64,000 bases of DNA, from contig CANMFO010000003.1 in assembly GCA_947497245.1 (NCBI GenBank), positions 496,001 through 560,000 on the forward strand, written 5' to 3'. Of this stretch, positions 1-64,000 are shown piece after piece. This stretch comes from an uncultured Flavobacteriaceae bacterium (lineage in GTDB: Bacteria; Bacteroidota; Bacteroidia; Flavobacteriales; Flavobacteriaceae). A program made the translations under genes and the position numbers. The stretch's first letter is position 1; the number at the start of each line of letters is the position of its first letter. Under the pieces are notes generated by a model. It ran no database searches. It was not told where the DNA came from and saw nothing but the letters and a program-made list of their open reading frames with translations.

Positions 1-118
1 TCGTTTTGATGAATAGCATAAATTCTTGCATGTTTTTGTTCTTAAATGATTAATACAATGGTTTTCAAGGAATAGTCAAATAAAAGACCAACAAAGGGAC
101 ATTGATCTTTAAAAAAAA

Positions 119-1390
119 TCAATAAGTTTTTAACTTATTGATAATCAATGATCTATAATTCTCATTTATCGGGAGATCCAATGCTTTTTTCAATAGATTC
201 CGCGCAACCTCCGCTTGGTCGTTCAAAAAATGCAATTCGGCCTTTGCCGTGTAGTAGGGTAGGTAGGAAAGCAGAACGGTTTTGTCCTGTATCGCCTCCA
301 ATTCCGCAAGCGCATCCCCAGCGCCTTTTACCTTGGAAACAACAATGGCCCTATTGAGAAGTACAATGGAGGATCTGTCGATTTTGACCAAGTTGTCATA
401 TAGCGACAATATACTTTCCCAATCGGTCGATTTAAAATCTTTGGCGGTGCAATGGTGGGCAGATATGGTGGCCAGAATGTGGTAATTGGACACTTCCCGT
501 TGCGGCATGGAACGTTCTAAATATACGAGCCCCCGGTGCATGAGCGATTTGTCCCATTTCGACCGGTCCTGATGTTCCAGATCAACACTGTTGCCAAATG
601 CATCGGCCCTTGAGGTAAAGCGGGATGCGTTCAAAGACATGAGCGCCAATAGGGCGTGTATCTTGGATTTGTTGACAATGTTGGTGTTTTGGGAAATGAT
701 CTCTGCCAGTCGGATGGCTTCCGCGCAAAGTTCGAAGCGGATAAAACTATTGCCGCTTGAAGCATTGTATCCTTCGTTGAAGAGCAGATAAATGGTTTCC
801 ATGACACTGACCATTCTTTGTCCCAATTCCCTTCCCATGGGAACTTCAAAGGCAATATTGGAATCCCGAATGGTTTTTCTTGCCCGAACAAGCCTTTTGT
901 TGATGCTTTCCTCCGTGCTAAGGAAGGCCTTGGAGATTTCCGGGATACTGAAGCCGCATAATGTTTTGAGGGTAAGTGCAATTTGGGAATCTGTTGAAAT
1001 GGAGGGATGGCAACAGGTGAAGATCATTCGCAATTGGTCATCCTCAATCTCCTTTTCTGTAAAAATGTGGTTCAGTGCGGGTTCAACGGTCCATTCCGAT
1101 TGTAAATACTGTGCCACGACAGAGGAATATTCCCTTTTGTACTTCTCTCGATTGACCAGGTTAACGGCTTTGTACTTGGCCACTTTATAGATCCAGCCGA
1201 CCGGGTTCTGTGGGATGCCCTTATATTCCCATTGCTTTAATGCCTCGAGCATGGCCTCTTGAACCACATCTTCGGCAAGTTCAATGTTGGAAGCTCCAAA
1301 AGTCTTGGTCAGTACCGATACCAGTTTTCCATACTCGTACCTGAACAAGTGGTCTATTTTATCGGAGATACCGGCCTGGCCCTTGGACAT
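119..1390 (-). CDS. ECF42-type RNA polymerase sigma factor with TPR-like C-terminal domain
   Basis: An alternative sigma factor that would redirect RNA polymerase. Region 2 is near residues 15-85 (DVVQEAMLEAL, then GWIYKVAKYKAVN) and region 4 near 130-180 (LTLKTLCGFSIPEISKAF). The protein is about twice the length of an ordinary ECF factor. The extra 230 residues contain LLFNEGYNASSG and helical pairs typical of the DUF6596/TPR-like extension of group ECF42, which is known to replace an anti-sigma factor in control. ECF42 genes normally sit beside DGPF/YCII-domain genes; none lies upstream here, and the downstream side is cut by the window edge. The start MSKGQAG is the only sensible one. It is transcribed in the same direction as the glycosyltransferases, with a 231-base gap in which I see no convincing gene. 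Group assignment is from family knowledge and is fairly secure; the regulon is unknown. Confidence 0.9.
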   Translation of the reverse strand: MSKGQAGISDKIDHLFRYEYGKLVSVLTKTFGASNIELAEDVVQEAMLEALKQWEYKGIPQNPVGWIYKVAKYKAVNLVNREKYKREYSSVVAQYLQSEWTVEPALNHIFTEKEIEDDQLRMIFTCCHPSISTDSQIALTLKTLCGFSIPEISKAFLSTEESINKRLVRARKTIRDSNIAFEVPMGRELGQRMVSVMETIYLLFNEGYNASSGNSFIRFELCAEAIRLAEIISQNTNIVNKSKIHALLALMSLNASRFTSRADAFGNSVDLEHQDRSKWDKSLMHRGLVYLERSMPQREVSNYHILATISAHHCTAKDFKSTDWESILSLYDNLVKIDRSSIVLLNRAIVVSKVKGAGDALAELEAIQDKTVLLSYLPYYTAKAELHFLNDQAEVARNLLKKALDLPINENYRSLIINKLKTY

Positions 1391-1621
1391 TTTTTATTCG
1401 GTTTATCGACTCCCTAATGTAAAGGTTTTAACGGAGAAATTGGCCGTAGGACAAAAAGGGGGTGCCGTGCATAGAAGAAATCCATCCATCAGGGGGCTGC
1501 CCGGGGATTTTGAACGGCAGGGGTAAGGAACGGAAATGCAGAGAACGACTCCTTGGAACCTTTTAAGGGCTAAAAGTTTGGGCGTCGCCACGCCCACCGA
1601 TCTGTTTGAATGGGAATCCGA

Positions 1622-3106
1622 TCAGGCCCTGGCCGTCAGGGATTTAAAGAATACAAAGCCAAAACCCAGGAAGAGCATGAAATGAAAGGGGAAGAGCCCA
1701 AAATCGTTCAAGGGAATCGAGCTGTACATGCCAAAAAGGAAGTAAAGCATCAATGCGGCTTCCAAAATCATATTTGGGGACAGTTTCTTAGCGAGATATT
1801 TGTTGCCCTTCCAGCTTTCCGTAAGGCTGCTGATGTTGAACTTGGGCGTCCTTACAAATTCACTTCGTTTGCCCATATGGCCTTCCAGGACCGCTATGGA
1901 ATTGTGCAGGGAAAAGCCAAGGGCGACCGAGAAAAAGGTAAAGAACAGCTTTATATAGTCCACAAAATTGTCAAAACTACTGCCCTGGATGCTTCTATAG
2001 GTGAACCAATAGCACACAAAAAGGATGATGGTACTGATGATAAAGAAATTAAGTAACGAATAGGCCCAATCGAGATGAACGTACATGTTTTTGATAAACA
2101 TGAAGGGAACGCTCAAAAGGGCCACAATAAAGACGCATAGGAACATGCTGCTGTTCAGCAGGTGCATCACACCGTGGAACTTCGTCTTAAATGAAATGTT
2201 CCTGGCACTGATCACGCTCCAAACCGACTTTCTAAAGTTCTCTGCGCCCCCTTTGTTCCATCTAAATTGTTGGGAACGGGCCGCACTGATCACAACGGGA
2301 AGTTCGGCAGGGGTTTCCACATCTTCCAAATATTTGAACTTCCAATCCTTAAGTTGCGCGCGGTAGCTCAGATCTAAATCTTCGGTAAGGGTATCCCCTT
2401 CCCAGTTCCCGGCATCAAGGATACATTCTTTGCGCCAGATTCCCGCCGTTCCGTTGAAGTTGATGAAGTGCCCCTTGGCATTCCTACCAACCTGCTCCAG
2501 GGTAAAATGGGCGTCCAGGGCAAAGGCCTGGATACGGGTCAATACGGAGTAGTCCCTGTTGATGTGCCCCCATCGGGTCTGTACCACCCCGATTTCCGGA
2601 TCTTTGAAATAGATCACGGTCTTTTTTAACCAGTCGCTATCGGGCAGGAAGTCAGCATCAAAAATGGCGACAAATTCCCCCTTGGCAATTTCCAGTCCCT
2701 CCTTTAAGGCACCTGCCTTAAAACCCTGGCGGTTTTCCCGTCGGATATGCTGAATGTCCAGACCGGTCTCCTGAAGGGTCTTGATCTGTTTTGCCGTTTC
2801 AATTACCGTATCATCGGTGGAATCGTCGAGCACTTGGATCTCTAATTTGCTCTTGGGGTATTCAATCTTGGCAATGTTCTCCAGTAGGCGTTCCATTACA
2901 TATTCCTCATTGTATACCGGCAGTTGAATGGTTACCATGGGAATCTCCTTGGGGTCCATTAGGTTGAATTTGGGAGCGTTCTGGTTACGACGCTTGTAGC
3001 CCAGATAATTCACCAACAGGTTCAATTGGGCCAGGCTGTAGAAAAAAATCAACAACAGCGCAATACTGTAGATGGCAAGGATGATGTAAGCGATTGTTAG
3101 TCCCAT
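1622..3106 (-). CDS. Cellulose synthase-like family 2 glycosyltransferase, integral membrane
   Basis: A processive-type GT2 enzyme of 494 residues. It has an N-terminal membrane helix (residues 3-30), a cytoplasmic GT-A domain (about 55-300) and four or more C-terminal membrane helices (about 310-490). The catalytic signature is complete: DDSTDD, DAD, TEDLDL and QQFRWNKG (the D,D,D,QxxRW pattern). This architecture is shared with CslA-type glucomannan synthases and bacterial glucan synthases, so it probably builds or transfers a beta-linked polysaccharide across the inner membrane; the sugar cannot be told from sequence. It starts 1 base after the stop of the upstream GT2 gene, so the two are surely co-transcribed. 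No PilZ domain or cyclic-di-GMP signature was seen. Confidence 0.9.
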   Translation of the reverse strand: MGLTIAYIILAIYSIALLLIFFYSLAQLNLLVNYLGYKRRNQNAPKFNLMDPKEIPMVTIQLPVYNEEYVMERLLENIAKIEYPKSKLEIQVLDDSTDDTVIETAKQIKTLQETGLDIQHIRRENRQGFKAGALKEGLEIAKGEFVAIFDADFLPDSDWLKKTVIYFKDPEIGVVQTRWGHINRDYSVLTRIQAFALDAHFTLEQVGRNAKGHFINFNGTAGIWRKECILDAGNWEGDTLTEDLDLSYRAQLKDWKFKYLEDVETPAELPVVISAARSQQFRWNKGGAENFRKSVWSVISARNISFKTKFHGVMHLLNSSMFLCVFIVALLSVPFMFIKNMYVHLDWAYSLLNFFIISTIILFVCYWFTYRSIQGSSFDNFVDYIKLFFTFFSVALGFSLHNSIAVLEGHMGKRSEFVRTPKFNISSLTESWKGNKYLAKKLSPNMILEAALMLYFLFGMYSSIPLNDFGLFPFHFMLFLGFGFVFFKSLTARA

Positions 3107-3107
3107 A

Positions 3108-3797
3108 TTATTTCATACTGTATTTAAAAATCCAGCTTAGAATTTTTATGCCCGCAAATATACTACCTTTTACCGTACCGGACACTTTGGATATGCCAAT
3201 TCTTTTCTTGTAACGCACTGGTACTTCGGTATATGCTAGCTTCTTTCTCAGTGCTTTCAATTGCATTTCCACTGTCCACCCATACGTTTTGTCCTCCATT
3301 TCCAGCGACAGCAACTTGTCATACCGTATAGCTCTAAACGGTCCAAGGTCTGTAAATGTTGCCCCAAAGAACAATTTCATGAGCCGTGTTGCCAACCAAT
3401 TTCCGAAAACCTGCTGCGGGGTCATGGACCCTTCCTCCCGTAGTCGTTTTACACGGGCCCCGACAACAAAATCATAACCATTGTTTAAAATGGGGGCCAC
3501 TACTCTGGAGAGTTCCTCCGGATAATCGGAATAGTCCCCATCGATAAATACGATAATGTCGGGTACTTTGGATTGTCGTGCCACGTAATCCATTCCACAC
3601 AGGCAGGCATATCCGTATCCCCTTTTCTTTTCAGTAAGCACTGTAGCCCCCGCGTTACGGGCGTTTCTTTCCGTTTCGTCCGTGGAGTCGTTGTTAACAA
3701 CTATTATCTCGGAAACTGCTTCGGGCAGTTCCTGGACCACCTTGGCGATCGAATCGGCTTCGTTGAATGCGGGAATGATAACCTTGATTTCGTTCAT
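3108..3797 (-). CDS. Family 2 glycosyltransferase, dolichyl/polyprenyl-phosphate sugar synthase type
   Basis: A 229-residue soluble GT2 enzyme of the DPM1/polyprenyl-phosphate glycosyltransferase type. It begins KVIIPAFNEADSIAKVV, has NNDSTDET as nucleotide-binding motif and FIDGDYSDYPEE as the metal-binding DxD region. It lacks the C-terminal membrane helices of the ArnC/GtrB class. The family loads a sugar from a nucleotide donor onto a lipid phosphate, or directly onto an acceptor at the membrane. Its start codon overlaps the stop of the YwqK-like gene by one base (TAATG), and its stop lies one base before the start of the cellulose-synthase-like gene. The three form one transcription unit, plausibly for a surface glycan. 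The specific substrate is not inferable. Confidence 0.88.
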   Translation of the reverse strand: MNEIKVIIPAFNEADSIAKVVQELPEAVSEIIVVNNDSTDETERNARNAGATVLTEKKRGYGYACLCGMDYVARQSKVPDIIVFIDGDYSDYPEELSRVVAPILNNGYDFVVGARVKRLREEGSMTPQQVFGNWLATRLMKLFFGATFTDLGPFRAIRYDKLLSLEMEDKTYGWTVEMQLKALRKKLAYTEVPVRYKKRIGISKVSGTVKGSIFAGIKILSWIFKYSMK

Positions 3798-4282
3798 TAC
3801 TTCAGATCGGATAAACTATTTTCCTTCCTGAAACTACTAAAACTATACCATTCCTTGACTTTTTTTCCATTGCGATATTTTTCGGCCGATGTCAATCTTT
3901 CATCTTGATATTGAAGGCAGTACCCATTCTTGACACCTGCAGAAAGTTGGCATTTGTGGTTTACTTTTCCGTTGCTATCGTAAAACAACCACCAATTGGC
4001 CTTTTTTCCGTTGACATAGTGTCCCTCTTTCACCACTTTTCCGTTTCGATCGTAAAAATACCAATACTTTTCCCTTTTATCGAAGTGATAGGCCCCCTGT
4101 TCGGAAATTCTTCCATTTTGATGATAATATTTCCAATAGCCCATCTTGAGGGTGTTTTTCAGCCAGCCCTCGGCCTTCACCCTACCCGTTTCGTAAAACT
4201 CCTTATGGTACCGGTTCCCCTTGTCGGATGGATTTCCGAAAGTTAAAAGCACGGCGGCCATAACGAACATTTTGGCAATCAT
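3797..4282 (-). CDS. Secreted YwqK/MORN-repeat protein
   Basis: A 161-residue protein with a short N-terminal hydrophobic segment (MIAKMFVMAAVLLTFG) followed by about five MORN-variant repeats of the form YxxGxVKxEGxWxN (for example FYETGRVKAEGWLKN and YYHQNGRISEQGAY). Databases often label this type 'toxin-antitoxin system YwqK family antitoxin', but no toxin partner is present and the label is not informative. MORN-type repeats form an extended beta-sheet surface and are common in flavobacterial exported proteins of unknown role. It is the first gene of the unit with two glycosyltransferases, so a role in glycan assembly or display is possible but only inferred. Confidence 0.8.
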   Translation of the reverse strand: MIAKMFVMAAVLLTFGNPSDKGNRYHKEFYETGRVKAEGWLKNTLKMGYWKYYHQNGRISEQGAYHFDKREKYWYFYDRNGKVVKEGHYVNGKKANWWLFYDSNGKVNHKCQLSAGVKNGYCLQYQDERLTSAEKYRNGKKVKEWYSFSSFRKENSLSDLK

Positions 4283-4370
4283 GGGGTAGCTTTTTAGAAT
4301 CTGTCGGATGTATGGGCGCCAACTAACATTATTTTAGAACTTTTGGGGGCATCTTTAAAAACGCCCTGGG

Positions 4371-5954
4371 TTATTTCTTGTTCACCATCTCCATCAGGTC
4401 CACATCGTTGCCCAAAAGGACCTCAGTGGGATTGATACGGCCTTCCAAGGGTCCGTTTTCCAATTTCAGGACCCCACGAGGGCAAACCGCGGAACAGATC
4501 CCACATCCCACGCAACTGGATCGGATGATGTTCTCCCCCTTTTGGGCATAGGCACGAACATCGATTCCCTGTTCGCAATAGGTAGAGCAGTTTCCACAAG
4601 AAATACATTGACCGCCATTGGTCGTGATCCGAAACCTTGATTTAAATCGCTGGACAAAACCGAGGTAGGCCGCTAAGGGGCATCCGAAACGGCACCAGAC
4701 CCTGTTGCCAAAAATAGGATAGAACCCGGTTCCGATCACCCCCGCAAAAACGGCACCGATCATGGTGCTATAGGTATTTTGAACGCCTGAAGTCTTGAGC
4801 CCCAAGACCGTCCCCGTTTCGGAGAAGAAGCTGTACAGCGTCATAAGGGTCATCGCCACCGCAAAGACCAGGACACCATGGATCAACCAGCGTTCCACCT
4901 TCCATGAAAAAAGCGATTTGCTGGAGTGCTGTCGATAGGGGTCGCCCAGGGTTTCGGCCAGTCCCCCGCAACCGCAGACCCAGGAACAGTACCATCTTTT
5001 TCCAAAAAAGTAGACCATTACCGGTACGATCACCAAGGTAAGCACAATGCCCCAAACCAATATGAACAGGCCTATTCCACCACTGTTCGTCAATTCCCTT
5101 AAATTCCACTGGAAGAAGAAATCGTAGTCCAGCGGAAAGGCATTTTTGAAATCATAATAGGGCATTTGTAAACGCACCATGATCTCGGGAATCAAAAATG
5201 CAAAGACGATCTGGAAGAACAGCACCGAGGTCGTACGGACCACCTGGTACACATTGTGACGGTATTTGATATACATCCGGACGGCCATGACGGTCATGAC
5301 CACGCAGTACATGAAACCGTATACGAACCAGTGCCCGGCCGGATTTCCACTGAGGCTTTCGCTTATGGGATCCACCAGATAGGTCCAATTTACGGCATAT
5401 TGCGGGGCAAAATAAAGCACGACATAGAAAGCGACCAAAAAGAAGAAAACCAACCAGGCGATCCAACCCCTATTGGTGGAATTCTCGAGATAGATACCGT
5501 TGTTTTTGATACCCTTCTTGCCCAGCAAGACCACATTGGGCAGAATAAACATCAGGGCACCGACAATGCCCAATCCAAAGGTCAAAAACCACATGAGCCC
5601 CTTGTTGTGGACAATGAAGCCATTACCCGATTTTTTTCCTATCAGCAGGGCCATATCGTTGGGCTTGGTATAGATGATTTTTTTGTACTCCTTGTTCTTC
5701 CGGTATTGGGAATTGGCGGTTTCCAAGGCCGTCGTGACCAGTGGTGACAGGGCGGGCATACCTTCGAATTCCTTTCCCACTACACTGTTTTGCATGGCTT
5801 GGACAAAAAGTTCGCTTTTGGCAAACCCTTGTTCCTCGGCCATTTGCCCAAAGCTCGCACGCTCTACTTTAAAGGTGCCGATTACCGGAAGTGCGGTAAA
5901 TATGGCCAAGCCCACTAAAAAGATGACAAGGCCCGTATTTTTTATTGCTTTCAT
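4371..5954 (-). CDS. Membrane-bound polyferredoxin (NapH/NosR-like 4Fe-4S protein)
   Basis: A 527-residue integral membrane iron-sulfur protein with about eight membrane helices. Residues 320-345 hold a NapH/CcoG-like WYCSWVCGCGG motif. The C-terminus has two ferredoxin clusters, CISCGNCSTYCEQG and CVGCGICSAVCPRG, each a CxxCxxCxxxC set, so two 4Fe-4S clusters are expected on the cytoplasmic side. The N-terminal 130 residues (one helix plus a periplasmic loop) are not recognised. It lies 60 bases downstream of the FAD oxidoreductase gene and is likely co-transcribed with it. Together they could form an electron-transfer module between NAD(P)H and a membrane or periplasmic acceptor. The terminal partner is not identified; NosR- or RnfC-specific domains are absent. 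Confidence 0.85.
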   Translation of the reverse strand: MKAIKNTGLVIFLVGLAIFTALPVIGTFKVERASFGQMAEEQGFAKSELFVQAMQNSVVGKEFEGMPALSPLVTTALETANSQYRKNKEYKKIIYTKPNDMALLIGKKSGNGFIVHNKGLMWFLTFGLGIVGALMFILPNVVLLGKKGIKNNGIYLENSTNRGWIAWLVFFFLVAFYVVLYFAPQYAVNWTYLVDPISESLSGNPAGHWFVYGFMYCVVMTVMAVRMYIKYRHNVYQVVRTTSVLFFQIVFAFLIPEIMVRLQMPYYDFKNAFPLDYDFFFQWNLRELTNSGGIGLFILVWGIVLTLVIVPVMVYFFGKRWYCSWVCGCGGLAETLGDPYRQHSSKSLFSWKVERWLIHGVLVFAVAMTLMTLYSFFSETGTVLGLKTSGVQNTYSTMIGAVFAGVIGTGFYPIFGNRVWCRFGCPLAAYLGFVQRFKSRFRITTNGGQCISCGNCSTYCEQGIDVRAYAQKGENIIRSSCVGCGICSAVCPRGVLKLENGPLEGRINPTEVLLGNDVDLMEMVNKK

Positions 5955-6014
5955 TTGATATGCTATAAGGTGACAGGTCTCGGTGTTGCCCGACCTGATG
6001 GTTTTAAACAGTGA

Positions 6015-7364
6015 TTAGGCAGTAGTGAAAATTCGTTTCCAACTTTTTTTCCTGGGGGTGATGTCTCTACCCAATTCGGAATTGAACTTGGCTACAATTT
6101 CAGCTTCGTACTGGGCATAGAACTCCGGGTCGAAATTGGCATCCCTTAGGTGCTCCATAACATGGTCCACACTCCGTTTTTCCGTTAACCACCGATCGAA
6201 GCATCGGTGCCGCATTCGGATTCCAAAGGTATTGATGCCCAAAAACTGGTTGTTCGCGGTATCAAAGGCCACGGTGATACAGATCTTTTCCTTGGCATGC
6301 CGCCAGTGGAAGTGCCGCTCGTTTTCTTTCATGCCCCGCTCGCTGAACACCCAGCCATAGGTCTGGTATTCGATATCCAGGAACTTGGCGGAGTTGAACC
6401 AATGACCGGGACGGTATTCCCTTTTCTTACCGCACAAGGTCTGGGCCAGTGCCTCGCCCATCATTCTTCCGGTATACCAGACCGCTTCTATGGGCCTGCG
6501 ATTTCCAATGGCAGTGTGCTGTTCGGCACAGTCGCCAATAGCATAAATGTCTTCAATATTGGTCTCCAGGTACCGGTTCACTTTCACCCCTCTGCCCAGT
6601 TCAATACCGGAATCCCTTAGGAAATCGATATTGGGTGAGACCCCGGCCGTCAATCCGACCATATCACAGGGGATCTCCTCCCCGGTCTCCTGAACGACCA
6701 CGGCCCGTGCCCGGCCATTTTCATCGGCCAGGATCTCTCCTAGGTTTGCCCCCAATCGAAGATCGATATGGTGCTCCAGGATATGTTCGTTGATCATTTG
6801 GCTCTCCCCACCGGGCAGTACCCCATCCCAAAAACTGTTCTCACGTACCAAAAAAGTGACCGGAATGTCCCTGCTGCGCAACATTTCGGCCAATTCGATC
6901 CCGATGAGCCCGCCTCCGACGATGACGGCACGCTTACAGCTTAGGTTGTTGGGGGCATTGGCTTCCAATTGGTCGAGATCTTGTTTGGAATACATTCCCT
7001 GGACGCCCAGAAGGTCTTGTCCCGGCCAACCAAATTTACTGGGTTTCGAACCCGTGGCAACCACTAGTTTGTCATATGCGATTTCCCTTCCATCCTGTAG
7101 CAGCAATTTTTTATGGGGATGGTCCACTTGGGTGACATAACCTTTCACCAAATCAATACGGTTCTTTTTCCAGAACCAGTTTTCGTAGGGCTGTGTGTGC
7201 TCAAATTTCATATGGCCCATATAAACGTACATTAGGGCCGTGCGGGAAAAGAAATAATCGGTCTCGGTGGAAACGATGGTGATTTTTTTATCGGATAGCT
7301 TTCGGACATGACGGGCGACCGTAACCCCAGATATGCCATTGCCGATAATAACGATATGTTCCAT
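6015..7364 (-). CDS. NAD(P)/FAD-dependent pyridine nucleotide-disulfide-type oxidoreductase
   Basis: A 449-residue flavoprotein with the two dinucleotide-binding folds of this family. The FAD site is at the N-terminus (IVIIGNGISGVTVARHV), the NAD(P)H site is near residue 150 (VIVGGGLIGIELAEML), and the second FAD motif is DIYAIGDCAE near 275. No CxxxxC redox-active disulfide is visible, so it resembles NADH-dependent rubredoxin/ferredoxin/nitrite reductase flavin subunits more than lipoamide dehydrogenase. The last 110 residues (WFNSAKFLDIEYQTYGWVF) are an extension special to this subgroup. It is the leading gene of a pair with the polyferredoxin and is divergent from the DUF547 gene across a 241-base region with a palindrome. 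A role in passing electrons from NAD(P)H to the polyferredoxin is inferred. Confidence 0.88.
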   Translation of the reverse strand: MEHIVIIGNGISGVTVARHVRKLSDKKITIVSTETDYFFSRTALMYVYMGHMKFEHTQPYENWFWKKNRIDLVKGYVTQVDHPHKKLLLQDGREIAYDKLVVATGSKPSKFGWPGQDLLGVQGMYSKQDLDQLEANAPNNLSCKRAVIVGGGLIGIELAEMLRSRDIPVTFLVRENSFWDGVLPGGESQMINEHILEHHIDLRLGANLGEILADENGRARAVVVQETGEEIPCDMVGLTAGVSPNIDFLRDSGIELGRGVKVNRYLETNIEDIYAIGDCAEQHTAIGNRRPIEAVWYTGRMMGEALAQTLCGKKREYRPGHWFNSAKFLDIEYQTYGWVFSERGMKENERHFHWRHAKEKICITVAFDTANNQFLGINTFGIRMRHRCFDRWLTEKRSVDHVMEHLRDANFDPEFYAQYEAEIVAKFNSELGRDITPRKKSWKRIFTTA

Positions 7365-7484
7365 GTATATGATGTTGGTAGTTGCGAATTGTGTCGTTCC
7401 CCTGGGTGAGAACTTAATTTATGTGTTTAATTTAGAAAGAATTTAAATATGAACCTATTCTGTAAGGTTTGTGCGCCGCTTTCG

Positions 7485-7499
7485 AACGGCTAAGCCGTT
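7485..7499. repeat. Perfect palindrome in the divergent intergenic region
   Basis: AACGGCTAAGCCGTT is a 7+1+7 inverted repeat, perfect over 15 bases. It lies between the start codons of the FAD oxidoreductase gene and the DUF547 gene, about 46 bases upstream of the -7 element for the DUF547 gene. It has no T tract, so it is not a terminator. Its position suits a dimeric regulator controlling both directions. No local regulator gene is visible. Confidence 0.5.
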
Positions 7500-7544
7500 G
7501 ATTTATAAAATCTTAAATAAATCATAAAACTTTATATTGGACTG

Positions 7545-7552
7545 TAGGTTTG
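7545..7552 (+). promoter_or_regulatory. Candidate -7 element for the DUF547 gene
   Basis: TAGGTTTG is an exact match to the Bacteroidota -7 consensus TAnnTTTG. Transcription would begin near 7558, giving a leader of roughly 48 bases. No clear TTTG -33 element is present at the usual 19-base spacing, so the promoter may need an activator, perhaps acting at the palindrome at 7485-7499. Confidence 0.5.
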
Positions 7553-7605
7553 TAAAAACCATCCCGACCTAGGCGTCATGTTAACAATGGCAAAACCAAG
7601 AAATT

Positions 7606-8328
7606 ATGAAAAAGAGACTGTATATCTTCATGACCCTGTCCATAGGGATTCTTTCTTTTGGGTACGGACAAGGTACTTCCGGGTTTTTTGATCAAACCGA
7701 TGCCTTCCTAAAGGCCCATGTCAAGAATGGACGGGTGGCCTATAAAGATATCAAGGCCGATCCCGAGGAGCTGGACCACCTGTTGGAAATGGCCAAAAGT
7801 ATTTCCGTTTCCAAAGAGGATGCCGCGGAGTACCAGGCCTTTTGGATCAACGGGTACAATCTTTCAGTGATCAAAGGGGTACTGGACCACTACCCCCTGA
7901 AATCGCCCCTGGATGTAGCCGGATTTTTTGATAAGACCAAATACGATATCGGGGGTACCAGCATTACCTTGAACGATATCGAAAACAAGTTGCTGCGGGG
8001 AAACTTTCCCGATGAGCCCCGTTTTCATTTTGTACTGGTATGTGCCGGATTGGGTTGCCCTCCCATTATCGATATGGCCTATAGGCCGGCTACCCTGGAT
8101 GCCCAGTTGGAAAAACAGACCAAAAAGGCCCTGAACGATCCCAATTTCATCCGGACGAACAAGAACCGGGTAAAGATTTCCCAGATTTTCGAATGGTACA
8201 AGGGAGATTTCACCCAAAATGGAAATAGCCTGGTCGATTTTATCAATGGTTACAAAACCGAAAAATTGCCAGAAAAGGCAAAAGTGTCCTATTATCCCTA
8301 CGATTGGACATTGAACGAAATGAAATAA
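7606..8328 (+). CDS. Secreted DUF547 protein
   Basis: A 240-residue exported protein with a signal peptide (residues 1-21, ending SFGYGQ) and a DUF547 domain over most of the mature part. Typical family marks are visible: AFWINGYNLSVIKGVL near residue 80, ENKLLRGNFPDEPRFHFVLVCAGLGCPPI near 130-155, and the closing YYPYDWTLNEMK. The family keeps a conserved Cys and His in the LVCAGLGCP region, suggesting a hydrolase or transferase fold, but its biochemical function is unknown. It begins an operon with the outer-membrane barrel 25 bases downstream. A second, lipoprotein DUF547 gene is at 18548-19273 in a different setting. Start chosen at MKKRLYIF because it gives a clean signal peptide. Confidence 0.85.
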   Translation: MKKRLYIFMTLSIGILSFGYGQGTSGFFDQTDAFLKAHVKNGRVAYKDIKADPEELDHLLEMAKSISVSKEDAAEYQAFWINGYNLSVIKGVLDHYPLKSPLDVAGFFDKTKYDIGGTSITLNDIENKLLRGNFPDEPRFHFVLVCAGLGCPPIIDMAYRPATLDAQLEKQTKKALNDPNFIRTNKNRVKISQIFEWYKGDFTQNGNSLVDFINGYKTEKLPEKAKVSYYPYDWTLNEMK

Positions 8329-8353
8329 TGCACATTACCTAAAAACTAAAATT

Positions 8354-9289
8354 ATGAAATTCATCACAAGAAATATGATGTTGACCGGCATGCTCCTGGC
8401 CTCTGCCCTGACCTATGCCCAAGACGACACCAACGACAAGGAAATGCAGGACGGGCCGCAGCCGTCGAAGAGCAATATCCAACAGTATACCCCATCCAAA
8501 TTGATCGGCAAGGGACAGATAGACCTCAAGTGGTTCAACAACCTGTATACCCAGACCAAGAGTACGTTCAGTGATGGGAAAGAACCCAGACAGACCTTTT
8601 TTACCTCCACATTGGAAGCCTACACGGGCGTGGGCGAAAACAAGAGATGGAACGTCGGGGCGATTTTTGAGTTCCGTTCCAACGTGATCAACGACCGTGG
8701 AGCACTCGACGTGTTCAGTTTTGATGGGGAAGAAGGCACGGCAAGATCCGGACTTACCTCCATAGCACCTTCCATAAAATTCGTTCCCCTGGCATCGGTG
8801 AGCAATTTCAGTATCCAAAGTTCGTTCTTCATTCCCTTGGTCGATCAGGAGACCGACGGAGGGGTGTTCCTCGACCAGGCCGGGTTCATCTGGCAGAACC
8901 GTTTTTTCTATGACCATACCTTTCCTGGCGACAAGTGGCAATTGTTCACCGAATTGAACAGCGAATTCAGTTTTGGCAAGGATGCTGTCAGGGATACCGG
9001 TGGGGACACGGTGGAGGGAAGCTTCGCCAACAACAGCCTTAACCTCACTCCCGGCGTGTTCTTGAGCTATTTCCCAAGTTCGAAATTCACGGTGCTGGGA
9101 TTGGTGCAGCATTCGCAAAGAATTGATTTGGGGAACAATTTCGCCCAGGATTTCACGGCCGTTGGAGGAGGTGTAAAATACCAATTGACCGATGCCCTGA
9201 ACATTGAGGCACTCTACACCAATTTTGTCAGGGGCAGTAATACCGGCCTTGGGCAGACGTTTAACCTCGGATTGCGCGCCATTTTCTAA
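8354..9289 (+). CDS. Outer-membrane beta-barrel protein of unknown function
   Basis: A 311-residue protein with a signal peptide (cleavage after LTYAQ) and alternating hydrophobic/polar strands through to a C-terminal aromatic end (GLRAIF), the usual signal of an outer-membrane barrel. There is no TonB-dependent plug, OmpA domain or SusD-like segment. It lies 25 bases after the DUF547 gene and is almost certainly co-transcribed with it. It may be a porin-like or transporter-like barrel serving the DUF547/redox block. I do not recognise a more specific family. Confidence 0.72.
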   Translation: MKFITRNMMLTGMLLASALTYAQDDTNDKEMQDGPQPSKSNIQQYTPSKLIGKGQIDLKWFNNLYTQTKSTFSDGKEPRQTFFTSTLEAYTGVGENKRWNVGAIFEFRSNVINDRGALDVFSFDGEEGTARSGLTSIAPSIKFVPLASVSNFSIQSSFFIPLVDQETDGGVFLDQAGFIWQNRFFYDHTFPGDKWQLFTELNSEFSFGKDAVRDTGGDTVEGSFANNSLNLTPGVFLSYFPSSKFTVLGLVQHSQRIDLGNNFAQDFTAVGGGVKYQLTDALNIEALYTNFVRGSNTGLGQTFNLGLRAIF

Positions 9290-9333
9290 AAACCGGTAAA
9301 TAGCTTAATTTTAAAGTCATCAATCTAAAACGA

Positions 9334-10335
9334 ATGAGGACTCTAGGATTACTATTGCTGTTTTTTTTACAGGTCTCCTGCACCGGTCAGGTGGTAGAGA
9401 AGATCAATGGGGTAAGTTTTGTCGCCTCACGCGACCTAGTGGCGCAGAAACATGTGGCCGAGGTGACCAAGGTGCATGCCAACCACGCCGCGGTAATGCC
9501 ATTTGGTTTTATCAGGGACATTCATTCCCCCGAAATCGTATTCGATACCGAACGGCAATGGTTCGGGGAAACCAAAAAAGGGGCCAAGCAGTATATCGAA
9601 CTTTTGCACAAGAACGGTATCAAGGTGATGCTCAAGCCCCAAATCTGGATTTGGAAGGGCGAGTTTACGGGAACCTTGGCGATGCAATCCGAGAAGGATT
9701 GGAAGGCCCTGGAGGCTTCCTACGACAAATTCATCTGCAGTTATGCCGAGTTGGCGCAGGAGACCCGGACCGACCTGCTCTGTATCGGCACCGAATTGGG
9801 GCAGTTTGTAAAGAACAGACCTGAATTTTGGAAGGGATTGATCAAGAAAATTAAAGGCATTTACAAAGGAAAATTGACCTATGCGGCAAATTGGGACGAA
9901 TACCCGAGGACCACTTTTTGGGAAGATCTGGACTATATCGGGATTGATGCCTATTTCCCCCTGTCCAAAGAAAAAACACCTTCCGTGGAGCAACTGAAAA
10001 GGGGATGGCAACCTTGGAAAAAGAAGATAGCTGCACTTGCAAAGGCCAAGAACAAACCGGTGCTCTTTACCGAATTCGGATACCGGAGTATGGATTATAC
10101 CGCCAAAAAACCCTGGCTGGTAGACAGGAACGAGGAAAAGGTGAACCTGGAGGGCCAGGTGAACGCCAAGAAGGCCATCTTTTCCGAGTTTTGGAGCGAA
10201 GATTGGTTTGCAGGGGGCTATGTCTGGAAATGGTTCATCCATCACGACGAGGCCGGAGGGGCCAACGACAACCGCTTTACGCCCCAGAACAAACCCGCCC
10301 AAGGCATCATAAGGGATTTTTATAAAATGAATTGA
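9334..10335 (+). CDS. Glycoside hydrolase family 113 lipoprotein (beta-mannanase-like)
   Basis: A 333-residue surface or periplasmic lipoprotein (lipobox LQVSC near residue 16) with a TIM-barrel glycosidase domain of GH113 type. The acid/base glutamate is seen in CIGTELGQ (about residue 153) and the nucleophile in LFTEFGYRS (about residue 247); WKWFIHHDE follows on a late strand. Known members cleave beta-1,4-mannan or related chains by a retaining mechanism, so mannan or glucomannan is the best substrate guess. There is no SusC/SusD pair nearby, so this is not a classical polysaccharide utilisation locus. The next lipoprotein gene starts 1 base after its stop, indicating coupling. Confidence 0.85.
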   Translation: MRTLGLLLLFFLQVSCTGQVVEKINGVSFVASRDLVAQKHVAEVTKVHANHAAVMPFGFIRDIHSPEIVFDTERQWFGETKKGAKQYIELLHKNGIKVMLKPQIWIWKGEFTGTLAMQSEKDWKALEASYDKFICSYAELAQETRTDLLCIGTELGQFVKNRPEFWKGLIKKIKGIYKGKLTYAANWDEYPRTTFWEDLDYIGIDAYFPLSKEKTPSVEQLKRGWQPWKKKIAALAKAKNKPVLFTEFGYRSMDYTAKKPWLVDRNEEKVNLEGQVNAKKAIFSEFWSEDWFAGGYVWKWFIHHDEAGGANDNRFTPQNKPAQGIIRDFYKMN

Positions 10336-10336
10336 G

Positions 10337-11065
10337 ATGCTACGATTTTATTTTGCCCTAATGGCCATTTTGACCGGCCTTGGCTGTTCCACCGACCAAT
10401 TGGACGGTGAAGGAACGCTGAAAGCCATTGTGGACGGGTCGGAAACTGTGCTCGACAATGTGATCGCCTGTGCGGCCAGCAACAAGGACGACAATAGGGT
10501 CAGTGTTTTTTTGTATCCCAGGGACGGTAGCACGAACCTTCGGTATTTTGAAACTGACAATGCCCAAGTGGACAAGAACGATTTTGGAAACTACGTCGAA
10601 AAAACGCCGCCCTTATTGGATGTTTTTAACGGTTTTCTAAAAAAATTCGAGCGGGCCGTTTCCACGGAAAAATGGGTCATCGTTTCTTTTGAGGAGGAGG
10701 GGAAACGGCACCTTTCCAACCCCATTCGATTGAAACAGAACACCAAACCCACCGAATACCTGCCCCAGAATATTTCGATAGACGCTTCCACGGCAACACC
10801 CAGTTTTTCCTGGACCGATGGTGCCCATCAAGGGACCAAAATATACTTTCAGGTCGTATCGGATGCCGAGGGCGACGTTCTCTCCGGGACCTATACCTTT
10901 GAGCGGAATTTCCGGTACTACGAGTTGGACAATGTTGTGTTGAACGTAACCAAAGGCGTTCCGCCGGCACTTAAAAAGGATACCTCGTACACCTTCAGTC
11001 TTTTGGCCGTTAGCGAGGACAATTGGGTAAATCTTTTTTCGGAGGTCAATTTTGATCTGGACTGA
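10337..11065 (+). CDS. Lipoprotein of unknown function, coupled to GH113 gene
   Basis: A 242-residue predicted lipoprotein with signal MLRFYFALMAILTGLGC, the final C being the acylation site. The mature part looks all-beta. The second half (from about residue 145) reads like an Ig or fibronectin-type domain (SFSWTDGAHQGTKIYFQVVSD, then SYTFSLLAVSEDNWVN). I recognise no catalytic motif. The gene begins one base after the GH113 stop, so the two are probably translated together. A carbohydrate-binding or complex-forming role beside the GH113 enzyme is possible, but this is inference from context only. Confidence 0.7.
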   Translation: MLRFYFALMAILTGLGCSTDQLDGEGTLKAIVDGSETVLDNVIACAASNKDDNRVSVFLYPRDGSTNLRYFETDNAQVDKNDFGNYVEKTPPLLDVFNGFLKKFERAVSTEKWVIVSFEEEGKRHLSNPIRLKQNTKPTEYLPQNISIDASTATPSFSWTDGAHQGTKIYFQVVSDAEGDVLSGTYTFERNFRYYELDNVVLNVTKGVPPALKKDTSYTFSLLAVSEDNWVNLFSEVNFDLD

Positions 11066-11090
11066 TCGGCGACAATCATTTGGGCCGTGA

Positions 11091-11120
11091 TAACTTTGTT
11101 ATTTGAATGCCGTAGTTTTG
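11091..11120 (+). promoter_or_regulatory. Two candidate -7 elements before the Omp85-like gene
   Basis: TAACTTTG (11091-11098) and TAGTTTTG (11113-11120) both match TAnnTTTG exactly. The second would start transcription near 11126, some 16 bases before the ATG at 11142. This argues against the longer reading frame starting at 11103, whose first codons would lie inside the promoter. Confidence 0.5.
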
Positions 11121-11141
11121 GCACCTAAACGTGAAATTTTT

Positions 11142-12407
11142 ATGGCAGCGAAGGTATGCCTGGGTTTTTTTCTTTTTTTGTCCCTTGTCCCCTGTCAGGC
11201 CCAGGAAGGTACCATATCTGACCTTAAGATCCGGGGCAATCAAAGAATCAAGGTCGGGGCCATCAAAAAATTGGTGAAGCTAAGACCAGGTACTCCGCTG
11301 GATTCTCTGGTGATCCAAGAGGACATGGAACGGCTTAAGCGATTGCCCTCGGTATCGCATGCCTATTTTCAGGTTTTTTCCTCAAACAATGGCGGGCACG
11401 ACGTGTTTTACCATATCGAGGAGAATTTCACCCTGATTCCCTTTGCGAACGTTTATACCTCCTCCAATGACGATTTTGCATTTCGGGTAGGGCTGCAGGA
11501 ATTTAATTTTTTGGGACGGAACATTACCCTGGGAGGGTTTTATCAATATGATATCTTCAATTCCTTCGGGATATCGGTGCGTGCGCCTTATCTGTTCAGC
11601 AATAGGCTGGGGTTATCGGTAAACTACAAGGACCTTACGACACAGGAACCGGTGTTTTTCGAAAACACTACAGCGGATTATAAGTATAACAATAAGGGAT
11701 TTGAAGTATTGGGCCTGTACGAGTTTAATTTTAGGAACAGGGTAGAATTGGGGGGAAGCCTGTTCACGGAAGACTACACGTATTTGTCCGGTGCAACGAG
11801 TGCGGAAGTTCCGCAGGCCCTGAATGTGGACAAGCATTTGATCAAACTGATCTATCATTTTGATACGGTCGAGTACTTCTACCATTATTTGGACGGATTC
11901 CGAAGCACGCTCAATTTTCAGTATGTAGGGAGCTCTGATGCCAACCTTCCGGAATTTGTTATTGGCTTCAACGATTTTGCCTACTTCAAGCGTATTGGGG
12001 AACGGGGCAACTGGGCCAATCGTTTGCGTGTAGGGCTGGCCAGTAATGTGGACTCTCCCTTCGCGCCCTTCACGGTGGACAACAATTTGAATATCCGGGG
12101 TGTGGGGAATACCATAGACCGGGGGACCGGAGCCATTGTCTTTAATACGGAATACCGCCATACCTTGGTGGACAAGGATTGGTTCGTGCTACAGAGCAAT
12201 GTTTTTGTGGATGGGGGTTCGTGGCGAAATCCGGGGGGCGACTTCAGTGATTTTGGAGACCATCAGAATATCCGGATCTACCCGGGAGTGGGCCTGCGTT
12301 TCATGCACAAACGTATCTTCAACGCCATTTTTCGAATCGACTTCGGGTATGGGGTCACCAAGGATGCCGATCGGGGCGTGGTGTTTGGAATCGGGCAGTA
12401 CTTCTAA
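11142..12407 (+). CDS. Small Omp85/BamA-like outer-membrane protein with one POTRA domain
   Basis: A 421-residue protein with a signal peptide (LSLVPCQAQ), a single POTRA-like domain over roughly residues 25-100 (LKIRGNQRIKVGAIKKLVKL and FQVFSSNNGGHDVFYHIEE) and a C-terminal beta barrel ending FGIGQYF. BamA has five POTRA domains and about 800 residues, so this is a reduced member, similar in size to other minimal Omp85 or patatin-linked barrels in Bacteroidota. The family inserts or exports proteins or lipids at the outer membrane; the client is unknown. The start at 11142 is preferred over 11103 because two -7 promoter elements lie between them and the shorter form begins directly with the signal sequence. 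Confidence 0.75.
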   Translation: MAAKVCLGFFLFLSLVPCQAQEGTISDLKIRGNQRIKVGAIKKLVKLRPGTPLDSLVIQEDMERLKRLPSVSHAYFQVFSSNNGGHDVFYHIEENFTLIPFANVYTSSNDDFAFRVGLQEFNFLGRNITLGGFYQYDIFNSFGISVRAPYLFSNRLGLSVNYKDLTTQEPVFFENTTADYKYNNKGFEVLGLYEFNFRNRVELGGSLFTEDYTYLSGATSAEVPQALNVDKHLIKLIYHFDTVEYFYHYLDGFRSTLNFQYVGSSDANLPEFVIGFNDFAYFKRIGERGNWANRLRVGLASNVDSPFAPFTVDNNLNIRGVGNTIDRGTGAIVFNTEYRHTLVDKDWFVLQSNVFVDGGSWRNPGGDFSDFGDHQNIRIYPGVGLRFMHKRIFNAIFRIDFGYGVTKDADRGVVFGIGQYF

Positions 12408-12576
12408 ATCACATTGAAATGTCGTTGACTGATCCAATGGCCTTGGGCAGATCCGTCTCCCCGAGCATTTCCCGAAGATCGATCTCTATGATCCGGCACA
12501 ACGACAACATCCCTTCTTGGCAAATGTAGGGGGGTTGGATATCCGGCGCCAAAGGCCCATATTCATATTTTTGGCC

Positions 12577-14742
12577 TTAGGTCAGTTTCAAGGGCATCGA
12601 TCTCAGCCGCTGCCCGGTCAACCGAAAAACGGCATTGGCAACAGCCGCTCCGATAGGCCCCAAGGGAGGCTCTCCCACAGCGCCGGGTTTATCATCGTTC
12701 TCCAAAATGACCACTTCTATTTCTTTGGGAGCGTGTTTCATCAATGCCATTTCGTAAGGGCCGTAGATTATTGGCTGCAGTTGTCCGTCCTCGACATACA
12801 TTCGCTCGTGCATGGCCGCGCTCATTCCCATAATGATCGAACCCTCGCACTGTGCACGGATCTGGTCCGGGTTTATGGCAAGCCCCGGATCGATGGCGCA
12901 GGTTACCCTGTGCACCTTGATCTCTTTGCCCTCAACCGATACTTCGGCGATCTGGGCCACCGGGGTACTGGCATCGGTAGATGCGGCAAAGCCCATGGCC
13001 CGACCATCTACGATTTCATCGCTGTAACCGGCTTTTTCCGCAGCCGTCCGGATAACTTCTTTAAGCCGATTACCGGCCTTGTCATCCTGAATTTGATCCA
13101 GTCGAAATTGTACGGGGTCTTTCCCTGCCCTAATGGCCAGTTCGTCCATAAAGCTTTCTATGGCGAAGGTGTTCGCCAATAGCCCGAGACTTCGCCACCA
13201 ACTCGTGGCAAAGGGCAGTTTAACCCGCCAGGAAACCGCCTGGTAGTTGGGAATGCCCCTATATTGTATCATGCCACCGCGCCAGGCACCCAGATCGGCC
13301 CCTAATATGCCATGGACGATTTTGGGTACCAAAGGGGAGCCGAACATCACGTCCCCGCTAGATACCTGGTGCTGTATGGCGGCTATTAGCCCATCGTCCG
13401 CCAACTTGGCCTTTAGGACATGGTGCGTTGGCGGTCGGAAGCTGTCGTTTTGAAATTCTTCCTTTCGGTTTAAAAAACATTTGACCGGCTTCCCAACCGC
13501 TTTGGAGAGTACCGCCGCCTGCATTCCCATCGGGGTATGGAGCCTTCCGCCAAAACCCCCTCCCAAAAAGGTGGGGACAATGTTGACGTCCTCCGCATCG
13601 ATTCCCAAGCGGTCCGCAATCTGGCCCCTGGTAAAACTGATTACCTGGGTAGACATCATAACGGTCGCCTTACCATCTACAACCGAAGCAACGGCCCCAT
13701 TGGGCTCCAATTGCGCATGCGCTCCCAACGGACTTGTAAATTCGGCGGTGATCACCCCTTCCGAACCATCCAAAATACGTTCGGTCTTTCCCTCGGCCTG
13801 AATGATATAGGGCCGGCCAGCACCTACTTGGATCATTTCCTCGATATCCTTGGTCTGCCACACCCTGTCTACCTTCCAATCTACTTTGATGGCATTTTTG
13901 GCATTTTCAGCCTCCATCCGGGAGGCCGCAACCACTCCAATAAAGTCCTCTTCCTTCACAATTTTGACCACTCCGGGCATGGTCGCGGCCCTGGAGGTAT
14001 CGGCACCCAAGAAAGTAGCACCTATGGTATCGGGGCATACGACGGCCGCGTACAACATATCGGGCATAGAGGCGTCCATACCAAAAATGGGCGCTCCGAA
14101 GACCTTGGCATCCAGGTCCACCCGGGGAACGGGTTTCCCAATGAATTTGTAATCTTCGATGGCCTTTAATGTTGGCGTGTCCGGAACCTTCCATTCGGTC
14201 ACCCCTTTTGCGATTTCGGCATAGCTCATTTTGCTGCCCCCTCCCGATACAATTCCATCGGCTATGGTCAGGGACGATACCTCCATCCCCAATTTTTTGC
14301 CCCCCTCGGTTCTGAGCATTTCCCGCATGGTGGCCGCCAATTCGCGTAAAGGCAGCCATAGACTGGAAATGGAGGTGCTGCCCCCTGTGGAAAACCCATC
14401 GATATTCCCGGAACCCGTCTGCGCATGTACCACTTGTATTTGACCCATGTGTATTTCCAGCTCGTCCGCGGCCATTTGGGCCAAACCGGTGAACGTCCCT
14501 TGGCCCATTTCCACTTTGGGGCTGTGGAACAGTACCTTGTTGTCTTCGGTAATTTCGAACCAGATGATCGGGGTGTCCGTGTTTCCAATATAGGGGGCTT
14601 CCCCGGTATTGGCCATTTCGGCAATTTTTCTTCGAATGGGGTTGCGGAACAAATAGGTCCCTACCGCCAGTACCCCAACCGTACCCAATCCTCCACGGAC
14701 CAAAAACCTGCGACGCGATATTCTCTTTTTTTCCTTAGCCAT
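12577..14742 (-). CDS. Xanthine dehydrogenase-family molybdopterin-binding subunit (IorB type)
   Basis: The large catalytic subunit (721 residues) of a two-subunit molybdenum hydroxylase of the isoquinoline 1-oxidoreductase/aldehyde oxidoreductase kind. It has a twin-arginine signal (ISRRRFLVRGG), showing that the folded cofactor-loaded enzyme is exported. Molybdopterin-binding segments are seen as EMGQGTFTGLAQMAADEL, GGGFGGRLHTPMG and the C-terminal GEPPLGPIGAAVANAVF, which carries the usual active-site Glu. The Fe-S partner gene ends at the first base of this start codon (TAATG overlap). It would oxidise an aldehyde or N-heterocycle in the periplasm; the true substrate is unknown. No cytochrome subunit, XdhC or cofactor-maturation gene is next to it. 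Confidence 0.92.
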   Translation of the reverse strand: MAKEKKRISRRRFLVRGGLGTVGVLAVGTYLFRNPIRRKIAEMANTGEAPYIGNTDTPIIWFEITEDNKVLFHSPKVEMGQGTFTGLAQMAADELEIHMGQIQVVHAQTGSGNIDGFSTGGSTSISSLWLPLRELAATMREMLRTEGGKKLGMEVSSLTIADGIVSGGGSKMSYAEIAKGVTEWKVPDTPTLKAIEDYKFIGKPVPRVDLDAKVFGAPIFGMDASMPDMLYAAVVCPDTIGATFLGADTSRAATMPGVVKIVKEEDFIGVVAASRMEAENAKNAIKVDWKVDRVWQTKDIEEMIQVGAGRPYIIQAEGKTERILDGSEGVITAEFTSPLGAHAQLEPNGAVASVVDGKATVMMSTQVISFTRGQIADRLGIDAEDVNIVPTFLGGGFGGRLHTPMGMQAAVLSKAVGKPVKCFLNRKEEFQNDSFRPPTHHVLKAKLADDGLIAAIQHQVSSGDVMFGSPLVPKIVHGILGADLGAWRGGMIQYRGIPNYQAVSWRVKLPFATSWWRSLGLLANTFAIESFMDELAIRAGKDPVQFRLDQIQDDKAGNRLKEVIRTAAEKAGYSDEIVDGRAMGFAASTDASTPVAQIAEVSVEGKEIKVHRVTCAIDPGLAINPDQIRAQCEGSIIMGMSAAMHERMYVEDGQLQPIIYGPYEMALMKHAPKEIEVVILENDDKPGAVGEPPLGPIGAAVANAVFRLTGQRLRSMPLKLT

Positions 14743-15224
14743 TATTCCTCGGTTTTGGGGGTGTTCTCCTTTTGGATTTCCGCTGCACGATGGATGGCCT
14801 TTCGCATTCTATAATAGGTGGCGCACCGACATACATTACTAATGGTATTGTCAATATCCTCATCCGTGGGATTGGGGTTCTTGTCCAACAGGGCCGCGGT
14901 CGCCATCATGAATCCCGGTTGACAGTAGCCGCACTGGGGCACAATTTCCTCGACCCAGGCCTGTTGGACGGGATGGGGGCCCTCCTCCTTGCCCAGGCCT
15001 TCAATAGTGGTGACTTCCTTTCCCTCTACAAATTTAACTGGGTAGGAGCAGGAACGAACAGCTTCTCTGTCGACGTGAAGGGTGCAGGCCCCACAGGCAG
15101 CCTTTCCACAACCGAATTTTGTTCCCTTAAGGTCAAGGACGTCCCTGACGACCCATAACAAGGGGGTATTGCCCTCGATCTCCACGCTTTCGGGTCGACC
15201 GTTTATTTTAAATGCTATCTTCAT
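14742..15224 (-). CDS. [2Fe-2S] subunit of the molybdenum hydroxylase (IorA type)
   Basis: The 160-residue iron-sulfur subunit that passes electrons from the molybdenum centre. It carries both expected clusters: a plant-ferredoxin-type site GCGKAACGACTLHVD (residues about 38-53) and the helical second site CGYCQPGFM plus NVCRCATYYRMR (about 98-140). It has no signal peptide of its own; such subunits are carried out by the Tat signal of the large subunit. It overlaps the large-subunit gene by one base and precedes it in transcription. Length and motif order match IorA, CoxS and XdhC-independent relatives. Electron acceptor unknown. Confidence 0.92.
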   Translation of the reverse strand: MKIAFKINGRPESVEIEGNTPLLWVVRDVLDLKGTKFGCGKAACGACTLHVDREAVRSCSYPVKFVEGKEVTTIEGLGKEEGPHPVQQAWVEEIVPQCGYCQPGFMMATAALLDKNPNPTDEDIDNTISNVCRCATYYRMRKAIHRAAEIQKENTPKTEE

Positions 15225-15365
15225 GATGATGGACTTAACCCAGTATATTGTTGTACCATTGATCTTTCGTAAAGATAAGGCACATCTTTATTGTTTTAAC
15301 GCCAAGTGGTTTTTGGCGGTAAGGATGTCCTATCGAACAAATTCTGAACTAAATTGTCCGTTCAG

Positions 15366-15396
15366 TTTCTCTATTTGTCCCGGTTATTTAATTTTG
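15366..15396 (+). promoter_or_regulatory. Promoter of the secreted amidase gene
   Basis: TTTC (15366-15369), a 19-base spacer and TAATTTTG (15389-15396) fit the Bacteroidota pattern TTTG-N19-TAnnTTTG with one mismatch at -33. The start of transcription would be near 15403, so a TTG start at 15416 is unlikely and an ATG at 15446 or 15467 is favoured. Confidence 0.55.
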
Positions 15397-15445
15397 TTCT
15401 GGAGAACGGGCCGGTTTGGGCACTGTTTTTGTTTTAATATGGGAA

Positions 15446-16504
15446 ATGGATAGCATAGTTGTAGGAATGTATCGGTTTGGGACATACGGGTTTTTTATGG
15501 CCTTCACCCTGTTGGGAATGTCATCCTATGCCCAGGATTCGTTGGTAACGGTGACCGCCGAAAAAGGCGATGGTATTCTTTCCCTGCTAAGGAAACAAGG
15601 AGCCAATCCTTATGAAATGTATGACGATTTCATTGCCATGAACATGGACAACCTTCGGGACAGTGTGCATTTGTACGAAGGCAGGACGTACAAGATCCCC
15701 CCTTTTAAATTGGATTCGGTACCCCTAGTGGATTCCCTGGAAAGACAATCCACCAGAATCAAGAAAATTGAGGGAAGGGAATTTCCCATCTTTGGAAGGA
15801 AACATTCCACCGTGCTTTCCAAAAGCGAGCGGTTGAAGGGGACCGTTTATTATTTGGTCTCCGGTCATGGCGGGCCCGATCCCGGTGCCATGGCGAACTA
15901 CGCAGGCCAGTCGATTGCCGAGGATGAGTATGCCTATGATATTACGTTGCGGCTGGGAAAGGAACTGCTCTCACATGGGGCAACGGTCTACATCATTATT
16001 CGTGATGATGACGGCATCCGGGACGATCGTATCTTGAAAATCGATAGGGACGAAAAAGCCTACCCCGACAAAACCATCCCCTTGAACCAAGTGGCCCGTC
16101 TAAGACAGCGTGCAGAAATTGTAAACGGCCTCTACAAAAAGAATAGGGGGAAGTACCAACGGTTGATAGTCACCCATGTGGACAGCCGGAGCAAGGGCCA
16201 AAACATCGATGTGTTCTTTTACCACCACAAGAAGAGCAGGAACGGAAAGAAACTGGCCGAGAACATTCACCGGACTTTTCAGAAAAAGTACAAAAAGTAC
16301 CAGCCCAACCGAAGCTATTCGGGTACTTTTGGGGATCGGACCTCGCTTTATATGGTAAAGATGACCCATCCGGCCATGGCGTATATCGAAATTGGGAATA
16401 TCCGGAACAAAAAGGACCAAAAGCGTATTTTGGACCCCGATAACCGCCAAGCCCTTGCCAAGTGGATATCGGAAGGGGTCCTGTTGGATTATGAAGGGAA
16501 ATGA
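15446..16504 (+). CDS. Secreted N-acetylmuramoyl-L-alanine amidase-like protein
   Basis: A secreted protein of about 350 residues with signal GFFMAFTLLGMSSYAQ. It has a LysM-like N-terminal part (GDGILSLLRKQGANPYEMY, then LYEGRTYKIPPF) and an Amidase_3-type fold from about residue 135. Metal-binding candidates are YYLVSGHGGPDPGAM (His), AEDEYAYDITLRLG (Glu) and IVTHVDSRSKGQNIDVFF (His). The last motif replaces the usual SIHAN, and the C-terminal AYIEIGNIRNKKDQ matches the family's closing strand. It is expected to cleave peptidoglycan side chains or be an atypical relative. The ORF track starts at a TTG (15416) that overlaps the leader; 15446 is the first ATG and 15467 (MYRFGTYG) gives the better signal peptide. 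It is divergent from the molybdenum hydroxylase genes. Confidence 0.82.
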   Translation: MDSIVVGMYRFGTYGFFMAFTLLGMSSYAQDSLVTVTAEKGDGILSLLRKQGANPYEMYDDFIAMNMDNLRDSVHLYEGRTYKIPPFKLDSVPLVDSLERQSTRIKKIEGREFPIFGRKHSTVLSKSERLKGTVYYLVSGHGGPDPGAMANYAGQSIAEDEYAYDITLRLGKELLSHGATVYIIIRDDDGIRDDRILKIDRDEKAYPDKTIPLNQVARLRQRAEIVNGLYKKNRGKYQRLIVTHVDSRSKGQNIDVFFYHHKKSRNGKKLAENIHRTFQKKYKKYQPNRSYSGTFGDRTSLYMVKMTHPAMAYIEIGNIRNKKDQKRILDPDNRQALAKWISEGVLLDYEGK

Positions 16505-16540
16505 CCGCTTTCGGGCCCGCTATCCGGTCCAAACGGGTCT

Positions 16541-17320
16541 CTAGTTCAAGGGTTTTTCGAACATCGTCTGGTCCACGTCCGTATTGAATTGGATGTTGGT
16601 CCAGTTCGTGGTCGTCCATTGATTTCCTTTGATGTTGCCCTTCCAGTCGGCGGGGATGTATTTGCGCTTGCTACCTATTTTAATACCGTCGACCGTCTCG
16701 TAGTCCAGCACCATCATTTGGGGCTCTGCCATCTGGAAACTCATTACGGTGAAGAGGAACCGATCCACCAACTTTGTTTTCTTGTTGATGTACAGGACAT
16801 AGGTGTCCTGGGCATCGCCAACATTTTCACCAAAGCTTACCCTTACCACATTGTACGCCGCTTCGTCGACGGTTTTGACCCCCATGAATTCATGCTGTAC
16901 CCCCTCGTCCAACAGTTTGAAGAACATGGAGAACCAGTAGTAATTGGTCTTTCTCATAAATCGTGCAAAACCATTGGGCTGTTCCGCAGGAGTAAGGGTA
17001 CCGTCTATGGATACCCAGGCATCGGTTCCATTAAAGCCCTCCACCACCGTTCCTCCTTTTGGGGCGGTAACGCTGTGCTCTACATATTCTGCATGGGACT
17101 TTTCGCCATGGAAGCTGTACGTCTCATGGCTCATGAAGGTCATGGATGCTTTGGGATTGCGGTATTCGTAATCGTAGTTTACATTTTTAAGCTTGTAAAA
17201 GTTCGACTTGCCGCCAACGGCCTCGATCATTTCGGCCACCAATTGTTTTCCGTCCTGCGCGGTCGCCACAGGGGTTGAAATCGTTAAGAGCAGGAGGGTA
17301 AAAATCAATTTTGTTCTCAT
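16541..17320 (-). CDS. Secreted LolA-like fold protein of unknown function
   Basis: A 259-residue exported protein (signal ending PVATAQ). The body shows the pattern of an outer-membrane-lipoprotein-carrier (LolA/LolB-like) half-barrel: an early helix MIEAVGGKSNFYKLKNVNYDYEY, paired strands with GTDAWVSIDG, then YVLYINKKTKLVDRFLFTV and LDYETVDGIKIGSKRKYIP. This resembles a flavobacterial family I recall as DUF6503, but I cannot confirm the number. Such proteins may bind lipid or act as periplasmic chaperones. It converges on the amidase gene with a 36-base gap and stands alone in its direction. No catalytic residues are evident. Confidence 0.65.
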   Translation of the reverse strand: MRTKLIFTLLLLTISTPVATAQDGKQLVAEMIEAVGGKSNFYKLKNVNYDYEYRNPKASMTFMSHETYSFHGEKSHAEYVEHSVTAPKGGTVVEGFNGTDAWVSIDGTLTPAEQPNGFARFMRKTNYYWFSMFFKLLDEGVQHEFMGVKTVDEAAYNVVRVSFGENVGDAQDTYVLYINKKTKLVDRFLFTVMSFQMAEPQMMVLDYETVDGIKIGSKRKYIPADWKGNIKGNQWTTTNWTNIQFNTDVDQTMFEKPLN

Positions 17321-17555
17321 CTTTTTGGGTTTTAAAACGCATTTTGACCGATGATGTCGGACAAATTTTCTACAACAGTCGTAAAAGATAGGGAAATCTT
17401 GCTCCCATCGCCTTTTTGTTTGCGGAGAACAAGGTTTTCCAGTTTAGGGATGGCATTTGTTTGAAGGCAGGGGCTCAGGTACCGGGGGATATTCCTATCT
17501 TTAGAAGGCCAATAAGCTGCCGTGTCACCGCTTCGTTGGCAAAAGCAAAGAAACA

Positions 17556-17831
17556 ATGGATGCCCACATAAGCATGATACAGCTCGCTATTTCGGACCGT
17601 CACGTATTGGCACTGGCCTATCTTTCGGCGAATGGCAGCAGATCCGAACGCAAGGTAGAACCCTTAGCGCTATATTTTACACAAGACCGTTGGATGATGA
17701 TTGCCCATTGCCGCCTTCGAAAGGAGCCAAGGGAATTTAGGTTGGACAGCATCCTTGAAATTCAAAGGACCCCCGATACCTTCCCGCCCAATCAGTTTGG
17801 GCTTTCGGACTATTTTGCGAAGGGAAATTGA
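17556..17831 (+). CDS. Stand-alone WYL domain, possibly a truncated transcriptional regulator
   Basis: A 91-residue frame that reads as a complete WYL domain: MIQLAISDRHVLALAYLSANG, RKVEPLALYFTQDRWMMIAHC, then RLRKEPREFRLDSILEIQRT and the family's usual C-terminal FGLSDYF. WYL domains sense ligands (nucleotides or nucleic acid) at the C-terminus of HTH regulators of the YafY/DeoR type. Here no helix-turn-helix precedes it: the same frame meets a stop at 17502-17504 and the 235 bases upstream show no HTH in any frame I read. It is either a small WYL-only protein or the tail of a broken regulator. The start codon is not preceded by an obvious promoter. It converges on the TIGR04283 glycosyltransferase gene with a 25-base gap. 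Confidence 0.6.
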   Translation: MDAHISMIQLAISDRHVLALAYLSANGSRSERKVEPLALYFTQDRWMMIAHCRLRKEPREFRLDSILEIQRTPDTFPPNQFGLSDYFAKGN

Positions 17832-17856
17832 ACTTTTGCCGGAGCCTTTTTGGGGC

Positions 17857-18561
17857 TCAGGACACTATTTTCCTCCTGTAATAGTCGTACAACTGCTCTG
17901 GCCCGGCCCCCAAGTAGTTTTTTAAGTGGATCATTCCAAAATGATATTGCAATACCACTTCCCCGCGCTCCTCATACCTTCTGGCCGAGGTCTTCACATG
18001 TCTGGGCAATATTTTAAAAGGTTCCATTTCGTACAATCGCCCTATAAACTCGTTATCCTCATAGACCACGTAGTCCTCGTTGAAGCCCCCGGATTTTTCA
18101 AAGAGCAACTTGGTAATGAACAAAGACTGGTCCCCGCCCCGGCAGAGTTTGATGTTGATCCGGGTGAACCAGGCGAAGAAACCCAGGAAACGGCTGTCGC
18201 TATCAAATTTCATCTGAAAACATCCTACCTTGTCCCCATTGTATATCGCGTCCATAATGCTGCGGTCAAAATGTTTTGGGGGGAGGGTGTCCACGTGCAG
18301 AAAATAAATTACTTCACCCTGTGCATGCCTTGCGCCATGGTTCAGTTGTTTGGCACGGCCCCTTGGGGAAGAGGTGACCTTTGCGCCATGCGCCAATGCC
18401 GTTTGCACAGTTTTGTCCGAGCTACCGCCATCGACCACCAACACTTCCCTGATGTTATTTAAGGAGCTGTTCTTTTTCAAGTAATCCAGTGTACGGCCTA
18501 TACAGATCTCCTCGTTCAATACGGGAATAACGATACTTATTTGTGGACTACTTTGCTTCAT
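17857..18561 (-). CDS. TIGR04283-type family 2 glycosyltransferase (arsenosugar-associated)
   Basis: A 234-residue soluble GT2 enzyme beginning MKQSSPQISIVIPVLNEE. Nucleotide-binding VVDGGSSDKTV and metal-binding YFLHVDTLPP (D-x-D equivalent HVDT) are visible, with VSSPRGRAKQLNHGA and GGDQSLFITKLLFEKSGGFNE as strong marks of TIGR04283. That family is linked by genome context to arsenosugar synthesis, though many carriers lack arsenic genes. The ORF track start (18738) lies deep inside the upstream DUF547 gene; the start at 18561 overlaps that gene's end by 14 bases and matches the family N-terminus. It is last in a unit with the DUF547 lipoprotein. Confidence 0.88.
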   Translation of the reverse strand: MKQSSPQISIVIPVLNEEICIGRTLDYLKKNSSLNNIREVLVVDGGSSDKTVQTALAHGAKVTSSPRGRAKQLNHGARHAQGEVIYFLHVDTLPPKHFDRSIMDAIYNGDKVGCFQMKFDSDSRFLGFFAWFTRINIKLCRGGDQSLFITKLLFEKSGGFNEDYVVYEDNEFIGRLYEMEPFKILPRHVKTSARRYEERGEVVLQYHFGMIHLKNYLGAGPEQLYDYYRRKIVS

Positions 18562-19273
18562 TGAGGCTCCAATCATAGTCGAGATAGTTGATTTTCGCTT
18601 TTTTGTCGATATCGGTTTCCGAGTACCTGTTGAGATAATCGACCAAAGATCCTCTTTTGGTAAAATCCTTTTTGAACCATTTGAAGATTTCCGAAACCTG
18701 CACTTTTTGCGACAAAATTTTGTTCCTTTTGGGGTCATTCACAAATTCGCGGGCCGCCTTTTCCAGTTGCGTTTCCAACTGCGATGCCGTAAAGGCCCTG
18801 TTCCACAATCGGGGACAGGAATAGGAGGCACAGTTGATGGCAAAATGAATGCGGGGCTCATCCATCCGCCTTAAAATTTTATGTTCGATATCACCAAGTG
18901 AATAGGTGTCTTTCCCAATGGTGATCCATTCCTTTCCCCAAGGCCGGAAGATGTTCTTGATGCTGGTGAGGGGATAGTTGTCCAAGATCAATTTTACCGT
19001 ACCCGCATTGTACAGATTGATATAATATGCCAGTTTCTCGTTCTTATCGGCATCGTTGGCAATGGGATTCTCGGCCAGGGCCTTTAGATAACCATCCAAT
19101 AGGGCCGTATCGCTGGCGAAGTTTTTGTAGTCCACATTTCCCTCCGTGTCCACGTGCTTTTTTAATAGGTGGTCCCAGGTAGTATGGTCTACCCTTGCTA
19201 CGGCCAGATCACTTTGTATCTGCAGTGGAGCGGAACAACCAAGGAATAGGGAGAACAACAAGGCGTAATGCAT
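18548..19273 (-). CDS. DUF547 lipoprotein
   Basis: A 241-residue predicted lipoprotein (MHYALLFSLFLGC, Cys at the lipobox) with a DUF547 domain: LAYYINLYNAGTVKLIL, GDIEHKILRRMDEPRIHFAINCASYSCPRL and the closing INYLDYDWSLNEAK. The conserved Cys-rich CASYSCP segment is intact. Function is unknown; DUF547 genes recur beside TIGR04282/TIGR04283 glycosyltransferases. The longer ORF from 19396 has 41 non-conserved residues before a perfect lipoprotein signal, so 19273 is the proper start. It overlaps the TIGR04283 gene by 14 bases. It is a paralogue of the secreted DUF547 protein at 7606. Confidence 0.85.
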   Translation of the reverse strand: MHYALLFSLFLGCSAPLQIQSDLAVARVDHTTWDHLLKKHVDTEGNVDYKNFASDTALLDGYLKALAENPIANDADKNEKLAYYINLYNAGTVKLILDNYPLTSIKNIFRPWGKEWITIGKDTYSLGDIEHKILRRMDEPRIHFAINCASYSCPRLWNRAFTASQLETQLEKAAREFVNDPKRNKILSQKVQVSEIFKWFKKDFTKRGSLVDYLNRYSETDIDKKAKINYLDYDWSLNEAK

Positions 19274-19460
19274 AAGGCTATGATGGACTAACGGGAAAGT
19301 AGTAGCGGATTTGGGACGAACCTTACAAAATAGCCCCATTTTTAGGGATAAGGGCCAACGCTGTGGCTCCGATATTTTGATTCGGCTATGTGGCACCTGG
19401 CCCCGTTACAAGCTCAGGTTTCGGCGGCGGATGGTCCAGGGCGCAAGGGGTTTTGGCTTT

Positions 19461-20276
19461 TCAAATTTCCCTCATCAATTCCTTGAACAGCCGGATCATC
19501 TTGGGCTCTGTTTTTCCTGCCACTTCAATTATTTCCTTGATATCAACGGGCTCCAGATTATCCGGATCGCATTCATCCGTCAAAACGGAGACGGCCACAA
19601 TGGGCAATCGCAAATGGTTCGCTACGATAACCTCCGGAACCGTGCTCATTCCGACGGCATCGGCGCCCAAAATTTTCAGCATACGGTATTCCGCCCTGGT
19701 TTCGAGCTGCGGCCCCACAACGGAAGCATAGACCCCTTGGTGCATGGAAATGCCCTCCCGAGCCGCAATCGCCACCAGTTTTTGTCGCATTCCCGGATCA
19801 TAGGGTTCGCTCATGTCGGCGAAACGATCGCCGAATTCCGCAACGTTCCTGAAGGCGAGGGGCGAACCGCCCTGCAGATTGATATGGTCCCCGATCAACA
19901 TCATGTCCCCTTTTTTAAAGTTGAGATTGATGGCCCCGGCAGCATTTGAGATGAACAATTTTTGTATGCCCAATTCGCGCATGACCCGGATCGGATAGGT
20001 AACGTCCAAAAAATCGTACCCTTCGTACAAATGAAACCGGCCCTGCATCACCACTACCTTCTTTCCTTCGATGCTGCCATAGATCAATTTTCCGGAATGG
20101 AATTCCACCGTGGCCAACGGAAAGAAAGGGATATGATTGTAATGAGCCTCGATCGGACGCTCTATTTCGTCGACCAGTTGGCCCAGTCCGGTGCCCAGGA
20201 CGATGCCAATTTCCGGATGGTCAAATCCTTTGTTTTTGAGATAGGCAACCGATTCGTCCAATTGCTTTTTAGTCAT
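19461..20276 (-). CDS. Purine-nucleoside phosphorylase
   Basis: A 271-residue cytosolic enzyme of the trimeric (mammalian-type) PNP family, which splits purine nucleosides with phosphate to base plus ribose-1-phosphate. Motifs along the chain are GIVLGTGLGQLV (phosphate), VEFHSGKL, MQGRFHLYEGYD, ISNAAGAINLNFKKGDMMLIGDHINL, then GPQLETRAEYRMLKILGADAVGMSTVPEVIVANH. All are intact and the length is normal. Its start overlaps the TIGR04282 gene by 8 bases. Besides purine salvage, a PNP beside arsenosugar-type genes could remove adenine from an adenosylated intermediate; that is inference from context. Confidence 0.93.
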   Translation of the reverse strand: MTKKQLDESVAYLKNKGFDHPEIGIVLGTGLGQLVDEIERPIEAHYNHIPFFPLATVEFHSGKLIYGSIEGKKVVVMQGRFHLYEGYDFLDVTYPIRVMRELGIQKLFISNAAGAINLNFKKGDMMLIGDHINLQGGSPLAFRNVAEFGDRFADMSEPYDPGMRQKLVAIAAREGISMHQGVYASVVGPQLETRAEYRMLKILGADAVGMSTVPEVIVANHLRLPIVAVSVLTDECDPDNLEPVDIKEIIEVAGKTEPKMIRLFKELMREI

Positions 20277-20892
20277 GCTTCAGGTGTTTTAGAAAGGGGT
20301 GGAAGGCTTCCACATCCTTGATGTCATCATAGATATCCACATCATTTCGAGTGGGCAGTACGTGTACCTTTTCCTTTTTTAGGTCGGCCAGGGTTCTTTC
20401 CAAAACCGTTTCCCCGCCCCAGGCCTTGTCTTTGAAAACTTGGGGAACCCACTTTTTCATTCCCAAAAGATAGTAGCCACCATCGTCCGCAGGACCTATC
20501 ACAAAATCATTTTGGTCCAAATGCAGAAAGGCCTTTTCGATATCGGTCCGGCTTAGATCGAACAGATCGCTTCCAATGATACAGATTTTTTCGAAACCGG
20601 CCTCAAACCCTTCCTGGAAAGCATTTTCCATGCGTTTTCCCAAATCCGGGCCCGCTTGTATTTTTTTGTCAAAAATGCTCTCGGCCCATACGTCGTCCTT
20701 CCAGATCATTTCCGAATACCAGACCTGCTTCGACATCGTGAGATCTTTGGTGATTTCTACGGTATGTTGTAGCAAAAACCGGTAGATATCAAGGGCGATT
20801 TCATCACCGACAGTGGTTGCCAACCGGGTCTTGCACTTCCCCAATACGGGATTCCTTGTAAAAATCAACAAAAGGTTTTTGTTGTCAATCAT
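20269..20892 (-). CDS. TIGR04282-type (DUF2064) glycosyltransferase, arsenosugar-associated
   Basis: A 207-residue protein of the DUF2064/TIGR04282 family, a GT-A fold related to CofC and nucleotidyltransferases. It opens LLLIFTRNPVLGKCKTRLATTVG, has ICIIGSDLFDLSRTDIEKAF and FVIGPADDGGYYLLGMKK, and ends with TRNDVDIYDDIKDVEAF. These are the family's signature segments and the length is typical. Members are associated with arsenosugar and other glycan pathways, but the reaction has not been settled. The gene overlaps the start of the nucleoside phosphorylase gene by 8 bases, so the pair is translationally coupled. Confidence 0.9.
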   Translation of the reverse strand: MIDNKNLLLIFTRNPVLGKCKTRLATTVGDEIALDIYRFLLQHTVEITKDLTMSKQVWYSEMIWKDDVWAESIFDKKIQAGPDLGKRMENAFQEGFEAGFEKICIIGSDLFDLSRTDIEKAFLHLDQNDFVIGPADDGGYYLLGMKKWVPQVFKDKAWGGETVLERTLADLKKEKVHVLPTRNDVDIYDDIKDVEAFHPFLKHLKHD

Positions 20893-20968
20893 TTGATAGT
20901 GGACGTTTTTTTGTCGAACGTTTTTTTATGGTTTGAAATGATACCCAAAACGTAAGTTCGTTGACCGA

Positions 20969-21490
20969 TCACCGGTTCTTTTTCCTTTCCGCGTTTATGC
21001 CATACACTTTTTCACCCTTTGTCAACAACTTTCCCCATACCTTATCGAAGGCATGTACTTTTTCGGTTTCGTTCCCTTCCGCGTCAAAAACGGCATTTCC
21101 CTTATTCTTCCATTCGAAGATTCCGCCATACAGGTTCGTTACATTGGTGTATCCCATGGCCATCAACTTTTCTCCAATATCTTCCGAGCGCACCCCAATG
21201 CTGCAATACACCACAATGGGGGCGTTTTTATCCGCAATTTTCATCAGGACTGCATCCGATCGGAAGGCTTCATGTCCGACCCAAAGGGCATTTTTAAGAT
21301 GGCTTACATCGAATTCGTGCTTCGCCCTGGTATCCAATAGTATGGAATTTTCGATGGTCGCCCGTTTTTCAACATGGACATAGGGCACACTTTCGTTGTT
21401 CCATTTTTTAAGGGTGTCGCCTATGTCCTTCTGTCCCAAAACCGAGGAGGTTCCAATGAAAAAAAGGCTTATGTACAATAAATTTCCCAT
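20969..21490 (-). CDS. Exported rhodanese-domain protein
   Basis: A 173-residue secreted protein: signal MGNLLYISLFFIGTSSVLG followed by one rhodanese domain. The active-site loop VVYCSIGVRSEDIG holds the catalytic Cys (CxxGxRS form), and LDTRAKHEFDVSHLKNA is the classical CH2A/B motif. It would carry persulfide sulfur, or act as a thiol or oxyanion enzyme in the periplasm. The shorter start is chosen because a -7 promoter element lies over the first codons of the longer frame. It is first in the run that continues, 76 bases on, with the TIGR04282 gene. Rhodaneses accompany arsenic and sulfur clusters, but its substrate is not shown. Confidence 0.85.
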   Translation of the reverse strand: MGNLLYISLFFIGTSSVLGQKDIGDTLKKWNNESVPYVHVEKRATIENSILLDTRAKHEFDVSHLKNALWVGHEAFRSDAVLMKIADKNAPIVVYCSIGVRSEDIGEKLMAMGYTNVTNLYGGIFEWKNKGNAVFDAEGNETEKVHAFDKVWGKLLTKGEKVYGINAERKKNR

Positions 21491-21511
21491 GGTTAAATTT
21501 AAAAAGCGATG

Positions 21512-21519
21512 CAAAGATA
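21512..21519 (-). promoter_or_regulatory. -7 element for the rhodanese gene
   Basis: On the minus strand the sequence reads TATCTTTG, an exact TAnnTTTG. Transcription would start near 21506, about 16 bases before the ATG at 21490. Just to its right, TATTTTAG on the plus strand could serve the GH32 gene, so the two divergent promoters would lie almost face to face. Confidence 0.55.
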
Positions 21520-21573
21520 GTATTTTAGAGGTGCTCGGTTGCGGTATGTGATCGGATGTCTTAAAACAAAGCC

Positions 21574-23145
21574 ATGTCTGTGATAGAAAAAATAGTCCCC
21601 CTTGTTATTGTTTTGATAGTTGCGGTTTCTTGCAAAAACAGGGAACGGGCACCGATGTCCAATGTGGAAGTAGCCAGCTCCGGATATTATTCAGAGCCTT
21701 TCAGGCCGCAATTTCATTTCTCCCCGGAGGAAAAATGGATGAACGATCCCAACGGGATGGTTTTCCACAAGGGCATTTACCATCTTTTTTACCAGTACCA
21801 TCCAGACGATATTAAATGGGGGCCTATGCATTGGGGGCACGCCACCAGCACCGACCTCATCCACTGGCGGCACCGGCCAATTGCCCTCTATCCAGACAAT
21901 CTGGGCTATATATTTTCGGGAAGCGCCGTATTGGACGTAAACAACAGCTCGGGCTTGGGTACAGTTGAAAACCCGCCCTTGGTGGCGATTTTTACGTATC
22001 ACGATATGGCCGGCCAGCGCGCGGGCAAGGAAAACTATGAGACCCAGGGTATTGCGTACAGCTTGGACAATGGGGAGAGCTGGACAAAGTATGCCGGGAA
22101 TCCCGTAATCGAAAATCGGGGCATGAAGGATTTTAGGGACCCCAAGGTTTTTTGGCATACCGGGTCCAATAGTTGGATACTCACCTTGGTAGCGGGCGAC
22201 CATGCCCAGTTTTATCGATCCAAGAACCTTAAGGAATGGACCAAGGTAGGGGAGTTCGGGCACGACCGGGGAGCGCATGGCGGGGTTTGGGAATGCCCGG
22301 ACCTGTTTCCAATGCAGGTGGAAGGCGTTGATGAGGAAAAATTTGTGCTGTTCATCAGTATAAACCCTGGGGCGCCCAATGGAGGCAGCGGGACACAATA
22401 TTTTGTGGGTGATTTTGATGGAAACACTTTTAGCACGAACCAAAAGGAACCGCAATGGATAGACTGGGGCACGGATAATTATGCGGGGGTCACCTACAGC
22501 AATGCTCCCAACGACGAACGGATTTTTATCGGATGGATGAGCAATTGGGCCTATGCCCAGGATACCCCGACCGAGAAATGGCGCAGTGCCATGACCCTTC
22601 CGAGAAAGCTCACCCTGCACAAAAAATTTGGACGCTATGAACTCGCCAGCTATCCCGTGGAAGGCCTGGAACGTATTGTGGAAAGGGCCGAAAAGAAATC
22701 CATTCGCCTGCGTGAAGGTGCCAAGGAAACCATGGCATTCGAAAATTTCAACCAGGCCGAAACCCGGTTTGTAACCACTTCCAGGAATTTTACGCTGAGG
22801 TTTAAAAACGATTTGGACGAAGCATTGGTACTGAACATGGACGGTACCCGAAAACAATTTCTGCTAGACCGTGCCGTTTCGGGAAAGACCCGTTTTAAAG
22901 AGGCTTTTACGGCCAGGACCCAACGGATGCCCCTTGCCCACCTGCCGGAAGGCGAAGTTGAGGTACGGGTCTTGATGGATCGGTCCTCGGTGGAAGTTTT
23001 TATCAATGGCGGGCTATACGTAATGACCGCACAGTTATTTCCGAATGCCGCGTACAACCAATTGGAGGTGGAAAACAATTCCCAGGAGGTATTGGAATTT
23101 AAGGAGTTGGAAATCGCCGGGATCAGGGGAATTTGGTCCCGCTGA
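21574..23145 (+). CDS. Glycoside hydrolase family 32 lipoprotein (levanase/inulinase/invertase type)
   Basis: A 523-residue lipoprotein (lipobox VAVSC at residues 16-20) with a five-bladed GH32 propeller and a C-terminal beta-sandwich. All three catalytic motifs are present: WMNDPNGMVF (nucleophile Asp), FRDPKVF (transition-state stabiliser) and WECPDLF (acid/base Glu). It releases fructose from fructans or sucrose at the cell surface or in the periplasm. Usual partners (SusC/SusD, fructokinase, fructose transporter, hybrid two-component sensor) are not nearby, so it is an orphan enzyme here. Its stop codon abuts the stop of the opposing ADP-ribosylglycohydrolase gene within a single TGATCA. 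Endo versus exo action cannot be told. Confidence 0.93.
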   Translation: MSVIEKIVPLVIVLIVAVSCKNRERAPMSNVEVASSGYYSEPFRPQFHFSPEEKWMNDPNGMVFHKGIYHLFYQYHPDDIKWGPMHWGHATSTDLIHWRHRPIALYPDNLGYIFSGSAVLDVNNSSGLGTVENPPLVAIFTYHDMAGQRAGKENYETQGIAYSLDNGESWTKYAGNPVIENRGMKDFRDPKVFWHTGSNSWILTLVAGDHAQFYRSKNLKEWTKVGEFGHDRGAHGGVWECPDLFPMQVEGVDEEKFVLFISINPGAPNGGSGTQYFVGDFDGNTFSTNQKEPQWIDWGTDNYAGVTYSNAPNDERIFIGWMSNWAYAQDTPTEKWRSAMTLPRKLTLHKKFGRYELASYPVEGLERIVERAEKKSIRLREGAKETMAFENFNQAETRFVTTSRNFTLRFKNDLDEALVLNMDGTRKQFLLDRAVSGKTRFKEAFTARTQRMPLAHLPEGEVEVRVLMDRSSVEVFINGGLYVMTAQLFPNAAYNQLEVENNSQEVLEFKELEIAGIRGIWSR

Positions 23146-24447
23146 TCAGGAACGGGGCACCTTGGTCACAAGTTCTTTGGCCAATGCTTCCAAATCAATG
23201 CCCAGCACCTCTTTGTTCACTTTTAAGACTTCTTCCCTTAGATCTTCGGGAAGGCGGGCATACCCGTCCTTGGCGCCCAGGATCATTCCCGCAATGGCAG
23301 CAACCGTGTCATTATCACGGCCGTAGTTTACGATAAACTGTAGGGTTTCCACAAAATCGCCCTGCCCAAATTCAAGGGCCGTTATCAATATCTGCCAAAT
23401 CTCCCCGGCATGGAAGGCAATGGCTTTTTTGTCCTTTTCCAGGAATTGGAAGGCCATTTCCTGGCGTACCCAGTTATGATAGGAGCCTGGAAAACCTTCG
23501 GGCATTTTGTACATCAGGGAGTCTTTCTGCAACAAAGAATCAATGAGGACATGTTCTTTGATCGCCAATACGCTTTTGATGGAGGCGTCCGCCACGGAAT
23601 AGGGAATGCGTCCCACCAGTCGGCTGTCTTGATATCCATGGGGGTCCACAAAGGTGCTGATATTGAGGATCGAATCCATGTTCCGGGTCTGCATTGCCAT
23701 CTGGGTCATGGCGGAGACCAGCCCGGAGATGTCTTTGGCATATCCAAGATCGAACAGCGCATGTTCGTACCCGATAAGATAGGCTTCCTCCGCGTTTGGG
23801 GCAATCAAACCGAACATTGGGGTGTACAGTTGTCCCGCGCAGGACATTTCGCCTCCATAGAATCGATTGAGGGCCCCTTGATATGCCTTTGGGCTCTCCT
23901 GATAGGCCAAAGCTACCCTTGCCCATTCCTTGATCCAATCCAATTTTTCAACCTTGTCATCGAATGCCGATGTATCGGTCAATAGGTCCCGTTCCGCAAA
24001 GGTTTTGGCGACCGATTGATAGTAATCGGTAATGAACTGGGCGAAGTTTTGTGCGTTTGCTTCCTTTGGGTGGTCGACAAAATACTTGACCATCAAAAGT
24101 TTCCATCTCGTGTCATCGGTGGTGGCACCTGCAATCATGTTATGTCCCCAAGTGCCCTCGGGAGACTGTTCGCGGACGGCGGGCGTGAGCCCTGTGATGT
24201 AACCGTATTTCAGTTGGATGGACTTTCTGTGCCACATTTCGGTAGAAGCTCCCATGGCATCCCCTATGGCCGATCCCACCAGGGCCCCGAGCACTTTGTC
24301 ATGGTAAACTTCTTGGGAAAGGGGCAGGGCATGGGTCCCATAGGCCACTTTTACCGGTGAGGGAATGGCCACTTTGGACTTGGGCCGTTTGCAGGAAACC
24401 CCCAAAAGGAAAGCGGCGAGAATCAGGAAAGGGATATACTTTTTCAA
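23146..24447 (-). CDS. ADP-ribosylglycohydrolase-family lipoprotein
   Basis: A 433-residue protein with a lipobox (LGVSC) and an all-helical ADP-ribosylglycohydrolase domain. Metal-binding features are visible: GSAIGDAMGAS near residue 60, GATTDDTRWKLLM near 107 (the TDDT magnesium site) and GRDNDTVAAIAGMILGA near 390 (the DxDT site). Family members remove ADP-ribose from proteins or small molecules or cleave related glycosides; an extracytoplasmic lipoprotein form points to scavenging rather than signalling. It is the last of four genes, starting 12 bases after the kinase stop. No macrodomain or NUDIX gene is nearby. Exact substrate unknown. Confidence 0.9.
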   Translation of the reverse strand: MKKYIPFLILAAFLLGVSCKRPKSKVAIPSPVKVAYGTHALPLSQEVYHDKVLGALVGSAIGDAMGASTEMWHRKSIQLKYGYITGLTPAVREQSPEGTWGHNMIAGATTDDTRWKLLMVKYFVDHPKEANAQNFAQFITDYYQSVAKTFAERDLLTDTSAFDDKVEKLDWIKEWARVALAYQESPKAYQGALNRFYGGEMSCAGQLYTPMFGLIAPNAEEAYLIGYEHALFDLGYAKDISGLVSAMTQMAMQTRNMDSILNISTFVDPHGYQDSRLVGRIPYSVADASIKSVLAIKEHVLIDSLLQKDSLMYKMPEGFPGSYHNWVRQEMAFQFLEKDKKAIAFHAGEIWQILITALEFGQGDFVETLQFIVNYGRDNDTVAAIAGMILGAKDGYARLPEDLREEVLKVNKEVLGIDLEALAKELVTKVPRS

Positions 24448-24459
24448 CTTAGGTGCTTT

Positions 24460-25443
24460 TTAGGTATCGGTTTGTCCCATAATCATTTTACGGGCCGTCC
24501 GCAAAAGATAGTCTTTTTCGCTGATAGTGCGTTCCAAAGGAAGTTGGGCCAATCCGATCAATCTGCGCATGATCTCGATCCCTGCCACCTGTCCCATCAG
24601 TTTCTGATCGATGCTTCCCGGATATTCCCGTTCGATGGTATGCAGGTATCTTTCATCCGCGGTGGATATGATCAAGTGTGCGGCCATGACCCCAAGATCA
24701 AATTCCGCAAAACCCACAAACCCAAATTCGGGGTCGATCACGTAGATGTTGTCATGTTCGGTCATCCAGCTTCCCGGATAGTAGTCCCCATGTAGGAGGG
24801 TGTCTCCCGGAGATAGATATTTATTGCCTACCCCATCGACCACCGTCTTGAGCGCGGAATCGTTTTTGTAGGGAAGTGATAGCTCTTGCAGTCCGGCCTG
24901 TACATCATCCAATTGAAAACCATTGTCCGGCATAAAGGGCAGTACAAAAATGTGTTGGTGGTTCAGCCGGCGCATCCCTAGGTTTTCTGGAAAGTCTTCG
25001 GGCGCTTCCTTTTGGTGGATCAGACCGAGGATAAAAATCAAGCGCTCGAGTTGGCCTTGGTCTATTTTCCTGTTTCGGTAGATGGCGACCATGTCCTCGC
25101 ATTGCCCCAGGTCCTCGAGCATCAATAGATGGTCGGCAGCCTCGTACCCATAAATGTTCGGGACATGGGCGGCCAGCGCATCCCCTTCGATGACACCGTA
25201 AAAGTTGTACTCCACTGCAATTCGGTGCAGGGGGGCTTCGATCTGTTGGTATTTTTGGACATAGGGCCGCGATTGTTTCAGGATAAACGAGCGTTTGTCC
25301 GTCCGTATTCGCAGGACGACGTTCATGTTGCCCTCTCCAGGCTTTTCAATCGCCACAATTTGTTCACCTTCGGGCATCCAACCTTTGGCCTTCAAAAAAG
25401 TCTGTAGTTCGGGGATAGGGGTATGGGTGTCGAACGTATTCAA
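24460..25443 (-). CDS. MtnK-like (S-methyl-5-thioribose kinase family) phosphotransferase
   Basis: A 327-residue kinase of the aminoglycoside phosphotransferase fold. It reads like a short 5-methylthioribose kinase: nucleotide-binding GEGNMNVVLRIRTDKRSFILKQSRPYVQKY at residues 32-61, catalytic loop LLHGDYYPGSW (MtnK has HGDLHTGS) and metal site VIDPEFGFVGFAEFDLG. MtnK proteins usually have about 400 residues, so this is a shortened relative. In an operon with a nucleoside hydrolase, the likely substrate is a pentose such as ribose or methylthioribose set free by that enzyme; this is inference. It starts 1 base after the DinB stop, so the operon is tightly coupled. No MtnA isomerase gene is adjacent. 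Confidence 0.8.
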   Translation of the reverse strand: MNTFDTHTPIPELQTFLKAKGWMPEGEQIVAIEKPGEGNMNVVLRIRTDKRSFILKQSRPYVQKYQQIEAPLHRIAVEYNFYGVIEGDALAAHVPNIYGYEAADHLLMLEDLGQCEDMVAIYRNRKIDQGQLERLIFILGLIHQKEAPEDFPENLGMRRLNHQHIFVLPFMPDNGFQLDDVQAGLQELSLPYKNDSALKTVVDGVGNKYLSPGDTLLHGDYYPGSWMTEHDNIYVIDPEFGFVGFAEFDLGVMAAHLIISTADERYLHTIEREYPGSIDQKLMGQVAGIEIMRRLIGLAQLPLERTISEKDYLLRTARKMIMGQTDT

Positions 25444-25444
25444 A

Positions 25445-25912
25445 TTAGTTTGTTTTAGGTTTAAAATCGAGCAATCTCCTGTGGTAGTTGATCTGTCCCA
25501 GATGATAGGTCAAATGAGTCGCCAAGTGCCATAAAAAATAACCAGTGGTAGCGTTTTCCTTAAAGACCGGTAGGGGGTATTCCTTGTCCATGTCAGCTTC
25601 GTCCAATACTGATAAGGTATGGTCCGCCATGGCCATGGTTGCCTCTATTTGCTGCAGGAGCTCGGTTTTGGGAACATCCTTAAGGGAGAATTCCAACTCC
25701 CGTTGCCTGATATATCCGGTTTCGCCCAATTCGGCACCAATAAAAGTATTTAAATTACCAATGAGGTGCAAGCAGAGGTTCCCTCCTGAATTGGCAATAC
25801 CATTTTGGACCTTCCAGAGGTTCGACTCGCTCTGGTAGGCCCCTATTTCGGACTTTAATTTGGCAAGGTCCCTATTGATCAAGGTTCTTAAGGCGGCAAG
25901 TGTGTTGTTCAT
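25445..25912 (-). CDS. DinB-family protein
   Basis: A 155-residue four-helix-bundle protein of the DinB/YfiT superfamily. Visible marks are NLCLHLIGNLNTFIG (first His position) and FLWHLATHLTYHLGQINYHRRLL (the HxxxHxxQ metal pair). Such proteins are metal-dependent thiol transferases (bacillithiol or similar) or of unknown function; no DNA-damage role is implied. The start at 25912 is preferred over 25939 because it gives an ATGA overlap with the stop of the upstream nucleoside hydrolase gene. It is an odd member of the nucleoside/ADP-ribose operon and its contribution there is unclear. Confidence 0.82.
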   Translation of the reverse strand: MNNTLAALRTLINRDLAKLKSEIGAYQSESNLWKVQNGIANSGGNLCLHLIGNLNTFIGAELGETGYIRQRELEFSLKDVPKTELLQQIEATMAMADHTLSVLDEADMDKEYPLPVFKENATTGYFLWHLATHLTYHLGQINYHRRLLDFKPKTN

Positions 25913-26838
25913 TTGGCGACGGGTTTCCAGTTTTTCCAAAAGTCGGCGGTCATTTTTTTTACATTGATGGATGTGTAAATACCTATTTGTCGGTCGGTGT
26001 TTTCCTTTGGAGTGGCGAATTTACTTTTTTTGGCCATTTTGGGATGTATCAAGGCCTCAATAATGGCAAGGTCCCACATGATCCAATGCCTTTTTTCCGG
26101 ATCCTTCTTGGTCCACCATCGATCATAGGCTTCCCATCGGCTTACCAGATAGTCCGCTATTCCGCCCTTGCCCTTAAGATGACGGTCCGTCTGTCGCTTG
26201 TCGAAGACCAGACGTTGGCAGGTGGTCGCGGTCATCACATCCAGATCGAGGCCTTCACTGTTCAGCAATACCTCCACGGCCAAGGGATCATTTCTGGAAT
26301 TGAACTCTTTCTTGTCGTAGGCATTCGTTTTGGGATCGTGCCAAAATCCGATATAGGACACCTTGATTTTGGGGAGGATACTGGGGTCTTGCAGCAGGGC
26401 GGAAGCGACATTGGTACAGGGCCCCAAAATTACAAGATGCAATTTTTGGCCTTCCGGCATCTGGTGGGCCGACTTGATCATAAAATGGGAAGCGGCCGAT
26501 GGCGCCGGCGTTTGCATGTCCGGTAAAGGTATGTTGCTGCCCAAGGGCAATGGGATATCTTTTCTATGCATCAGATCAACGAGTTCCTCGTTGATTTTTT
26601 GGCTTTCCCAAACGGTACTGTCCGAGGCCAGCGGAGAGGTATGGAACTGTGCGGATGAAATGCCAAGAAGCCTAAAGTTGGGGGTATTGATGGCCCTGAC
26701 CAAAGCAAAGAGGTCATCTACCTCATTGGCCGTATCGGCATCTATAATGATCGGTATCCGCAAGGGTTCTTGGCCAAGCACAGGCTGGGTACCAAGGAAA
26801 AACAGAAGCAGGACGCTGAAGTACGGGACCAATTTCAT
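25909..26838 (-). CDS. Secreted nucleoside hydrolase (IunH family)
   Basis: A 309-residue exported N-ribohydrolase. After a signal peptide (LLLFFLGTQPVLGQ) the mature protein starts with IPIIIDADTANEVDDLFAL, the calcium-binding DxDxxxxxDD motif of the family. Later segments include LVILGPCTNVASAL and NDPLAVEVLL, with an aspartate that completes the metal site. It hydrolyses nucleosides, or nucleosides with modified ribose, to base plus ribose in the periplasm. The longer ORF start (26895) adds 19 residues before a good signal peptide, so 26838 is used. It is first in the four-gene unit with DinB, the MtnK-like kinase and the ADP-ribosylglycohydrolase. Ring-substrate preference cannot be read. 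Confidence 0.9.
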   Translation of the reverse strand: MKLVPYFSVLLLFFLGTQPVLGQEPLRIPIIIDADTANEVDDLFALVRAINTPNFRLLGISSAQFHTSPLASDSTVWESQKINEELVDLMHRKDIPLPLGSNIPLPDMQTPAPSAASHFMIKSAHQMPEGQKLHLVILGPCTNVASALLQDPSILPKIKVSYIGFWHDPKTNAYDKKEFNSRNDPLAVEVLLNSEGLDLDVMTATTCQRLVFDKRQTDRHLKGKGGIADYLVSRWEAYDRWWTKKDPEKRHWIMWDLAIIEALIHPKMAKKSKFATPKENTDRQIGIYTSINVKKMTADFWKNWKPVAK

Positions 26839-26931
26839 GGGTTGTAAAAGATACAATGGCTTTGCTAAAGTAAGCATCTTTTGCTTCTGGGGCATTTATG
26901 ATATACGGGGAGCATCCCCGCAATCCGATCC

Positions 26932-26964
26932 CAAACAAAAAAACAGCCCGTACGGGCTGTTTTC
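26932..26964 (-). terminator. Rho-independent terminator
   Basis: ACAGCCCGTACGGGCTGT is a perfect palindrome with T-rich flanks on both sides. Read on the minus strand it is followed by seven T residues and ends the small-gene unit at 26993-27294. On the plus strand only four T residues follow. It insulates the small genes from the nucleoside hydrolase operon. Confidence 0.85.
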
Positions 26965-26992
26965 AATTACATGGTATAGCTATTCTTTCTAG

Positions 26993-27100
26993 CTAGTTTA
27001 TGGATTTAAAGACGACAAACAGCAATAGTGATAAAAATAGACATACCGTTGCGATGGCCAACTCCGATAACAGATGGCGAATTGTTGACTTTGGTCCCAT
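26993..27100 (-). CDS. Very small membrane protein (35 residues)
   Basis: This frame is too short for the ORF track. It starts MGPKSTIRHLL, has one strongly hydrophobic stretch (ELAIATVCLFLSLLLFVVF) and ends KSIN with a TAG stop, 29 bases before the terminator hairpin. It follows a second small membrane-protein gene by 23 bases, and both share the terminator, which supports a real transcript. I do not recognise a family. It could be a membrane-associated regulatory peptide, or chance; the hydrophobic helix with a basic N-terminus and the spacing favour a gene. Confidence 0.5.
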   Translation of the reverse strand: MGPKSTIRHLLSELAIATVCLFLSLLLFVVFKSIN

Positions 27101-27123
27101 TGTTATAAATTTAAATCATTGGT

Positions 27124-27294
27124 TCAATCAAAGGCAAAACCGGTGGATAACCTAAAAATAAAGGCATAGAGTACCACCAAGAACATGAAGAAACTAAACC
27201 AGGCAAAGGCTTTGAAATACCTTTTTACGATAAAATTTCCCAGGTTCTTAAAACCGTCCATGTAGATTTCTCGAATAAGTAAAATTGTTTTCAT
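27124..27294 (-). CDS. Small conserved-type membrane protein (56 residues)
   Basis: A 56-residue frame missed by the ORF track. It reads MKTILLIREIYMDGFKNLGNF, then VKRYFKAFAWFSFFMFLVVLYAFIFRLSTGFAFD. It has one transmembrane helix (about residues 30-48) behind an amphipathic basic segment. This layout and the closing RLSTGFAFD resemble a tiny flavobacterial family that I recall as DUF6747; the number is from memory. Codon use and sequence look protein-like. It precedes the 35-residue gene and both end at the terminator at 26932-26964. Function unknown. Confidence 0.72.
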   Translation of the reverse strand: MKTILLIREIYMDGFKNLGNFIVKRYFKAFAWFSFFMFLVVLYAFIFRLSTGFAFD

Positions 27295-27300
27295 AGATTA

Positions 27301-27740
27301 AGTATTTAAGGTTGGCAACAAAGGTCCAAACCTGGTCCGATGAAGGGAAATTTACTGGTCTAAGGGGACATTTAATCGATAACACTAAGGGAGATGGGAT
27401 ATGAAGGGTGTTTTCCGCGATTAACGGTTTGGGCGTTTGTTTTCCAAATCAGGAAGAAGATGCGGTTCATCGATTGTATACCATGAACACGGGATATCAA
27501 GGGTCGTTTGCAAATGGGGAAGGCTTTCCGTGCACCGTCGAAGATGTCCTCGGAAGTTTGCTTTTGCCGCATGTCAAATGAAGATCTTTCCTTCTCGGCC
27601 CGGAAACCCCTATTTAAAACAAGTGGCAGGCCAGCGGGATACTGCTGGGAAAATATGGACAGCAAATCCGGGCATGCCTCCTGCTGCCGGGGTTACCGGT
27701 CCCGAGGGTCTATGGGAAACCCGATTCCCCATCCCCCTGA
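27301..27740. other. Gene-poor intergenic stretch
   Basis: About 440 bases between the small membrane-protein genes and the tRNA-Phe terminator. The track lists frames here (27372-27665 minus, 27437-27844 and 27508-27780 plus, and the left part of 27610-28134 minus), but two of them run through the tRNA, and none shows a recognisable domain, signal peptide or membrane segment. I see no clear repeat, riboswitch or mobile-element end. It may hold the promoter of the small genes at its left edge. Confidence 0.5.
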
Positions 27741-27769
27741 AAACAAAAAACCCGCTCAAAGGAACGGGT
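27741..27769 (-). terminator. Terminator of tRNA-Phe
   Basis: On the minus strand ACCCG is followed 10 bases later by CGGGT and then TTTTTTG. It lies 14 bases after the end of the tRNA gene and has the correct orientation to stop its transcription. Confidence 0.75.
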
Positions 27770-27782
27770 CTTGTGCTTGATG

Positions 27783-27855
<73 letters not shown>

Positions 27856-27913
27856 AGTAAAAAGCGGAGGGCTGCGCCCTCCGTAGCTACACCACAGGTG
27901 TGGCGTAGGAGGG
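27856..27913 (-). promoter_or_regulatory. Structured leader of tRNA-Phe with two competing hairpins
   Basis: Between the promoter and the tRNA, the minus strand has three blocks: CCCTCC (27908-27913), GGAGGG (27877-27882) and CCCTCC (27866-27871). The first two close a long stem with inner pairs (CTAC...GTAG and CCACA...TGTGG, loop GG). The last two close a short, perfect stem CGGAGGG-cgcag-CCCTCCG. They use the same middle block, so only one can form at a time. The predicted transcription start (about 27909) falls at the first block, so this would be the transcribed leader. The role is unknown; it could guide tRNA 5' processing or act as a switch. Confidence 0.6.
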
Positions 27914-27915
27914 TG

Positions 27916-27946
27916 CAAATATAATTTCAAATTTACGATATACAAA
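27916..27946 (-). promoter_or_regulatory. Promoter of tRNA-Phe
   Basis: On the minus strand TTTG (27943-27946), exactly 19 bases, then TATATTTG (27916-27923). This is a full match to the Bacteroidota promoter TTTG-N19-TAnnTTTG and the best promoter in the window. Transcription should start around 27909, 54 bases before the tRNA. Confidence 0.85.
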
Positions 27947-27998
27947 CAAAAATGTAAAAAAAGCCCTAGGGTTGTTCTCCTTTTATGATCTTTGTAGT

Positions 27999-28727
27999 AT
28001 GAACTTGGTTTTAGATGCTGGGAACACCTTGGTAAAGTTTGCGGTGTTCGATACTGGGGTGATGGTGTTCCGTAAGGAAACCTCGCTGGAAAAGGCCGTC
28101 CTGACCGCCAAGGAAGTCTGTGATCTTTTCCCAAAAATAAGCCGCACCATCGTTTCCTCGGTCAATAATCTGGACCCCAAGATCATCGCGGTACTTTCCA
28201 TATTCAGCAAAGTGCATCGACTGGACCATAGCTCCAAGGTACCCTTTAAAAACTCATATGCCACGCCCCGTTCGTTGGGGGTGGACCGTATTGCTTTGGC
28301 CACTGCGGCCTTTTACCACAATCCCAAGGGCAATACCCTGGTGATCGACGCGGGGACATGCATTACATACGACATGGTCAACGATTATGGCGAGTATCTG
28401 GGCGGGGCCATTTCCCCGGGCTTGAACATGCGCTATAGGGCACTTCATGAACAGACTGCCAAGCTGCCCTTGTTGAAGCCCGATGAGCTGCTCGACTTCA
28501 TCGGAAATGCTACGGAAAGCAGCATTCACAGTGGTGTGGTCAATGGTTTGAGGCACGAATTGGACGGGTGCATTGAGCAATATCGTTCGCGTTTTACAGA
28601 TTTAACAGTTATTTTAACAGGTGGGGATGCCCAATTTTTGTCAAAACGATTAAAAAATACCATATTTGCGGATTCCAATTTTCTCCTACTGGGGTTGAAC
28701 TATTTACTGGAATACAACAAGCATTAA
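27999..28727 (+). CDS. coaX: Type III pantothenate kinase
   Basis: The first enzyme of coenzyme A synthesis, phosphorylating pantothenate with ATP in the cytosol. The 242-residue protein has the ASKHA marks: MNLVLDAGNTLVKFAVF (phosphate 1), SLGVDRIALATAAFYH, then VIDAGTCITYDMVN (catalytic Asp) and YLGGAISPGLNMRYRALHEQTAKLP. The track start at 27972 adds 9 residues without family similarity; 27999 is correct. GATCTTTG, close to a -7 element, ends 4 bases before this ATG, so the transcript may be leaderless. It heads the operon whose next gene starts directly after its stop (TAAATG). Confidence 0.94.
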   Translation: MNLVLDAGNTLVKFAVFDTGVMVFRKETSLEKAVLTAKEVCDLFPKISRTIVSSVNNLDPKIIAVLSIFSKVHRLDHSSKVPFKNSYATPRSLGVDRIALATAAFYHNPKGNTLVIDAGTCITYDMVNDYGEYLGGAISPGLNMRYRALHEQTAKLPLLKPDELLDFIGNATESSIHSGVVNGLRHELDGCIEQYRSRFTDLTVILTGGDAQFLSKRLKNTIFADSNFLLLGLNYLLEYNKH

Positions 28728-30017
28728 ATGGTAAAGAATTTTATTATTGCTGTGGTTTGCCTTGCAGCTTCAAGTCTGTACGCTCAAAATGGCACGACTT
28801 CCCCTTACTCGTATTTTGGCATCGGAGAGGCAAGGACCCTGGGTACGGTGGAAAATCAAATGATGGGGGGCATCGCAGTATATGGGGATAGCATTCACCT
28901 GAACCTGAGGAACCCCGCCGCCTATGGTAAATTGGGGGTCCCCTTCAATGAGGATTTCGGAACAACGGTCTATACCGCTGGGATATCGCACAAGGAACTA
29001 CGACTCGAAAGCTTTACCGAACAAGAGAGCAGCCAGGTGACCAATTTGGATTATCTCTCCTTGGGCTTTACCTTGCGAAAAGGCCTGGGAATCGGTTTTG
29101 GCCTCATGCCCTACACCTCTGTCGGGTATAATTTGGTATCGGAAAGCACCAATGACAGTGGGTCCGCGGTGATCAATCGTTTCACGGGTGCGGGAGGCCT
29201 TAACAGGGTATACCTGTCAATAGGCTATGAGGTTTTCGAAGATTTCAATATTGGCGTAACGGGGAACTTCAATTTTGGCAACCTGGAAAGCCAAAGGGTT
29301 CAGAGTGTGGAGGACGTGCAGTTCGGCACCAAGGACCTCCGGACTTCCAAGGTGAACGGCACGGATTTCAACTATTCCCTTCTCTATACACCGGCCATAA
29401 AGGACAAATATACCTTGTTTGCCTCCGCCCGGATCAATACCCAGGCCAACCTGACGTCCAAGAACACCAGGGCACTGGGCTCTTTTTTGATATCCGAAAA
29501 TCAAGACATCGAGACAATCGATGTGGATCTCGATGCACAAGGTCTCCGAAACACCGAATTAAAAGTGCCCACGACGACCAGCATTGGACTCGGATTTGGC
29601 GAGGACATGAAGTGGTTTATAGGAGCGGAATATAGTTTTCAGGGCCTTGGCTCCTTCTCCAACGATTTTCTAAGTGCCGATAACCTGGTATATGAGGATG
29701 CCAGTAGCTATGCCCTGGGGGGGTATTGGGTGCCCAACCGCTCCTCCTTTCAAAGTTATTTGAAGCGGGTCACCTATAGGGCGGGAATGCGCCTGGACAA
29801 TACCGGGATGCTCGTCAACGATAAGGAGATCAGTAATTTTGGCATAACTTTTGGAGTTGGGTTACCACTTGGCAGAACGTATTCCAATTTGAACGTTGGT
29901 TTTGAGGTGGGAAGAAGGGGTACCACATCCGCCGATTTGATAGAGGAAAATTACTTCAAGATCAACTTGGGACTGTCATTTAACGATCTTTGGTTCCTTA
30001 AAAGGAAGATAAATTAA
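28728..30017 (+). CDS. Outer-membrane beta-barrel protein
   Basis: A 429-residue protein with a signal peptide (ASSLYAQ) and repeated amphipathic strands. It opens NGTTSPYSYFGIGEA, a start shared by a flavobacterial barrel family near coaX, and contains FadL/PorV-like GLGIGFGLMPYTSVGYNL and GITFGVGLPLGRTYSNLNVGFEVG. No plug or OmpA domain is present. It begins immediately after the coaX stop and 40 bases before the TPR gene, inside an operon that also carries lptC. Outer-membrane assembly or lipid transport is therefore a reasonable guess; the function has not been named. Confidence 0.75.
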   Translation: MVKNFIIAVVCLAASSLYAQNGTTSPYSYFGIGEARTLGTVENQMMGGIAVYGDSIHLNLRNPAAYGKLGVPFNEDFGTTVYTAGISHKELRLESFTEQESSQVTNLDYLSLGFTLRKGLGIGFGLMPYTSVGYNLVSESTNDSGSAVINRFTGAGGLNRVYLSIGYEVFEDFNIGVTGNFNFGNLESQRVQSVEDVQFGTKDLRTSKVNGTDFNYSLLYTPAIKDKYTLFASARINTQANLTSKNTRALGSFLISENQDIETIDVDLDAQGLRNTELKVPTTTSIGLGFGEDMKWFIGAEYSFQGLGSFSNDFLSADNLVYEDASSYALGGYWVPNRSSFQSYLKRVTYRAGMRLDNTGMLVNDKEISNFGITFGVGLPLGRTYSNLNVGFEVGRRGTTSADLIEENYFKINLGLSFNDLWFLKRKIN

Positions 30018-30057
30018 TAAAAATTAGTACTTTAACCACTCTAAAAACACTGAACAA

Positions 30058-31428
30058 ATGAAAACGAAACTCTACTTCACGGCAATTTTGCTTTTAGGGT
30101 TTATGGGAATAAGCAATGCACAGGCCCAAAATCCTGAATGTACCACCAACCTTTCCATATATGTGGAACACGCCAAGGTTAAGAACTATGACGCAGCCTA
30201 TACCCCATGGAAAATGGTGTACGATCAATGCCCGGATTTGAACCGTGCCACCTTTGTTTACGGGGAAAGGATCTTGAAGGATAAGATCAAAAAATCGAAC
30301 GGTACGGAGAAAGATGGTTTTATAGGCGATCTTTTGGTGTTGTATGACAACAGCATGAAATACTTTCCGGCTAAGACCAAGATGGCCGATATGGAAATCA
30401 AAAAGGTGTTGATGAAATATGACAACAAAATGATTTCCAACGATGAAATCTACAGCAATCTACAAAAGGCATTTACCGAGGATAGGGACAATTTCAAAAA
30501 CGCAAAAGCACTTTATCTATATTTTTCGAGTTTGGTCGATTTGAATGCGGCCGGCAAAAAAGACCTTCAGGAAGTTTTCGATGTGTACGATGACGTTACC
30601 GAGAAAATTGAGGAGGAAAACAAGAAATTGACCGCCACCATCACCAAATTATTGCCCAAGGAGGAAAAGGATGAATTGACCTCTAAGGAGAAAAAAGTGC
30701 TGAAGGCGGCAAATACAAACTCCGTGTCCTTTGGTAAGATCGCGGGAAGCATCGATTCCAAGCTGGGTAAATTGGCCGATTGCGGCAACCTGATCCCCTT
30801 GTACCAAAAAAGTTTTGATGCCAAAAAGGGCGATGTGAAGTGGGTAAAACGTGCGGTGGGAAGAATGTTCAACAAGGAATGTACCGACGACCCGATGTTC
30901 AAAAAACTGTTCGAGGCCCAATTGGCACTTGATCCATCGGCCGATGCCTATGTGTACGGAGGTACCCTAAAGCAAAAAGCGGGGGACACCAACGGTGCCG
31001 TTGCCGATTTCAACAAGGCACTGGAACTCGAAACCGATTCGTATAAAAAGTCGAACATCGCATACAAAGTGGCCACCATCTATCGAAGGGGAAGCAAATC
31101 GACGGCCAGAAACTATGCCCAAAAGGCGATCAATGCCAATTCTGCCAATGGGAAAGCGTATTTGTTGATCGCAAGTCTTTACGCAAGCAGTGCCAATGCA
31201 TGTGGCAAGACCACTTTCGAAAAAAGGGCCATTTATTGGAAGGCTGCGGATATGGCGCGCAAAGCGGGCCGCGTGGATCCCTCTTTGAGCTCAAGGGCCA
31301 ACAAGGCGGCAGCCAGCTATTCGGCAAAAGCGCCGACCAAGGAAATGATCTTTACCGAGGGAATGCAGGGTAAGACGGTTACATTCAGTTGTTGGGTCGG
31401 CGGCAGTGTGAAGGTTCCCAACTTGTAA
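30058..31428 (+). CDS. Secreted TPR-repeat protein
   Basis: A 456-residue exported protein (signal ending SNAQAQ). The first 280 residues are helical (YDAAYTPWKMVYDQCPDLNRA, EKIEEENKKLTATITKLL) and about 290-400 hold TPR units, for example AGDTNGAVADFNKALELE and KSTARNYAQKAINANSANGKAYLLIASLY. The final 25 residues form a short beta segment (GKTVTFSCWVGGSVKVPNL). TPR proteins act as scaffolds; in this conserved flavobacterial gene order it probably works in the periplasm with the neighbouring barrel or LptC, but no direct function is known. It ends 1 base before lptC. Confidence 0.82.
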   Translation: MKTKLYFTAILLLGFMGISNAQAQNPECTTNLSIYVEHAKVKNYDAAYTPWKMVYDQCPDLNRATFVYGERILKDKIKKSNGTEKDGFIGDLLVLYDNSMKYFPAKTKMADMEIKKVLMKYDNKMISNDEIYSNLQKAFTEDRDNFKNAKALYLYFSSLVDLNAAGKKDLQEVFDVYDDVTEKIEEENKKLTATITKLLPKEEKDELTSKEKKVLKAANTNSVSFGKIAGSIDSKLGKLADCGNLIPLYQKSFDAKKGDVKWVKRAVGRMFNKECTDDPMFKKLFEAQLALDPSADAYVYGGTLKQKAGDTNGAVADFNKALELETDSYKKSNIAYKVATIYRRGSKSTARNYAQKAINANSANGKAYLLIASLYASSANACGKTTFEKRAIYWKAADMARKAGRVDPSLSSRANKAAASYSAKAPTKEMIFTEGMQGKTVTFSCWVGGSVKVPNL

Positions 31429-31429
31429 T

Positions 31430-32035
31430 ATGACCCCAAAAAAAGTACATTATTTTAAGGGCATTGCCATCTTTTCGATGGCAATGCTTTTTTTTTCATG
31501 TAAGGACGGTTATAAAAGGGTAGGGGAGGAAGCGATCCCAAAAATATACCCACAGGGAATAGCGGAAAACTTCGAGCTTACCTATACCAAGATCTCCGAA
31601 AACCTGGAGTCCGATGATACGGGGGAGTCCAAGGTTATTGCCGTACTCACAAGCCCCCTGAGCAACAATTTCGACAATCTGAAGTTTCCCCATAAGACCT
31701 TTCCCGAAGGGCTCGAGGTGGACTTGTTCGATGAACAGGGAAATAAGAGCGTCATCACTGCCGATTACGGAATTATTTATTCCGCCACCAATTTAATAGA
31801 TTTACAGGGAAATGTGGTGGTGCGGCTTCATGATGGCAAAAAGTTGGAAGCGCCGCAATTGTACTACGACCAGGACAACGAATGGATCTTTACCCAGGAA
31901 AAGTTTAAGTTCACCAATCCGGAGGATGGCACCGTAATGGACGGCGAGGGAATGGATTTTAACAGGGATATCAGCAATTTATACGCACATAAGGTCTACG
32001 GCATAATGACCATAAAAGAAGAAAAAGATGATTAA
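31430..32035 (+). CDS. lptC: LPS export ABC transporter periplasmic protein LptC (lipoprotein form)
   Basis: A 201-residue protein with a lipobox (AMLFFSC) followed by the LptC/OstA-type beta-jellyroll: VDLFDEQGNKSVITADYGIIYSATNLIDLQGNVVVRLHDG and LYYDQDNEWIFTQEKFKF. LptC receives lipopolysaccharide from LptBFG and hands it across the periplasm to LptA/LptD. E. coli LptC is tethered by a membrane helix; a lipid anchor is usual in Bacteroidota. It overlaps the next small gene by 8 bases. No other lpt gene is in the window, though lpxB (44567-45679) belongs to the same pathway. Confidence 0.88.
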   Translation: MTPKKVHYFKGIAIFSMAMLFFSCKDGYKRVGEEAIPKIYPQGIAENFELTYTKISENLESDDTGESKVIAVLTSPLSNNFDNLKFPHKTFPEGLEVDLFDEQGNKSVITADYGIIYSATNLIDLQGNVVVRLHDGKKLEAPQLYYDQDNEWIFTQEKFKFTNPEDGTVMDGEGMDFNRDISNLYAHKVYGIMTIKEEKDD

Positions 32036-32231
32036 GATTTTGAGGTATACCGAATACGTGTATTTGATCGTTGCCCTGTTTTCCTGCTATAGGATCTACA
32101 CGGACTGGAACATGGACCGTCAAAACGCTTATTTATTTGTTTTTTTTGCCATTGTTTCCATAGGGATGTTTCTTTTCAGGAGGAACTACAGGCGAAAATT
32201 CGAACAACGAAAACGGGATAACCAACAATAG
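32028..32231 (+). CDS. Small two-helix membrane protein
   Basis: A 67-residue frame starting MIKILRYTEYVYLIVALFSCYRIYTDW, with a second helix FVFFAIVSIGMFLFRR and a strongly basic tail (NYRRKFEQRKRDNQQ). It overlaps lptC by 8 bases and ends 2 bases before the GTG of the CNNM gene, so it is certainly in the operon. This small protein recurs at the same place in flavobacteria as far as I recall, but has no assigned function. The basic tail would lie in the cytoplasm. Confidence 0.8.
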   Translation: MIKILRYTEYVYLIVALFSCYRIYTDWNMDRQNAYLFVFFAIVSIGMFLFRRNYRRKFEQRKRDNQQ

Positions 32232-32233
32232 TT

Positions 32234-33523
32234 GTGGAAACGTCAATTGTGATCATTGTACTTTCATTGATTTTTTCGGCCTTTTTTTCCGGCATGGAAA
32301 TCGCCTTTGTGTCCGCCAACAAAATCCATATTGAAATAGAGAAGAAACAAGAAGGTTTTTTGGCCAACGTGCTTACCCGACTTACCAGAAAACCCTCGAA
32401 GTTTATTGCGACCATGCTTATCGGCAACAACATTGCCCTGGTGGTCTATGGGTTTTTTATGGGGGAGCTCCTTATGGATTGGTTTCGGGAAATGGGGCCT
32501 TCCGCAAGCACTTTTATTGATTTGTTGCGTACCGACTTCAGTCTGTTGACACAAACCATTATCTCCACCCTGGTCATTTTGTTGACCGCTGAGTTTCTCC
32601 CCAAGGTGCTGTTCCAGATCTATTCGAACACCCTTTTAAAAGTTCTGGCCGTGCCCGCTTATCTTTTTTATGTGCTGTTTTCGCTGATATCGGATTTTGT
32701 CATTAAGATTTCGGACGTTATTTTGAAGGCCTTTTTCAGGACGGATGGCGACGAGGTACAGTTGGCCTTCAGCAAAATAGAATTGGGGGATTACATCACG
32801 GAACAAATGGAGACGGTCGAGGAGGAGGATGAGGTGGATTCTGAAATACAAATATTTCAGAACGCCCTCGAATTTGCCGAGGTCAAGGCAAGGGAAGTTA
32901 TGGTACCCAGGACGGAAATAACCGCGGTGGAACTGCATGAAACACCAAAAACCCTTGCCAAATTGTTCACGGAAACCGGCTATTCAAAAATTTTGATCTA
33001 TAAGGGCACCATCGACAATATCATAGGATACGTGCATTCTTATGAGCTTTTTAAAAAACCGAAGACGGTCAAAAGTATTCTGCTACCGGTCGAATTTGTA
33101 CCGGAGACAATGCTGATCCAGGACATTTTGAACGTCCTTACCAAAAAAAGGAAGAGCATTGCCGTGGTACTGGACGAATACGGCGGCACCGCGGGCATTA
33201 TGACCGTGGAGGACATAATCGAGGAACTTTTTGGCGAAATCGAGGATGAACACGATACCACCGACCTGATCGAGGAACGGTTGGGCGAAAGCACCTATAA
33301 GCTGTCCGCACGTCTGGAGGTGGACTATCTCAACGAAGCCTACCGATGGGAATTGCCCAAGGGGGATGAATATGAAACCTTGGGAGGTTTGATAGTTAAC
33401 GAAACGGGGGAGATACCCGAACAGGATTCCGAGATCAGGGTAGAAAACTTCAAATTTGTCATTTTGGAGGTCTCCAGTACCAAAATCGATTTGGTATCAC
33501 TTGAAATCCTTGAAAAAGAATAA
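32234..33523 (+). CDS. CNNM/HlyC-CorC-type transporter (DUF21-CBS-CorC_HlyC)
   Basis: A 429-residue membrane protein with three domains in order: DUF21 membrane domain (about 1-190), CBS pair (about 205-330: VPRTEITAVELHETPKTLAKLF and VVLDEYGGTAGIMTVEDIIEELFGEI) and CorC_HlyC domain (about 345-425). Proteins of this type move magnesium or related cations or regulate such transport; the old name haemolysin is misleading. The start codon is GTG, two bases after the preceding gene, and no alternative ATG matches the family N-terminus. Last gene of the coaX-lptC operon. GldE is a related protein but has other neighbours, so that name is not used. Confidence 0.9.
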   Translation: METSIVIIVLSLIFSAFFSGMEIAFVSANKIHIEIEKKQEGFLANVLTRLTRKPSKFIATMLIGNNIALVVYGFFMGELLMDWFREMGPSASTFIDLLRTDFSLLTQTIISTLVILLTAEFLPKVLFQIYSNTLLKVLAVPAYLFYVLFSLISDFVIKISDVILKAFFRTDGDEVQLAFSKIELGDYITEQMETVEEEDEVDSEIQIFQNALEFAEVKAREVMVPRTEITAVELHETPKTLAKLFTETGYSKILIYKGTIDNIIGYVHSYELFKKPKTVKSILLPVEFVPETMLIQDILNVLTKKRKSIAVVLDEYGGTAGIMTVEDIIEELFGEIEDEHDTTDLIEERLGESTYKLSARLEVDYLNEAYRWELPKGDEYETLGGLIVNETGEIPEQDSEIRVENFKFVILEVSSTKIDLVSLEILEKE

Positions 33524-33610
33524 GCTCCACCGTTTGGTACAAGTCCGTACGACCCCGGACAGATCGATCAAACTTACTGTATTACTTTTTAATAAGTGAA
33601 AAGAAAATGG

Positions 33611-33618
33611 TAATTTCG
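33611..33618 (+). promoter_or_regulatory. Candidate -7 element of the PpiD-like gene
   Basis: TAATTTCG is one mismatch from TAnnTTTG and lies 25 bases before the ATG, with a T-rich -33 region about 20 bases upstream. It would give the chaperone gene its own promoter, separate from the lptC operon. Confidence 0.35.
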
Positions 33619-33643
33619 CCAACTGATTTTAAAGATACATAGC

Positions 33644-35764
33644 ATGGCAATTTTAGAGAATATTAGAAAACGTACCACCATTTTGATCCTGATCATCGGG
33701 ATGGCCCTGTTCGCTTTTGTAATATCCGGAGTCTTTACCAGCGGAACCCTGGGGGGGGGAGGAAAGATCGGATCTACCATAGCGGAGATCAACGGTGAGG
33801 AGATTGCCATAGATGAGTTCCGTCAGAAGGTGGAAAACGCTCAGCGGAACTCCCCCCCGGCGACCTCTACCATTCAAATTGTGAACCAGGTTTGGGACCA
33901 ACAGCTTCGCAGCAGTATATTGGGCCAGCAGTTCGAAGAACTGGGCGTGGACATAGAACAAGATCAGATCATCAATTTCCTCAAAACCTCGGGCTATGCC
34001 CAAAGCCCGGAATTTCACAATGCGGATGGCATTTTCGATGAGACGGTATTCAGGAATGCCGTGGCGAATTGGAGGGAAACCGATGCGCTCCGGTACGACA
34101 GTTGGTTGCAGACTGAAAAGGCCATTATCCAACTGGCCAAGGAACAAACCTATTTTAACCTGATCAAGGCCGGTGTCGGGGCCACCTTGAAAGAGGGGGA
34201 GCTCGATTACCGTTTGGCCAACGAGAAAATGGACGTGAGCTATGTGCGGGTGCCCTTCAGTTCGATACCGGATAGCAGCATCACCATTACCAAAAGTGAG
34301 ATCGCGACGTTCATCAACGACCATAAAGAGGATTTCCAACAGGACGAGGCACGGGATATCCAGTTTGTCTATTTTGAGGAAAAACCCTCGGAGACCGATG
34401 TCAAGGGCGTGGAAGATGCCATCACTAAACTCATGGACGATTCTGTGGAATACAATGAATTGACGGATAAAAACGATACGATACAAGGGTTTCGCAACAC
34501 TTCGGATATTGCCGCCTTCCTGGACCGGAATTCGGATCTGAAGTTCGATACCATTTACAGGGCCAAAAAAGAATTGTCGCCCATATTCGCGGATACCCTG
34601 ATGACCCTGCAAGTTGGCGGCGTTTACGGGCCCTATCGCGATGGGGACTATTTCAAGGTGACCAGAATGGTGGGCAGAAGATCAAATGGTTCCGTAAAGG
34701 CCAGCCACATACTGATTGCCTATGAAGGTGCCCAACGGGCCAATCCGGAAGTAAAACGCACCAAGGAGGAAGCGGAAAAGAAAGCAAATGAATTGTTGCG
34801 GGAAGCCAAAAAATCCGGATCCGTTTTTGCGGAACTGGCGCGGGACAATTCAGATGGACCTTCGGCACCCAATGGAGGTGACCTGGGTTACTTCCAAAGG
34901 GGGGTCATGGTGCCCAAATTCAACGACTTTGCTTTTGGAAACCCTACGGGAACGATCGGCCTGGTGGAAACTGATTTTGGATACCACGTCATCAAGATAG
35001 ATGATAAACAGGACATCGTACAGATTGCCGAACTGGCCAGGGAAGTAGAACCCTCCGAAGAAACAATCAACGGACTCTTTACGGATGCCACCAATTTCGA
35101 GTTGGATGCCATTGCGACCGATATCGCATTTTCGGATTTTGCAAAGGAAAAGGAATACCTTATCCGTCCGGTAAACAGGATCAAGGCCATGGATGAGAAC
35201 CTGCCCGGTCTGGGTGCACAGCGGGCCATTGTGCAATGGGCCTTCAACGGAGAGACCACACCCGGGGAGATCAAAAGATTCAACATTAACAATGGCTATG
35301 CGGTGGTACAGCTCACCGGCAAATACGATACGGGCCTGATGTCAGTGGAGGACGCCTCCGCCACCGTACTTCCAAAGATCAGGAAAGAGCGCAAAGCGGC
35401 CCAGATCATTGGGGCGAACAAAGGAAAGACAATGGAAGACCTGGCGAAGGACAACAATGTAAGTGTTTCCAATGCCACTGCCCTGACCGTTAAATCGCCT
35501 ACTATTCCGGGAGCGGGCTCCGAACCTACGGTAGTGGGAACCGCCTTCGCCATGACCGAGGGCGAAACCTCTGGATTGATCGAGGGAAACTCCGGAATCT
35601 TTATGGTCACCGTGACCAAAAAACAAGAGCCCGTAAAGCTCGAGAATTACAGCACCTATGCCAGTACCTTGAAAACGGCCAATGCCGGAAAAGTGAATAC
35701 GGCCGTTTTGGAAGCCTTAAAGAAAAAAGCGGAGATCGAGGACAAAAGGAACATCTTTTTCTAA
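33644..35764 (+). CDS. PpiD/SurA-like peptidylprolyl isomerase
   Basis: A 706-residue inner-membrane-anchored periplasmic chaperone. One N-terminal helix (TILILIIGMALFAFVISGVF) is followed by a SurA_N-like helical chaperone part (about 40-330), a parvulin domain at about 345-460 (ASHILIAYEGAQ, FAELARDNSDGPSAPNGGDLGYFQRGVMVPKFNDFAF) and a second, less clear rotamase-like C-terminal part. It should help fold outer-membrane proteins. The layout equals E. coli PpiD with a longer C-terminus, as usual in this phylum. It converges on the GHMP kinase gene; a weak hairpin CGGAAAGGTTTTCCG lies in the 20-base gap. Confidence 0.92.
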   Translation: MAILENIRKRTTILILIIGMALFAFVISGVFTSGTLGGGGKIGSTIAEINGEEIAIDEFRQKVENAQRNSPPATSTIQIVNQVWDQQLRSSILGQQFEELGVDIEQDQIINFLKTSGYAQSPEFHNADGIFDETVFRNAVANWRETDALRYDSWLQTEKAIIQLAKEQTYFNLIKAGVGATLKEGELDYRLANEKMDVSYVRVPFSSIPDSSITITKSEIATFINDHKEDFQQDEARDIQFVYFEEKPSETDVKGVEDAITKLMDDSVEYNELTDKNDTIQGFRNTSDIAAFLDRNSDLKFDTIYRAKKELSPIFADTLMTLQVGGVYGPYRDGDYFKVTRMVGRRSNGSVKASHILIAYEGAQRANPEVKRTKEEAEKKANELLREAKKSGSVFAELARDNSDGPSAPNGGDLGYFQRGVMVPKFNDFAFGNPTGTIGLVETDFGYHVIKIDDKQDIVQIAELAREVEPSEETINGLFTDATNFELDAIATDIAFSDFAKEKEYLIRPVNRIKAMDENLPGLGAQRAIVQWAFNGETTPGEIKRFNINNGYAVVQLTGKYDTGLMSVEDASATVLPKIRKERKAAQIIGANKGKTMEDLAKDNNVSVSNATALTVKSPTIPGAGSEPTVVGTAFAMTEGETSGLIEGNSGIFMVTVTKKQEPVKLENYSTYASTLKTANAGKVNTAVLEALKKKAEIEDKRNIFF

Positions 35765-35784
35765 GACGGAAAGGTTTTCCGATC

Positions 35785-36699
35785 TTACAAAATCATCTGG
35801 GAATAGGGTATGACGGTGTCGTACCCTTTTTCTTTGAAATATCGGGGAGTTTCCGCCCCCCCGGTCGCCAAAACGAAGTCGCCGCCCCAGGCACCGAGAC
35901 TTTTAACGCTCCCCCCAAAATCCGGAAAGATCGATTTCTTGACCGTGTCCATTCCCAAAACCCCGGAAAGCACGTCTTCATGCTCGGTAAGCAAAGCTTC
36001 AAATTCCAACAAGGTGTTACAATGGACAACTTTTTCAGTAATTTGGGAAATTGCCCCGACAAGTTCGATACGGTCAAAATTTCGATTTCTATATTGGGCG
36101 ATTCCCTCCCTGCTATCCTGTTTTTTATTGAGATGGACAAAAAACAACTGGTCCCTGAAGGGCGGTTCAAACCGGATCGGCTCCACTTTTGGGACCCCGT
36201 TCTCCAGCTGGTACAGGAGGGCGGAATCGTTTTGGGCGCAGGCAATGTCATAACCGCTTCCCGAAAATGCATTCCACAACAATCGATAGGCATCGACCTG
36301 GGCCCACTGGGCAATGTTGTTGATCAAGGTGGAAGAGGACCCCAGGCCCCAGTCGCGGGGAAAACCCAATCGGGTCTCCACCCGATACCCCACATTACCA
36401 TGTAAAAACTTGGGATTCATCCGACGGGCCTCCATCAATATCCTGGAAAGCGTTTCGGCTACGGGAGGCACGGTTGCCCTTTTGTGCTGGAAGAGGGGTT
36501 GCCCCAAATTGAAGGTGGTCTCGAACCAAATACGATCATTTTGGTCAAAACTGGTCCATTTGAGCTGCTGTGATTCGATGGCAGTTGCCGTTAAGGATTG
36601 CCCATGGCGGGTAGGGAGGGCGAGGGCCCGCGCACCATCGAGCACGGCATATTCACCGGTGATCAGAAGTTTGCCATTGCTATGGAAGGGTCCGGTCAT
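35785..36699 (-). CDS. GYDIA-family GHMP kinase (mevalonate-pathway type)
   Basis: A 304-residue small-molecule kinase. The GHMP ATP-binding motif is GLGSSSTLINNIAQWA near residue 118 and the family name motif appears in GSGYDIACAQ. The N-terminal GKLLITGEYAVLDGARALALPT is the usual mevalonate-kinase-like opening. By family context it likely phosphorylates mevalonate or phosphomevalonate on the way to isopentenyl diphosphate. It shares an ATGA overlap with the HMG-CoA reductase gene upstream, so the two are translated together. The exact step is not settled by sequence. Confidence 0.9.
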   Translation of the reverse strand: MTGPFHSNGKLLITGEYAVLDGARALALPTRHGQSLTATAIESQQLKWTSFDQNDRIWFETTFNLGQPLFQHKRATVPPVAETLSRILMEARRMNPKFLHGNVGYRVETRLGFPRDWGLGSSSTLINNIAQWAQVDAYRLLWNAFSGSGYDIACAQNDSALLYQLENGVPKVEPIRFEPPFRDQLFFVHLNKKQDSREGIAQYRNRNFDRIELVGAISQITEKVVHCNTLLEFEALLTEHEDVLSGVLGMDTVKKSIFPDFGGSVKSLGAWGGDFVLATGGAETPRYFKEKGYDTVIPYSQMIL

Positions 36700-38018
36700 T
36701 TCCGATTTCTTAAATGTTCAAAGGCGTCCACCACGGCGCTATGGGTGGCGGTATTCCCTTTAAAATGGTCGGTCAGTGCTTTCTTCTCGTCCGGGGTCGC
36801 CCCCAACTGGTTGAGAATGTTGAGCAGGTGCATCTTCATATGGCCTTCCTGTATGCCCGTGGTGACCAAAGAACTTACCGCGGCAAAGTTTTGTGCCAGT
36901 CCCGCCACCGCTGCGATCTGCATCAATTCACGGGCGGTGGGCTTCCCTAGGATTTCCATAGCCAGTTTTACCAAGGGGTGCAAGTTGGTAAGTCCCCCGA
37001 CCGTGCCCAGGGCCAGCGGCACTTCGATCCAAAATGAAAAAATACCGTTTGCCAGTTCGGCATGGGTCAGGCTGGTATAGGTCCCTTCACGGGAGGCATA
37101 TGCATGCACTCCAGCTTCTACCGCCCGGAAATCGTTCCCTGTGGCCAGGACAACGGCGTCTATACCGTTCATAATACCTTTGTTATGGGTTACCGCCCTG
37201 TGGGGCTCCACCTTGGCGATGGCCAGTGCCCGGACCACTCTTTGGGCAAACTCTTCCGGCGCCATGGCGTCCCCTATGTCCAATTTTTCGACGGGGCAGT
37301 TCACCTCCGCCCTGACCAAACATTTCGGGACATAGTTGGAAAGGATGCTCATGACCACTTCGATATTTTCCCCTGCCTCAACAAAGGGCCCAAAGTGCCG
37401 TGCTTCCCGTTCAAGGGTTTGGGCAAACTGCTCCAGGCAGGAATTGATGAAGTTGGCGCCCATGGCATCGAGGGTCTCGAAAGTACAGTGCAATTGATAG
37501 TAGTGCGGCAGTGCCGCTGTCTTGTCGCGCAGTTCAATATTGGAAATCCCGCCTCCCCGTTTCTCCATGTTTTTCGTAATGGGGCCGGCATCGCTTATCA
37601 GCTTGCTTTTGATCTGGATAAAAAACGTTTCCAACCGGGCGGCATCGCCATGGAACATAAAATGTACCTGGCCTATTTTTTCAGTGCCCAGGACCGTGGT
37701 CTTGAAACCTCCCCGTTCCAACCAAAATTTGGCCGCCCTGCTGGCCGCGGCCACTACGGAACTTTCCTCAATGGCCATGGGAATGGCATACAAGGTACGG
37801 TTGATCAAAAAATTGGGCGCGATCCCAAAGGGGAGATAGTAGTTTGTAAGGGTGTTCTCTATGAACTCATCGTGCAGCCGTTGTAACTTGGGATCCGAAT
37901 GCCAATACCGTTTCAACAACGCTCTGGTCGTTTCTGGATCATCAGTGTAGTTTTTCGCGATCCAATCGATTTTCTCCTCCTTGCTCAATTTGGAAAATCC
38001 TTCAACGGGCTTGGTCAT
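36696..38018 (-). CDS. Class II (degradative-type) hydroxymethylglutaryl-CoA reductase
   Basis: A 440-residue soluble enzyme interconverting HMG-CoA and mevalonate. Family marks are YYLPFGIAPNFLINRT, EESSVVAAASRAAKFW (catalytic Glu), HNKGIMNGIDAVVLATGNDFRAVEAGVHAYA (catalytic Lys and Asp) and a C-terminal GHMKMHLLN (catalytic His). Class II enzymes are called degradative after Pseudomonas mevalonii, but in flavobacteria, next to a GHMP kinase, it more likely serves isoprenoid synthesis. The track start at 38051 adds 11 residues; MTKPVEGFSKL at 38018 fits the family better. It is first of the two-gene unit. Confidence 0.92.
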   Translation of the reverse strand: MTKPVEGFSKLSKEEKIDWIAKNYTDDPETTRALLKRYWHSDPKLQRLHDEFIENTLTNYYLPFGIAPNFLINRTLYAIPMAIEESSVVAAASRAAKFWLERGGFKTTVLGTEKIGQVHFMFHGDAARLETFFIQIKSKLISDAGPITKNMEKRGGGISNIELRDKTAALPHYYQLHCTFETLDAMGANFINSCLEQFAQTLEREARHFGPFVEAGENIEVVMSILSNYVPKCLVRAEVNCPVEKLDIGDAMAPEEFAQRVVRALAIAKVEPHRAVTHNKGIMNGIDAVVLATGNDFRAVEAGVHAYASREGTYTSLTHAELANGIFSFWIEVPLALGTVGGLTNLHPLVKLAMEILGKPTARELMQIAAVAGLAQNFAAVSSLVTTGIQEGHMKMHLLNILNQLGATPDEKKALTDHFKGNTATHSAVVDAFEHLRNRK

Positions 38019-38170
38019 AGGTGGTGGTTTTCGGTGGATAAAGATAATCATTAAGGCAATAGAGAACAGAAGGCCCCCAGAGGTTAAATCTTACCGGTTT
38101 TTATCAGGAAAGTTATATTATTCGTAAAATTATCACTAAACTTGACAGATTTAACCAATTTTGTCCGTCA

Positions 38171-40336
38171 ATGCACAGAATATCTTTTTTGCTCCTGCTA
38201 TTGGTAGGTTTTTCCCTTTCCACTTTTGCCCAAAAAAAACAAATTACAGTTGAAGAAATCTACAGGGGCGCGTTTCGTACCCATGGCCTGGATGTCCTTC
38301 ACTCCTTAAAAAACGGCAAACAGTATACCACTCTGAATCGCAACGGTTCGAATGCCGGGAGCTCCATCGACACCTACGACTATGAAACCCGTCAAAAAGT
38401 GGGGACCGTGGTTTCCTCTGCGGATTTGACCGGGATCAAAAGCTTTACTTCGTATACCTTCAGCAATGACGAATCGAAACTGTTGCTGGCCACGGAGGTA
38501 GAACCTATATTCAGACGATCTACCTTGGGTATTTTCTACGTATACGACATCGCCTCCAAAAAGGTGACCAAGGTTTCGGATGACAAAATCCAAGAACCAA
38601 CCTTGTCCCCCGATGGAAAACAGTTGGCCTATGTATCCGGTAACAATCTCCACCTCTTTGACGTGGCCTCCGGACGGACCAAACAGATCACATCCGATGG
38701 GGTAAGGAACAAGATCATCAACGGCGTTACCGATTGGGTCTATGAAGAGGAATTTGCCTTTGTTCGCGCGTTTGAGTGGAATGCCAACGGAACCAAGATC
38801 GCCTTTCTGCGATTCGACGAGACCGAGGTGCCCGAATTTTCCATGGATGTCTATGGGACCGCACTCTACCCCAGTCCCCATGTTTTCAAATATCCCAAGG
38901 CCGGGGAGAAAAATGCACTTGTCAGCTTGCACCTTTACGATCTGGCGTCCGAAACCGTTTCGAAAGTGGATTTGGAAGAAGCGTATTATATTCCCCGTAT
39001 CAAATGGATGAACCGTCCCGACTATTTGAGTGTACAGACGATCAACCGCCACCAGAACCATTTAAAGCTTCAGGCGGTCAATGTAAGCGACAACAGCATC
39101 GCCCTGTTGCTGGAAGAGCGGGACGATGCCTATGTGGATATTACCGACGACCTTACTTTTCTGGAGGATGACGGTTTCATCTGGACGAGCGAGAAGGATG
39201 GGTACAACCACATTTATCTGTATGACAAGACCGGCAAATTGAAGAACCAGATTACGAGCGGCGCCTGGGAGGTGACCGACTATTATGGGTATGACGAAAA
39301 AAAGAATAGGGTGTACTACCAATCTACGGAAAACGGCTCCATCAACCGGGGAGTGTACGGAATTGGCAGCAATGGAAAGAAAAAAAAGGCCCTAGCAGTG
39401 AAAGCCGGAGTCAATAGTGCTGCTTTCAGTGCGGACTTCAGCTACTTCATCAATACGTTCTCCAGCGCCAGCACTCCCTATACCTATACCTTGCACGGAG
39501 CATTGAATGGCAAAAAAGTGGCTGATATCAAGGACAATGCCGATCTGCTCAAAAAGTTGGAGGGCTATCAGATGGGCAGCAAGGAATTCTCCACGATTTC
39601 GATCCATGGCAACGATCTGAACATGTACATGATCAAGCCCAAAGATTTCGATGCTTCAAAAAAATATCCCCTGTTAATGTACCAATACAGTGGCCCGGGG
39701 TCCCAAAGTGTATCGAACCAATGGATGGGCGCCAACGATTATTGGCATCAGATGTTGGCTTCCGAAGGTTATATTGTGGCTTGTGTGGATGGTCGGGGGA
39801 CCGGACTGAAGGGGAGGGACTTTAAAAAGGTGACCTATTTGAACTTGGTGAAATACGAGACCGAGGACCAGATCGCCGCAGCCCAAAAACTGAGCGCGCT
39901 GCCCTATGTCGACGAGGCACGTACCGGCATTTGGGGCTGGAGTTTTGGAGGGCACATGGCCACCAACTGCCTTTTAAAGGGCAACGATGTCTTTGAGACC
40001 GCGATCGCTGTGGCCCCGGTGACCAGCTGGCGGTTTTACGATACCATTTATACGGAGCGTTTTATGCGGACCCCTGCCGAGAACCCCGGCGGTTACGATG
40101 ACAATTCGCCCTTCAACTATCCCGAACTGCTCAAGGGAAAGTACCTCTTGATCCACGGGTCGGGAGACGATAATGTGCATGTGCAGAACAGTATGCGGAT
40201 GATCGAGGCCTTGATCCAAGCCAACAAACAGTTCGATTGGGCCATATATCCCGACAAAAACCACGGAATTTACGGTGGGAATACGCGAACCCAGTTGTTC
40301 ACCAAAATGACCAATTTTATCAAAGAAAACCTATAA
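38171..40336 (+). CDS. Dipeptidyl-peptidase IV-type S9 serine peptidase
   Basis: A 721-residue secreted peptidase (signal ending LSTFAQ) with an eight-bladed DPPIV propeller (residues about 30-460) and an alpha/beta-hydrolase domain. The catalytic triad is clear: Ser in GIWGWSFGGHMA, Asp in HGSGDDNVHVQN and His in DKNHGIYGG. The propeller carries YEEEFAFVRAFEWNANG, with the double-Glu motif that binds the substrate N-terminus. It removes X-Pro or X-Ala dipeptides from peptides in the periplasm. The peptide transporter gene follows 16 bases later, so a shared role in peptide uptake is very likely. CAATTTTG, near a -7 box, ends 7 bases before the ATG. Confidence 0.94.
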   Translation: MHRISFLLLLLVGFSLSTFAQKKQITVEEIYRGAFRTHGLDVLHSLKNGKQYTTLNRNGSNAGSSIDTYDYETRQKVGTVVSSADLTGIKSFTSYTFSNDESKLLLATEVEPIFRRSTLGIFYVYDIASKKVTKVSDDKIQEPTLSPDGKQLAYVSGNNLHLFDVASGRTKQITSDGVRNKIINGVTDWVYEEEFAFVRAFEWNANGTKIAFLRFDETEVPEFSMDVYGTALYPSPHVFKYPKAGEKNALVSLHLYDLASETVSKVDLEEAYYIPRIKWMNRPDYLSVQTINRHQNHLKLQAVNVSDNSIALLLEERDDAYVDITDDLTFLEDDGFIWTSEKDGYNHIYLYDKTGKLKNQITSGAWEVTDYYGYDEKKNRVYYQSTENGSINRGVYGIGSNGKKKKALAVKAGVNSAAFSADFSYFINTFSSASTPYTYTLHGALNGKKVADIKDNADLLKKLEGYQMGSKEFSTISIHGNDLNMYMIKPKDFDASKKYPLLMYQYSGPGSQSVSNQWMGANDYWHQMLASEGYIVACVDGRGTGLKGRDFKKVTYLNLVKYETEDQIAAAQKLSALPYVDEARTGIWGWSFGGHMATNCLLKGNDVFETAIAVAPVTSWRFYDTIYTERFMRTPAENPGGYDDNSPFNYPELLKGKYLLIHGSGDDNVHVQNSMRMIEALIQANKQFDWAIYPDKNHGIYGGNTRTQLFTKMTNFIKENL

Positions 40337-40352
40337 AACCAAACCCAAGACC

Positions 40353-41882
40353 ATGGAGACCAAAACTGAGCGTACAGAACCACAAATGTTCGGACATCCA
40401 AAGGGATTGTTCTATCTTTTTTTCGCTGAGCTCTGGGAGCGTTTTAGCTTTTATGGCATGCGGGCGTTGCTCACCCTCTATATGGTCAACGTTATCTTTG
40501 AAGCACTTTCGACGCGAGATTATGCCGCAGCCGCAGTGTATGCCTCCTATGGTTCGCTGGTATATGCCTCGACCGTAATAGGGGGAAAGATTTCCGACTC
40601 CATTTTGGGGATGCGCCAATCGATTTTTCTAGGAGGTGTTTTAATGGCCTTGGGCCATTTCGTGCTGGCCATAGAAAACGATATGGCCTTCTTTTTGGCC
40701 TTGGCCTTTATCATCGTTGGAAATGGGTTTTTTAAACCCAATATTTCAACCTTCGTTGGAACCCTGTACAAAGATGGTGATACGCGAAAGGACTCCGGCT
40801 TTACGATTTTTTATATGGGGATCAATATTGGCGGGGCGATCGCTCCATTGCTCTGTGGGTGGTTGGGTGCCACATACGGATGGCACTATGGTTTTGGTTT
40901 GGCCGGGATAGGAATGTTAACGGGATTACTTTGCTTTTGGAGCGGGATCAAAAAGAATGTTTTTGGGGAAGGTGGCAAGCCGCCTAGTATGGAGGTCTAT
41001 GAAAAAAAAGTTCTGGGGCTCCCACAAAAAACGTTGATTCCCCTGCTTGCCTTCTTATCGGCTCCGCTAATCGCCTTTCTCCTGTACTCTTATAAATCGC
41101 TTGGTGAGGAAGGTACCGCCTTCGAGGATACCAACATTGTCAATCTACTGTTCTATCTTATTGGTATTGCGGTAATAGCTTATATGGCCAATATTATGAT
41201 CAAGGCAGCACCGGATGAGCGGAAGAAGCTTTTTATGGCCGTGTTGATCACCTTTTTCATGACCATTTTTTGGGGCTTTCACGAACTACATGGTAGCGTA
41301 ATTACCCTGTTTGCGGCACGCAATGTCAACTTGTCCATTATAAACGCAAGTCAAACCAATGCGCTGAACTCCATTTTTATTGTGATCTTGTCGATTCCGA
41401 TATCCATCATGTGGACGTACCTGGCAAAAAAGAGACTCAACCCAAGAACACCCTATAAGTTTGGTATGGGATTGGTTTTTGCGGGAATAAGCTTCTATAT
41501 TCTTTCCCTGAGTGGTGCAAGTGCCGATGAAAATGGCATGGTGCCCTTTTCGTATTTGCTAATGCTGTATTTTTTGATTTCGGTAGGTGAATTGTTTATG
41601 TCCCCGGTGGGCCTTTCAAAAATCACTGACTTGTCCCCAAAGAGAATCGTGGCTTTTATGATGGGGGTATGGTTCTTGTCTTCCGCCTATGCCTTCCAAA
41701 TTGTAGGGTTTATATCAAAACAACTGGCCATTGAAAGCACCGACAGCGACGTGGGCGGTCTGGATACCCTGTATATCTATCTGGACGGCTTTGCTTTGAT
41801 CGCCAAATACGCTTTGGTGGCGGGTGTTGTGGTTTTAATTTTCGGCCCGCTGATGAAACGTCTGATGGGCAACGTGCATTAA
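40353..41882 (+). CDS. Proton-dependent oligopeptide (POT/PTR) transporter
   Basis: A 509-residue MFS-fold inner-membrane protein with 12-14 helices. The POT signature ELWERFSFYGMRALL (ExxERxxYG) is at residues 28-42, and the second family motif is FTIFYMGINIGGAIAPLLCGWLG near 146. It imports di- and tripeptides with protons and pairs functionally with the dipeptidyl peptidase just upstream. Its stop and the stop of the opposing comEC gene overlap within TTAA, leaving no space for a terminator. Confidence 0.93.
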   Translation: METKTERTEPQMFGHPKGLFYLFFAELWERFSFYGMRALLTLYMVNVIFEALSTRDYAAAAVYASYGSLVYASTVIGGKISDSILGMRQSIFLGGVLMALGHFVLAIENDMAFFLALAFIIVGNGFFKPNISTFVGTLYKDGDTRKDSGFTIFYMGINIGGAIAPLLCGWLGATYGWHYGFGLAGIGMLTGLLCFWSGIKKNVFGEGGKPPSMEVYEKKVLGLPQKTLIPLLAFLSAPLIAFLLYSYKSLGEEGTAFEDTNIVNLLFYLIGIAVIAYMANIMIKAAPDERKKLFMAVLITFFMTIFWGFHELHGSVITLFAARNVNLSIINASQTNALNSIFIVILSIPISIMWTYLAKKRLNPRTPYKFGMGLVFAGISFYILSLSGASADENGMVPFSYLLMLYFLISVGELFMSPVGLSKITDLSPKRIVAFMMGVWFLSSAYAFQIVGFISKQLAIESTDSDVGGLDTLYIYLDGFALIAKYALVAGVVVLIFGPLMKRLMGNVH

Positions 41883-43909
41883 TTGCCGTCCGATTCAAAA
41901 TAAAAGGCCCCCTTTTCGCCGGTATGGTGGAAGGGGATTTCTTTTTCGGCACAACTCCGCTGCCAACGCTCCACGGTACCTCGGTAATTGCTCCCATCGG
42001 CTATTATGGCCTTGGGCCCAAGGGAATCGATCAACCGATCTAGGTTGATTTTTGGGGATTGGGTCAGCAATAGGTAATCCGGACTTGCCCCACTGCGCGG
42101 GTACACGCCCAGACTATCGATGACCAACAGTTTTTTGCCCTTCCAGAAATAGCTGTTCTGTATCGGTTGGTAACGGACCGTGCTGATGCGCTGGGCCACC
42201 TGGTAATCCGCTGCCATTTTGGCCGTTCGCAACGGAATGTCGGTATAGATGGAAAGATTGCGGCCCTTTTGGTTCAACAGTACGGAGTTTTTGGACTGAT
42301 GGGCGACCCATAAAACCTCTTTTTTGTCCGTTCGATGGGAAGTGTGGAACAACCACAGTTGAAACCCTATAAGGGTCACCAATAATGCGGCCACCCGCCT
42401 AAAGGTCGCCTTGGAGGCTACCCATACCGAACAGATGATGATGCCATAGACAAGGACCAACTGCGTTCCATCAAAGGAAATATTCTTAAAGATAAACGAT
42501 TCCTGTTGGGCCACCCAGCCGATGATCGTGTTCATCCATCGAATTAAGGTATCGTAGGCGAAGACCAGAAAATGGGGCAAGAGGTTCAAGCTTGCCAGGG
42601 CAATGACCAAAATACCCAGTCCCAAGATCAATCCCAAAAAGGGAACCACCAAGAGATTGGAAATGAAGAACAGTCCGGGGAATTGATGGAAATGGAACAG
42701 GCTGATGGGTAGGACCCCGAGTTGGGCGGCCACGCTCACCGAGAGCAGTTGCCAGACCTTGCGGACAAGCTTGTTCCCGGGCCACCAGAATTTTTGAAGG
42801 ATCGGGTAGATCCAAACGATGGCAAAAACCGCGGCATAGCTCATTTGGAACCCAACTTGGAACAATAGCTTGGGATCGAAGGCCAAAAGGATAAAAAACA
42901 TGCTCAAAGCTAGGATGTTGAAGGTATTGCCCGGCCGGTTCAAATGAAGCGCATAGGCCACAAAGGTGAACATGGTCACTGCACGGACCACAGAAGGGGA
43001 CAGTCCGGCTAAAAAGGCAAAACCCCACAACAGCACCACAATGACGACAAGTTTTAAGGTCTTTCCTTTTGGCAGTAGTTCGACGGGCTTTAGAAGAAAT
43101 TCCAAAAGCAACAACAGAATACCAATGTGCAGGCCCGATACCGCAAGGATATGTACCGCGCCCGCATTTTTATAATCATTGTACGTTTCCTGGGGGATGT
43201 CATTGCGTTGCCCCAGGAGCAGGGCCTGAATGATACCGAACTGCTTTTCCCCAAAACCCTTGGTCTTGAGCTTTGCGATAATGTTGTTCCGCGCCGAAGC
43301 GGCCCTGCCATAAATGGTTTTGGACGGATCCGCTTGCACGAGGTAATCCTGGGTCCCCAATGTCATTTGATGATCGATGCCCCGTCGGGCCATATGCTTT
43401 CGGTAATCGAACTGGTGTGGATTCATGGGTGGGCGTATGACCGTGGCCCGGGCCCGGACAATCAGTTCATCGTCGACCTCAAGCCTCGCGCCACTGGGGT
43501 CGATGGGCAGGTTGAGCAACAGTTTCCCTGTTGCGGTATGGTGGTCCAGCGATGCGATACGCGCTATATAGCGTTCGGAAAAAGGAGTGGTTTTCAAGAC
43601 CTCGGCTATTTTTACCTTCCAGATACTTTTTCCGTCAAAACCAAGGTTCGAATAGTGATAGGGAAGGTTCTTTGGATTGGAAAGCGATACCGTCAAAATA
43701 CCCAGGCCCAGGGTGGTAGTGAAAGCGATAAAGCCGAAAAGGGTCGAAACCCTATTTTTCCATTTAAATGCAAGAAACCCCAGGAACCCCAGAGACGGTA
43801 GGATGATTCCTAAGGACAGTGCAATGCTGAAATCGTGAAAACTGCCCAACAGGATGCCCAAAACCAGGAACAAGGTCAGTTTTATGGGAATAAAGCGAAG
43901 CAACCGCAT
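41879..43909 (-). CDS. ComEC/Rec2-family DNA-uptake membrane protein
   Basis: A 676-residue polytopic membrane protein with the ComEC layout: N-terminal DUF4131 region (about 1-200), competence domain with many helices (about 210-490; AGAVHILAVSGLHIGILLLLLEF and GLSPSVVRAVTMF are the hallmark segments) and a C-terminal soluble part. That last part ends like a metallo-beta-lactamase fold (YLLLTQSPKINLDRLIDSLG), but I see no HxHxDH metal motif, so it is probably inactive as a nuclease. ComEC carries single-stranded DNA across the inner membrane. The track start (43960) lies in the preceding gene; 43909, 12 bases after the NlpC/P60 stop, fits. No other competence gene is in the window. Confidence 0.9.
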   Translation of the reverse strand: MRLLRFIPIKLTLFLVLGILLGSFHDFSIALSLGIILPSLGFLGFLAFKWKNRVSTLFGFIAFTTTLGLGILTVSLSNPKNLPYHYSNLGFDGKSIWKVKIAEVLKTTPFSERYIARIASLDHHTATGKLLLNLPIDPSGARLEVDDELIVRARATVIRPPMNPHQFDYRKHMARRGIDHQMTLGTQDYLVQADPSKTIYGRAASARNNIIAKLKTKGFGEKQFGIIQALLLGQRNDIPQETYNDYKNAGAVHILAVSGLHIGILLLLLEFLLKPVELLPKGKTLKLVVIVVLLWGFAFLAGLSPSVVRAVTMFTFVAYALHLNRPGNTFNILALSMFFILLAFDPKLLFQVGFQMSYAAVFAIVWIYPILQKFWWPGNKLVRKVWQLLSVSVAAQLGVLPISLFHFHQFPGLFFISNLLVVPFLGLILGLGILVIALASLNLLPHFLVFAYDTLIRWMNTIIGWVAQQESFIFKNISFDGTQLVLVYGIIICSVWVASKATFRRVAALLVTLIGFQLWLFHTSHRTDKKEVLWVAHQSKNSVLLNQKGRNLSIYTDIPLRTAKMAADYQVAQRISTVRYQPIQNSYFWKGKKLLVIDSLGVYPRSGASPDYLLLTQSPKINLDRLIDSLGPKAIIADGSNYRGTVERWQRSCAEKEIPFHHTGEKGAFYFESDGN

Positions 43910-43920
43910 ATCGGGTGGTA

Positions 43921-44475
43921 TTACAATATCCTGGTGGCCTTGACAAAAGCGTGGTTCCAAAAACCCTCGCGCAAGGAGGAGACGATGACCCCGCGCGATG
44001 AGGAGGCGTGGATAAACTTTATCTCATCATCTTCAATGGATACGACCATTCCCACATGGTTGATTCTTTTGGCCCGTCTACTGGTCCTAAAAAAGAGGAG
44101 ATCTCCCTTGACCACGTTCTTGATTTTCACCCGCCTGCCTTCCTCAGCCATATGGTACGAGGTCCTGGGCAGTTTTACATCGTGTTCCCCAAAGGATACA
44201 TAGAGCAGTCCGGAACAGTCCATCCCCTTTTTGGTTGTCCCTCCGAACCTGTAGCGCACACCTGAGAACTGGAGCGCGGTGTTGATGATATGGTCCGCTT
44301 TGGTAATGGCCTTTGGGGGTTCCACGGGGATTTCCGCTTCCTTTTTGGAACCGATCTCCTTTTCCGGGGAAGCGGCTACCGAGACCTTTCGGGTCTTGCT
44401 GTAGGTGGTCTTCTTTTTTACCGCGCCACAGCCAACCACCAAAAACACTACAAAAATATGGAAGATCTTACGCAT
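43921..44475 (-). CDS. NlpC/P60 (C40) cell-wall peptidase lipoprotein
   Basis: A 184-residue lipoprotein (MRKIFHIFVVFLVVGC, Cys lipidated) with one NlpC/P60 domain. The catalytic Cys is in GMDCSGLLYVSF, the His in RINHVGMVVSIE, and the third residue is a His in EIKFIHASS. It hydrolyses peptide bonds in peptidoglycan stems, usually gamma-D-Glu-diaminopimelate. The start at 44475 gives the lipoprotein signal, and a -7 promoter element lies between it and the longer track start (44643). It is followed 12 bases later by comEC, so the two may be co-transcribed. Confidence 0.9.
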   Translation of the reverse strand: MRKIFHIFVVFLVVGCGAVKKKTTYSKTRKVSVAASPEKEIGSKKEAEIPVEPPKAITKADHIINTALQFSGVRYRFGGTTKKGMDCSGLLYVSFGEHDVKLPRTSYHMAEEGRRVKIKNVVKGDLLFFRTSRRAKRINHVGMVVSIEDDEIKFIHASSSRGVIVSSLREGFWNHAFVKATRIL

Positions 44476-44516
44476 GCCTATGGAATAATCCCGACAACGA
44501 CCGGGACTTTGGCTAT

Positions 44517-44524
44517 CAAAATTA
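44517..44524 (-). promoter_or_regulatory. -7 element of the NlpC/P60 gene
   Basis: On the minus strand TAATTTTG, an exact TAnnTTTG, in a very AT-rich stretch. Transcription would start near 44511 and leave a 36-base leader, which agrees with the ATG at 44475 and excludes the longer frame. Confidence 0.55.
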
Positions 44525-44566
44525 AATAAATAATTTGAAAGTAAGGCCCATGGGAAATACGTGGGT

Positions 44567-45679
44567 CTACAGACTACCGGTAATAAGGCGGGCCGTTTTC
44601 TCGCTGGCCCCTTTACCGCCAAGCTTGTTTTCGAGCTCGGCATAGGCCTCCAATTGTGCTGTTCTAGGGGGTCCGTGGAGTATCTTGGAAAGTTCGGTCT
44701 TTAAGTTCGCGGTATTGAGCCCGGTCTGGATCAGTTCCTTGACCACTTCCCGTCCCATGATCAGGTTGACCAGGGAGATATAGTCCAGCGTAATGATCCG
44801 TTTGGCAATTTGATAGGAAATCCAATTGGCCCTGTAGCAGACTACTTGGGGGACTTTGAGGAGGGCGGTCTCCAAAGTGGCGGTACCGCTGGTGACCAGA
44901 GCGGCGTGGGAAAGGCTCAGCAGGTCATAGGTTCTGTTGGATACAAAGCCCACATTGGGGTTGCCCAAAAAGGGGCCGTAGAAATCCCGTTCCAGGGCCG
45001 GGGCCCCTGCAATCACAAATTGATACTGGGGAAAATCATGGATGACCGATAGCATGAGCTGTAACATTTTTTGTACCTCCTGTTTCCGGCTTCCGGGCAA
45101 TAGTGCGATGATGGGTTTCTCGGTATCGAGAAGGTGCTCCTCCCGAAATTGCCACGGATCGACAGGGATCCGCTCTTCGAGGGCATCGATCAGCGGATGT
45201 CCCACAAAATGTACGGGGAAACCGTGCTTGCCTTCATAAAAGTCCTTTTCAAAGGGCAGGATAACGTACATCGCATCGATGTCCCGCTTTATCTTTTCGA
45301 TGCGTTTTTCCCTCGATGCCCAAATTTGCGGGGAGATGTAGTAGTTGGTTCGGTATCCTTTCTCCTTCGCCCATTGGGCGATGCGCAGGTTGAAGCCCGA
45401 ATAGTCGATAAAGATAAGCACGTCTGGTCCAAATTCTTCAATATCCTCTTTGCAGGTCTTGATGTTCTTGAATATCGTACCCAGGTTGAAAAGCACTTCC
45501 AAAAAGCCCATAAAGGCCATTTCCCTATAGTGTTTCACCAAATCGCCCCCGGCCTCCCGCATCAGGTCCCCGCCCCAACAACGAATGTCGGCTCCCGTAT
45601 CTTCTGCCTTTAGGGCCTTAATGAGGTTGGACCCGTGCAGATCTCCCGATGCTTCTCCTGCGATGATGTAGTACTTCAT
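44567..45679 (-). CDS. lpxB: Lipid-A-disaccharide synthase
   Basis: The 370-residue enzyme joins UDP-diacylglucosamine and lipid X to form the lipid A disaccharide at the inner face of the membrane. It opens MKYYIIAGEASGDLHGSNLI, the LpxB signature, and contains FIDYSGFNLRIAQWAKEKG, YYISPQIWASREKRIEKI and LLPGSRKQEVQKML, with a GT-B C-terminal domain (GTATLETALLKVPQVVCYR). All key parts are there and the length is normal. It follows surE and a small membrane-protein gene but has a likely promoter of its own in the 220-base gap. Confidence 0.95.
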   Translation of the reverse strand: MKYYIIAGEASGDLHGSNLIKALKAEDTGADIRCWGGDLMREAGGDLVKHYREMAFMGFLEVLFNLGTIFKNIKTCKEDIEEFGPDVLIFIDYSGFNLRIAQWAKEKGYRTNYYISPQIWASREKRIEKIKRDIDAMYVILPFEKDFYEGKHGFPVHFVGHPLIDALEERIPVDPWQFREEHLLDTEKPIIALLPGSRKQEVQKMLQLMLSVIHDFPQYQFVIAGAPALERDFYGPFLGNPNVGFVSNRTYDLLSLSHAALVTSGTATLETALLKVPQVVCYRANWISYQIAKRIITLDYISLVNLIMGREVVKELIQTGLNTANLKTELSKILHGPPRTAQLEAYAELENKLGGKGASEKTARLITGSL

Positions 45680-45780
45680 GGGCTGTCAAGTTCAGGTATA
45701 GATGTCAGGGACAAGTTCAAGTTTCAAAAATGAAAGGGTTCGAGGGTGATCGACCTTGGGTTCAATGGTCGTCACCCTTG

Positions 45781-45788
45781 CAAAAATA
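45781..45788 (-). promoter_or_regulatory. Candidate -7 element of lpxB
   Basis: On the minus strand TATTTTTG, an exact TAnnTTTG, about 100 bases before the lpxB ATG. No clear -33 TTTG at 19 bases. It would allow lpxB to be transcribed apart from surE, with a leader of about 95 bases. Confidence 0.4.
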
Positions 45789-45899
45789 TGGGATATTTTA
45801 CTTGGTTTGGAAAACGCTTGGCCCATATTACCGGTCATATTTTGTTCTGCACTTTCAAGCCTGGTCCTGGCCTTCCGCATGCCTTATCGTTCAAACGCG

Positions 45900-46181
45900 T
45901 TAAAAGACCTTATAATATAAAATGACCATAGCGGTCAGCAAGGTGGCAATGAGGACCCCTTTGGCCCGTTGGTCCCTTTTGATCCTCAAAAACCCGAAAA
46001 AGGCGACCAGGTTCAAAATGGCGCCCAGGGCGAGCAAACTGCCCATATGTCCCTGTTGTACGGCCGCCCTTAAGGTTTCCGTGATCCCAAATTCCGAAAA
46101 CAACAGTATGTAGAGGAGCGTGCCCAAGGTATTGGCGATAAGGCCTACGGCCACCCCTATGACGATTTCTTTTTTATTCAT
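45900..46181 (-). CDS. Small membrane protein of unknown function
   Basis: A 93-residue protein, MNKKEIVIGVAVGLIANTLG onward, with three predicted membrane helices: about 5-27 (VGLIANTLGTLLYILLFS), 45-62 (MGSLLALGAILNLVAFFGFL) and 73-91 (KGVLIATLLTAMVILYYKVF). The track start (46292) lies within surE; the start at 46181 overlaps the surE end by 8 bases and begins a clear membrane protein. It seems translationally coupled to surE. I know this as a conserved hypothetical gene in flavobacteria between surE and lpxB; its function is not known. Confidence 0.8.
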   Translation of the reverse strand: MNKKEIVIGVAVGLIANTLGTLLYILLFSEFGITETLRAAVQQGHMGSLLALGAILNLVAFFGFLRIKRDQRAKGVLIATLLTAMVILYYKVF

Positions 46182-46953
46182 GTAAGTTCCACGTATTGAT
46201 TTGTTGAATGCTATGGTGCGCCGTAAGGTCGAACTGGGTGGGCACAACGGAGATATAGCCGTGTGCCAAGGCCCATTCATCGGTGTCCTCACCTTTGTCC
46301 AATAGTTCGAACTCCCCAGTGAGCCAATAGTAGTCCCTACCTGTCGGACTGGTGCGTTTATCGAATTTTTCCTTCCAATTGGCCCTAGCCTGTCGACATA
46401 CCTTGATTCCTTTCAAACGGTCCTGTGGCAGCTTGGGGATGTTCACATTGAGCACCACGCCCTGTGGAATGCCATTTTTTAGGGCTTCACGGACGATTTT
46501 TTGTACAAAATCCCTGGCCGTGCCAAAATTGGCTTTCCAGCTGTAATCGCACAGGGAAAAACCGATGGCCGGAATCCCCTCTATTCCTGCCTCTATGGCA
46601 GCACTCATGGTGCCCGAATAGATTACGTTGATGGAAGAATTTGATCCATGGTTGATGCCGCTCACGCAGATATCGGGTTTGCGCCCCAGGAGCTCCTGAA
46701 GTGCCAATTTTACACAATCGGCAGGGGTACCGCTACAGCTGTACTCTTCCTTGGCCCCATCCTCCAAACTGATGGTCATTTTTTTGGAATACAGAGTGTT
46801 GTCAATGGTAATGGCATGGCCCATGCCCGATTGTGGACTGTCCGGGGCCACCACCACCACTTCTCCGATTTCACTCATATAACGAACAAGGGCACGAAGA
46901 CCAGGGGCGGTTATACCATCATCGTTAGTGACCAAAATCAAAGGTTTTTCCAT
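46174..46953 (-). CDS. surE: 5'/3'-nucleotidase SurE
   Basis: A 259-residue metal-dependent nucleoside monophosphatase involved in survival under stress and nucleotide balance. The N-terminal LILVTNDDGITAPGLRAL carries the Asp-Asp metal site; VVVAPDSPQSGMGHAITI, CSGTPADCVKLAL and VSGINHGSNSSINVIYSGTMSAA follow as in all SurE proteins. The start at 46953 is chosen because a -7 promoter element covers the upstream in-frame ATG at 46974. It overlaps the small membrane-protein gene by 8 bases and diverges from the S41 protease gene. Confidence 0.95.
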   Translation of the reverse strand: MEKPLILVTNDDGITAPGLRALVRYMSEIGEVVVVAPDSPQSGMGHAITIDNTLYSKKMTISLEDGAKEEYSCSGTPADCVKLALQELLGRKPDICVSGINHGSNSSINVIYSGTMSAAIEAGIEGIPAIGFSLCDYSWKANFGTARDFVQKIVREALKNGIPQGVVLNVNIPKLPQDRLKGIKVCRQARANWKEKFDKRTSPTGRDYYWLTGEFELLDKGEDTDEWALAHGYISVVPTQFDLTAHHSIQQINTWNLHE

Positions 46954-46971
46954 CCCACATAATTTACTGGG

Positions 46972-46979
46972 CAAAAATA
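46972..46979 (-). promoter_or_regulatory. -7 element of surE
   Basis: On the minus strand TATTTTTG, an exact TAnnTTTG, ends 18 bases before the surE ATG. Transcription would start about 46966. The element overlaps the alternative ATG at 46974, which is therefore not the true start. Confidence 0.5.
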
Positions 46980-47133
46980 CGTTTTTAAAAAGGATATGAC
47001 CTTGATGCCGTTTAACAAAAAATTAATGCCCCGGTCTTAGCGTGGCATGGTTTTTTCAGTATCTTAGGGAATTGGTTGTTAAATTATGAGCCCTTTAAAC
47101 TTGAAAACGAAGGGTGGATAAAAAAAGAAATAG

Positions 47134-49329
47134 ATGAAAAGGAACCTCACCTATGCATTGTTTGTGACGCTCATTGCCGTAGCATCATGCAGCTTTACCA
47201 ACAAAAATTCTGAAAGTTTTGTAACCAATGACAAAGACAAACTTTTGTTGGATCTTATTACGTACGTACTTGAAAAGGGACATTATGAGCCGAAGGATAT
47301 CGATGACGATTTTTCGGTAAGTGTTTTCGAGGATTTCATCGATGTGATCGATCCTACCAAACGATATTTTCTCGAATCTGACATCAAGGAATTCGAACAG
47401 TACAAATTTCAGATTGATGATCAGATCAAGAATACCGAGATTACCTTCTTCAATATGGTCTACGATCGTCTGATGGAGCGCATGGAGGACGCAAAAGCCA
47501 TTTACAAAGAGGTACTGGCGAACGCCTTTGATTATAATCGCGACGAATCCATTGATATCGAATACGGGGAAATGGCTTTTGCAGCCTCCAGGGCGGATTT
47601 GGAAGAACGCTGGAGAAAACAGCTGAAGTACGCCACTTTGGGCACCTTTGACTCCAAAATGACGATGAACAAAAATGGGTCGGGAATGTCGGGCACTGAT
47701 GATGCCTTGGTGGAGGCTTCGGTGAGCAAGCTCCCCGAAAATACGGTAACCAATATCCCTTTGCTGACTTCAGAGGAAGCGGAAATAGCGGCCAGGGAAT
47801 CCACACAAAAGACCTTGGACGAATTTTTCGACTTTGTAAACGACATGGAGCGCAAGGATTGGTTCGTCCAATACATCAATACCATTGTGGACGAGTTCGA
47901 TCCGCATACCTTCTATTTCGCACCGGACGATAAGGAAAAATTCGATATGAGCATGTCGGGCAAATTCGAGGGAATCGGGGCCCGTTTGCAAAAGAAGCCC
48001 GAGGGAGCCAAAATTGTGGAGATTATCTCCGGGGGTCCCGTATGGCGAGATCAACGGTTGGAAGTTGGCGACGAGATCATCAAAGTGGGCCAAAATGGGG
48101 AAGAGCCCATCGATATTGTGGGGATGCGATTGGATGACGCCATAAAAATGATCAAGGGGCCAGAAGGTACCATCGTCGATCTTACCGTAAGAAAGGTCGA
48201 TGGCTCCTTGGAGACCATATCGTTGACCCGAGACGTGGTTGAATTGGAGGAATCATTTGCAAAATCGGCAAATATCATCAAGGAAAACCAAAGGTTCGGC
48301 TTGATCAACCTTCCAAAATTCTATGTCGATTTTGAGGATTATAGCGAGCGCAACGCGGCCACCGATGTTGCCAAAGAAGTGGAACGTCTTAAGCAGGAAG
48401 GTGCCGAAGGGCTTATTCTGGATCTACGGGACAATGGCGGTGGATCATTGAAGACCGTTGTCGAGATGGCGGGATTGTTCATCAAAGACGGCCCCATTGT
48501 TCAAGTGCAGTCCTCCGGAAAGAAAAAGGAAGTCTATGACGATAAGGACGAACGTATCCAATGGGACGGACCCTTGGTCATATTGGTCAACGAGCTTTCC
48601 GCTTCCGCCTCGGAAATTTTGGCGGCGGCCATGCAGGATTACAAAAGAGCGGTGGTCATCGGAAGCCGACAGACCTTTGGAAAGGGCACCGTGCAAAATG
48701 TGATCCCTTTGGACAATATTGTGCGAAGCAACGAACATGGGGATTTGGGGGCCATCAAATTGACCACTCAAAAATTCTATAGGATCAATGGCGGATCCAC
48801 CCAGCTCGAAGGAGTAAAGAGCGATGTTGTGGTGCCGGACAGATACAGCTATATCGATTTGGGAGAGCGCGATCAATCGAATCCGTTGAAATGGGACAAG
48901 ATTTCCCCGGCCGATTACGATCTATGGGAAGGTTATATCGACTATGAGCAGACCGTGGCGAACAGTACAAAACGTATGGCCAACAATGCCCAGATCAAGA
49001 TGATCGAGGAAAACGCCAAATGGTTGAAGGCAGAGCAGGACGAGACAAAAATTTCCTTGAACTATAAAGTATATAAGGCGGAAGAAAGCAAGGACAGGGA
49101 AAAATCGGAATATTTCAAAAAACTCGCCGACTATGATTCCAAACTGACCTTTACCTCCCTGAAGTATGAGCGGGAACTCTTCACCAAGGATTCTGTTTTA
49201 CGGGAAAAGCGAGATCGTTGGCACAAGAACCTGGCCAAGGATGTTTATGTCGAAGAAGCGGTAAACGTTTTGCAAGACTTGAAGATGAACAATATCAAAC
49301 AGGGCAAGTTGGCCAGTGTGAAGGGCTAA
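47134..49329 (+). CDS. Carboxy-terminal (tail-specific) processing protease, S41 family
   Basis: A 731-residue periplasmic protease of the Prc/Tsp type. It has a lipoprotein-like signal (ALFVTLIAVASC), an N-terminal helical domain (about 30-240), a PDZ domain (about 255-345: GIGARLQKKPEGAKIVEIISGGPVW), the S41 core and a C-terminal DUF3340-like helical region. The Ser-Lys dyad is in NELSASASEILAAAMQDY and RQTFGKGTVQN. It degrades or trims proteins from the C-terminus and tunes peptidoglycan hydrolases and lipoproteins. It is a single gene with a strong terminator after it; a possible -7 box TATCTTAG is about 70 bases upstream. Confidence 0.93.
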   Translation: MKRNLTYALFVTLIAVASCSFTNKNSESFVTNDKDKLLLDLITYVLEKGHYEPKDIDDDFSVSVFEDFIDVIDPTKRYFLESDIKEFEQYKFQIDDQIKNTEITFFNMVYDRLMERMEDAKAIYKEVLANAFDYNRDESIDIEYGEMAFAASRADLEERWRKQLKYATLGTFDSKMTMNKNGSGMSGTDDALVEASVSKLPENTVTNIPLLTSEEAEIAARESTQKTLDEFFDFVNDMERKDWFVQYINTIVDEFDPHTFYFAPDDKEKFDMSMSGKFEGIGARLQKKPEGAKIVEIISGGPVWRDQRLEVGDEIIKVGQNGEEPIDIVGMRLDDAIKMIKGPEGTIVDLTVRKVDGSLETISLTRDVVELEESFAKSANIIKENQRFGLINLPKFYVDFEDYSERNAATDVAKEVERLKQEGAEGLILDLRDNGGGSLKTVVEMAGLFIKDGPIVQVQSSGKKKEVYDDKDERIQWDGPLVILVNELSASASEILAAAMQDYKRAVVIGSRQTFGKGTVQNVIPLDNIVRSNEHGDLGAIKLTTQKFYRINGGSTQLEGVKSDVVVPDRYSYIDLGERDQSNPLKWDKISPADYDLWEGYIDYEQTVANSTKRMANNAQIKMIEENAKWLKAEQDETKISLNYKVYKAEESKDREKSEYFKKLADYDSKLTFTSLKYERELFTKDSVLREKRDRWHKNLAKDVYVEEAVNVLQDLKMNNIKQGKLASVKG

Positions 49330-49356
49330 GCGCCCTGACCGGTAGAAGAAATATTG

Positions 49357-49391
49357 AACCCCTGATGTAAGTAGGCATCAGGGGTTTTCTT
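49357..49391 (+). terminator. Terminator after the S41 protease gene
   Basis: AACCCCTGATG and CATCAGGGGTT form an 11-base perfect stem with an 8-base loop, followed by TTTTC. On the minus strand AAAACCCC precedes it, and weak T runs follow, so it may also stop transcripts from msrA. Confidence 0.9.
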
Positions 49392-49411
49392 TATTCCTCC
49401 ATTAGTGCGGT

Positions 49412-49966
49412 TCAAGACTTGACCGCTCCCTTCAATTTATCGGCATGCACCTTCCGTAATTTGCCCAGTTTGGGTGTAATCACGGCATTGCAATATCCTT
49501 GGGAGCTGTTGTTCCGATAGTAGTCCTGATGGTAGTCCTCCGCCTCGTAAAAAGGGCCAAGAACCGTAATTTCGGTAATAATGGGCCGATCGTAGTAACC
49601 GGCCATTTCACGGACCACCTGCTCCGCTATCGCCTGCTGTCCTTCATCTTGGTAATAGATTACGGAGCGGTATTGCGTTCCCATGTCGGCTCCCTGTCTG
49701 TTCAAGGTGGTGGGGTCATGTGTGGTCATAAAGATGTCCAGTATATCCTTAAAGGAGATCGTATGTGCATCAAAAGTGATCTGGACTACTTCGGCATGGC
49801 CCGTTAGGCCCGAGCAGACCTCCCGATAAGTGGGTTTGCCAGGTGCATTGCCACCGGTATAGCCGGATACCACTTTTTCTACGCCCCGGACTTCCTGAAA
49901 AATGGCTTCCGTACACCAAAAGCATCCACCGCCAACGGTTGCCGTCTCTAACTTTTTGTTACTCAT
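49412..49966 (-). CDS. msrA: Peptide-methionine (S)-S-oxide reductase
   Basis: A 184-residue repair enzyme reducing the S form of methionine sulfoxide in proteins. The active-site motif GGGCFWCTEAIFQ is at residues 11-23, followed by VVSGYTGGNAPGKPTYREVCSGLTGHAEVVQI, typical of MsrA. There is no signal peptide, so it works in the cytoplasm. The track start (50068) is inside msrB; the start at 49966 overlaps the msrB end by 8 bases and matches the family. The pair is one operon with msrB first. A further Cys in NSSQGYCNAVI may be the resolving residue. Confidence 0.95.
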   Translation of the reverse strand: MSNKKLETATVGGGCFWCTEAIFQEVRGVEKVVSGYTGGNAPGKPTYREVCSGLTGHAEVVQITFDAHTISFKDILDIFMTTHDPTTLNRQGADMGTQYRSVIYYQDEGQQAIAEQVVREMAGYYDRPIITEITVLGPFYEAEDYHQDYYRNNSSQGYCNAVITPKLGKLRKVHADKLKGAVKS

Positions 49967-50417
49967 TCGCTTGTTTTTTTTGAAGTTGCATCGAAGCCGA
50001 ATTGATACAATACCGCAGCCCGCTCGGGTCCGGACCATCCGGGAATACGTGCCCCAAATGCGCATCACAGGTATTGCACATCACTTCGACGCGAACCATG
50101 CCAAAAGCAGTGTCCCTTTCATATTTGATGGCATTTAGCTGGATGGGCTGGGTAAAACTGGGCCATCCCGTACCGGATTCAAACTTAATGGTCGAGTCGA
50201 ACAACGGGGCATTGCAGCAGATACAATTGTATCTTCCCGCTTCGTGAATACCACATAACGCACCCGTATGGGGCGCTTCGGTCCCTTTTTTGCGTGTGAC
50301 CCGGAACTGTTCCGGGGTCAATAGTTCCTGCCACTCCGCTTCCGTTTTCTTTACACGACGGTCGGGTTTGGGGTTTCCATTGAGGCTGAAACTGATGATG
50401 TCCTTCCAAGTGAGCAT
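49959..50417 (-). CDS. msrB: Peptide-methionine (R)-S-oxide reductase
   Basis: A 152-residue enzyme reducing the R form of methionine sulfoxide. The zinc-binding pairs are CICCNAPLF and CNTCDAHLGHVF, and the catalytic Cys is in GLRYCINSASM near the C-terminus. The N-terminal FRVTRKKGTEAPHTGAL is typical. Cytoplasmic, no signal peptide. It is the first gene of the msrB-msrA unit, overlapping msrA by 8 bases, and is divergent from the endonuclease gene. Confidence 0.95.
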   Translation of the reverse strand: MLTWKDIISFSLNGNPKPDRRVKKTEAEWQELLTPEQFRVTRKKGTEAPHTGALCGIHEAGRYNCICCNAPLFDSTIKFESGTGWPSFTQPIQLNAIKYERDTAFGMVRVEVMCNTCDAHLGHVFPDGPDPSGLRYCINSASMQLQKKQANE

Positions 50418-50544
50418 GGTTTTTGTTTAGGTTGTTTTGTACTGCAAGTTACCTATTTGATTTGGTACACAATGGCTTGCCCCTATTGGTCGAAGTTTTA
50501 TCAAAAACATACAGCCCGTTTTAAGGACCCCTGCTTGAATTCGT

Positions 50545-50552
50545 TACATTTG
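50545..50552 (+). promoter_or_regulatory. -7 element directly before the endonuclease start
   Basis: TACATTTG, an exact TAnnTTTG, ends only 4 bases before the ATG at 50557. Transcription from it would start at or next to the A of the ATG, giving a leaderless messenger. Confidence 0.5.
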
Positions 50553-50556
50553 ACGT

Positions 50557-51375
50557 ATGCTGAACCCAAGGTCTCCCGAAAATAGAAGGCTTGTTTACGC
50601 CATACTAATGGTACTCTGCCTAGTCGGCTATTGGCTTTTCGACCATCTATATGTTCCCGACACCTATGGTCCGGCAGAGGGCGATGCGATCAAAACGACC
50701 ATCCCGACCTATTTTTTGCCGGAATCGACCACTGGGGCGATCGTGGTCCATGAACATTATACCTTGTCCTATAGCGAATCCCATGAGCAGGCGGAATGGG
50801 TGGCCTATATGCTTAAAAAATCACATCTTACCGATGATGACAGGGAAAGGCCGTTCTTTATTGGGGACCCCAAGGTAAAGACCAAATCCGCTGATTGGCG
50901 CAATTACAAGAGGTCGGGCTACGACCGGGGACATCTGTGCCCTGCAGGAGATCGTAGGTTTTCGAAACAGGCATATAACGAGACCTTCTATACCAGCAAT
51001 ATCAGCCCTCAGGACCCCGCATTCAATGCGGGGGTGTGGAACCGATTGGAAATGCAGGTGCGTCGATGGGTCAGGAAATACGGCACGACGTTTGTTGTCA
51101 CGGGAGGTGTTCTTAAAACGGGCCTAGAGGAAATCGGTGATGAAGATGTTGATGTGCCGGAGCATTATTACAAAATCTTGGCCCGCGGAACGGAGAGGGA
51201 GATGAAGGTGCTCGCTTTTCTGGTGCCGGGCAAAGAAAGCAAGAAGCCCCTGAGAGAATTTACGGTTTCGGTGGATACCATTGAAAAATTGACGGGAATC
51301 GATTTTTTTGAAGGACTGGGCAATATTGGGGAAGCGCTTGAAAAAAAGGTAGTGGTGGACGGTTGGGATTTTTAG
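50557..51375 (+). CDS. Membrane-anchored DNA/RNA non-specific endonuclease
   Basis: A 272-residue nuclease of the beta-beta-alpha-metal family (NUC/EndoG). An N-terminal helix (RLVYAILMVLCLVGYWLF) anchors or exports it. The catalytic motif YDRGHLCPAGDRRFS is at about residues 127-141, with the Asn in NETFYTSNISPQDPAFNAGVWNRLE. It cleaves DNA and RNA outside the cytoplasm, as in nutrient use or biofilm DNA turnover. No immunity gene (NuiA type) is next to it. It is monocistronic; the next gene, rodA, converges on it. Confidence 0.9.
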   Translation: MLNPRSPENRRLVYAILMVLCLVGYWLFDHLYVPDTYGPAEGDAIKTTIPTYFLPESTTGAIVVHEHYTLSYSESHEQAEWVAYMLKKSHLTDDDRERPFFIGDPKVKTKSADWRNYKRSGYDRGHLCPAGDRRFSKQAYNETFYTSNISPQDPAFNAGVWNRLEMQVRRWVRKYGTTFVVTGGVLKTGLEEIGDEDVDVPEHYYKILARGTEREMKVLAFLVPGKESKKPLREFTVSVDTIEKLTGIDFFEGLGNIGEALEKKVVVDGWDF

Positions 51376-51450
51376 CCGGACCGAAAAGAGACCTAACTAA
51401 GAAAAGATGGTGGAGACGGGGGATGTGATCGACGCTTGGAACCCCTTTGA

Positions 51451-52734
51451 TCAGATTCCTTCCTTCAATCGGTTTGTATCCAGTTTCAGGAAAATAAAGA
51501 GCAAGAGCGTAAAGAACAGCAGGCCGGAGCCCCCATAACTAAAAAAGGGTAGCGGAATACCGATGGTGGGGAGTACTCCGATAACCATACCGATATTGAT
51601 GAAATAGTGGATCAGTAATATCGAAATGACCCCGTAGCCATACATTCTACTAAAGGCATTTTTCTGCCTTTCCGCCAGATATACCAATCGCAGCAACAGC
51701 AGGGTGAACAGGATGACGACCGTGGCGGTGCCCACGAACCCCCATTCCTCTCCAACGGTACTGAAAATATAATCCGTATGCTGTTCGGGTACAAAGTCAC
51801 CCTTGGTACGGGTGCCCTCCAAAAATCCTTTTCCAAAAAATCCCCCAGATTCGATGGCCTTTTCAGATTGATAGGTATTGTAACCGATGGTCTTTCGTAT
51901 TTGTTCCAACTTCTCAGGGTCTTTTTCCAATCGGAGCCAAAGGCTGAAGCGATCGCGATGGCGTTGCTCAAAGACATTGTTGAATACAAAGTTTACCGAA
52001 AGGGAGAAGAGTACCGCCAGGATCGCAAAGCTGACCACGGGCAGGACCGGCAACTTGAACGATTTCTTTTTCAAAAGAAAGAAAAGGACGATCAGTAATG
52101 CCAGTGCAATGCCCACCCAAATAGTGCCGAACATCAAAGTAGCGACAAAGACCGATACCAACAGGAACCCGATGCCCAGGTAATACAGGGGCAGGCCTTC
52201 CCTGAAGATGACAAAGACCAATGCAAAAAACACCAGGGCACTTCCAGGATCGGGCTGTGGGACGATAAGTATCGTCGGAATGAGAATGATCAGAAAGGCA
52301 TACAGTTGATCCTTTCTTCGTTTGATGTCGGTTTGAATGTCACTCAAATACTTGGCCAGGGCAAGTGCGGTCGTCGCTTTTGCCAATTCGGACGGCTGTA
52401 GGTTAAAAAAACCAAGATCGTACCAGGAAGTGGCGCCCGCCACCGTCTTTCCAAAAACAAACAGCCCAAGGAGCAATACCATGGAAACAATGTACAGGAC
52501 ACTGGAAAAGCGTTCAAAAAAATTGGTCTCCAGGGCAAGGATGATAACGATCGAAACGGCACTGGCCCCGATAAAGAACAGCTGTTTACCGTGAAGGGTC
52601 GAGAAATTGAAAATAGAGGGCTCCGCTTCCGTAAAGGTGCTGGAATAGATGTTCACCCAACCAATGGCCACGAGAAGGATATAGAACAAAACGGTAAGCC
52701 AGTCGATACGTTTTAAGACACTCCTACCAGACAT
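51451..52734 (-). CDS. rodA: Rod-shape-determining protein RodA (SEDS glycosyltransferase)
   Basis: A 427-residue polytopic SEDS protein that polymerises lipid II glycan strands together with penicillin-binding protein 2 during cell elongation. About ten membrane helices are visible. Family marks are DLGFFNLQPSELAKATTALALAKYL, LIIVPQPDPGSALVFFALVFVIFREG and the C-terminal GVLPTIGIPLPFFSYGGSGLL. It has an 11-base overlap with mrdA upstream and is the last gene of the mreB-rodA run. Its position beside PBP2 separates it from FtsW. Confidence 0.95.
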   Translation of the reverse strand: MSGRSVLKRIDWLTVLFYILLVAIGWVNIYSSTFTEAEPSIFNFSTLHGKQLFFIGASAVSIVIILALETNFFERFSSVLYIVSMVLLLGLFVFGKTVAGATSWYDLGFFNLQPSELAKATTALALAKYLSDIQTDIKRRKDQLYAFLIILIPTILIVPQPDPGSALVFFALVFVIFREGLPLYYLGIGFLLVSVFVATLMFGTIWVGIALALLIVLFFLLKKKSFKLPVLPVVSFAILAVLFSLSVNFVFNNVFEQRHRDRFSLWLRLEKDPEKLEQIRKTIGYNTYQSEKAIESGGFFGKGFLEGTRTKGDFVPEQHTDYIFSTVGEEWGFVGTATVVILFTLLLLRLVYLAERQKNAFSRMYGYGVISILLIHYFINIGMVIGVLPTIGIPLPFFSYGGSGLLFFTLLLFIFLKLDTNRLKEGI

Positions 52735-54592
52735 ACTCGTTTATCTTGAACTCTTCCCCACTATAGGGTTTTGCGTATTCGTGTTCCAGTGTTTTTTCCA
52801 ACATGCGCTTCTCCAGGTCTTTGCGGGTGATTTCCCCTTTGAGGTACTTTTCGATCATCAGGGAAGCGATATGTCCGGCATATCTCGAACCGTAGTATCC
52901 GTTTTCGATATAGACGGCTATGGCAATTTTAGGCTTATCCACCGGTGCGAAAGCAACGAACACCGAATGGTCGGTAAGCTGGGTCTTTACACTGTCAATA
53001 ACGGTGTAGTTCTCGACCGTACCGGTCTTTCCGGCAATTTCGATGTCCGGTATCTGGACCCAACGGCCCGTACCATAGTTGTACACGTCCGCCATGCCCT
53101 TGATCACCGGTTCAAAATGTTCTTTGTCTATTGTGGTGTGTTTAGGTTTTACGAATTCTGGATTGGAAATGTCCTCCCCATCGACTTTCTTCAATAGGTG
53201 CGGGGTGAAAAAATGCCCACGATTGGCTATGGCCGCGGTCATATTGGCCAATTGAATGGGAGTGGCCGCAACCTCACCCTGCCCAATGGAATTTGAAATA
53301 ATATAGGACGACGACCATCGGTTGTCCCCATACCATTTGTCATAATACTTTTTGGAAGGGATAAGGCCGGGGCGCCCCGTATGGAGATCGGACCCGAGAT
53401 AACCGCCAAGCCCAAAACTTCGCATGTGTTTTTCCCATGCATCCTGTGCCTCATCGGTGGTAGGGAACTTCTCATAGATTTTTCTAAAGGTACCCGCGAA
53501 ATAGGCATTGCACGACTTATAAATACCGACGTTCAGGTTGCGTGTACCGCCACCGCAATGGCATCCCCTTTTCGTTCTTCCCACATAAAAACCGTTATAG
53601 CAACTGAAGGTGGTGCCCGTGGTAATGACGCCTTCCTGAAGCGCTACCAATGCATTTAAGGTTTTGAACGGGGACCCTGGAGAGCCTTCTGCCGAGATCG
53701 ACCGATCAAAAAGCGGTTTGGAAATGGAATCGTAGTGCAGTTTGCTGTAGTTTGCGGAACGTTCCCTGCCCACCAAAAGGGAGGGGTCATAAGTGGGGCC
53801 GGAAATCATCGATAATATTTCGCCGGTAGCGGGCTCCAAGGCCACAATGCCCCCCCGTTTGCCGTACATCAATCGCTCCCCGTATTCCTGGAGCTGCTTG
53901 TCTATGGTAATGTGTATTTCCTTTCCCTGTTCCGGAAGGGTATCCAGGATCCCATCTTTGTAGGGGCCGATATCGCGATTGAACCGATCTTTTTGAAGGT
54001 ATTGCACGCCCTTTCGCCCTCTTAGAATGTCCTCATATACCTTTTCCACTCCCGAGCGTCCCGTGAGTTCGCCTTGTACATAGTAGGGGTTCTTGGCCAG
54101 ATCCCTTTCGTTCACCTCGCTGATATAGCCCAATACGTTCGCCGCACTGGGGGTGTCGTAATAGCGCAGGGAGCGTTTTTGTATGTAAAAGCCCTGATAG
54201 TGCCGCATTTTTTCCTGTAAGCGGGCATAATCTTCCTTGGAGAGCTGGGGCACCAATACAGAGGGGAGCCTTGGGGAATAGATCCGTGCTTTCCGCAATT
54301 CCTTGATAAATTTTTCCTTCCCGACCCCCAGCAGGTTGCAGAATTCCAAGGTGTCGAGTGCCCTGACTTCCCGCGGAATGACCATGACGTCATAGGCCGG
54401 ATCGTTACCGACCAATAACTTTCCATTGCGATCATAGATGTAACCACGTTCGGGATAATCGTAGATTCTTTTGATAGCGGGATCTTCCAAGGCCTGATCA
54501 GGAGAAAAACTGAAGATCTGCAAATAGCCGAGTCTGCCGAGAAAAGTGATCCCGATAATGATAATGATCGACGACAGTAGAATTTTTCTCAT
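52724..54592 (-). CDS. mrdA: Penicillin-binding protein 2 (class B transpeptidase)
   Basis: A 622-residue elongation-specific transpeptidase. It has one N-terminal membrane helix (ILLSSIIIIIGITFLG), a pedestal domain (about 40-220) and the transpeptidase domain. The active-site triads are all present: SxxK in SPGSPFKTLNAL, SxN in KSCNAYF and KTG in IAGKTGTVEN. It cross-links the glycan made by RodA in the periplasm. Length fits the family. Its start overlaps the mreD stop as ATGA, and its end overlaps rodA by 11 bases, so all are translationally coupled. Confidence 0.95.
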   Translation of the reverse strand: MRKILLSSIIIIIGITFLGRLGYLQIFSFSPDQALEDPAIKRIYDYPERGYIYDRNGKLLVGNDPAYDVMVIPREVRALDTLEFCNLLGVGKEKFIKELRKARIYSPRLPSVLVPQLSKEDYARLQEKMRHYQGFYIQKRSLRYYDTPSAANVLGYISEVNERDLAKNPYYVQGELTGRSGVEKVYEDILRGRKGVQYLQKDRFNRDIGPYKDGILDTLPEQGKEIHITIDKQLQEYGERLMYGKRGGIVALEPATGEILSMISGPTYDPSLLVGRERSANYSKLHYDSISKPLFDRSISAEGSPGSPFKTLNALVALQEGVITTGTTFSCYNGFYVGRTKRGCHCGGGTRNLNVGIYKSCNAYFAGTFRKIYEKFPTTDEAQDAWEKHMRSFGLGGYLGSDLHTGRPGLIPSKKYYDKWYGDNRWSSSYIISNSIGQGEVAATPIQLANMTAAIANRGHFFTPHLLKKVDGEDISNPEFVKPKHTTIDKEHFEPVIKGMADVYNYGTGRWVQIPDIEIAGKTGTVENYTVIDSVKTQLTDHSVFVAFAPVDKPKIAIAVYIENGYYGSRYAGHIASLMIEKYLKGEITRKDLEKRMLEKTLEHEYAKPYSGEEFKINEYVW

Positions 54593-55095
54593 TCTTTTCT
54601 TACGCTAAAAAGTGAACTGAACAACAGGCAAAGCACCAAAGAGGCAGAGCCGATTGCGAGTACTTTCTTGATGATGACCAGCACATTGGCCAGGCTAAAT
54701 ATCTCCAGTGTAAAGTACACCAGGTGGTGCACTACTATTAATAACGCTAAAAACGTAATTTGTTGTGCCCTGGTACTGTTACTGAGCCTAAAACTCTGAA
54801 ATTCGATGTTTACCCCAAAAACAAAGCGCATGATCGCCGGTCGAATATAGGCAATGGTCACGGTGGAAGCTGCATGGATGGCCATGGTATCGGAAAAGAA
54901 ATCGATGGCCAGGCCGAGCAAAAAACTGAGCCCGATAAAGACGGCACGGTTCTCCTTGATCGGAAACCAATATAAAAACAGAATATACACCATGGGATTG
55001 ATGAACCCGAAAAAGTTGAGGCGGTTGAAGACCAATACCTGCACCAGGATAAGGAGCCCAAAACGGATGGTATTTATAAAATAGTTATTGTTCAT
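54589..55095 (-). CDS. mreD: Rod-shape-determining protein MreD
   Basis: A 168-residue inner-membrane protein with five or six helices, including NPMVYILFLYWFPI and FLLGLAIDFFSDTMAIHAASTV, which is the recognisable MreD segment. MreD belongs to the elongasome and links MreC to the RodA-PBP2 machinery. It overlaps mreC by 11 bases upstream and mrdA by 4 bases downstream. Sequence conservation in MreD is low, so the gene order is the main support. Confidence 0.9.
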   Translation of the reverse strand: MNNNYFINTIRFGLLILVQVLVFNRLNFFGFINPMVYILFLYWFPIKENRAVFIGLSFLLGLAIDFFSDTMAIHAASTVTIAYIRPAIMRFVFGVNIEFQSFRLSNSTRAQQITFLALLIVVHHLVYFTLEIFSLANVLVIIKKVLAIGSASLVLCLLFSSLFSVRKE

Positions 55096-55903
55096 TTAGG
55101 GTTTCTGTTTCCAGTTCCAATATTTCCCTTCGATCCATATTGTTTACAATGTACACGTTCTTAATGTTGGTCATATCGTTGAAAAGGGAAACATCGATGC
55201 GATAAAAACTTTGGGAGTGGTCCAAATCAAATTTTTGGATCGTACCAATGGGAATGTTCTCCGGAAAAATGCTGCTCATGGCACCTGTCACGATGGTGTC
55301 GCCAATGGTCAACGGCACCAATCGGGGAATGTCTACCAATTGTACCACATTATAGCGTTTGGTGTCCCAGACCAGGGACCCAAAGTGATTGGTGTTCTTT
55401 ATTTTGGCATTGATGTTCGATCTTTCGTTCAGGATACTCTGGACCGTGGCATACTTGCCGGAAGTATTTTCTACAATACCCAAGATCCCCTCTGCGGTAA
55501 TGACCCCCATATCGGGTTTCACGCTGTCCTGTGCCCCTTTGTTTATGGTAATATAATTACGGGGCCGGGAGTAACTGTTGTTGATGACCCGTCCTGCGGT
55601 AACCGTGTGGATAAGCCAGGTGGAGTCTATTAGGACCGAATCCCGGGGTACTCCATTGAACAGCAGTTTTCGTAGATGTTCGTTCTCGTCGACCAGCCTT
55701 TTGTTTTCTTCCGATAGTTTGAAGTACGATGAAATGCTGTGGGAAGCGGCATAAATGTTACCTGTGACCCAACTGGAGGAATTGAAAAAGCGCGATTGGT
55801 GGTACGAATGGGACTGGATGGTGAATCCTAGGGAAACCATCAACAAAAATAGGTAGAGCAGGAAGTTCTTATACCGTATTACAAAATTGATGATCTGTTG
55901 CAT
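55085..55903 (-). CDS. mreC: Rod-shape-determining protein MreC
   Basis: A 272-residue bitopic protein: one N-terminal helix (FLLYLFLLMVSLGFTIQ), a short coiled coil (SSYFKLSEENKRLVDENEHLRKLL) and a periplasmic double beta-barrel (about 110-260: VINNSYSRPRNYITINKGAQDSVKPDMGVI, then GDTIVTGAMSSIFPENIPIGTI). It activates PBP2-RodA for lateral wall growth. It lies 109 bases downstream of mreB and overlaps mreD by 11 bases. The family signatures are all there. Confidence 0.94.
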   Translation of the reverse strand: MQQIINFVIRYKNFLLYLFLLMVSLGFTIQSHSYHQSRFFNSSSWVTGNIYAASHSISSYFKLSEENKRLVDENEHLRKLLFNGVPRDSVLIDSTWLIHTVTAGRVINNSYSRPRNYITINKGAQDSVKPDMGVITAEGILGIVENTSGKYATVQSILNERSNINAKIKNTNHFGSLVWDTKRYNVVQLVDIPRLVPLTIGDTIVTGAMSSIFPENIPIGTIQKFDLDHSQSFYRIDVSLFNDMTNIKNVYIVNNMDRREILELETETLNEQ

Positions 55904-56012
55904 TCACTACTAGTTTTAGCCATATCCGACGACCGGAAAAAGGAGCGATGGAGACCAAAGGATCATGCGTGCGGTCTTCCAAATGACATGGGCCTTCCCG
56001 GCTCCCGAAGGC

Positions 56013-57041
56013 CTATTTGATAAGGATGCTCTTGTAACGCTCCAGGTTTTTCAATGCAATTCCGGTGCCCCGGACAACCGCCCTGAGCGGATCTTCCGCA
56101 ATATAGACCGGGAGGTCCGTTTTTTGCGACAATCTTCTGTCCAATCCCCGTAACATAGATCCCCCACCGGCCAAATAGATGCCCGTATTGTAGATATCCG
56201 CTGCCAATTCCGGAGGTGTTTGGGACAAGGTTTCCATTACCGCATCCTCGACACGAAGAATGGATTTGTCCAAGGCCTTGGCAATTTCCCGGTACGAAAT
56301 CTGTACCTGTTTGGGTTTTCCGGTCAACAAATCCCGGCCTTGAACGGATTTTTCTTCTGGAGGGTTCTGCAAATCCTCCGTAGCCGAACCAATTTCAATT
56401 TTTATGTTCTCAGCGGTACTTTCCCCCACATACAGGTTATGTTGGGTGCGCATATAATAAATAATGTCGTTGGTAAAGACATCGCCCGCAATCTTTACCG
56501 ATTTGTCGCATACAATACCACCCAATGCGATTACAGCGATTTCGGTGGTACCCCCACCAATATCAACGATCATGTTTCCTTTGGGCTGCATAATGTCCAA
56601 TCCGATACCTATCGCGGCCGCCATGGGCTCATGGATGAGATATACCTCTTTTCCATTCACGCGTTCCGCCGATTCCTTTACCGCCCGCATTTCCACTTCG
56701 GTAATCCCCGATGGAATGCAGATGACCATCCGCAGGGCGGGTGGGAACCACTTTTTCTTCAATGCAGGGATGTTCTTGATGAACATATTGATCATCTTTT
56801 CGGAAGCATCGAAATCTGCGATTACCCCATCCTTTAAAGGTCGTATGGTCTTGATATTTTCGTGGGTCTTGCCCTGCATCATATTGGCCTCTTTGCCAAC
56901 GGCGATGATCTTACCGGTAATGCGGTCCCTGGCTACTATCGAAGGACTGTCAACGACCACTTTGTCCATGTGGATGATGAGGGTATTTGCCGTTCCTAAA
57001 TCAATGGCAATTTCCTCGGTCAAGAAATCAAAAAATCCCAT
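56013..57041 (-). CDS. mreB: Rod-shape-determining protein MreB (bacterial actin)
   Basis: A 342-residue actin-fold ATPase that forms membrane-bound filaments guiding the elongation machinery. ATP-binding motifs are present: EIAIDLGTANTLIIHMDK (phosphate 1), VDIGGGTTEIAVIALGG (phosphate 2) and IYLAGGGSMLRGLDRRL (adenosine). Length and motif spacing are as in E. coli MreB. It lies 66 bases downstream of purH and has its own -7 element in that gap. The 109-base gap to mreC carries no obvious terminator, so the whole run may be co-transcribed. Confidence 0.96.
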   Translation of the reverse strand: MGFFDFLTEEIAIDLGTANTLIIHMDKVVVDSPSIVARDRITGKIIAVGKEANMMQGKTHENIKTIRPLKDGVIADFDASEKMINMFIKNIPALKKKWFPPALRMVICIPSGITEVEMRAVKESAERVNGKEVYLIHEPMAAAIGIGLDIMQPKGNMIVDIGGGTTEIAVIALGGIVCDKSVKIAGDVFTNDIIYYMRTQHNLYVGESTAENIKIEIGSATEDLQNPPEEKSVQGRDLLTGKPKQVQISYREIAKALDKSILRVEDAVMETLSQTPPELAADIYNTGIYLAGGGSMLRGLDRRLSQKTDLPVYIAEDPLRAVVRGTGIALKNLERYKSILIK

Positions 57042-57092
57042 TTTTACTTCGTTTGGTTATGTTACTAGTTAGGGTGGGGTGTATTTCATCGA

Positions 57093-57100
57093 CAAAAGTA
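57093..57100 (-). promoter_or_regulatory. -7 element of mreB
   Basis: On the minus strand TACTTTTG, an exact TAnnTTTG, 52 bases before the mreB ATG and just after the purH stop. It would start transcripts near 57087 and give the shape operon independence from purH. The -33 region is T-rich but not a clear TTTG. Confidence 0.5.
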
Positions 57101-57106
57101 GTGAAA

Positions 57107-58636
57107 TTAATGCTTAAAATGACGGGTGCCCGTCATTACCATGGCCACACCATTTTCATTGCAATAGTCGATACTCAACTGGTCTTTAATGGACCCGCCC
57201 GGCTGTATAACGCTCGTAATGCCGCTTTTATGCGAAATTTCCACACAATCCGGAAAGGGAAAAAATGCATCACTGGCCATAACGGCCCCCTCGAGGTCGA
57301 AATGGAACGATTTGGCCTTGTGAATGGCTTGGTTCAAGGCATCCACCCGCGAGGTCTGCCCGGTTCCACTGGCGCACAATTGTTTGTTTTTGGCAAGGAC
57401 TATGGTATTCGATTTGGTGTGTTTGCAAAGTTTGGAGGCGAAGATCAGGTCCTCCAACTCTCTTTTTGAAGGTTCTTTCGAGGTAACATAACGCAGTTCG
57501 GCAACGGTATCGGTCTTGTGGTCCTTGTCCTGGACCAGAAGACCGTTCAGACAGGTCCGTACCACCGTATCCGGGAGGGCGACCTCATTTTGGATCAGGA
57601 TGATCCGGTTTTTCTTTCCCTTTAGAACTTCCAGGGCATCATCGGAATAACTGGGCGCTATGACCACCTCGCAGAACAATTGATGTATCTCATCTGCCGT
57701 GGGCTTGTCGATTTCCACATTGCTGATCAAGATGCCCCCAAAGGCAGAAACGGGGTCTCCGGCCAGGGCATCCACATAGGCGCGGTGTATGGTCTCCCGT
57801 GTGGCCAGCCCACAGGCATTGTTGTGCTTCAGGATGGCAAAGGTGGGGTCGTCCTTTCTGAACTCGTTCATCAAAAGTACAGCGGCATCCACATCCAGCA
57901 AATTGTTATAGGAAAGCTCCTTTCCGTGCAATTTGGTGAACATGGCTTCAAAATCGCCAAAGAAATAGCCTTTTTGATGTGGGTTTTCACCGTAGCGGAG
58001 CGTCCGACCCTTGGACTCACTTATTTTCAGCACGGCCTCTTGGCGGTCTTGGTTGAAGTAATTGAAAATTGCGGTGTCATAGTGGGAGGAAACATTGAAC
58101 GATTTTGCGGCAAAACGCTTGCGGTCCTCCAAAGTGGTATTTCCGTTTCCGGAAGTGATCAACTCCAAAAATTCACCGTAATCCTCCATCGAGGACACGC
58201 AGAGCACATCTTTGTAGTTCTTGGCGGCCGCACGTATCAGGGAAATGCCCCCAATATCGATTTTTTCAATAATGTCCTGCTCCGAAGCAACACTTGCCAC
58301 TGTTTTTTCAAAAGGATAGAGATCCACGATTACAAGGTCCAATTGGGGAATTTCGAATTCTTCCAATTGGGCTACGTCACCCGCGTTGTCCTGACGGTTC
58401 AAAATGCCGCCGAACACCTTGGGGTGCAAAGTTTTTACCCGTCCCCCCAAAATGGAGGGATAACTGGTCACTTCCTCCACGGGAACAACATCGATTCCCA
58501 GATCTCTGATGAATTTTTCGGTACCCCCCGTGGAATAGATGGTAATGCCGAGTTCCTGGAACTTTCGGACAATAGGTTCAAGACCGTCTTTATGGAAAAC
58601 GGAAATTAAGGCTGAGGAAGCTTTTTTGGTACTCAT
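57107..58636 (-). CDS. purH: Bifunctional AICAR transformylase/IMP cyclohydrolase
   Basis: The last two steps of purine synthesis in one cytosolic protein of 509 residues. The N-terminal cyclohydrolase (MGS-like) domain is at about 1-145 (SALISVFHKDGLEPIVRKFQELGITIYSTGGT, GGRVKTLHPKVFGGIL) and the transformylase domain follows (LRYGENPHQKGYFFGD, ILKHNNACGLA with the catalytic Lys-His, and the C-terminal GVAMVMTGTRHFKH). Length is typical. It precedes mreB, a common arrangement in flavobacteria. The start MSTKKASSAL is the family start. Confidence 0.96.
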   Translation of the reverse strand: MSTKKASSALISVFHKDGLEPIVRKFQELGITIYSTGGTEKFIRDLGIDVVPVEEVTSYPSILGGRVKTLHPKVFGGILNRQDNAGDVAQLEEFEIPQLDLVIVDLYPFEKTVASVASEQDIIEKIDIGGISLIRAAAKNYKDVLCVSSMEDYGEFLELITSGNGNTTLEDRKRFAAKSFNVSSHYDTAIFNYFNQDRQEAVLKISESKGRTLRYGENPHQKGYFFGDFEAMFTKLHGKELSYNNLLDVDAAVLLMNEFRKDDPTFAILKHNNACGLATRETIHRAYVDALAGDPVSAFGGILISNVEIDKPTADEIHQLFCEVVIAPSYSDDALEVLKGKKNRIILIQNEVALPDTVVRTCLNGLLVQDKDHKTDTVAELRYVTSKEPSKRELEDLIFASKLCKHTKSNTIVLAKNKQLCASGTGQTSRVDALNQAIHKAKSFHFDLEGAVMASDAFFPFPDCVEISHKSGITSVIQPGGSIKDQLSIDYCNENGVAMVMTGTRHFKH

Positions 58637-58728
58637 TTTACGAGCTAAAGATTAACGGTTTAAGCCCGTAAATGTACTTTTTTTACGGCGAAAAAAAAGG
58701 TCAGGTTATCAACAAAAATGATAAAGTT

Positions 58729-59235
58729 TTAAAGAATTTCCGCCACTTTCTGGTTCACGAATTCCAAAAAAAGCTCATCGGCCCCGGTGAACGGATCAGG
58801 GGTATTGCTATCGATATCGATCTGCCCTATATTTTCCCCGTTTACGAACAGGGGAACTACGATTTCGGCCTTTACCGTAATGCTACAGGCAATGTAGTTG
58901 TCTTGTGCCCTAACATCGGGGACCACAAAATTTTTGCCGGAGACCGCCACTTGTCCGCAGATGCCCTTTCCAAACGGGATGATGGTGTGGTCGGTGGGCG
59001 CTCCCGCATAGGGCCCCAGTTTCAGTTCCTCCCGCTCGCCGTTCCTAAAGTAGAAACCTACCCAGTCGTAATAGGGGATGTCCGCCTTGAGAAGTTTGCA
59101 AATATCCTGAAGACGGCTTTCTACGGAGGCTTCTTGGTCGATTATGGAAATTATCCTTGGTTTGAGGGCTTCCAGCATGGGAGGTTTTCTTTTAAGGTAC
59201 AGTTCAAAAGTCGATTTTTCGTAGGGAACTGACAA
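58729..59235 (-). CDS. GAF-domain protein related to free methionine-(R)-sulfoxide reductase
   Basis: A 168-residue single-GAF protein. The sequence follows the YebR/fRMsr family closely: YYDWVGFYFRNG, LKLGPYAGAP, then IPFGKGICGQVAVSGKNFVVPDV and YIACSITVKAEIVVPL, with IDIDSNTPDPF at the end. Two of the three Cys of E. coli fRMsr are kept (in GICG and IACS); at the place of the first Cys there is HTIIPF without Cys. The enzyme reduces free methionine sulfoxide; with one Cys missing it may still work through the other pair or have become a sensor. It stands alone upstream of purH by 92 bases. msrA/msrB are about 9 kb away. Confidence 0.82.
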   Translation of the reverse strand: MSVPYEKSTFELYLKRKPPMLEALKPRIISIIDQEASVESRLQDICKLLKADIPYYDWVGFYFRNGEREELKLGPYAGAPTDHTIIPFGKGICGQVAVSGKNFVVPDVRAQDNYIACSITVKAEIVVPLFVNGENIGQIDIDSNTPDPFTGADELFLEFVNQKVAEIL

Positions 59236-59298
59236 TACGAAAGCACATAAAAATTCGTTAATGTGTTTACAGAAGGATTCGGCAAACCAATGATTTTG

Positions 59299-59306
59299 TA
59301 TTTTTG
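59299..59306 (+). promoter_or_regulatory. -7 element directly before the HYC_CC_PP gene
   Basis: TATTTTTG, an exact TAnnTTTG, ends 5 bases before the ATG at 59312; TTCG about 17 bases upstream is a weak -33. The GTG at 59306 proposed by the ORF track overlaps this element and cannot be a start. A leaderless or near-leaderless messenger is implied. Confidence 0.5.
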
Positions 59307-59311
59307 TGATT

Positions 59312-59722
59312 ATGTACGCTGTTTTTCATAAAATGACCGCGCTTGCCATGGCACTCCTGCTTTTGGCTTCCACGACTTCTTGGAAAGTGGAAAAGCACTA
59401 TTGCATGGGACACTTGGTCGATGTTGCCTTCTTTGCCGAGGCCCTGGGCTGTGGCATGGATTTGACCGGTACGGTCGGGGACGCTTCGGAGGAAATGATG
59501 TCCTGCTGCGATGAAGTGGTCATCGTCATTGATGGTCTGGATGATCTAAAGCTTTCTTTTGATGACATTTCCTTGGATCAGCAACTGTTTTTGGTTGCCT
59601 TTTCCCATGCCTACAGCAATCTTTTTGAAGATTTGGGGGAACATCTGGTTCCCCACGCAAAATATCCGCCCCCTATCTTGGTCCGGGACATCCATGTACT
59701 CGACCAGGTCTTCCTCATATGA
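59312..59722 (+). CDS. HYC_CC_PP-family small exported protein
   Basis: A 136-residue protein named after its three conserved motifs, all seen here: KHYCMGH near residue 30, MSCCDE near 64 and KYPPP near 115. It has an N-terminal hydrophobic signal (MTALAMALLLLASTTSW). Family members occur in Bacteroidota next to TonB-dependent receptors and metal-binding proteins, and the Cys/His motifs suggest metal binding, but no function is proven. It is the first gene of the metal-related locus running to the window end. The ATG at 59312 is preferred to the GTG six bases upstream. Confidence 0.85.
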   Translation: MYAVFHKMTALAMALLLLASTTSWKVEKHYCMGHLVDVAFFAEALGCGMDLTGTVGDASEEMMSCCDEVVIVIDGLDDLKLSFDDISLDQQLFLVAFSHAYSNLFEDLGEHLVPHAKYPPPILVRDIHVLDQVFLI

Positions 59723-59732
59723 TTTTATTTTC

Positions 59733-59834
59733 ATTCCCGCCCGGGCGGGAATCCGTTCATCTTTGGTTCTAAAGTGAACCGGGGATGGTCCGTGTACCCA
59801 AGAGGGTACCCTTTAGATTTCCCGATGTAGGGAA
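59733..59834 (+). repeat. Cluster of palindromes in the leader of the HMA-MauE gene
   Basis: Three inverted repeats lie in 102 bases. First, ATTCCCGCCCGGGCGGGAAT (59733-59752), a perfect 20-base palindrome. Second, a nested pair: TCTAAAG (59768-59774) with CTTTAGA (59811-59817) enclosing GTACCC-aaga-GGGTAC (59794-59809). Third, TTCCC-gatgta-GGGAA (59819-59834). The first resembles short intergenic palindromic units found in many genomes. None has a T tract suited to termination. GTGAAC follows the outer arms twice. The region may be a folded 5' leader that controls the downstream gene, or a repeat insertion. Confidence 0.6.
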
Positions 59835-59858
59835 GTGAACATAAAATTAAAATTCATC

Positions 59859-60584
59859 ATGAAACACACTTATACAATTACCGGGATGCAGTGCGAGACC
59901 TGCGCGGGGTCCATCAGGGAACGATTGTCCGAAATCCCACAGGTCTCCCGGGTCGATGTCGACCTGGAGAGTTCAAGGGCGGAAATTTCCATGCAGGAGC
60001 ATGTCCCCCTACCTATTTTACAAACGGCCTTGCCCAATAAATATACCATTGCCGAAATGAGTGGCCAAAACAACGGCTCCGTACAGGGCGAAGCAACGGA
60101 AAAATCCAAACTACGACAATTGGGCCCACTATTTCTGATATTCTTCTATCTCTTGGCCGCTTGCTTCCTATTGAACTATTCCGATTGGGACAGCAAGGAG
60201 GCCATGCTTGATTTTATGGGGCTCTTCTATATCGTGTTCAGTTTTTTTAAGCTGCTCGACTTAAAGGGTTTTCCCGATAGTTTTCGGATGTACGATCCCT
60301 TGGCAAAGGCCATACCGGCCTACGGATGGGCATATCCGTTCTTGGAGGTGGTACTGGGGCTGCTGTTGTTGATGCGCTTTCAGGTTGCTGTTGCACTTGT
60401 TGCCACGGTCGTGATCTTGGGGATCACCACTTTCGGAGTGACCAAGACCCTACTGGATAAGAAGAGCATCCGCTGCGCCTGTTTGGGAACGGCCCTTAAA
60501 CTTCCCATGACGGAGGCTACCTTTATTGAAAACGCCATTATGCTCGTCATGGCACTGATCATGTTGGCCCAACATTATTTTTAG
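59859..60584 (+). CDS. HMA domain fused to MauE/DoxX-like membrane domain
   Basis: A 241-residue protein in two parts. Residues 1-65 are a heavy-metal-associated domain with the metal-binding loop GMQCETCAGSIRERL. From about 85 on it has four membrane helices of MauE/DoxX type, including DLKGFPDSFRMYDPLAKAIPAYGWAYPFLEVVLGLLLL, and a conserved CACLGTALKLPMTEATFIENAIM segment with a further Cys pair. The HMA domain should lie in the cytoplasm and give or take copper or a similar ion; the membrane part may handle thiol redox or the ion itself. The start at 59859 matches the HMA opening MKHTYTITGM. The TonB receptor gene follows after 11 bases. Confidence 0.85.
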   Translation: MKHTYTITGMQCETCAGSIRERLSEIPQVSRVDVDLESSRAEISMQEHVPLPILQTALPNKYTIAEMSGQNNGSVQGEATEKSKLRQLGPLFLIFFYLLAACFLLNYSDWDSKEAMLDFMGLFYIVFSFFKLLDLKGFPDSFRMYDPLAKAIPAYGWAYPFLEVVLGLLLLMRFQVAVALVATVVILGITTFGVTKTLLDKKSIRCACLGTALKLPMTEATFIENAIMLVMALIMLAQHYF

Positions 60585-60595
60585 AAAAGGAAAGG

Positions 60596-62836
60596 ATGAA
60601 AAAGTATACAATAATTGCCCAAATGGTACTATTGCCACTACTTTCCTTTTCACAGGAAAAGGTGGAGGGGATGGTCATGGAGGCGAATAGCACAAACAAA
60701 CATATTGGCCTGGCCGGCGCGAACGTGTATTGGATGGATTCCCAAATCGGGACCGTGACGAACGAAGAAGGATTGTTCAGCATTCCCTATTCGACGGAAT
60801 ACGATAAACTGATCATTAGTTTTGTGGGATTTCAGTCGGACACTTTGGAGGTCAACGGCCCCAAAATGCTGCACCACAGCCTGAAACCTTCCAATGAACT
60901 GGATGAAGTGGTCGTGGAGAAAAGACGGGACGCCGTCCAAAAGGCCTATTTCAGCTCGCGGAACGTCATTACGGTGAACAGCGCGGAACTTTTAAAGGCG
61001 GCCTGTTGCAATCTCTCGGAAAGTTTTGAGACCAACCCTGCCATCGATGTCAATTTTTCGGATGCCCTTACCGGTACCAAGCAAATTCAAATGTTGGGCC
61101 TTACCAGCCCGTATTTGCTCATCACCCAGGAAAATATCCCCATGGTACGCGGGGCTTCCCAAGCTTATGGATTGACCTTTACCCCCGGTACTTGGGTGGA
61201 GAGTATCCAAATCACCAAGGGAGCCGGGAGCGTGGTCAACGGATATGAGAGCATTTCCGGACAGATCAATACCGAACTGGTAAAGCCCTTGACCGATAAG
61301 ACGCTCTTTGTCAACGGATATGCCAATAGAAATGGTCGGTTGGAACTGAACACCCATTTCAACCGAAAGCTGACGGACAAACTTAGTACGGGACTTTACA
61401 TCCACGGAAACCGCAGGGACGCCAAGGAGGAAAGGAACGATGACGGTTTTTTGGATGCCCCTTTGGCGAATCAAATCAATATTATGAACCGTTGGCAGTA
61501 CCAAAACCCTGAATCGGGATGGGTAAGCTTTGTCAATGTGCGTTTTCTGAACGATGAAAAACAGGTGGGCCAAAGCAATTTTGATCCCACCCTTGATAGG
61601 TTGACCACCAATAGCTGGGGAAGCGAGATAGCCACCCGTAGGTTCGATTCCTCTGTCAAACTGGGGTATGTGTTTCCGGAAATGCCCTTTCAGAGCTTTG
61701 GATTTCAAGCGTCGTACAGCAATCACAAACAGGATTCCTACTACGGATTTAACCGATATGACATAGACCACCAAAGTGTGTATTCCAATCTTATTTTCAA
61801 TTCGATCATCGGAAATACCCAAAACAAGTTCAAAACGGGTATAACCCTGGCGCATGATGGCTATAAAGAAGGGGTCAATGCGATGGATTATGGGAGGACC
61901 GACAATTCTTTGGGGGCTTTTTTTGAGTATAGCTACGACGATTTGGAAAAAGTGAGCCTCACGGCCGGCCTGCGGGTGGACACGCACAATCGCTTGGGCA
62001 CTTTTATGACCCCAAGATTGCACATACGTTATTCCCCTTGGGAAAGAACGAGCCTTAGGGGCTCTTTGGGCCGGGGAAGGCGCGCGGCCAACATTTTTGC
62101 CGAGAACCAACAACTTTTCGGATCTTCCAGGGAAATTCTTTTGTCCGATGCGGGCGGACCGATATATGGCCTGGAACCAGAGGATGCCTGGAACTATGGG
62201 CTCAGCTTTTTGCAGGGATTCACACTTTTTGAAAGGCCGGGAAATGTAACGGTGGATTTTTATAGGACCGATTTTAAGAACCAGATCGTAGTGGATTGGG
62301 AGACCCCCGGGGCAGTGGCCTTCTACAATTTGGACGGACAAAGCTTTGCCAACAGCTTCCAATTGGAGGTGAACCATGAGATTCTGCAAAATTTGGAGCT
62401 TCGAACGGCCTATAAATTTTACGATGTCCGCACCGATTTCAAAAAGGGCCGGTTGCAAAAGCCATTGCAGGCAAAGCATCGCTTCTTTGCCAACTTGGGA
62501 TACGAAACAAAGATTCGGGAGAATGGCGGTCAATGGCGTTTCGATTATACCCTACATACCTTAGGGCGGCAACGCCTGCCCGATACCTCGACCAATCCGG
62601 AGGCATTTCAATTGCCCCGGAACTCCCCTTCCTATAGTCTGATGAACGCCCAGGTGACCAAGGTTTTCTCCAAGGCTGTTGAAGTATACGTGGGTGGGGA
62701 AAATTTGACTAATTTTACACAAAACAGCCCCGTTTTGGCATCGGAAGACCCCTTTGGTCCGTATTTTGATACCAGTATCGTATACGCCCCGATCATGGGC
62801 AGGATGTTTTATGGCGGATTTAGATATAAAATGTAA
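60596..62836 (+). CDS. TonB-dependent receptor of a metal-related subgroup
   Basis: A 746-residue outer-membrane receptor. After the signal (LLPLLSFSQ) comes a carboxypeptidase-regulatory-like beta domain (about 20-100), then the plug (about 105-225) and a 22-strand barrel ending GRMFYGGFRYKM. The plug carries an unusual Cys pair, LLKAACCNLSESFETNPAIDV, known to me from receptors beside HMA and HYC_CC_PP genes. It imports a scarce ligand, most likely a metal ion or chelate, using energy from TonB. It lies 11 bases after the HMA-MauE gene and 14 bases before the secreted HMA gene, so they form an operon. Ligand unknown; copper is a guess. Confidence 0.9.
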   Translation: MKKYTIIAQMVLLPLLSFSQEKVEGMVMEANSTNKHIGLAGANVYWMDSQIGTVTNEEGLFSIPYSTEYDKLIISFVGFQSDTLEVNGPKMLHHSLKPSNELDEVVVEKRRDAVQKAYFSSRNVITVNSAELLKAACCNLSESFETNPAIDVNFSDALTGTKQIQMLGLTSPYLLITQENIPMVRGASQAYGLTFTPGTWVESIQITKGAGSVVNGYESISGQINTELVKPLTDKTLFVNGYANRNGRLELNTHFNRKLTDKLSTGLYIHGNRRDAKEERNDDGFLDAPLANQINIMNRWQYQNPESGWVSFVNVRFLNDEKQVGQSNFDPTLDRLTTNSWGSEIATRRFDSSVKLGYVFPEMPFQSFGFQASYSNHKQDSYYGFNRYDIDHQSVYSNLIFNSIIGNTQNKFKTGITLAHDGYKEGVNAMDYGRTDNSLGAFFEYSYDDLEKVSLTAGLRVDTHNRLGTFMTPRLHIRYSPWERTSLRGSLGRGRRAANIFAENQQLFGSSREILLSDAGGPIYGLEPEDAWNYGLSFLQGFTLFERPGNVTVDFYRTDFKNQIVVDWETPGAVAFYNLDGQSFANSFQLEVNHEILQNLELRTAYKFYDVRTDFKKGRLQKPLQAKHRFFANLGYETKIRENGGQWRFDYTLHTLGRQRLPDTSTNPEAFQLPRNSPSYSLMNAQVTKVFSKAVEVYVGGENLTNFTQNSPVLASEDPFGPYFDTSIVYAPIMGRMFYGGFRYKM

Positions 62837-62850
62837 ACCACTAAAATAAG

Positions 62851-63210
62851 ATGATGAAAAGAACAATGTTGGCACTGACCCTTTTATTGTGTTCCACGGT
62901 GATTTTTGCCCAGGAAAAGAATAAGAAAATGAATTTTGAGGTAGATGGCAAATGCGAAATGTGCAAGAAGCGCATAGAAAAAGCGGCCTTGGGCGTACCC
63001 GGGGTGAAATATGCCCTATGGGACATTCCCACGCACCAGCTGTCGCTGATCGTTGATGAAAGAAAAACAGATCCCATGAAGATAAAGACGGCTTTAGTGA
63101 CCGTGGGACACGATACCAAGGAACTGAAAGCCTCCGATGAGGCATATGCCAGTGTGCACCCCTGTTGTAAGTATCGGGAAGACGATACCGACGATAGCGA
63201 AAAGCACTAG
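62851..63210 (+). CDS. Secreted heavy-metal-associated (HMA) domain protein
   Basis: A 119-residue exported protein: signal ending STVIFAQ, then an HMA domain. The metal loop is VDGKCEMCKKRIEKAAL (CxxC) and the fold continues GVPGVKYALWDIPTHQLSLIVDE. An extra C-terminal HPCCKYR motif and a His at the end add potential metal ligands. It would bind copper or a related ion in the periplasm and may pass it between the TonB receptor and the inner-membrane HMA-MauE protein. A second ATG at 62854 is equally possible. A terminator follows at 63231, so this gene closes the operon. Confidence 0.88.
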   Translation: MMKRTMLALTLLLCSTVIFAQEKNKKMNFEVDGKCEMCKKRIEKAALGVPGVKYALWDIPTHQLSLIVDERKTDPMKIKTALVTVGHDTKELKASDEAYASVHPCCKYREDDTDDSEKH

Positions 63211-63230
63211 GGCAGGTCCCAAGAGTTTTA

Positions 63231-63263
63231 AACCCGCTTCCATGTTTGGATGCGGGTTTTTTT
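63231..63263 (+). terminator. Terminator of the metal locus operon
   Basis: AACCCGC and GCGGGTT form a 7-base stem with inner pairs TCCA/TGGA and are followed by seven T residues. It lies 21 bases after the secreted HMA gene and ends that transcript; the PepSY gene downstream must have its own promoter. Confidence 0.9.
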
Positions 63264-63360
63264 ATGGTGATAGATATACCAAGAGTCTTTAACTTGCGAT
63301 TTCTATTAGCAATAACCCTATATGGTCGATGCGGACCTTTAGGGACAATTCAGATGACCA

Positions 63361-64000
63361 ATGGTAAAAATTAAAACCGCTCTGAAAATTAGGAGGGCCC
63401 ATCGATATCTCGGACTTTTCCTGGGCATTCAGTTCGTGCTGTGGACCGCAAGTGGACTTTACTTCAGTTGGACGGATATCGATGAAATCCATGGAGATCA
63501 ATTTCGGAATACGGAAGCAATGCCAATGTCCTTTCAGGATTTGACCATTCCCCTGTTGGATGGCAAGGCGGGAATTACTTCCCTGGAGTTAAGGGAAATT
63601 GCAGGGGAACCTTATTACTGGATCAACGGATCTCAAATGGTGCATGCCCAAAGCGGGGTGCCCAAAAAGGGAATTACTGAAATGGAAGCCCTGGAGATTG
63701 CGCAAAGGAACGTATTGCCCGGACTGAAGGTGCAGGATGTACAGCGTATAGAAAAAGTTGGAAAGCACCACGAATACAGGGGCAGGTCCTTACCGGTCTA
63801 TGCCATTTCGTATGCATCGCCCGAAAACATCAAGGCCTATGTTTCGGCCACCGATGGTTCCTTCCAGACCCTGAGGCATCGCGACTGGCGGTGGTTCGAT
63901 TTTCTATGGATGACCCATACCATGGACTACCAGGGGAGAGACGATTTCAACACCACGGTCTTGCGCGCGTTTTCCCTTTTGGGACTGCTGACCGTTTTAA
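63361..64000 (+). CDS. PepSY-domain membrane protein (partial, cut by window end)
   Basis: The frame from ATG at 63361 stays open to the last base, giving 213 residues of a longer protein; the ORF track omits it because it has no stop. It opens MVKIKTALKIRRAHRYLGLFLGIQFVLWTASGLYFSW, a membrane helix typical of PepSY-associated TM proteins. A periplasmic part follows with PepSY-like repeats (GITEMEALEIAQRNVLPG, then PVYAISYASPENIKAYVSATDG) and RHRDWRWFDFLWMTHTMDY. Near the end a second helix starts. Such proteins often act as iron- or flavin-linked reductases near siderophore or metal receptors, which suits the location after the TonB receptor operon. The C-terminal domain, which would decide this, is missing. 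Confidence 0.82.
   Translation, partial: MVKIKTALKIRRAHRYLGLFLGIQFVLWTASGLYFSWTDIDEIHGDQFRNTEAMPMSFQDLTIPLLDGKAGITSLELREIAGEPYYWINGSQMVHAQSGVPKKGITEMEALEIAQRNVLPGLKVQDVQRIEKVGKHHEYRGRSLPVYAISYASPENIKAYVSATDGSFQTLRHRDWRWFDFLWMTHTMDYQGRDDFNTTVLRAFSLLGLLTVL

Follow-up and report, generated by a model that had tools for sequence, protein, structure and literature searches.

How copper crosses the outer membrane of Gram-negative bacteria is little understood, and OprC and CrtA are the main examples. OprC, a copper TonB receptor of Pseudomonas, carries a Cys-containing copper site of the form CxxxM-HxM (PMC8610252). In Bordetella, the copper TonB-dependent transporter (TBDT) CrtA is paired with the PepSY_TM protein CrpH (PMC12914433, PMC13038864) and supplies heme-copper oxidases (PMC12914433). 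CrtA displays no conserved Cys or Met, and its PepSY partner is conserved at >75% (PMC12914433). BZARG_1494 of Bizionia argentinensis, a putative OprC-like TBDT reported to carry CxxxM-HxM, has been listed alongside CcoG and NosL units (PMC11213822).

Here we describe a trio of genes, encoding an HYC_CC_PP protein, a TonB receptor and a secreted HMA protein, that stays together across Bacteroidia and is joined in the present locus by a copper-chaperone-like protein of the inner membrane. The set appears to represent a so far undescribed form of envelope copper handling. No description of the trio was found in the open-access literature, and the name HYC_CC_PP was not found in any paper of the open-access literature searched. 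If the reading is true, about two-thirds of Bacteroidia would have a further, widespread route of copper entry, built on a conserved single-copy receptor with a Cys pair and two constant partners, and the HYC_CC_PP family and the HMA-fused MauE proteins would gain a first testable role.

The locus lies in the window, the 64,000-nucleotide stretch of DNA that was analysed (contig 3, 496001-560000, of a 5.25 Mb Bacteroidia genome), and the nearest matches of its receptor belong to Flavobacteriaceae. An ORF and profile check of the window located all five genes of the initial annotation, each in place and on the + strand: HYC_CC_PP, an HMA-MauE fusion with CACLG, a receptor with AACCN, a secreted HMA protein with HPCCKYR, and a PepSY protein. 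The features are as follows.

59294..59306, + strand: promoter-like -7 element TTTTGTATTTTTG, read from the sequence directly upstream of the HYC gene
59306..59722, + strand: HYC_CC_PP protein (NCBIfam NF047658, E 1.9e-29), predicted exported, with conserved C33, C49, C67-C68 and PP122-123
59733..59752, no strand assigned: ATTCCCGCCCGGGCGGGAAT, a perfect palindrome of 20 bases in the gap from HYC to the fusion
59859..60584, + strand: HMA-MauE fusion (PF00403, E 1.6e-9; PF07291, E 3.6e-17) with CACLG
60596..62836, + strand: TonB receptor with plug, barrel and CarbopepD_reg_2 domains; AACCN is residues 135-139
61004..61009, + strand: codons of the plug vicinal pair C137-C138, conserved in 62/62 receptors
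62851..63210, + strand: secreted HMA protein (PF00403, 24.9 bits against a cut-off of 24.8) with C-terminal HPCCKYR
63361..64000, + strand, continuing past the window to L008 7057: PepSY-like membrane protein (PF03929, E 6.9e-6, below the curated cut-off)

Only 11 bp separate the fusion from the receptor and 14 bp the receptor from the secreted HMA gene, with 136 bp between the HYC end and the fusion start and 150 bp between the secreted HMA gene and the PepSY start. The fusion ORF was listed as 59835-60584, with ATG 59859 as the likely start. For HYC, translation probably begins at ATG 59312 or 59333, because the GTG at 59306 overlaps the flavobacterial -7 element TTTTGTATTTTTG. The pattern TGTAnnTTTG stands directly upstream of HYC in 33/74 loci against 1.6 expected; a dyad search upstream of the 74 HYC genes found no palindromic operator and returned mainly the general promoter element. 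Palindrome ATTCCCGCCCGGGCGGGAAT, present as a single copy in the window against 0.01 expected, may be a terminator, an attenuator or a repeat element. Just after the window (L008 7209-9250) come the gene for a protein that has TCCSGG at its predicted mature N-terminus (QTCCSGGVPLSNNLGLP) and a DUF3179 gene; groEL, on the opposite strand, is next. Both of the first two genes recur after a trio with fusion in three close relatives (L179, L198 and L199), and the pair appears to be a lineage-specific extension with another vicinal CC.

What is conserved is a set of three genes, for HYC_CC_PP, the receptor and secreted HMA, and not all five. A search of 395 Bacteroidia genomes (threshold E <= 1e-80) retrieved the receptor from 261, nearly always in one copy; HYC was detected in 243/395. 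In a class-wide sample of 62 receptor loci, picked for family diversity and with neighbours defined as lying within 4 kb, HYC accompanied the receptor in 58, the secreted HMA protein in 53 and both in 51, while unsupervised clustering placed no other neighbour in more than seven of the 62; therefore, the trio is the unit. A second sample, comprising the 80 nearest receptors, all from the window's own relatives and thus biased to close relatives, contained the secreted HMA gene beside the receptor in 78 loci. Gene order within the trio is variable, either HYC-receptor-HMA or HYC-HMA-receptor.

The initial annotation had envisaged a continuous five-gene relay for a thiophilic metal and named co-occurrence of the genes as its check. 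The PepSY, TCCSGG and DUF3179 genes are not conserved with the receptor class-wide, and the relay was dropped as a conserved unit; what survives of it is the trio and a likely envelope system for a copper-type thiophilic metal, with predicted HMA domains at both faces of the inner membrane. The PepSY gene itself is accessory and outside the trio core. It is near the receptor in only 1/62 class-wide and 1/80 nearest-receptor loci, and chelate reduction therefore falls outside the core. The 231 aa protein also scores short of a PepSY_TM assignment (PF03929, 26.5 bits against a cut-off of 28.8). Relatives of it occur at L044 15823-16539, in a copper-efflux island, and at L195 9342-10061, beside another trio with fusion.

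Each of the three trio proteins carries a vicinal Cys pair, the signature of the system. The receptor, assigned as TonB-dependent by PF07715 and PF00593 above cut-off, retains plug residues C137-C138, the sole two Cys of the window receptor, in all 62 sequences, along with an invariant H270. In the secreted HMA protein, C35 and C38 of the CxxC are conserved at 100% and C-terminal C105 and C106 at 98%, and in HYC, C33, C49 and C67-C68 reach 98-100%. The motifs singled out in the window thus stand above chance. A CC pair was found in 5.6% of other ORFs within the fetched loci, and the CCNLxESF DNA pattern occurs once in the whole genome. Some Bacteroidales-type loci encode an HMA protein without the C-terminal CC. 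The HYC_CC_PP assignment is clear (102.8 bits against the NF047658 cut-off of 28, with HYC, CC and PP motifs present); searches of Pfam gave no significant match to HYC (best E 0.18) and none at 0.01 to the second HYC copy, and its profile retrieved only insignificant matches among solved structures (E at least 0.11). From signal-peptide-like starts read by eye, HYC and the secreted HMA protein are predicted to be exported to the periplasm, and HYC is proposed to be a periplasmic metal-thiol chaperone.

The fusion joins an HMA domain without signal peptide to about five transmembrane helices (by hydropathy) and belongs to the MauE family (PF07291, 63.3 bits against a cut-off of 27). The best solved-structure matches of its HMA domain are those of a copper ATPase and CopZ, and hydropathy together with the positive-inside rule suggests that this domain and CACLG both face the cytoplasm. 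Alignment of 83 homologues (mean pairwise identity 45%) revealed CACLG in 83/83, together with invariant M116xxxM120, M228, C206, C208, E163, E224 and K131; the columns of M231 and M217 are conserved in 82/83 and 81/83, respectively. MauE-only controls, including one from the source genome, keep CxCxG and lack MxxxM at that place. CxCxG is a general MauE-family trait, with MxxxM and the further transmembrane Met specific to the HMA-fused clade. Because the Met path is fusion-specific and CACLG family-wide, metal conduction is favoured over electron exchange, and the path suggests conduction of Cu(I). Redox exchange at CACLG as the special feature of the fusion is weakened by the presence of the motif in MauE-only proteins.

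Class-wide, the fusion and the receptor are largely found apart, which the initial annotation had listed as refuting its relay: a receptor adjoins the fusion in 6/60 loci of a class-wide fusion sample (the window, L043, L094, L096, L098 and L099), and a fusion is near the receptor in 2/62 receptor loci. Yet the two are together in 24/80 nearest-receptor loci (Flavobacteriaceae) and are also paired in two other lineages, with the fusion placed between HYC and the receptor, after the secreted HMA gene or, once, before HYC. Well supported branches in a tree of the 83 fusions force at least four changes of trio label, which argues that the partnership was gained or lost several times; such recurrent pairing suggests a functional link. 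Outside the trio, fusion loci frequently contain CusA/B/C, CopA or an AraC-type regulator with an N-terminal CxxC, an AraC-type gene being present in 32/53. Six Flavobacteriaceae loci instead carry a CPC-containing CopA-type ATPase between HYC and the receptor, directly upstream of the receptor; its N-terminal HMA domain resembles that of the fusion, and the ATPase is related to the source genome's CopA, which lies in the second HYC island and passes the copper subfamily TIGR01511.

Copper is the best guess for the cargo, from gene context and domains: HYC is linked to CusA, the CopA passes TIGR01511, and the fusion HMA domain resembles those of a copper ATPase and CopZ. HYC lies within 1.5 kb of a CusA/CzcA-type pump in 16/22 loci (L303-L324), and the source genome's own CusA passes TIGR00914; its second CusA copy (L325) has no adjoining HYC. 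CusA is within 4 kb of the receptor in only 1/62 class-wide loci. The second HYC copy of the source genome lies amid CusA, CusC, CopA, CusB and an AraC-type regulator with CxxC (L009 5535-18415), in an interval that also holds ArsR, MerT-HMA and a CDF transporter with HMA and is a heavy-metal island. The AraC-type regulator (L009 9891-10448, HTH_18) has an N-terminal CxxC stretch that resembles a degenerate HMA domain, with no Pfam HMA match. Its relatives precede the fusion in many loci and possibly form a metal-sensing AraC family.

We put at even chances that the locus encodes a TonB system for copper handling in which periplasmic thiol proteins act as chaperones. In such a system, the receptor would bring copper, complexed or as ions, through the outer membrane, and the plug Cys pair would hand copper to the exported thiol proteins, secreted HMA and HYC_CC_PP. 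HYC_CC_PP would act in a CusF-like manner and could also feed a CusA pump. The fusion, or CopA in sister loci, would move Cu(I) between cytoplasm and periplasm, in the fusion along the Met-lined path, with the cytoplasmic HMA domain and the CACLG thiols as docking sites on the cytoplasmic side. Copper as cargo, export of HYC and secreted HMA, the order of hand-over, the fusion as transporter and the direction of transport are points that we infer. Counted in favour of the system are the conserved trio, the single-copy receptor, the Cys and Met conservation, the repeated linkage to copper efflux, the recurrent joining of fusion and trio, the 11 and 14 bp gene spacing and the precedents of OprC and CrtA as copper TBDTs; counted against it is the receptor's presence in COX1-negative genomes, including ones that may need little copper. 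A bolder version, in which the receptor stands for a further, Cys-pair class of copper TonB receptors with two dedicated exported thiol partners and the fusion for a new class of Cu(I) membrane transporters, with a CTR1-like MxxxM path and unrelated to P-type ATPases, is held tentatively and falls somewhat short of even chances.

Copper uptake with periplasmic buffering is favoured, and a role in tolerance is its main rival. In a tolerance module, the receptor would import or recycle a copper-buffering thiol or chelator, and HYC and secreted HMA would feed Cus or CopA, with net outward flux. The adjoining CopA and Cus genes are exporters, so such a setting is possible: HYC-CusA linkage is repeated, CopA stands between HYC and the receptor in the six loci and after the trio in L259, and the trio adjoins CusA/B in L144 and an AraC-type regulator in L145 and L264. 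Retention of the receptor in COX1-negative genomes points the same way. However, CusA is a 4 kb neighbour of just one of the 62 receptors and the trio is mostly without efflux genes, import is the usual task of TonB receptors, and near-ubiquity as a single copy suits a housekeeping need better than resistance; we consider the tolerance reading unlikely. Pumps of the CusA/CzcA type, like HMA domains and Cys pairs, are used for Ag, Hg, Zn or Cd as well, and the copper genes could be bystanders to a different thiophilic cargo, either one of these metals, as such or in a complex, or a metal-thiol compound. HMA and CxxC are not metal-specific, and the source genome's second HYC locus includes a MerT-like HMA protein, an ArsR regulator and a CDF transporter, but the linked P1B ATPase is of copper type and the Met-rich membrane path of the fusion is typical of Cu(I) or Ag(I), which leaves another metal distinctly improbable.

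Supply of heme-copper oxidases, as by Bordetella CrtA/CrpH, is the reading to which we give the least credence. The window does combine a TBDT with PepSY, as CrtA operons often do with a PepSY_TM gene (PMC12914433), and COX1 is nearly universal (376/395 Bacteroidia genomes). Against this, the receptor occurs in 13/19 COX1-negative and 248/376 COX1-positive genomes and thus has no association with COX1, PepSY is not a conserved neighbour, and CrtA is without conserved Cys, unlike the invariant pair here. Because 13/19 COX1-negative genomes retain the receptor, oxidase supply is not its general role. Ten COX1-negative receptor loci all keep the CC motif; an HMA gene adjoins the receptor in nine of them, and a Cys-rich HYC-like neighbour was detectable in five. 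In two COX1-negative loci (L260 in G339, L265 in G297), receptor and HMA are present and HYC went undetected; it may be lost or too divergent there. Since some of the receptor-bearing COX1-negative genomes may need little copper, nutritional import is not obviously useful in them, which raises the question of what the receptor is used for there.

Among described systems, OprC shares TonB dependence with the trio receptor and, on the favoured reading, a Cys-containing copper site; the trio receptor differs in that its Cys are vicinal and two partner genes are conserved with it. Membership of the OprC group was rejected, as CxxxM occurs in 0/62 plugs and both HxM and CxxxM are absent from the window receptor. 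For BZARG_1494, the likeness is that a copper TBDT has been proposed in a related bacterium, although the trio receptor is without CxxxM-HxM. An invariant His, the idea of a copper TBDT and the PepSY-type gene nearby in the window recall CrtA, but the trio receptor does not track heme-copper oxidases. The invariant CC and a PepSY gene beside only 1/62 receptors exclude it from the CrtA group. CusF of CusCFBA binds metal, is small and exported, and has its gene next to that of the CusA pump. HYC resembles it in being small, predicted exported and encoded beside CusA, and differs as a Cys-based family that additionally partners a TonB receptor. The fusion is reminiscent of MerT/MerP and MerTP, where HMA is joined to a small membrane protein passing a thiophilic metal, whereas its own membrane part is of the MauE family with a Met path; assignment as a MerTP mercuric fusion (NF033556) failed at 31.1 bits against a cut-off of 180, with the HMA part only matched. 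With the MauE/BT_3928 family, the fusion shares the membrane domain and CxCxG, and it stands apart from the MauE-only controls in its HMA domain and its invariant MxxxM.

Follow-up and report, generated by a model that had tools for sequence, protein, structure and literature searches.

The gap that follows the HYC_CC_PP gene in Flavobacteriaceae holds, by our computations, a structured RNA whose basal helix takes in the stop codon of that gene, and the structure is conserved by pairing rather than by sequence. We consider it reasonably likely that this gap works as a translational-coupling RNA switch that is opened by the ribosome on HYC_CC_PP. The element was recognized in the window, by which we mean the whole 64,000-nucleotide stretch of uncultured Flavobacteriaceae DNA that was analysed (contig CANMFO010000003.1, positions 496,001 to 560,000). 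There it fills the gap between the HYC_CC_PP gene, whose stop codon ends at 59722, and an HMA-MauE fusion gene with its ATG at 59859, a distance of 136 bases, as given in the preliminary description of this DNA. The genes and signals of the locus are the following.

59312..59722, + strand: HYC_CC_PP family gene (NF047658; NCBIfam match of 102.8 bits, cutoff 28), the proposed regulatory upstream ORF
59720..59722, + strand: TGA stop codon of HYC_CC_PP, within the basal helix
59850..59858, + strand: A/T-rich stretch directly 5' of the HMA-MauE ATG, unpaired in the predicted fold
59859..60584, + strand: HMA-MauE fusion gene (Pfam HMA and MauE), the proposed regulated gene
60596..62836, + strand: TonB-dependent receptor gene, 11 nt 3' of HMA-MauE and on the same strand
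62851..63210, + strand: gene of an HMA-domain protein, on the same strand as HMA-MauE

Folds were predicted from single sequences at 37°C. The + strand folded at -52.4 kcal/mol where shuffles averaged -36.2 (z -4.1), and none of 200 shuffles was as low. The gap alone (59723-59858) gave a + strand z of -5.0 against dinucleotide shuffles. On the - strand z was just -1.7. The hairpins of the gap are thus confirmed as real and beyond chance. In the predicted fold a basal helix, P1, encloses four hairpins, P2 to P5, and takes in the HYC_CC_PP stop codon.

59720..59732, + strand: 5' arm of the basal helix P1, made of the stop codon and 10 nt, in the predicted fold
59733..59752, + strand: hairpin P2, the 20-base palindrome, 8 pairs with a CCGG loop (mean pair probability 0.95)
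59757..59788, + strand: hairpin P3, 13 pairs, 59757-59769/59776-59788 (mean pair probability 0.98)
59794..59809, + strand: hairpin P4, GTACCC/GGGTAC (mean pair probability 1.00)
59817..59836, + strand: hairpin P5, ATTTCCC/GGGAAGT (mean pair probability 0.96)
59837..59849, + strand: 3' arm of P1, stopping 9 nt short of the ATG, in the predicted fold

The preliminary description had reported three inverted repeats in this gap, and all of them lie where it placed them, including the perfect 20-base palindrome ATTCCCGCCCGGGCGGGAAT at 59733-59752 and the GTACCC/GGGTAC arms at 59794-59799/59804-59809. It had missed the 3' hairpin (59817-59823/59830-59836) and the basal helix. The arms of the third repeat, TCTAAAG/CTTTAGA, are present but do not pair in the predicted fold, where they are outcompeted by the 13-pair hairpin. 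The exact register of P1 in the window has a mean pair probability of only 0.43, with a competing register that uses bases closer to the ATG; the total probability that the stop codon pairs with the start region is 0.94-0.99.

Dense structure in front of metal genes is what a metal-binding riboswitch, or an intrinsic terminator or attenuator, would also produce. We regard this reading as highly improbable, since Rfam has no match to the gap, the HMA-MauE class shows no ligand-binding core that is conserved, and no stem is followed by a T tract. A search with Rfam 15, at gathering and at relaxed thresholds, found no match in the gap; elsewhere in the window it gave only a tRNA gene (27783-27855, - strand), the sole match at gathering score, and chance matches. 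An intrinsic terminator was rejected because no T run follows any stem on either strand, in line with the preliminary description, and a simple scan counted 4 terminator-like sites, close to the shuffle rate of 2.8.

A dispersed palindromic repeat had been among the first suggestions for this gap. Within the window ATTCCCGCCCGGGCGGGAAT is single even when 3 mismatches are allowed (shuffle expectation 0.01), and a whole-genome search found the exact 20-mer once in 5.25 Mb. A looser pattern search of the same genome gave one other, loosely similar site, and a many-copy, REP-like repeat was therefore rejected for this genome. Apart from a 37-42 nt palindrome stretch in one genome (G009) and a gene end in another (G005), DNA homologues of the gap were not found in the genus. 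G009 has two stretches similar to the 5' hairpin, and genomes of the genus carry 0 to 3 related palindromes each (strands counted separately). In some relatives palindromes like the 5' hairpin are dispersed, each genome having 5 to 18 copies; one of them, CATTCCYGCGAAGGCRGGAAT, occurs 18 times in G015, 14 times in G284 and 10 times in G285 (strands counted separately). Repeats of this type occupy the gap behind HYC_CC_PP in a few relatives (L062, L085, L129), and these cases are what would speak for a REP-like palindrome lying in the gap by chance. That explanation is nevertheless barely credible, given the copy number in the own genome and the relatives, most of which have unrelated hairpin sequences in the same layout.

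Palindromes of the form CATTCCYGCG(A/T)AGGCRGGAAT are dispersed in several Flavobacteriaceae (G015, G284, G285 and others; L244-L247). They sometimes occur as inverted pairs about 50 nt apart, for example at G285:C2:213502 and 213552, and resemble REPIN-type repeats. In the gap of L085, two such palindromes form a very strong hairpin (fold z -11), which suggests that the gap structure can take up mobile repeats. Dispersed repeats may therefore serve as raw material for gap hairpins.

We gathered by genome searches 47 loci in which HYC_CC_PP lies directly 5' of HMA-MauE. Their gaps are 63 to 186 nt long, and the fold z, on average -3.46, is negative in every one. Co-directional control gaps from the same loci had a mean of -1.71 (Mann-Whitney p 1.6e-7); this control set rested on crude gene calls and included a few HYC gaps, and cleaned controls (97 gene pairs) gave the same picture. 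P1 begins a median of 1-3 nt past the stop codon, the outermost pair in these 47 loci at a median of 1 nt, and the distance from the end of P1 to the ATG has a median of 12 nt. When 5' and 3' arms were swapped between species in the HMA-MauE class, own arms paired better with each other than foreign ones (Z -12.9). With arms that include the stop codon, Z reached -14.7 over 70 HYC_CC_PP to MauE gaps, and also -13.2, against -2.6 in controls; the swap keeps base composition, and its statistic ignores shared ancestry. Conservation of the stems in relatives, which had been put forward as the point to check, therefore held for pairing but not for sequence, which turns over. Stems unconserved in relatives and also without a second copy, the outcome named beforehand as speaking against the element, are not what was found: pairing is kept though the sequence changes.

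The stop codon itself belongs to the basal helix. The mean probability that the HYC_CC_PP stop pairs with positions -30 to +3 of the next start is 0.88 before HMA-MauE, 0.88 before TonB receptor genes and 0.92 before CusA genes, versus 0.13 for the same measure in the 97 control gene pairs. Of 127 distinct HYC_CC_PP genes, 121 stop with TGA and 119 have T as the base after the stop; among control genes, TGA ends 40 of 305 (p 3e-63 for the stop codon). The pentamer TCAAA stands in the 30 nt that precede the next ATG in 67% of HMA-MauE gaps and 51% of CusA gaps, compared with 8% of controls. In four Winogradskyella-type loci the stop is TAA or TAG, and the partner shows TTA where others have TCA; loci with such an altered partner come mostly from one genus and possibly represent one or two events. 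In L150, another TAA locus, the partner is not compensated. The TGA preference is absent outside Flavobacteriaceae, in loci of the class Bacteroidia.

These positions bear on the idea that the hairpins guard the upstream part of a processed mRNA against 3'-5' decay, or else mark where the transcript is processed, giving unequal expression of the operon genes. Stable intergenic hairpins do act in this way, protecting mRNA and differentiating the expression of operon genes, in other operons. Decay or processing requires neither a helix that runs from the stop to about 12 nt before the ATG across species nor a stop codon chosen by pairing, and we judge this explanation quite improbable here.

The structure depends on the upstream HYC_CC_PP gene rather than on the gene that follows. 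HYC_CC_PP (NF047658) is present in 239 of 251 sampled Flavobacteriaceae genomes. Loci were collected by HMM, the sampled ones being the best-scoring matches, and across 110 of them the gap was structured whatever follows, be it HMA-MauE, a CusA-type RND pump or a TonB receptor. With a mean z of about -2.0, gaps before TonB receptor genes are weakly structured overall. HMA-MauE genes with HYC_CC_PP upstream had a mean z of -2.90 (n=51) versus -0.34 for those without it (n=46). The own genome of the window carries a second HYC_CC_PP gene (G000:C1:1393824-1394234, L242), followed by a structured 119-nt gap and a CusA-type pump gene. A further batch, made of 25 loci of the class Bacteroidia from outside the family and three Flavobacteriaceae loci (L248-L275), was also structured behind HYC_CC_PP, with a mean z of -3.08, 67% of gaps below -2 and a Z of -3.1 in the arm test. 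Outside Flavobacteriaceae, HYC_CC_PP usually precedes a CusA gene, and the layout is present but weaker. In some of these loci (for example L252, L253 and L257) the helix reaches right up to the ATG of the CusA gene.

The gaps of the CusA class can be aligned. Compensatory changes, named in the preliminary description as a sign to look for, were found there: 24 of 32 pairs show two-sided changes in at least one sequence. Paired cells make up 80.8% of the total, and sliding the partner by 1-3 columns lowers this share to 43% or less; these pair counts use the structure of a single member, because helices were misaligned in the first alignment and its RNAalifold consensus was poor. G-U cells outnumber A-C cells (109 versus 41), which is expected if the + strand RNA is the selected form, and in this alignable class the computations indicate an RNA of the + strand. 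A covariance model built on the CusA class detects distant members of the class and the second gap of the own genome (L242, E 0.002). It has no match to the window element or to the HMA-MauE class, and for this reason we claim no sequence homology between the CusA and HMA-MauE forms of the RNA.

In L175:436-544 and the other CusA-class gaps (alignment A2), a near-invariant stretch that stays unpaired, TGCTGTATTC or a close variant, separates the two hairpins. Pairing does not account for its conservation; the stretch may be a binding site or an arm of an alternative structure.

The HYC_CC_PP protein of the window has an N-terminal hydrophobic stretch, the HYC and CC motifs, and a C-terminal PP followed by 15 residues and the stop. 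In the alignment of relatives the hydrophobic stretch is conserved and the HYC and CC motifs are invariant or nearly so. The spacing from CC to PP is 54-56 in 144 of 147 proteins measured, and PP lies 15-16 residues from the end in 146 of 149 relatives. The C-terminus is fixed to the last residue, ending in F/Y-L/I-I. HYC_CC_PP was rejected as a member of DUF2946: with Pfam DUF2946, neither the window protein nor any of 36 HYC_CC_PP proteins gave a match at E values up to 1. By analogy with known sensors, HYC_CC_PP is probably a small exported protein whose nascent chain senses metal, most likely copper. HYC_CC_PP might instead be an ordinary protein, with P1 serving as a simple translational coupling that keeps two proteins in step and involves no metal sensing. 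All the structural evidence fits such coupling, which requires no pause. It sits less well with a C-terminus fixed in length and sequence, with PP 15-16 residues from the end, as in regulatory nascent chains, and the variety of downstream genes (HMA-MauE, CusA pump, TonB receptor) would be odd for a fixed stoichiometry; we hold it to be a serious though unlikely contender.

In the switch that we favour, the end of HYC_CC_PP, with its stop codon and the next bases, would pair with the bases just 5' of the next start codon to form P1, and three to four hairpins would occupy the space between the P1 arms. Closed P1 would leave the HMA-MauE start region partly blocked. A ribosome that reaches the end of HYC_CC_PP, and especially one that lingers there, would melt P1 and expose the start region. 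The Cys/His motifs of the nascent HYC_CC_PP chain would sense a metal, most likely copper, and the conserved C-terminus would pause translation. Three elements of this model are inferred: higher translation once P1 opens, a pause of the ribosome, and copper as the signal. Since PP stands 15 residues from the C-terminus, stalling at PP itself would leave the ribosome short of P1, and the model needs a pause at or near the stop. Flavobacteriaceae mostly do without Shine-Dalgarno signals.

Predicted accessibility agrees with the opening step. Masking 13 nt past the stop, which imitates a terminating ribosome, frees positions -30 to -9 by +0.19 in the HMA-MauE class and +0.28 in the CusA class, compared with +0.05 in controls. 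In these classes taken as a whole, a mask over mid-gap bases has no such effect. In the window alone, mid-gap masking opens the start region almost as much as stop-side masking (0.61 versus 0.63), which makes the prediction less specific for that sequence. The effect of stop-side masking also bears on control at the level of transcription, in which, as has been proposed for CruR, a ribosome paused on HYC_CC_PP would mask or expose a Rho-loading site, with the hairpins adjusting the pause or the access of Rho. CruR is a similar upstream ORF, followed by a TonB receptor gene, and works through Rho. A Rho mechanism gives no reason, however, for the pairing of stop and next start, or for the freeing of the start region by stop-side masking; moreover, Rho sites are described as unstructured and C-rich, whereas the HYC_CC_PP gaps are highly structured and often A/T-rich. 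We therefore consider control through Rho fairly improbable.

The suggestion that the gap is a metal-sensing leader stands in so far as the layout is conserved, tied to HYC_CC_PP and placed before metal-homeostasis genes, but sequence conservation of the riboswitch kind is lacking. Any sensing of metal would more likely be done by the nascent HYC_CC_PP protein than by the RNA. Our widest proposal is a tentative one, whose chances we put somewhat short of even: Bacteroidota would have nascent-chain metal sensors, unrelated in sequence to DUF2946, that act through an RNA zipper between stop and start, which dictates the stop codon and leaves the inner hairpins free to change, and whose targets, across hundreds of species, would be copper efflux pumps, HMA-MauE proteins and TonB receptors. 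If the switch model holds, the HYC_CC_PP family gains a function, the way in which these bacteria couple metal sensing to translation becomes apparent, and a stop codon has been selected for base pairing and not for termination. A structured RNA kept by its layout amid near-complete sequence change is also of a kind that sequence-based searches for RNA families would miss.

The closest known systems are the nascent-chain copper sensors. The two reports on them (PMC9973294, PMC9426467) present CutF and CruR as small upstream ORFs that carry Cys and PP motifs and, as nascent chains, control the copper genes behind them. In CutF-cutO of Rhodobacter capsulatus, as set out in the main text of the CutF paper (PMC9973294), a nascent exported copper sensor unfolds an intergenic stem-loop. 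The HYC_CC_PP loci resemble that system, as portrayed in the same text, in having a small upstream ORF with a Cys motif and a C-terminal proline motif, a metal-homeostasis gene downstream and an intergenic RNA structure over the downstream start region. They differ from it as described there in that HYC_CC_PP has HYC and CC motifs instead of CxxC/CxxxC, carries PP 15 residues from the end and is not a Pfam DUF2946 protein; because of this missing DUF2946 match we call it CutF-like in action and not a CutF. The RNA differs too, being multi-hairpin with a base that includes the stop codon, unlike the CutF stem-loop of that account, whose published model shields a Shine-Dalgarno sequence (PMC9973294). 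According to the main text of that paper, Bacteroidota have CutF-like proteins (40% after normalisation), selected with a filter that required PP within 15 residues of the end; the same main text does not name HYC_CC_PP or describe an RNA element of the present kind (PMC9973294). CruR-bfrG of Bordetella pertussis (PMC9426467) likewise has Cys and PP motifs at a fixed distance in an upstream ORF, in an operon with a TonB receptor, and its intergenic region measures 162 nt. In contrast to HYC_CC_PP, CruR acts by Rho-dependent termination and has a RAPP motif 3 residues before its end (PMC9426467); the structured gap and the stop/start helix set HYC_CC_PP apart from it. SecM-secA, VemP and MifM work in the way proposed here for HYC_CC_PP: a ribosome held near the end of the first ORF melts a downstream stem-loop that lies between the genes, and the next start becomes accessible. 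Those arrest peptides sense protein export, however, and arrest on HYC_CC_PP is our proposal. Finally, as in classical translational coupling, a helix joins the end of the first gene to the start of the second and blocks the start site; in the HYC_CC_PP loci, unlike the classical cases, this helix spans large hairpin-filled gaps in three gene contexts across the family and includes a biased stop codon.
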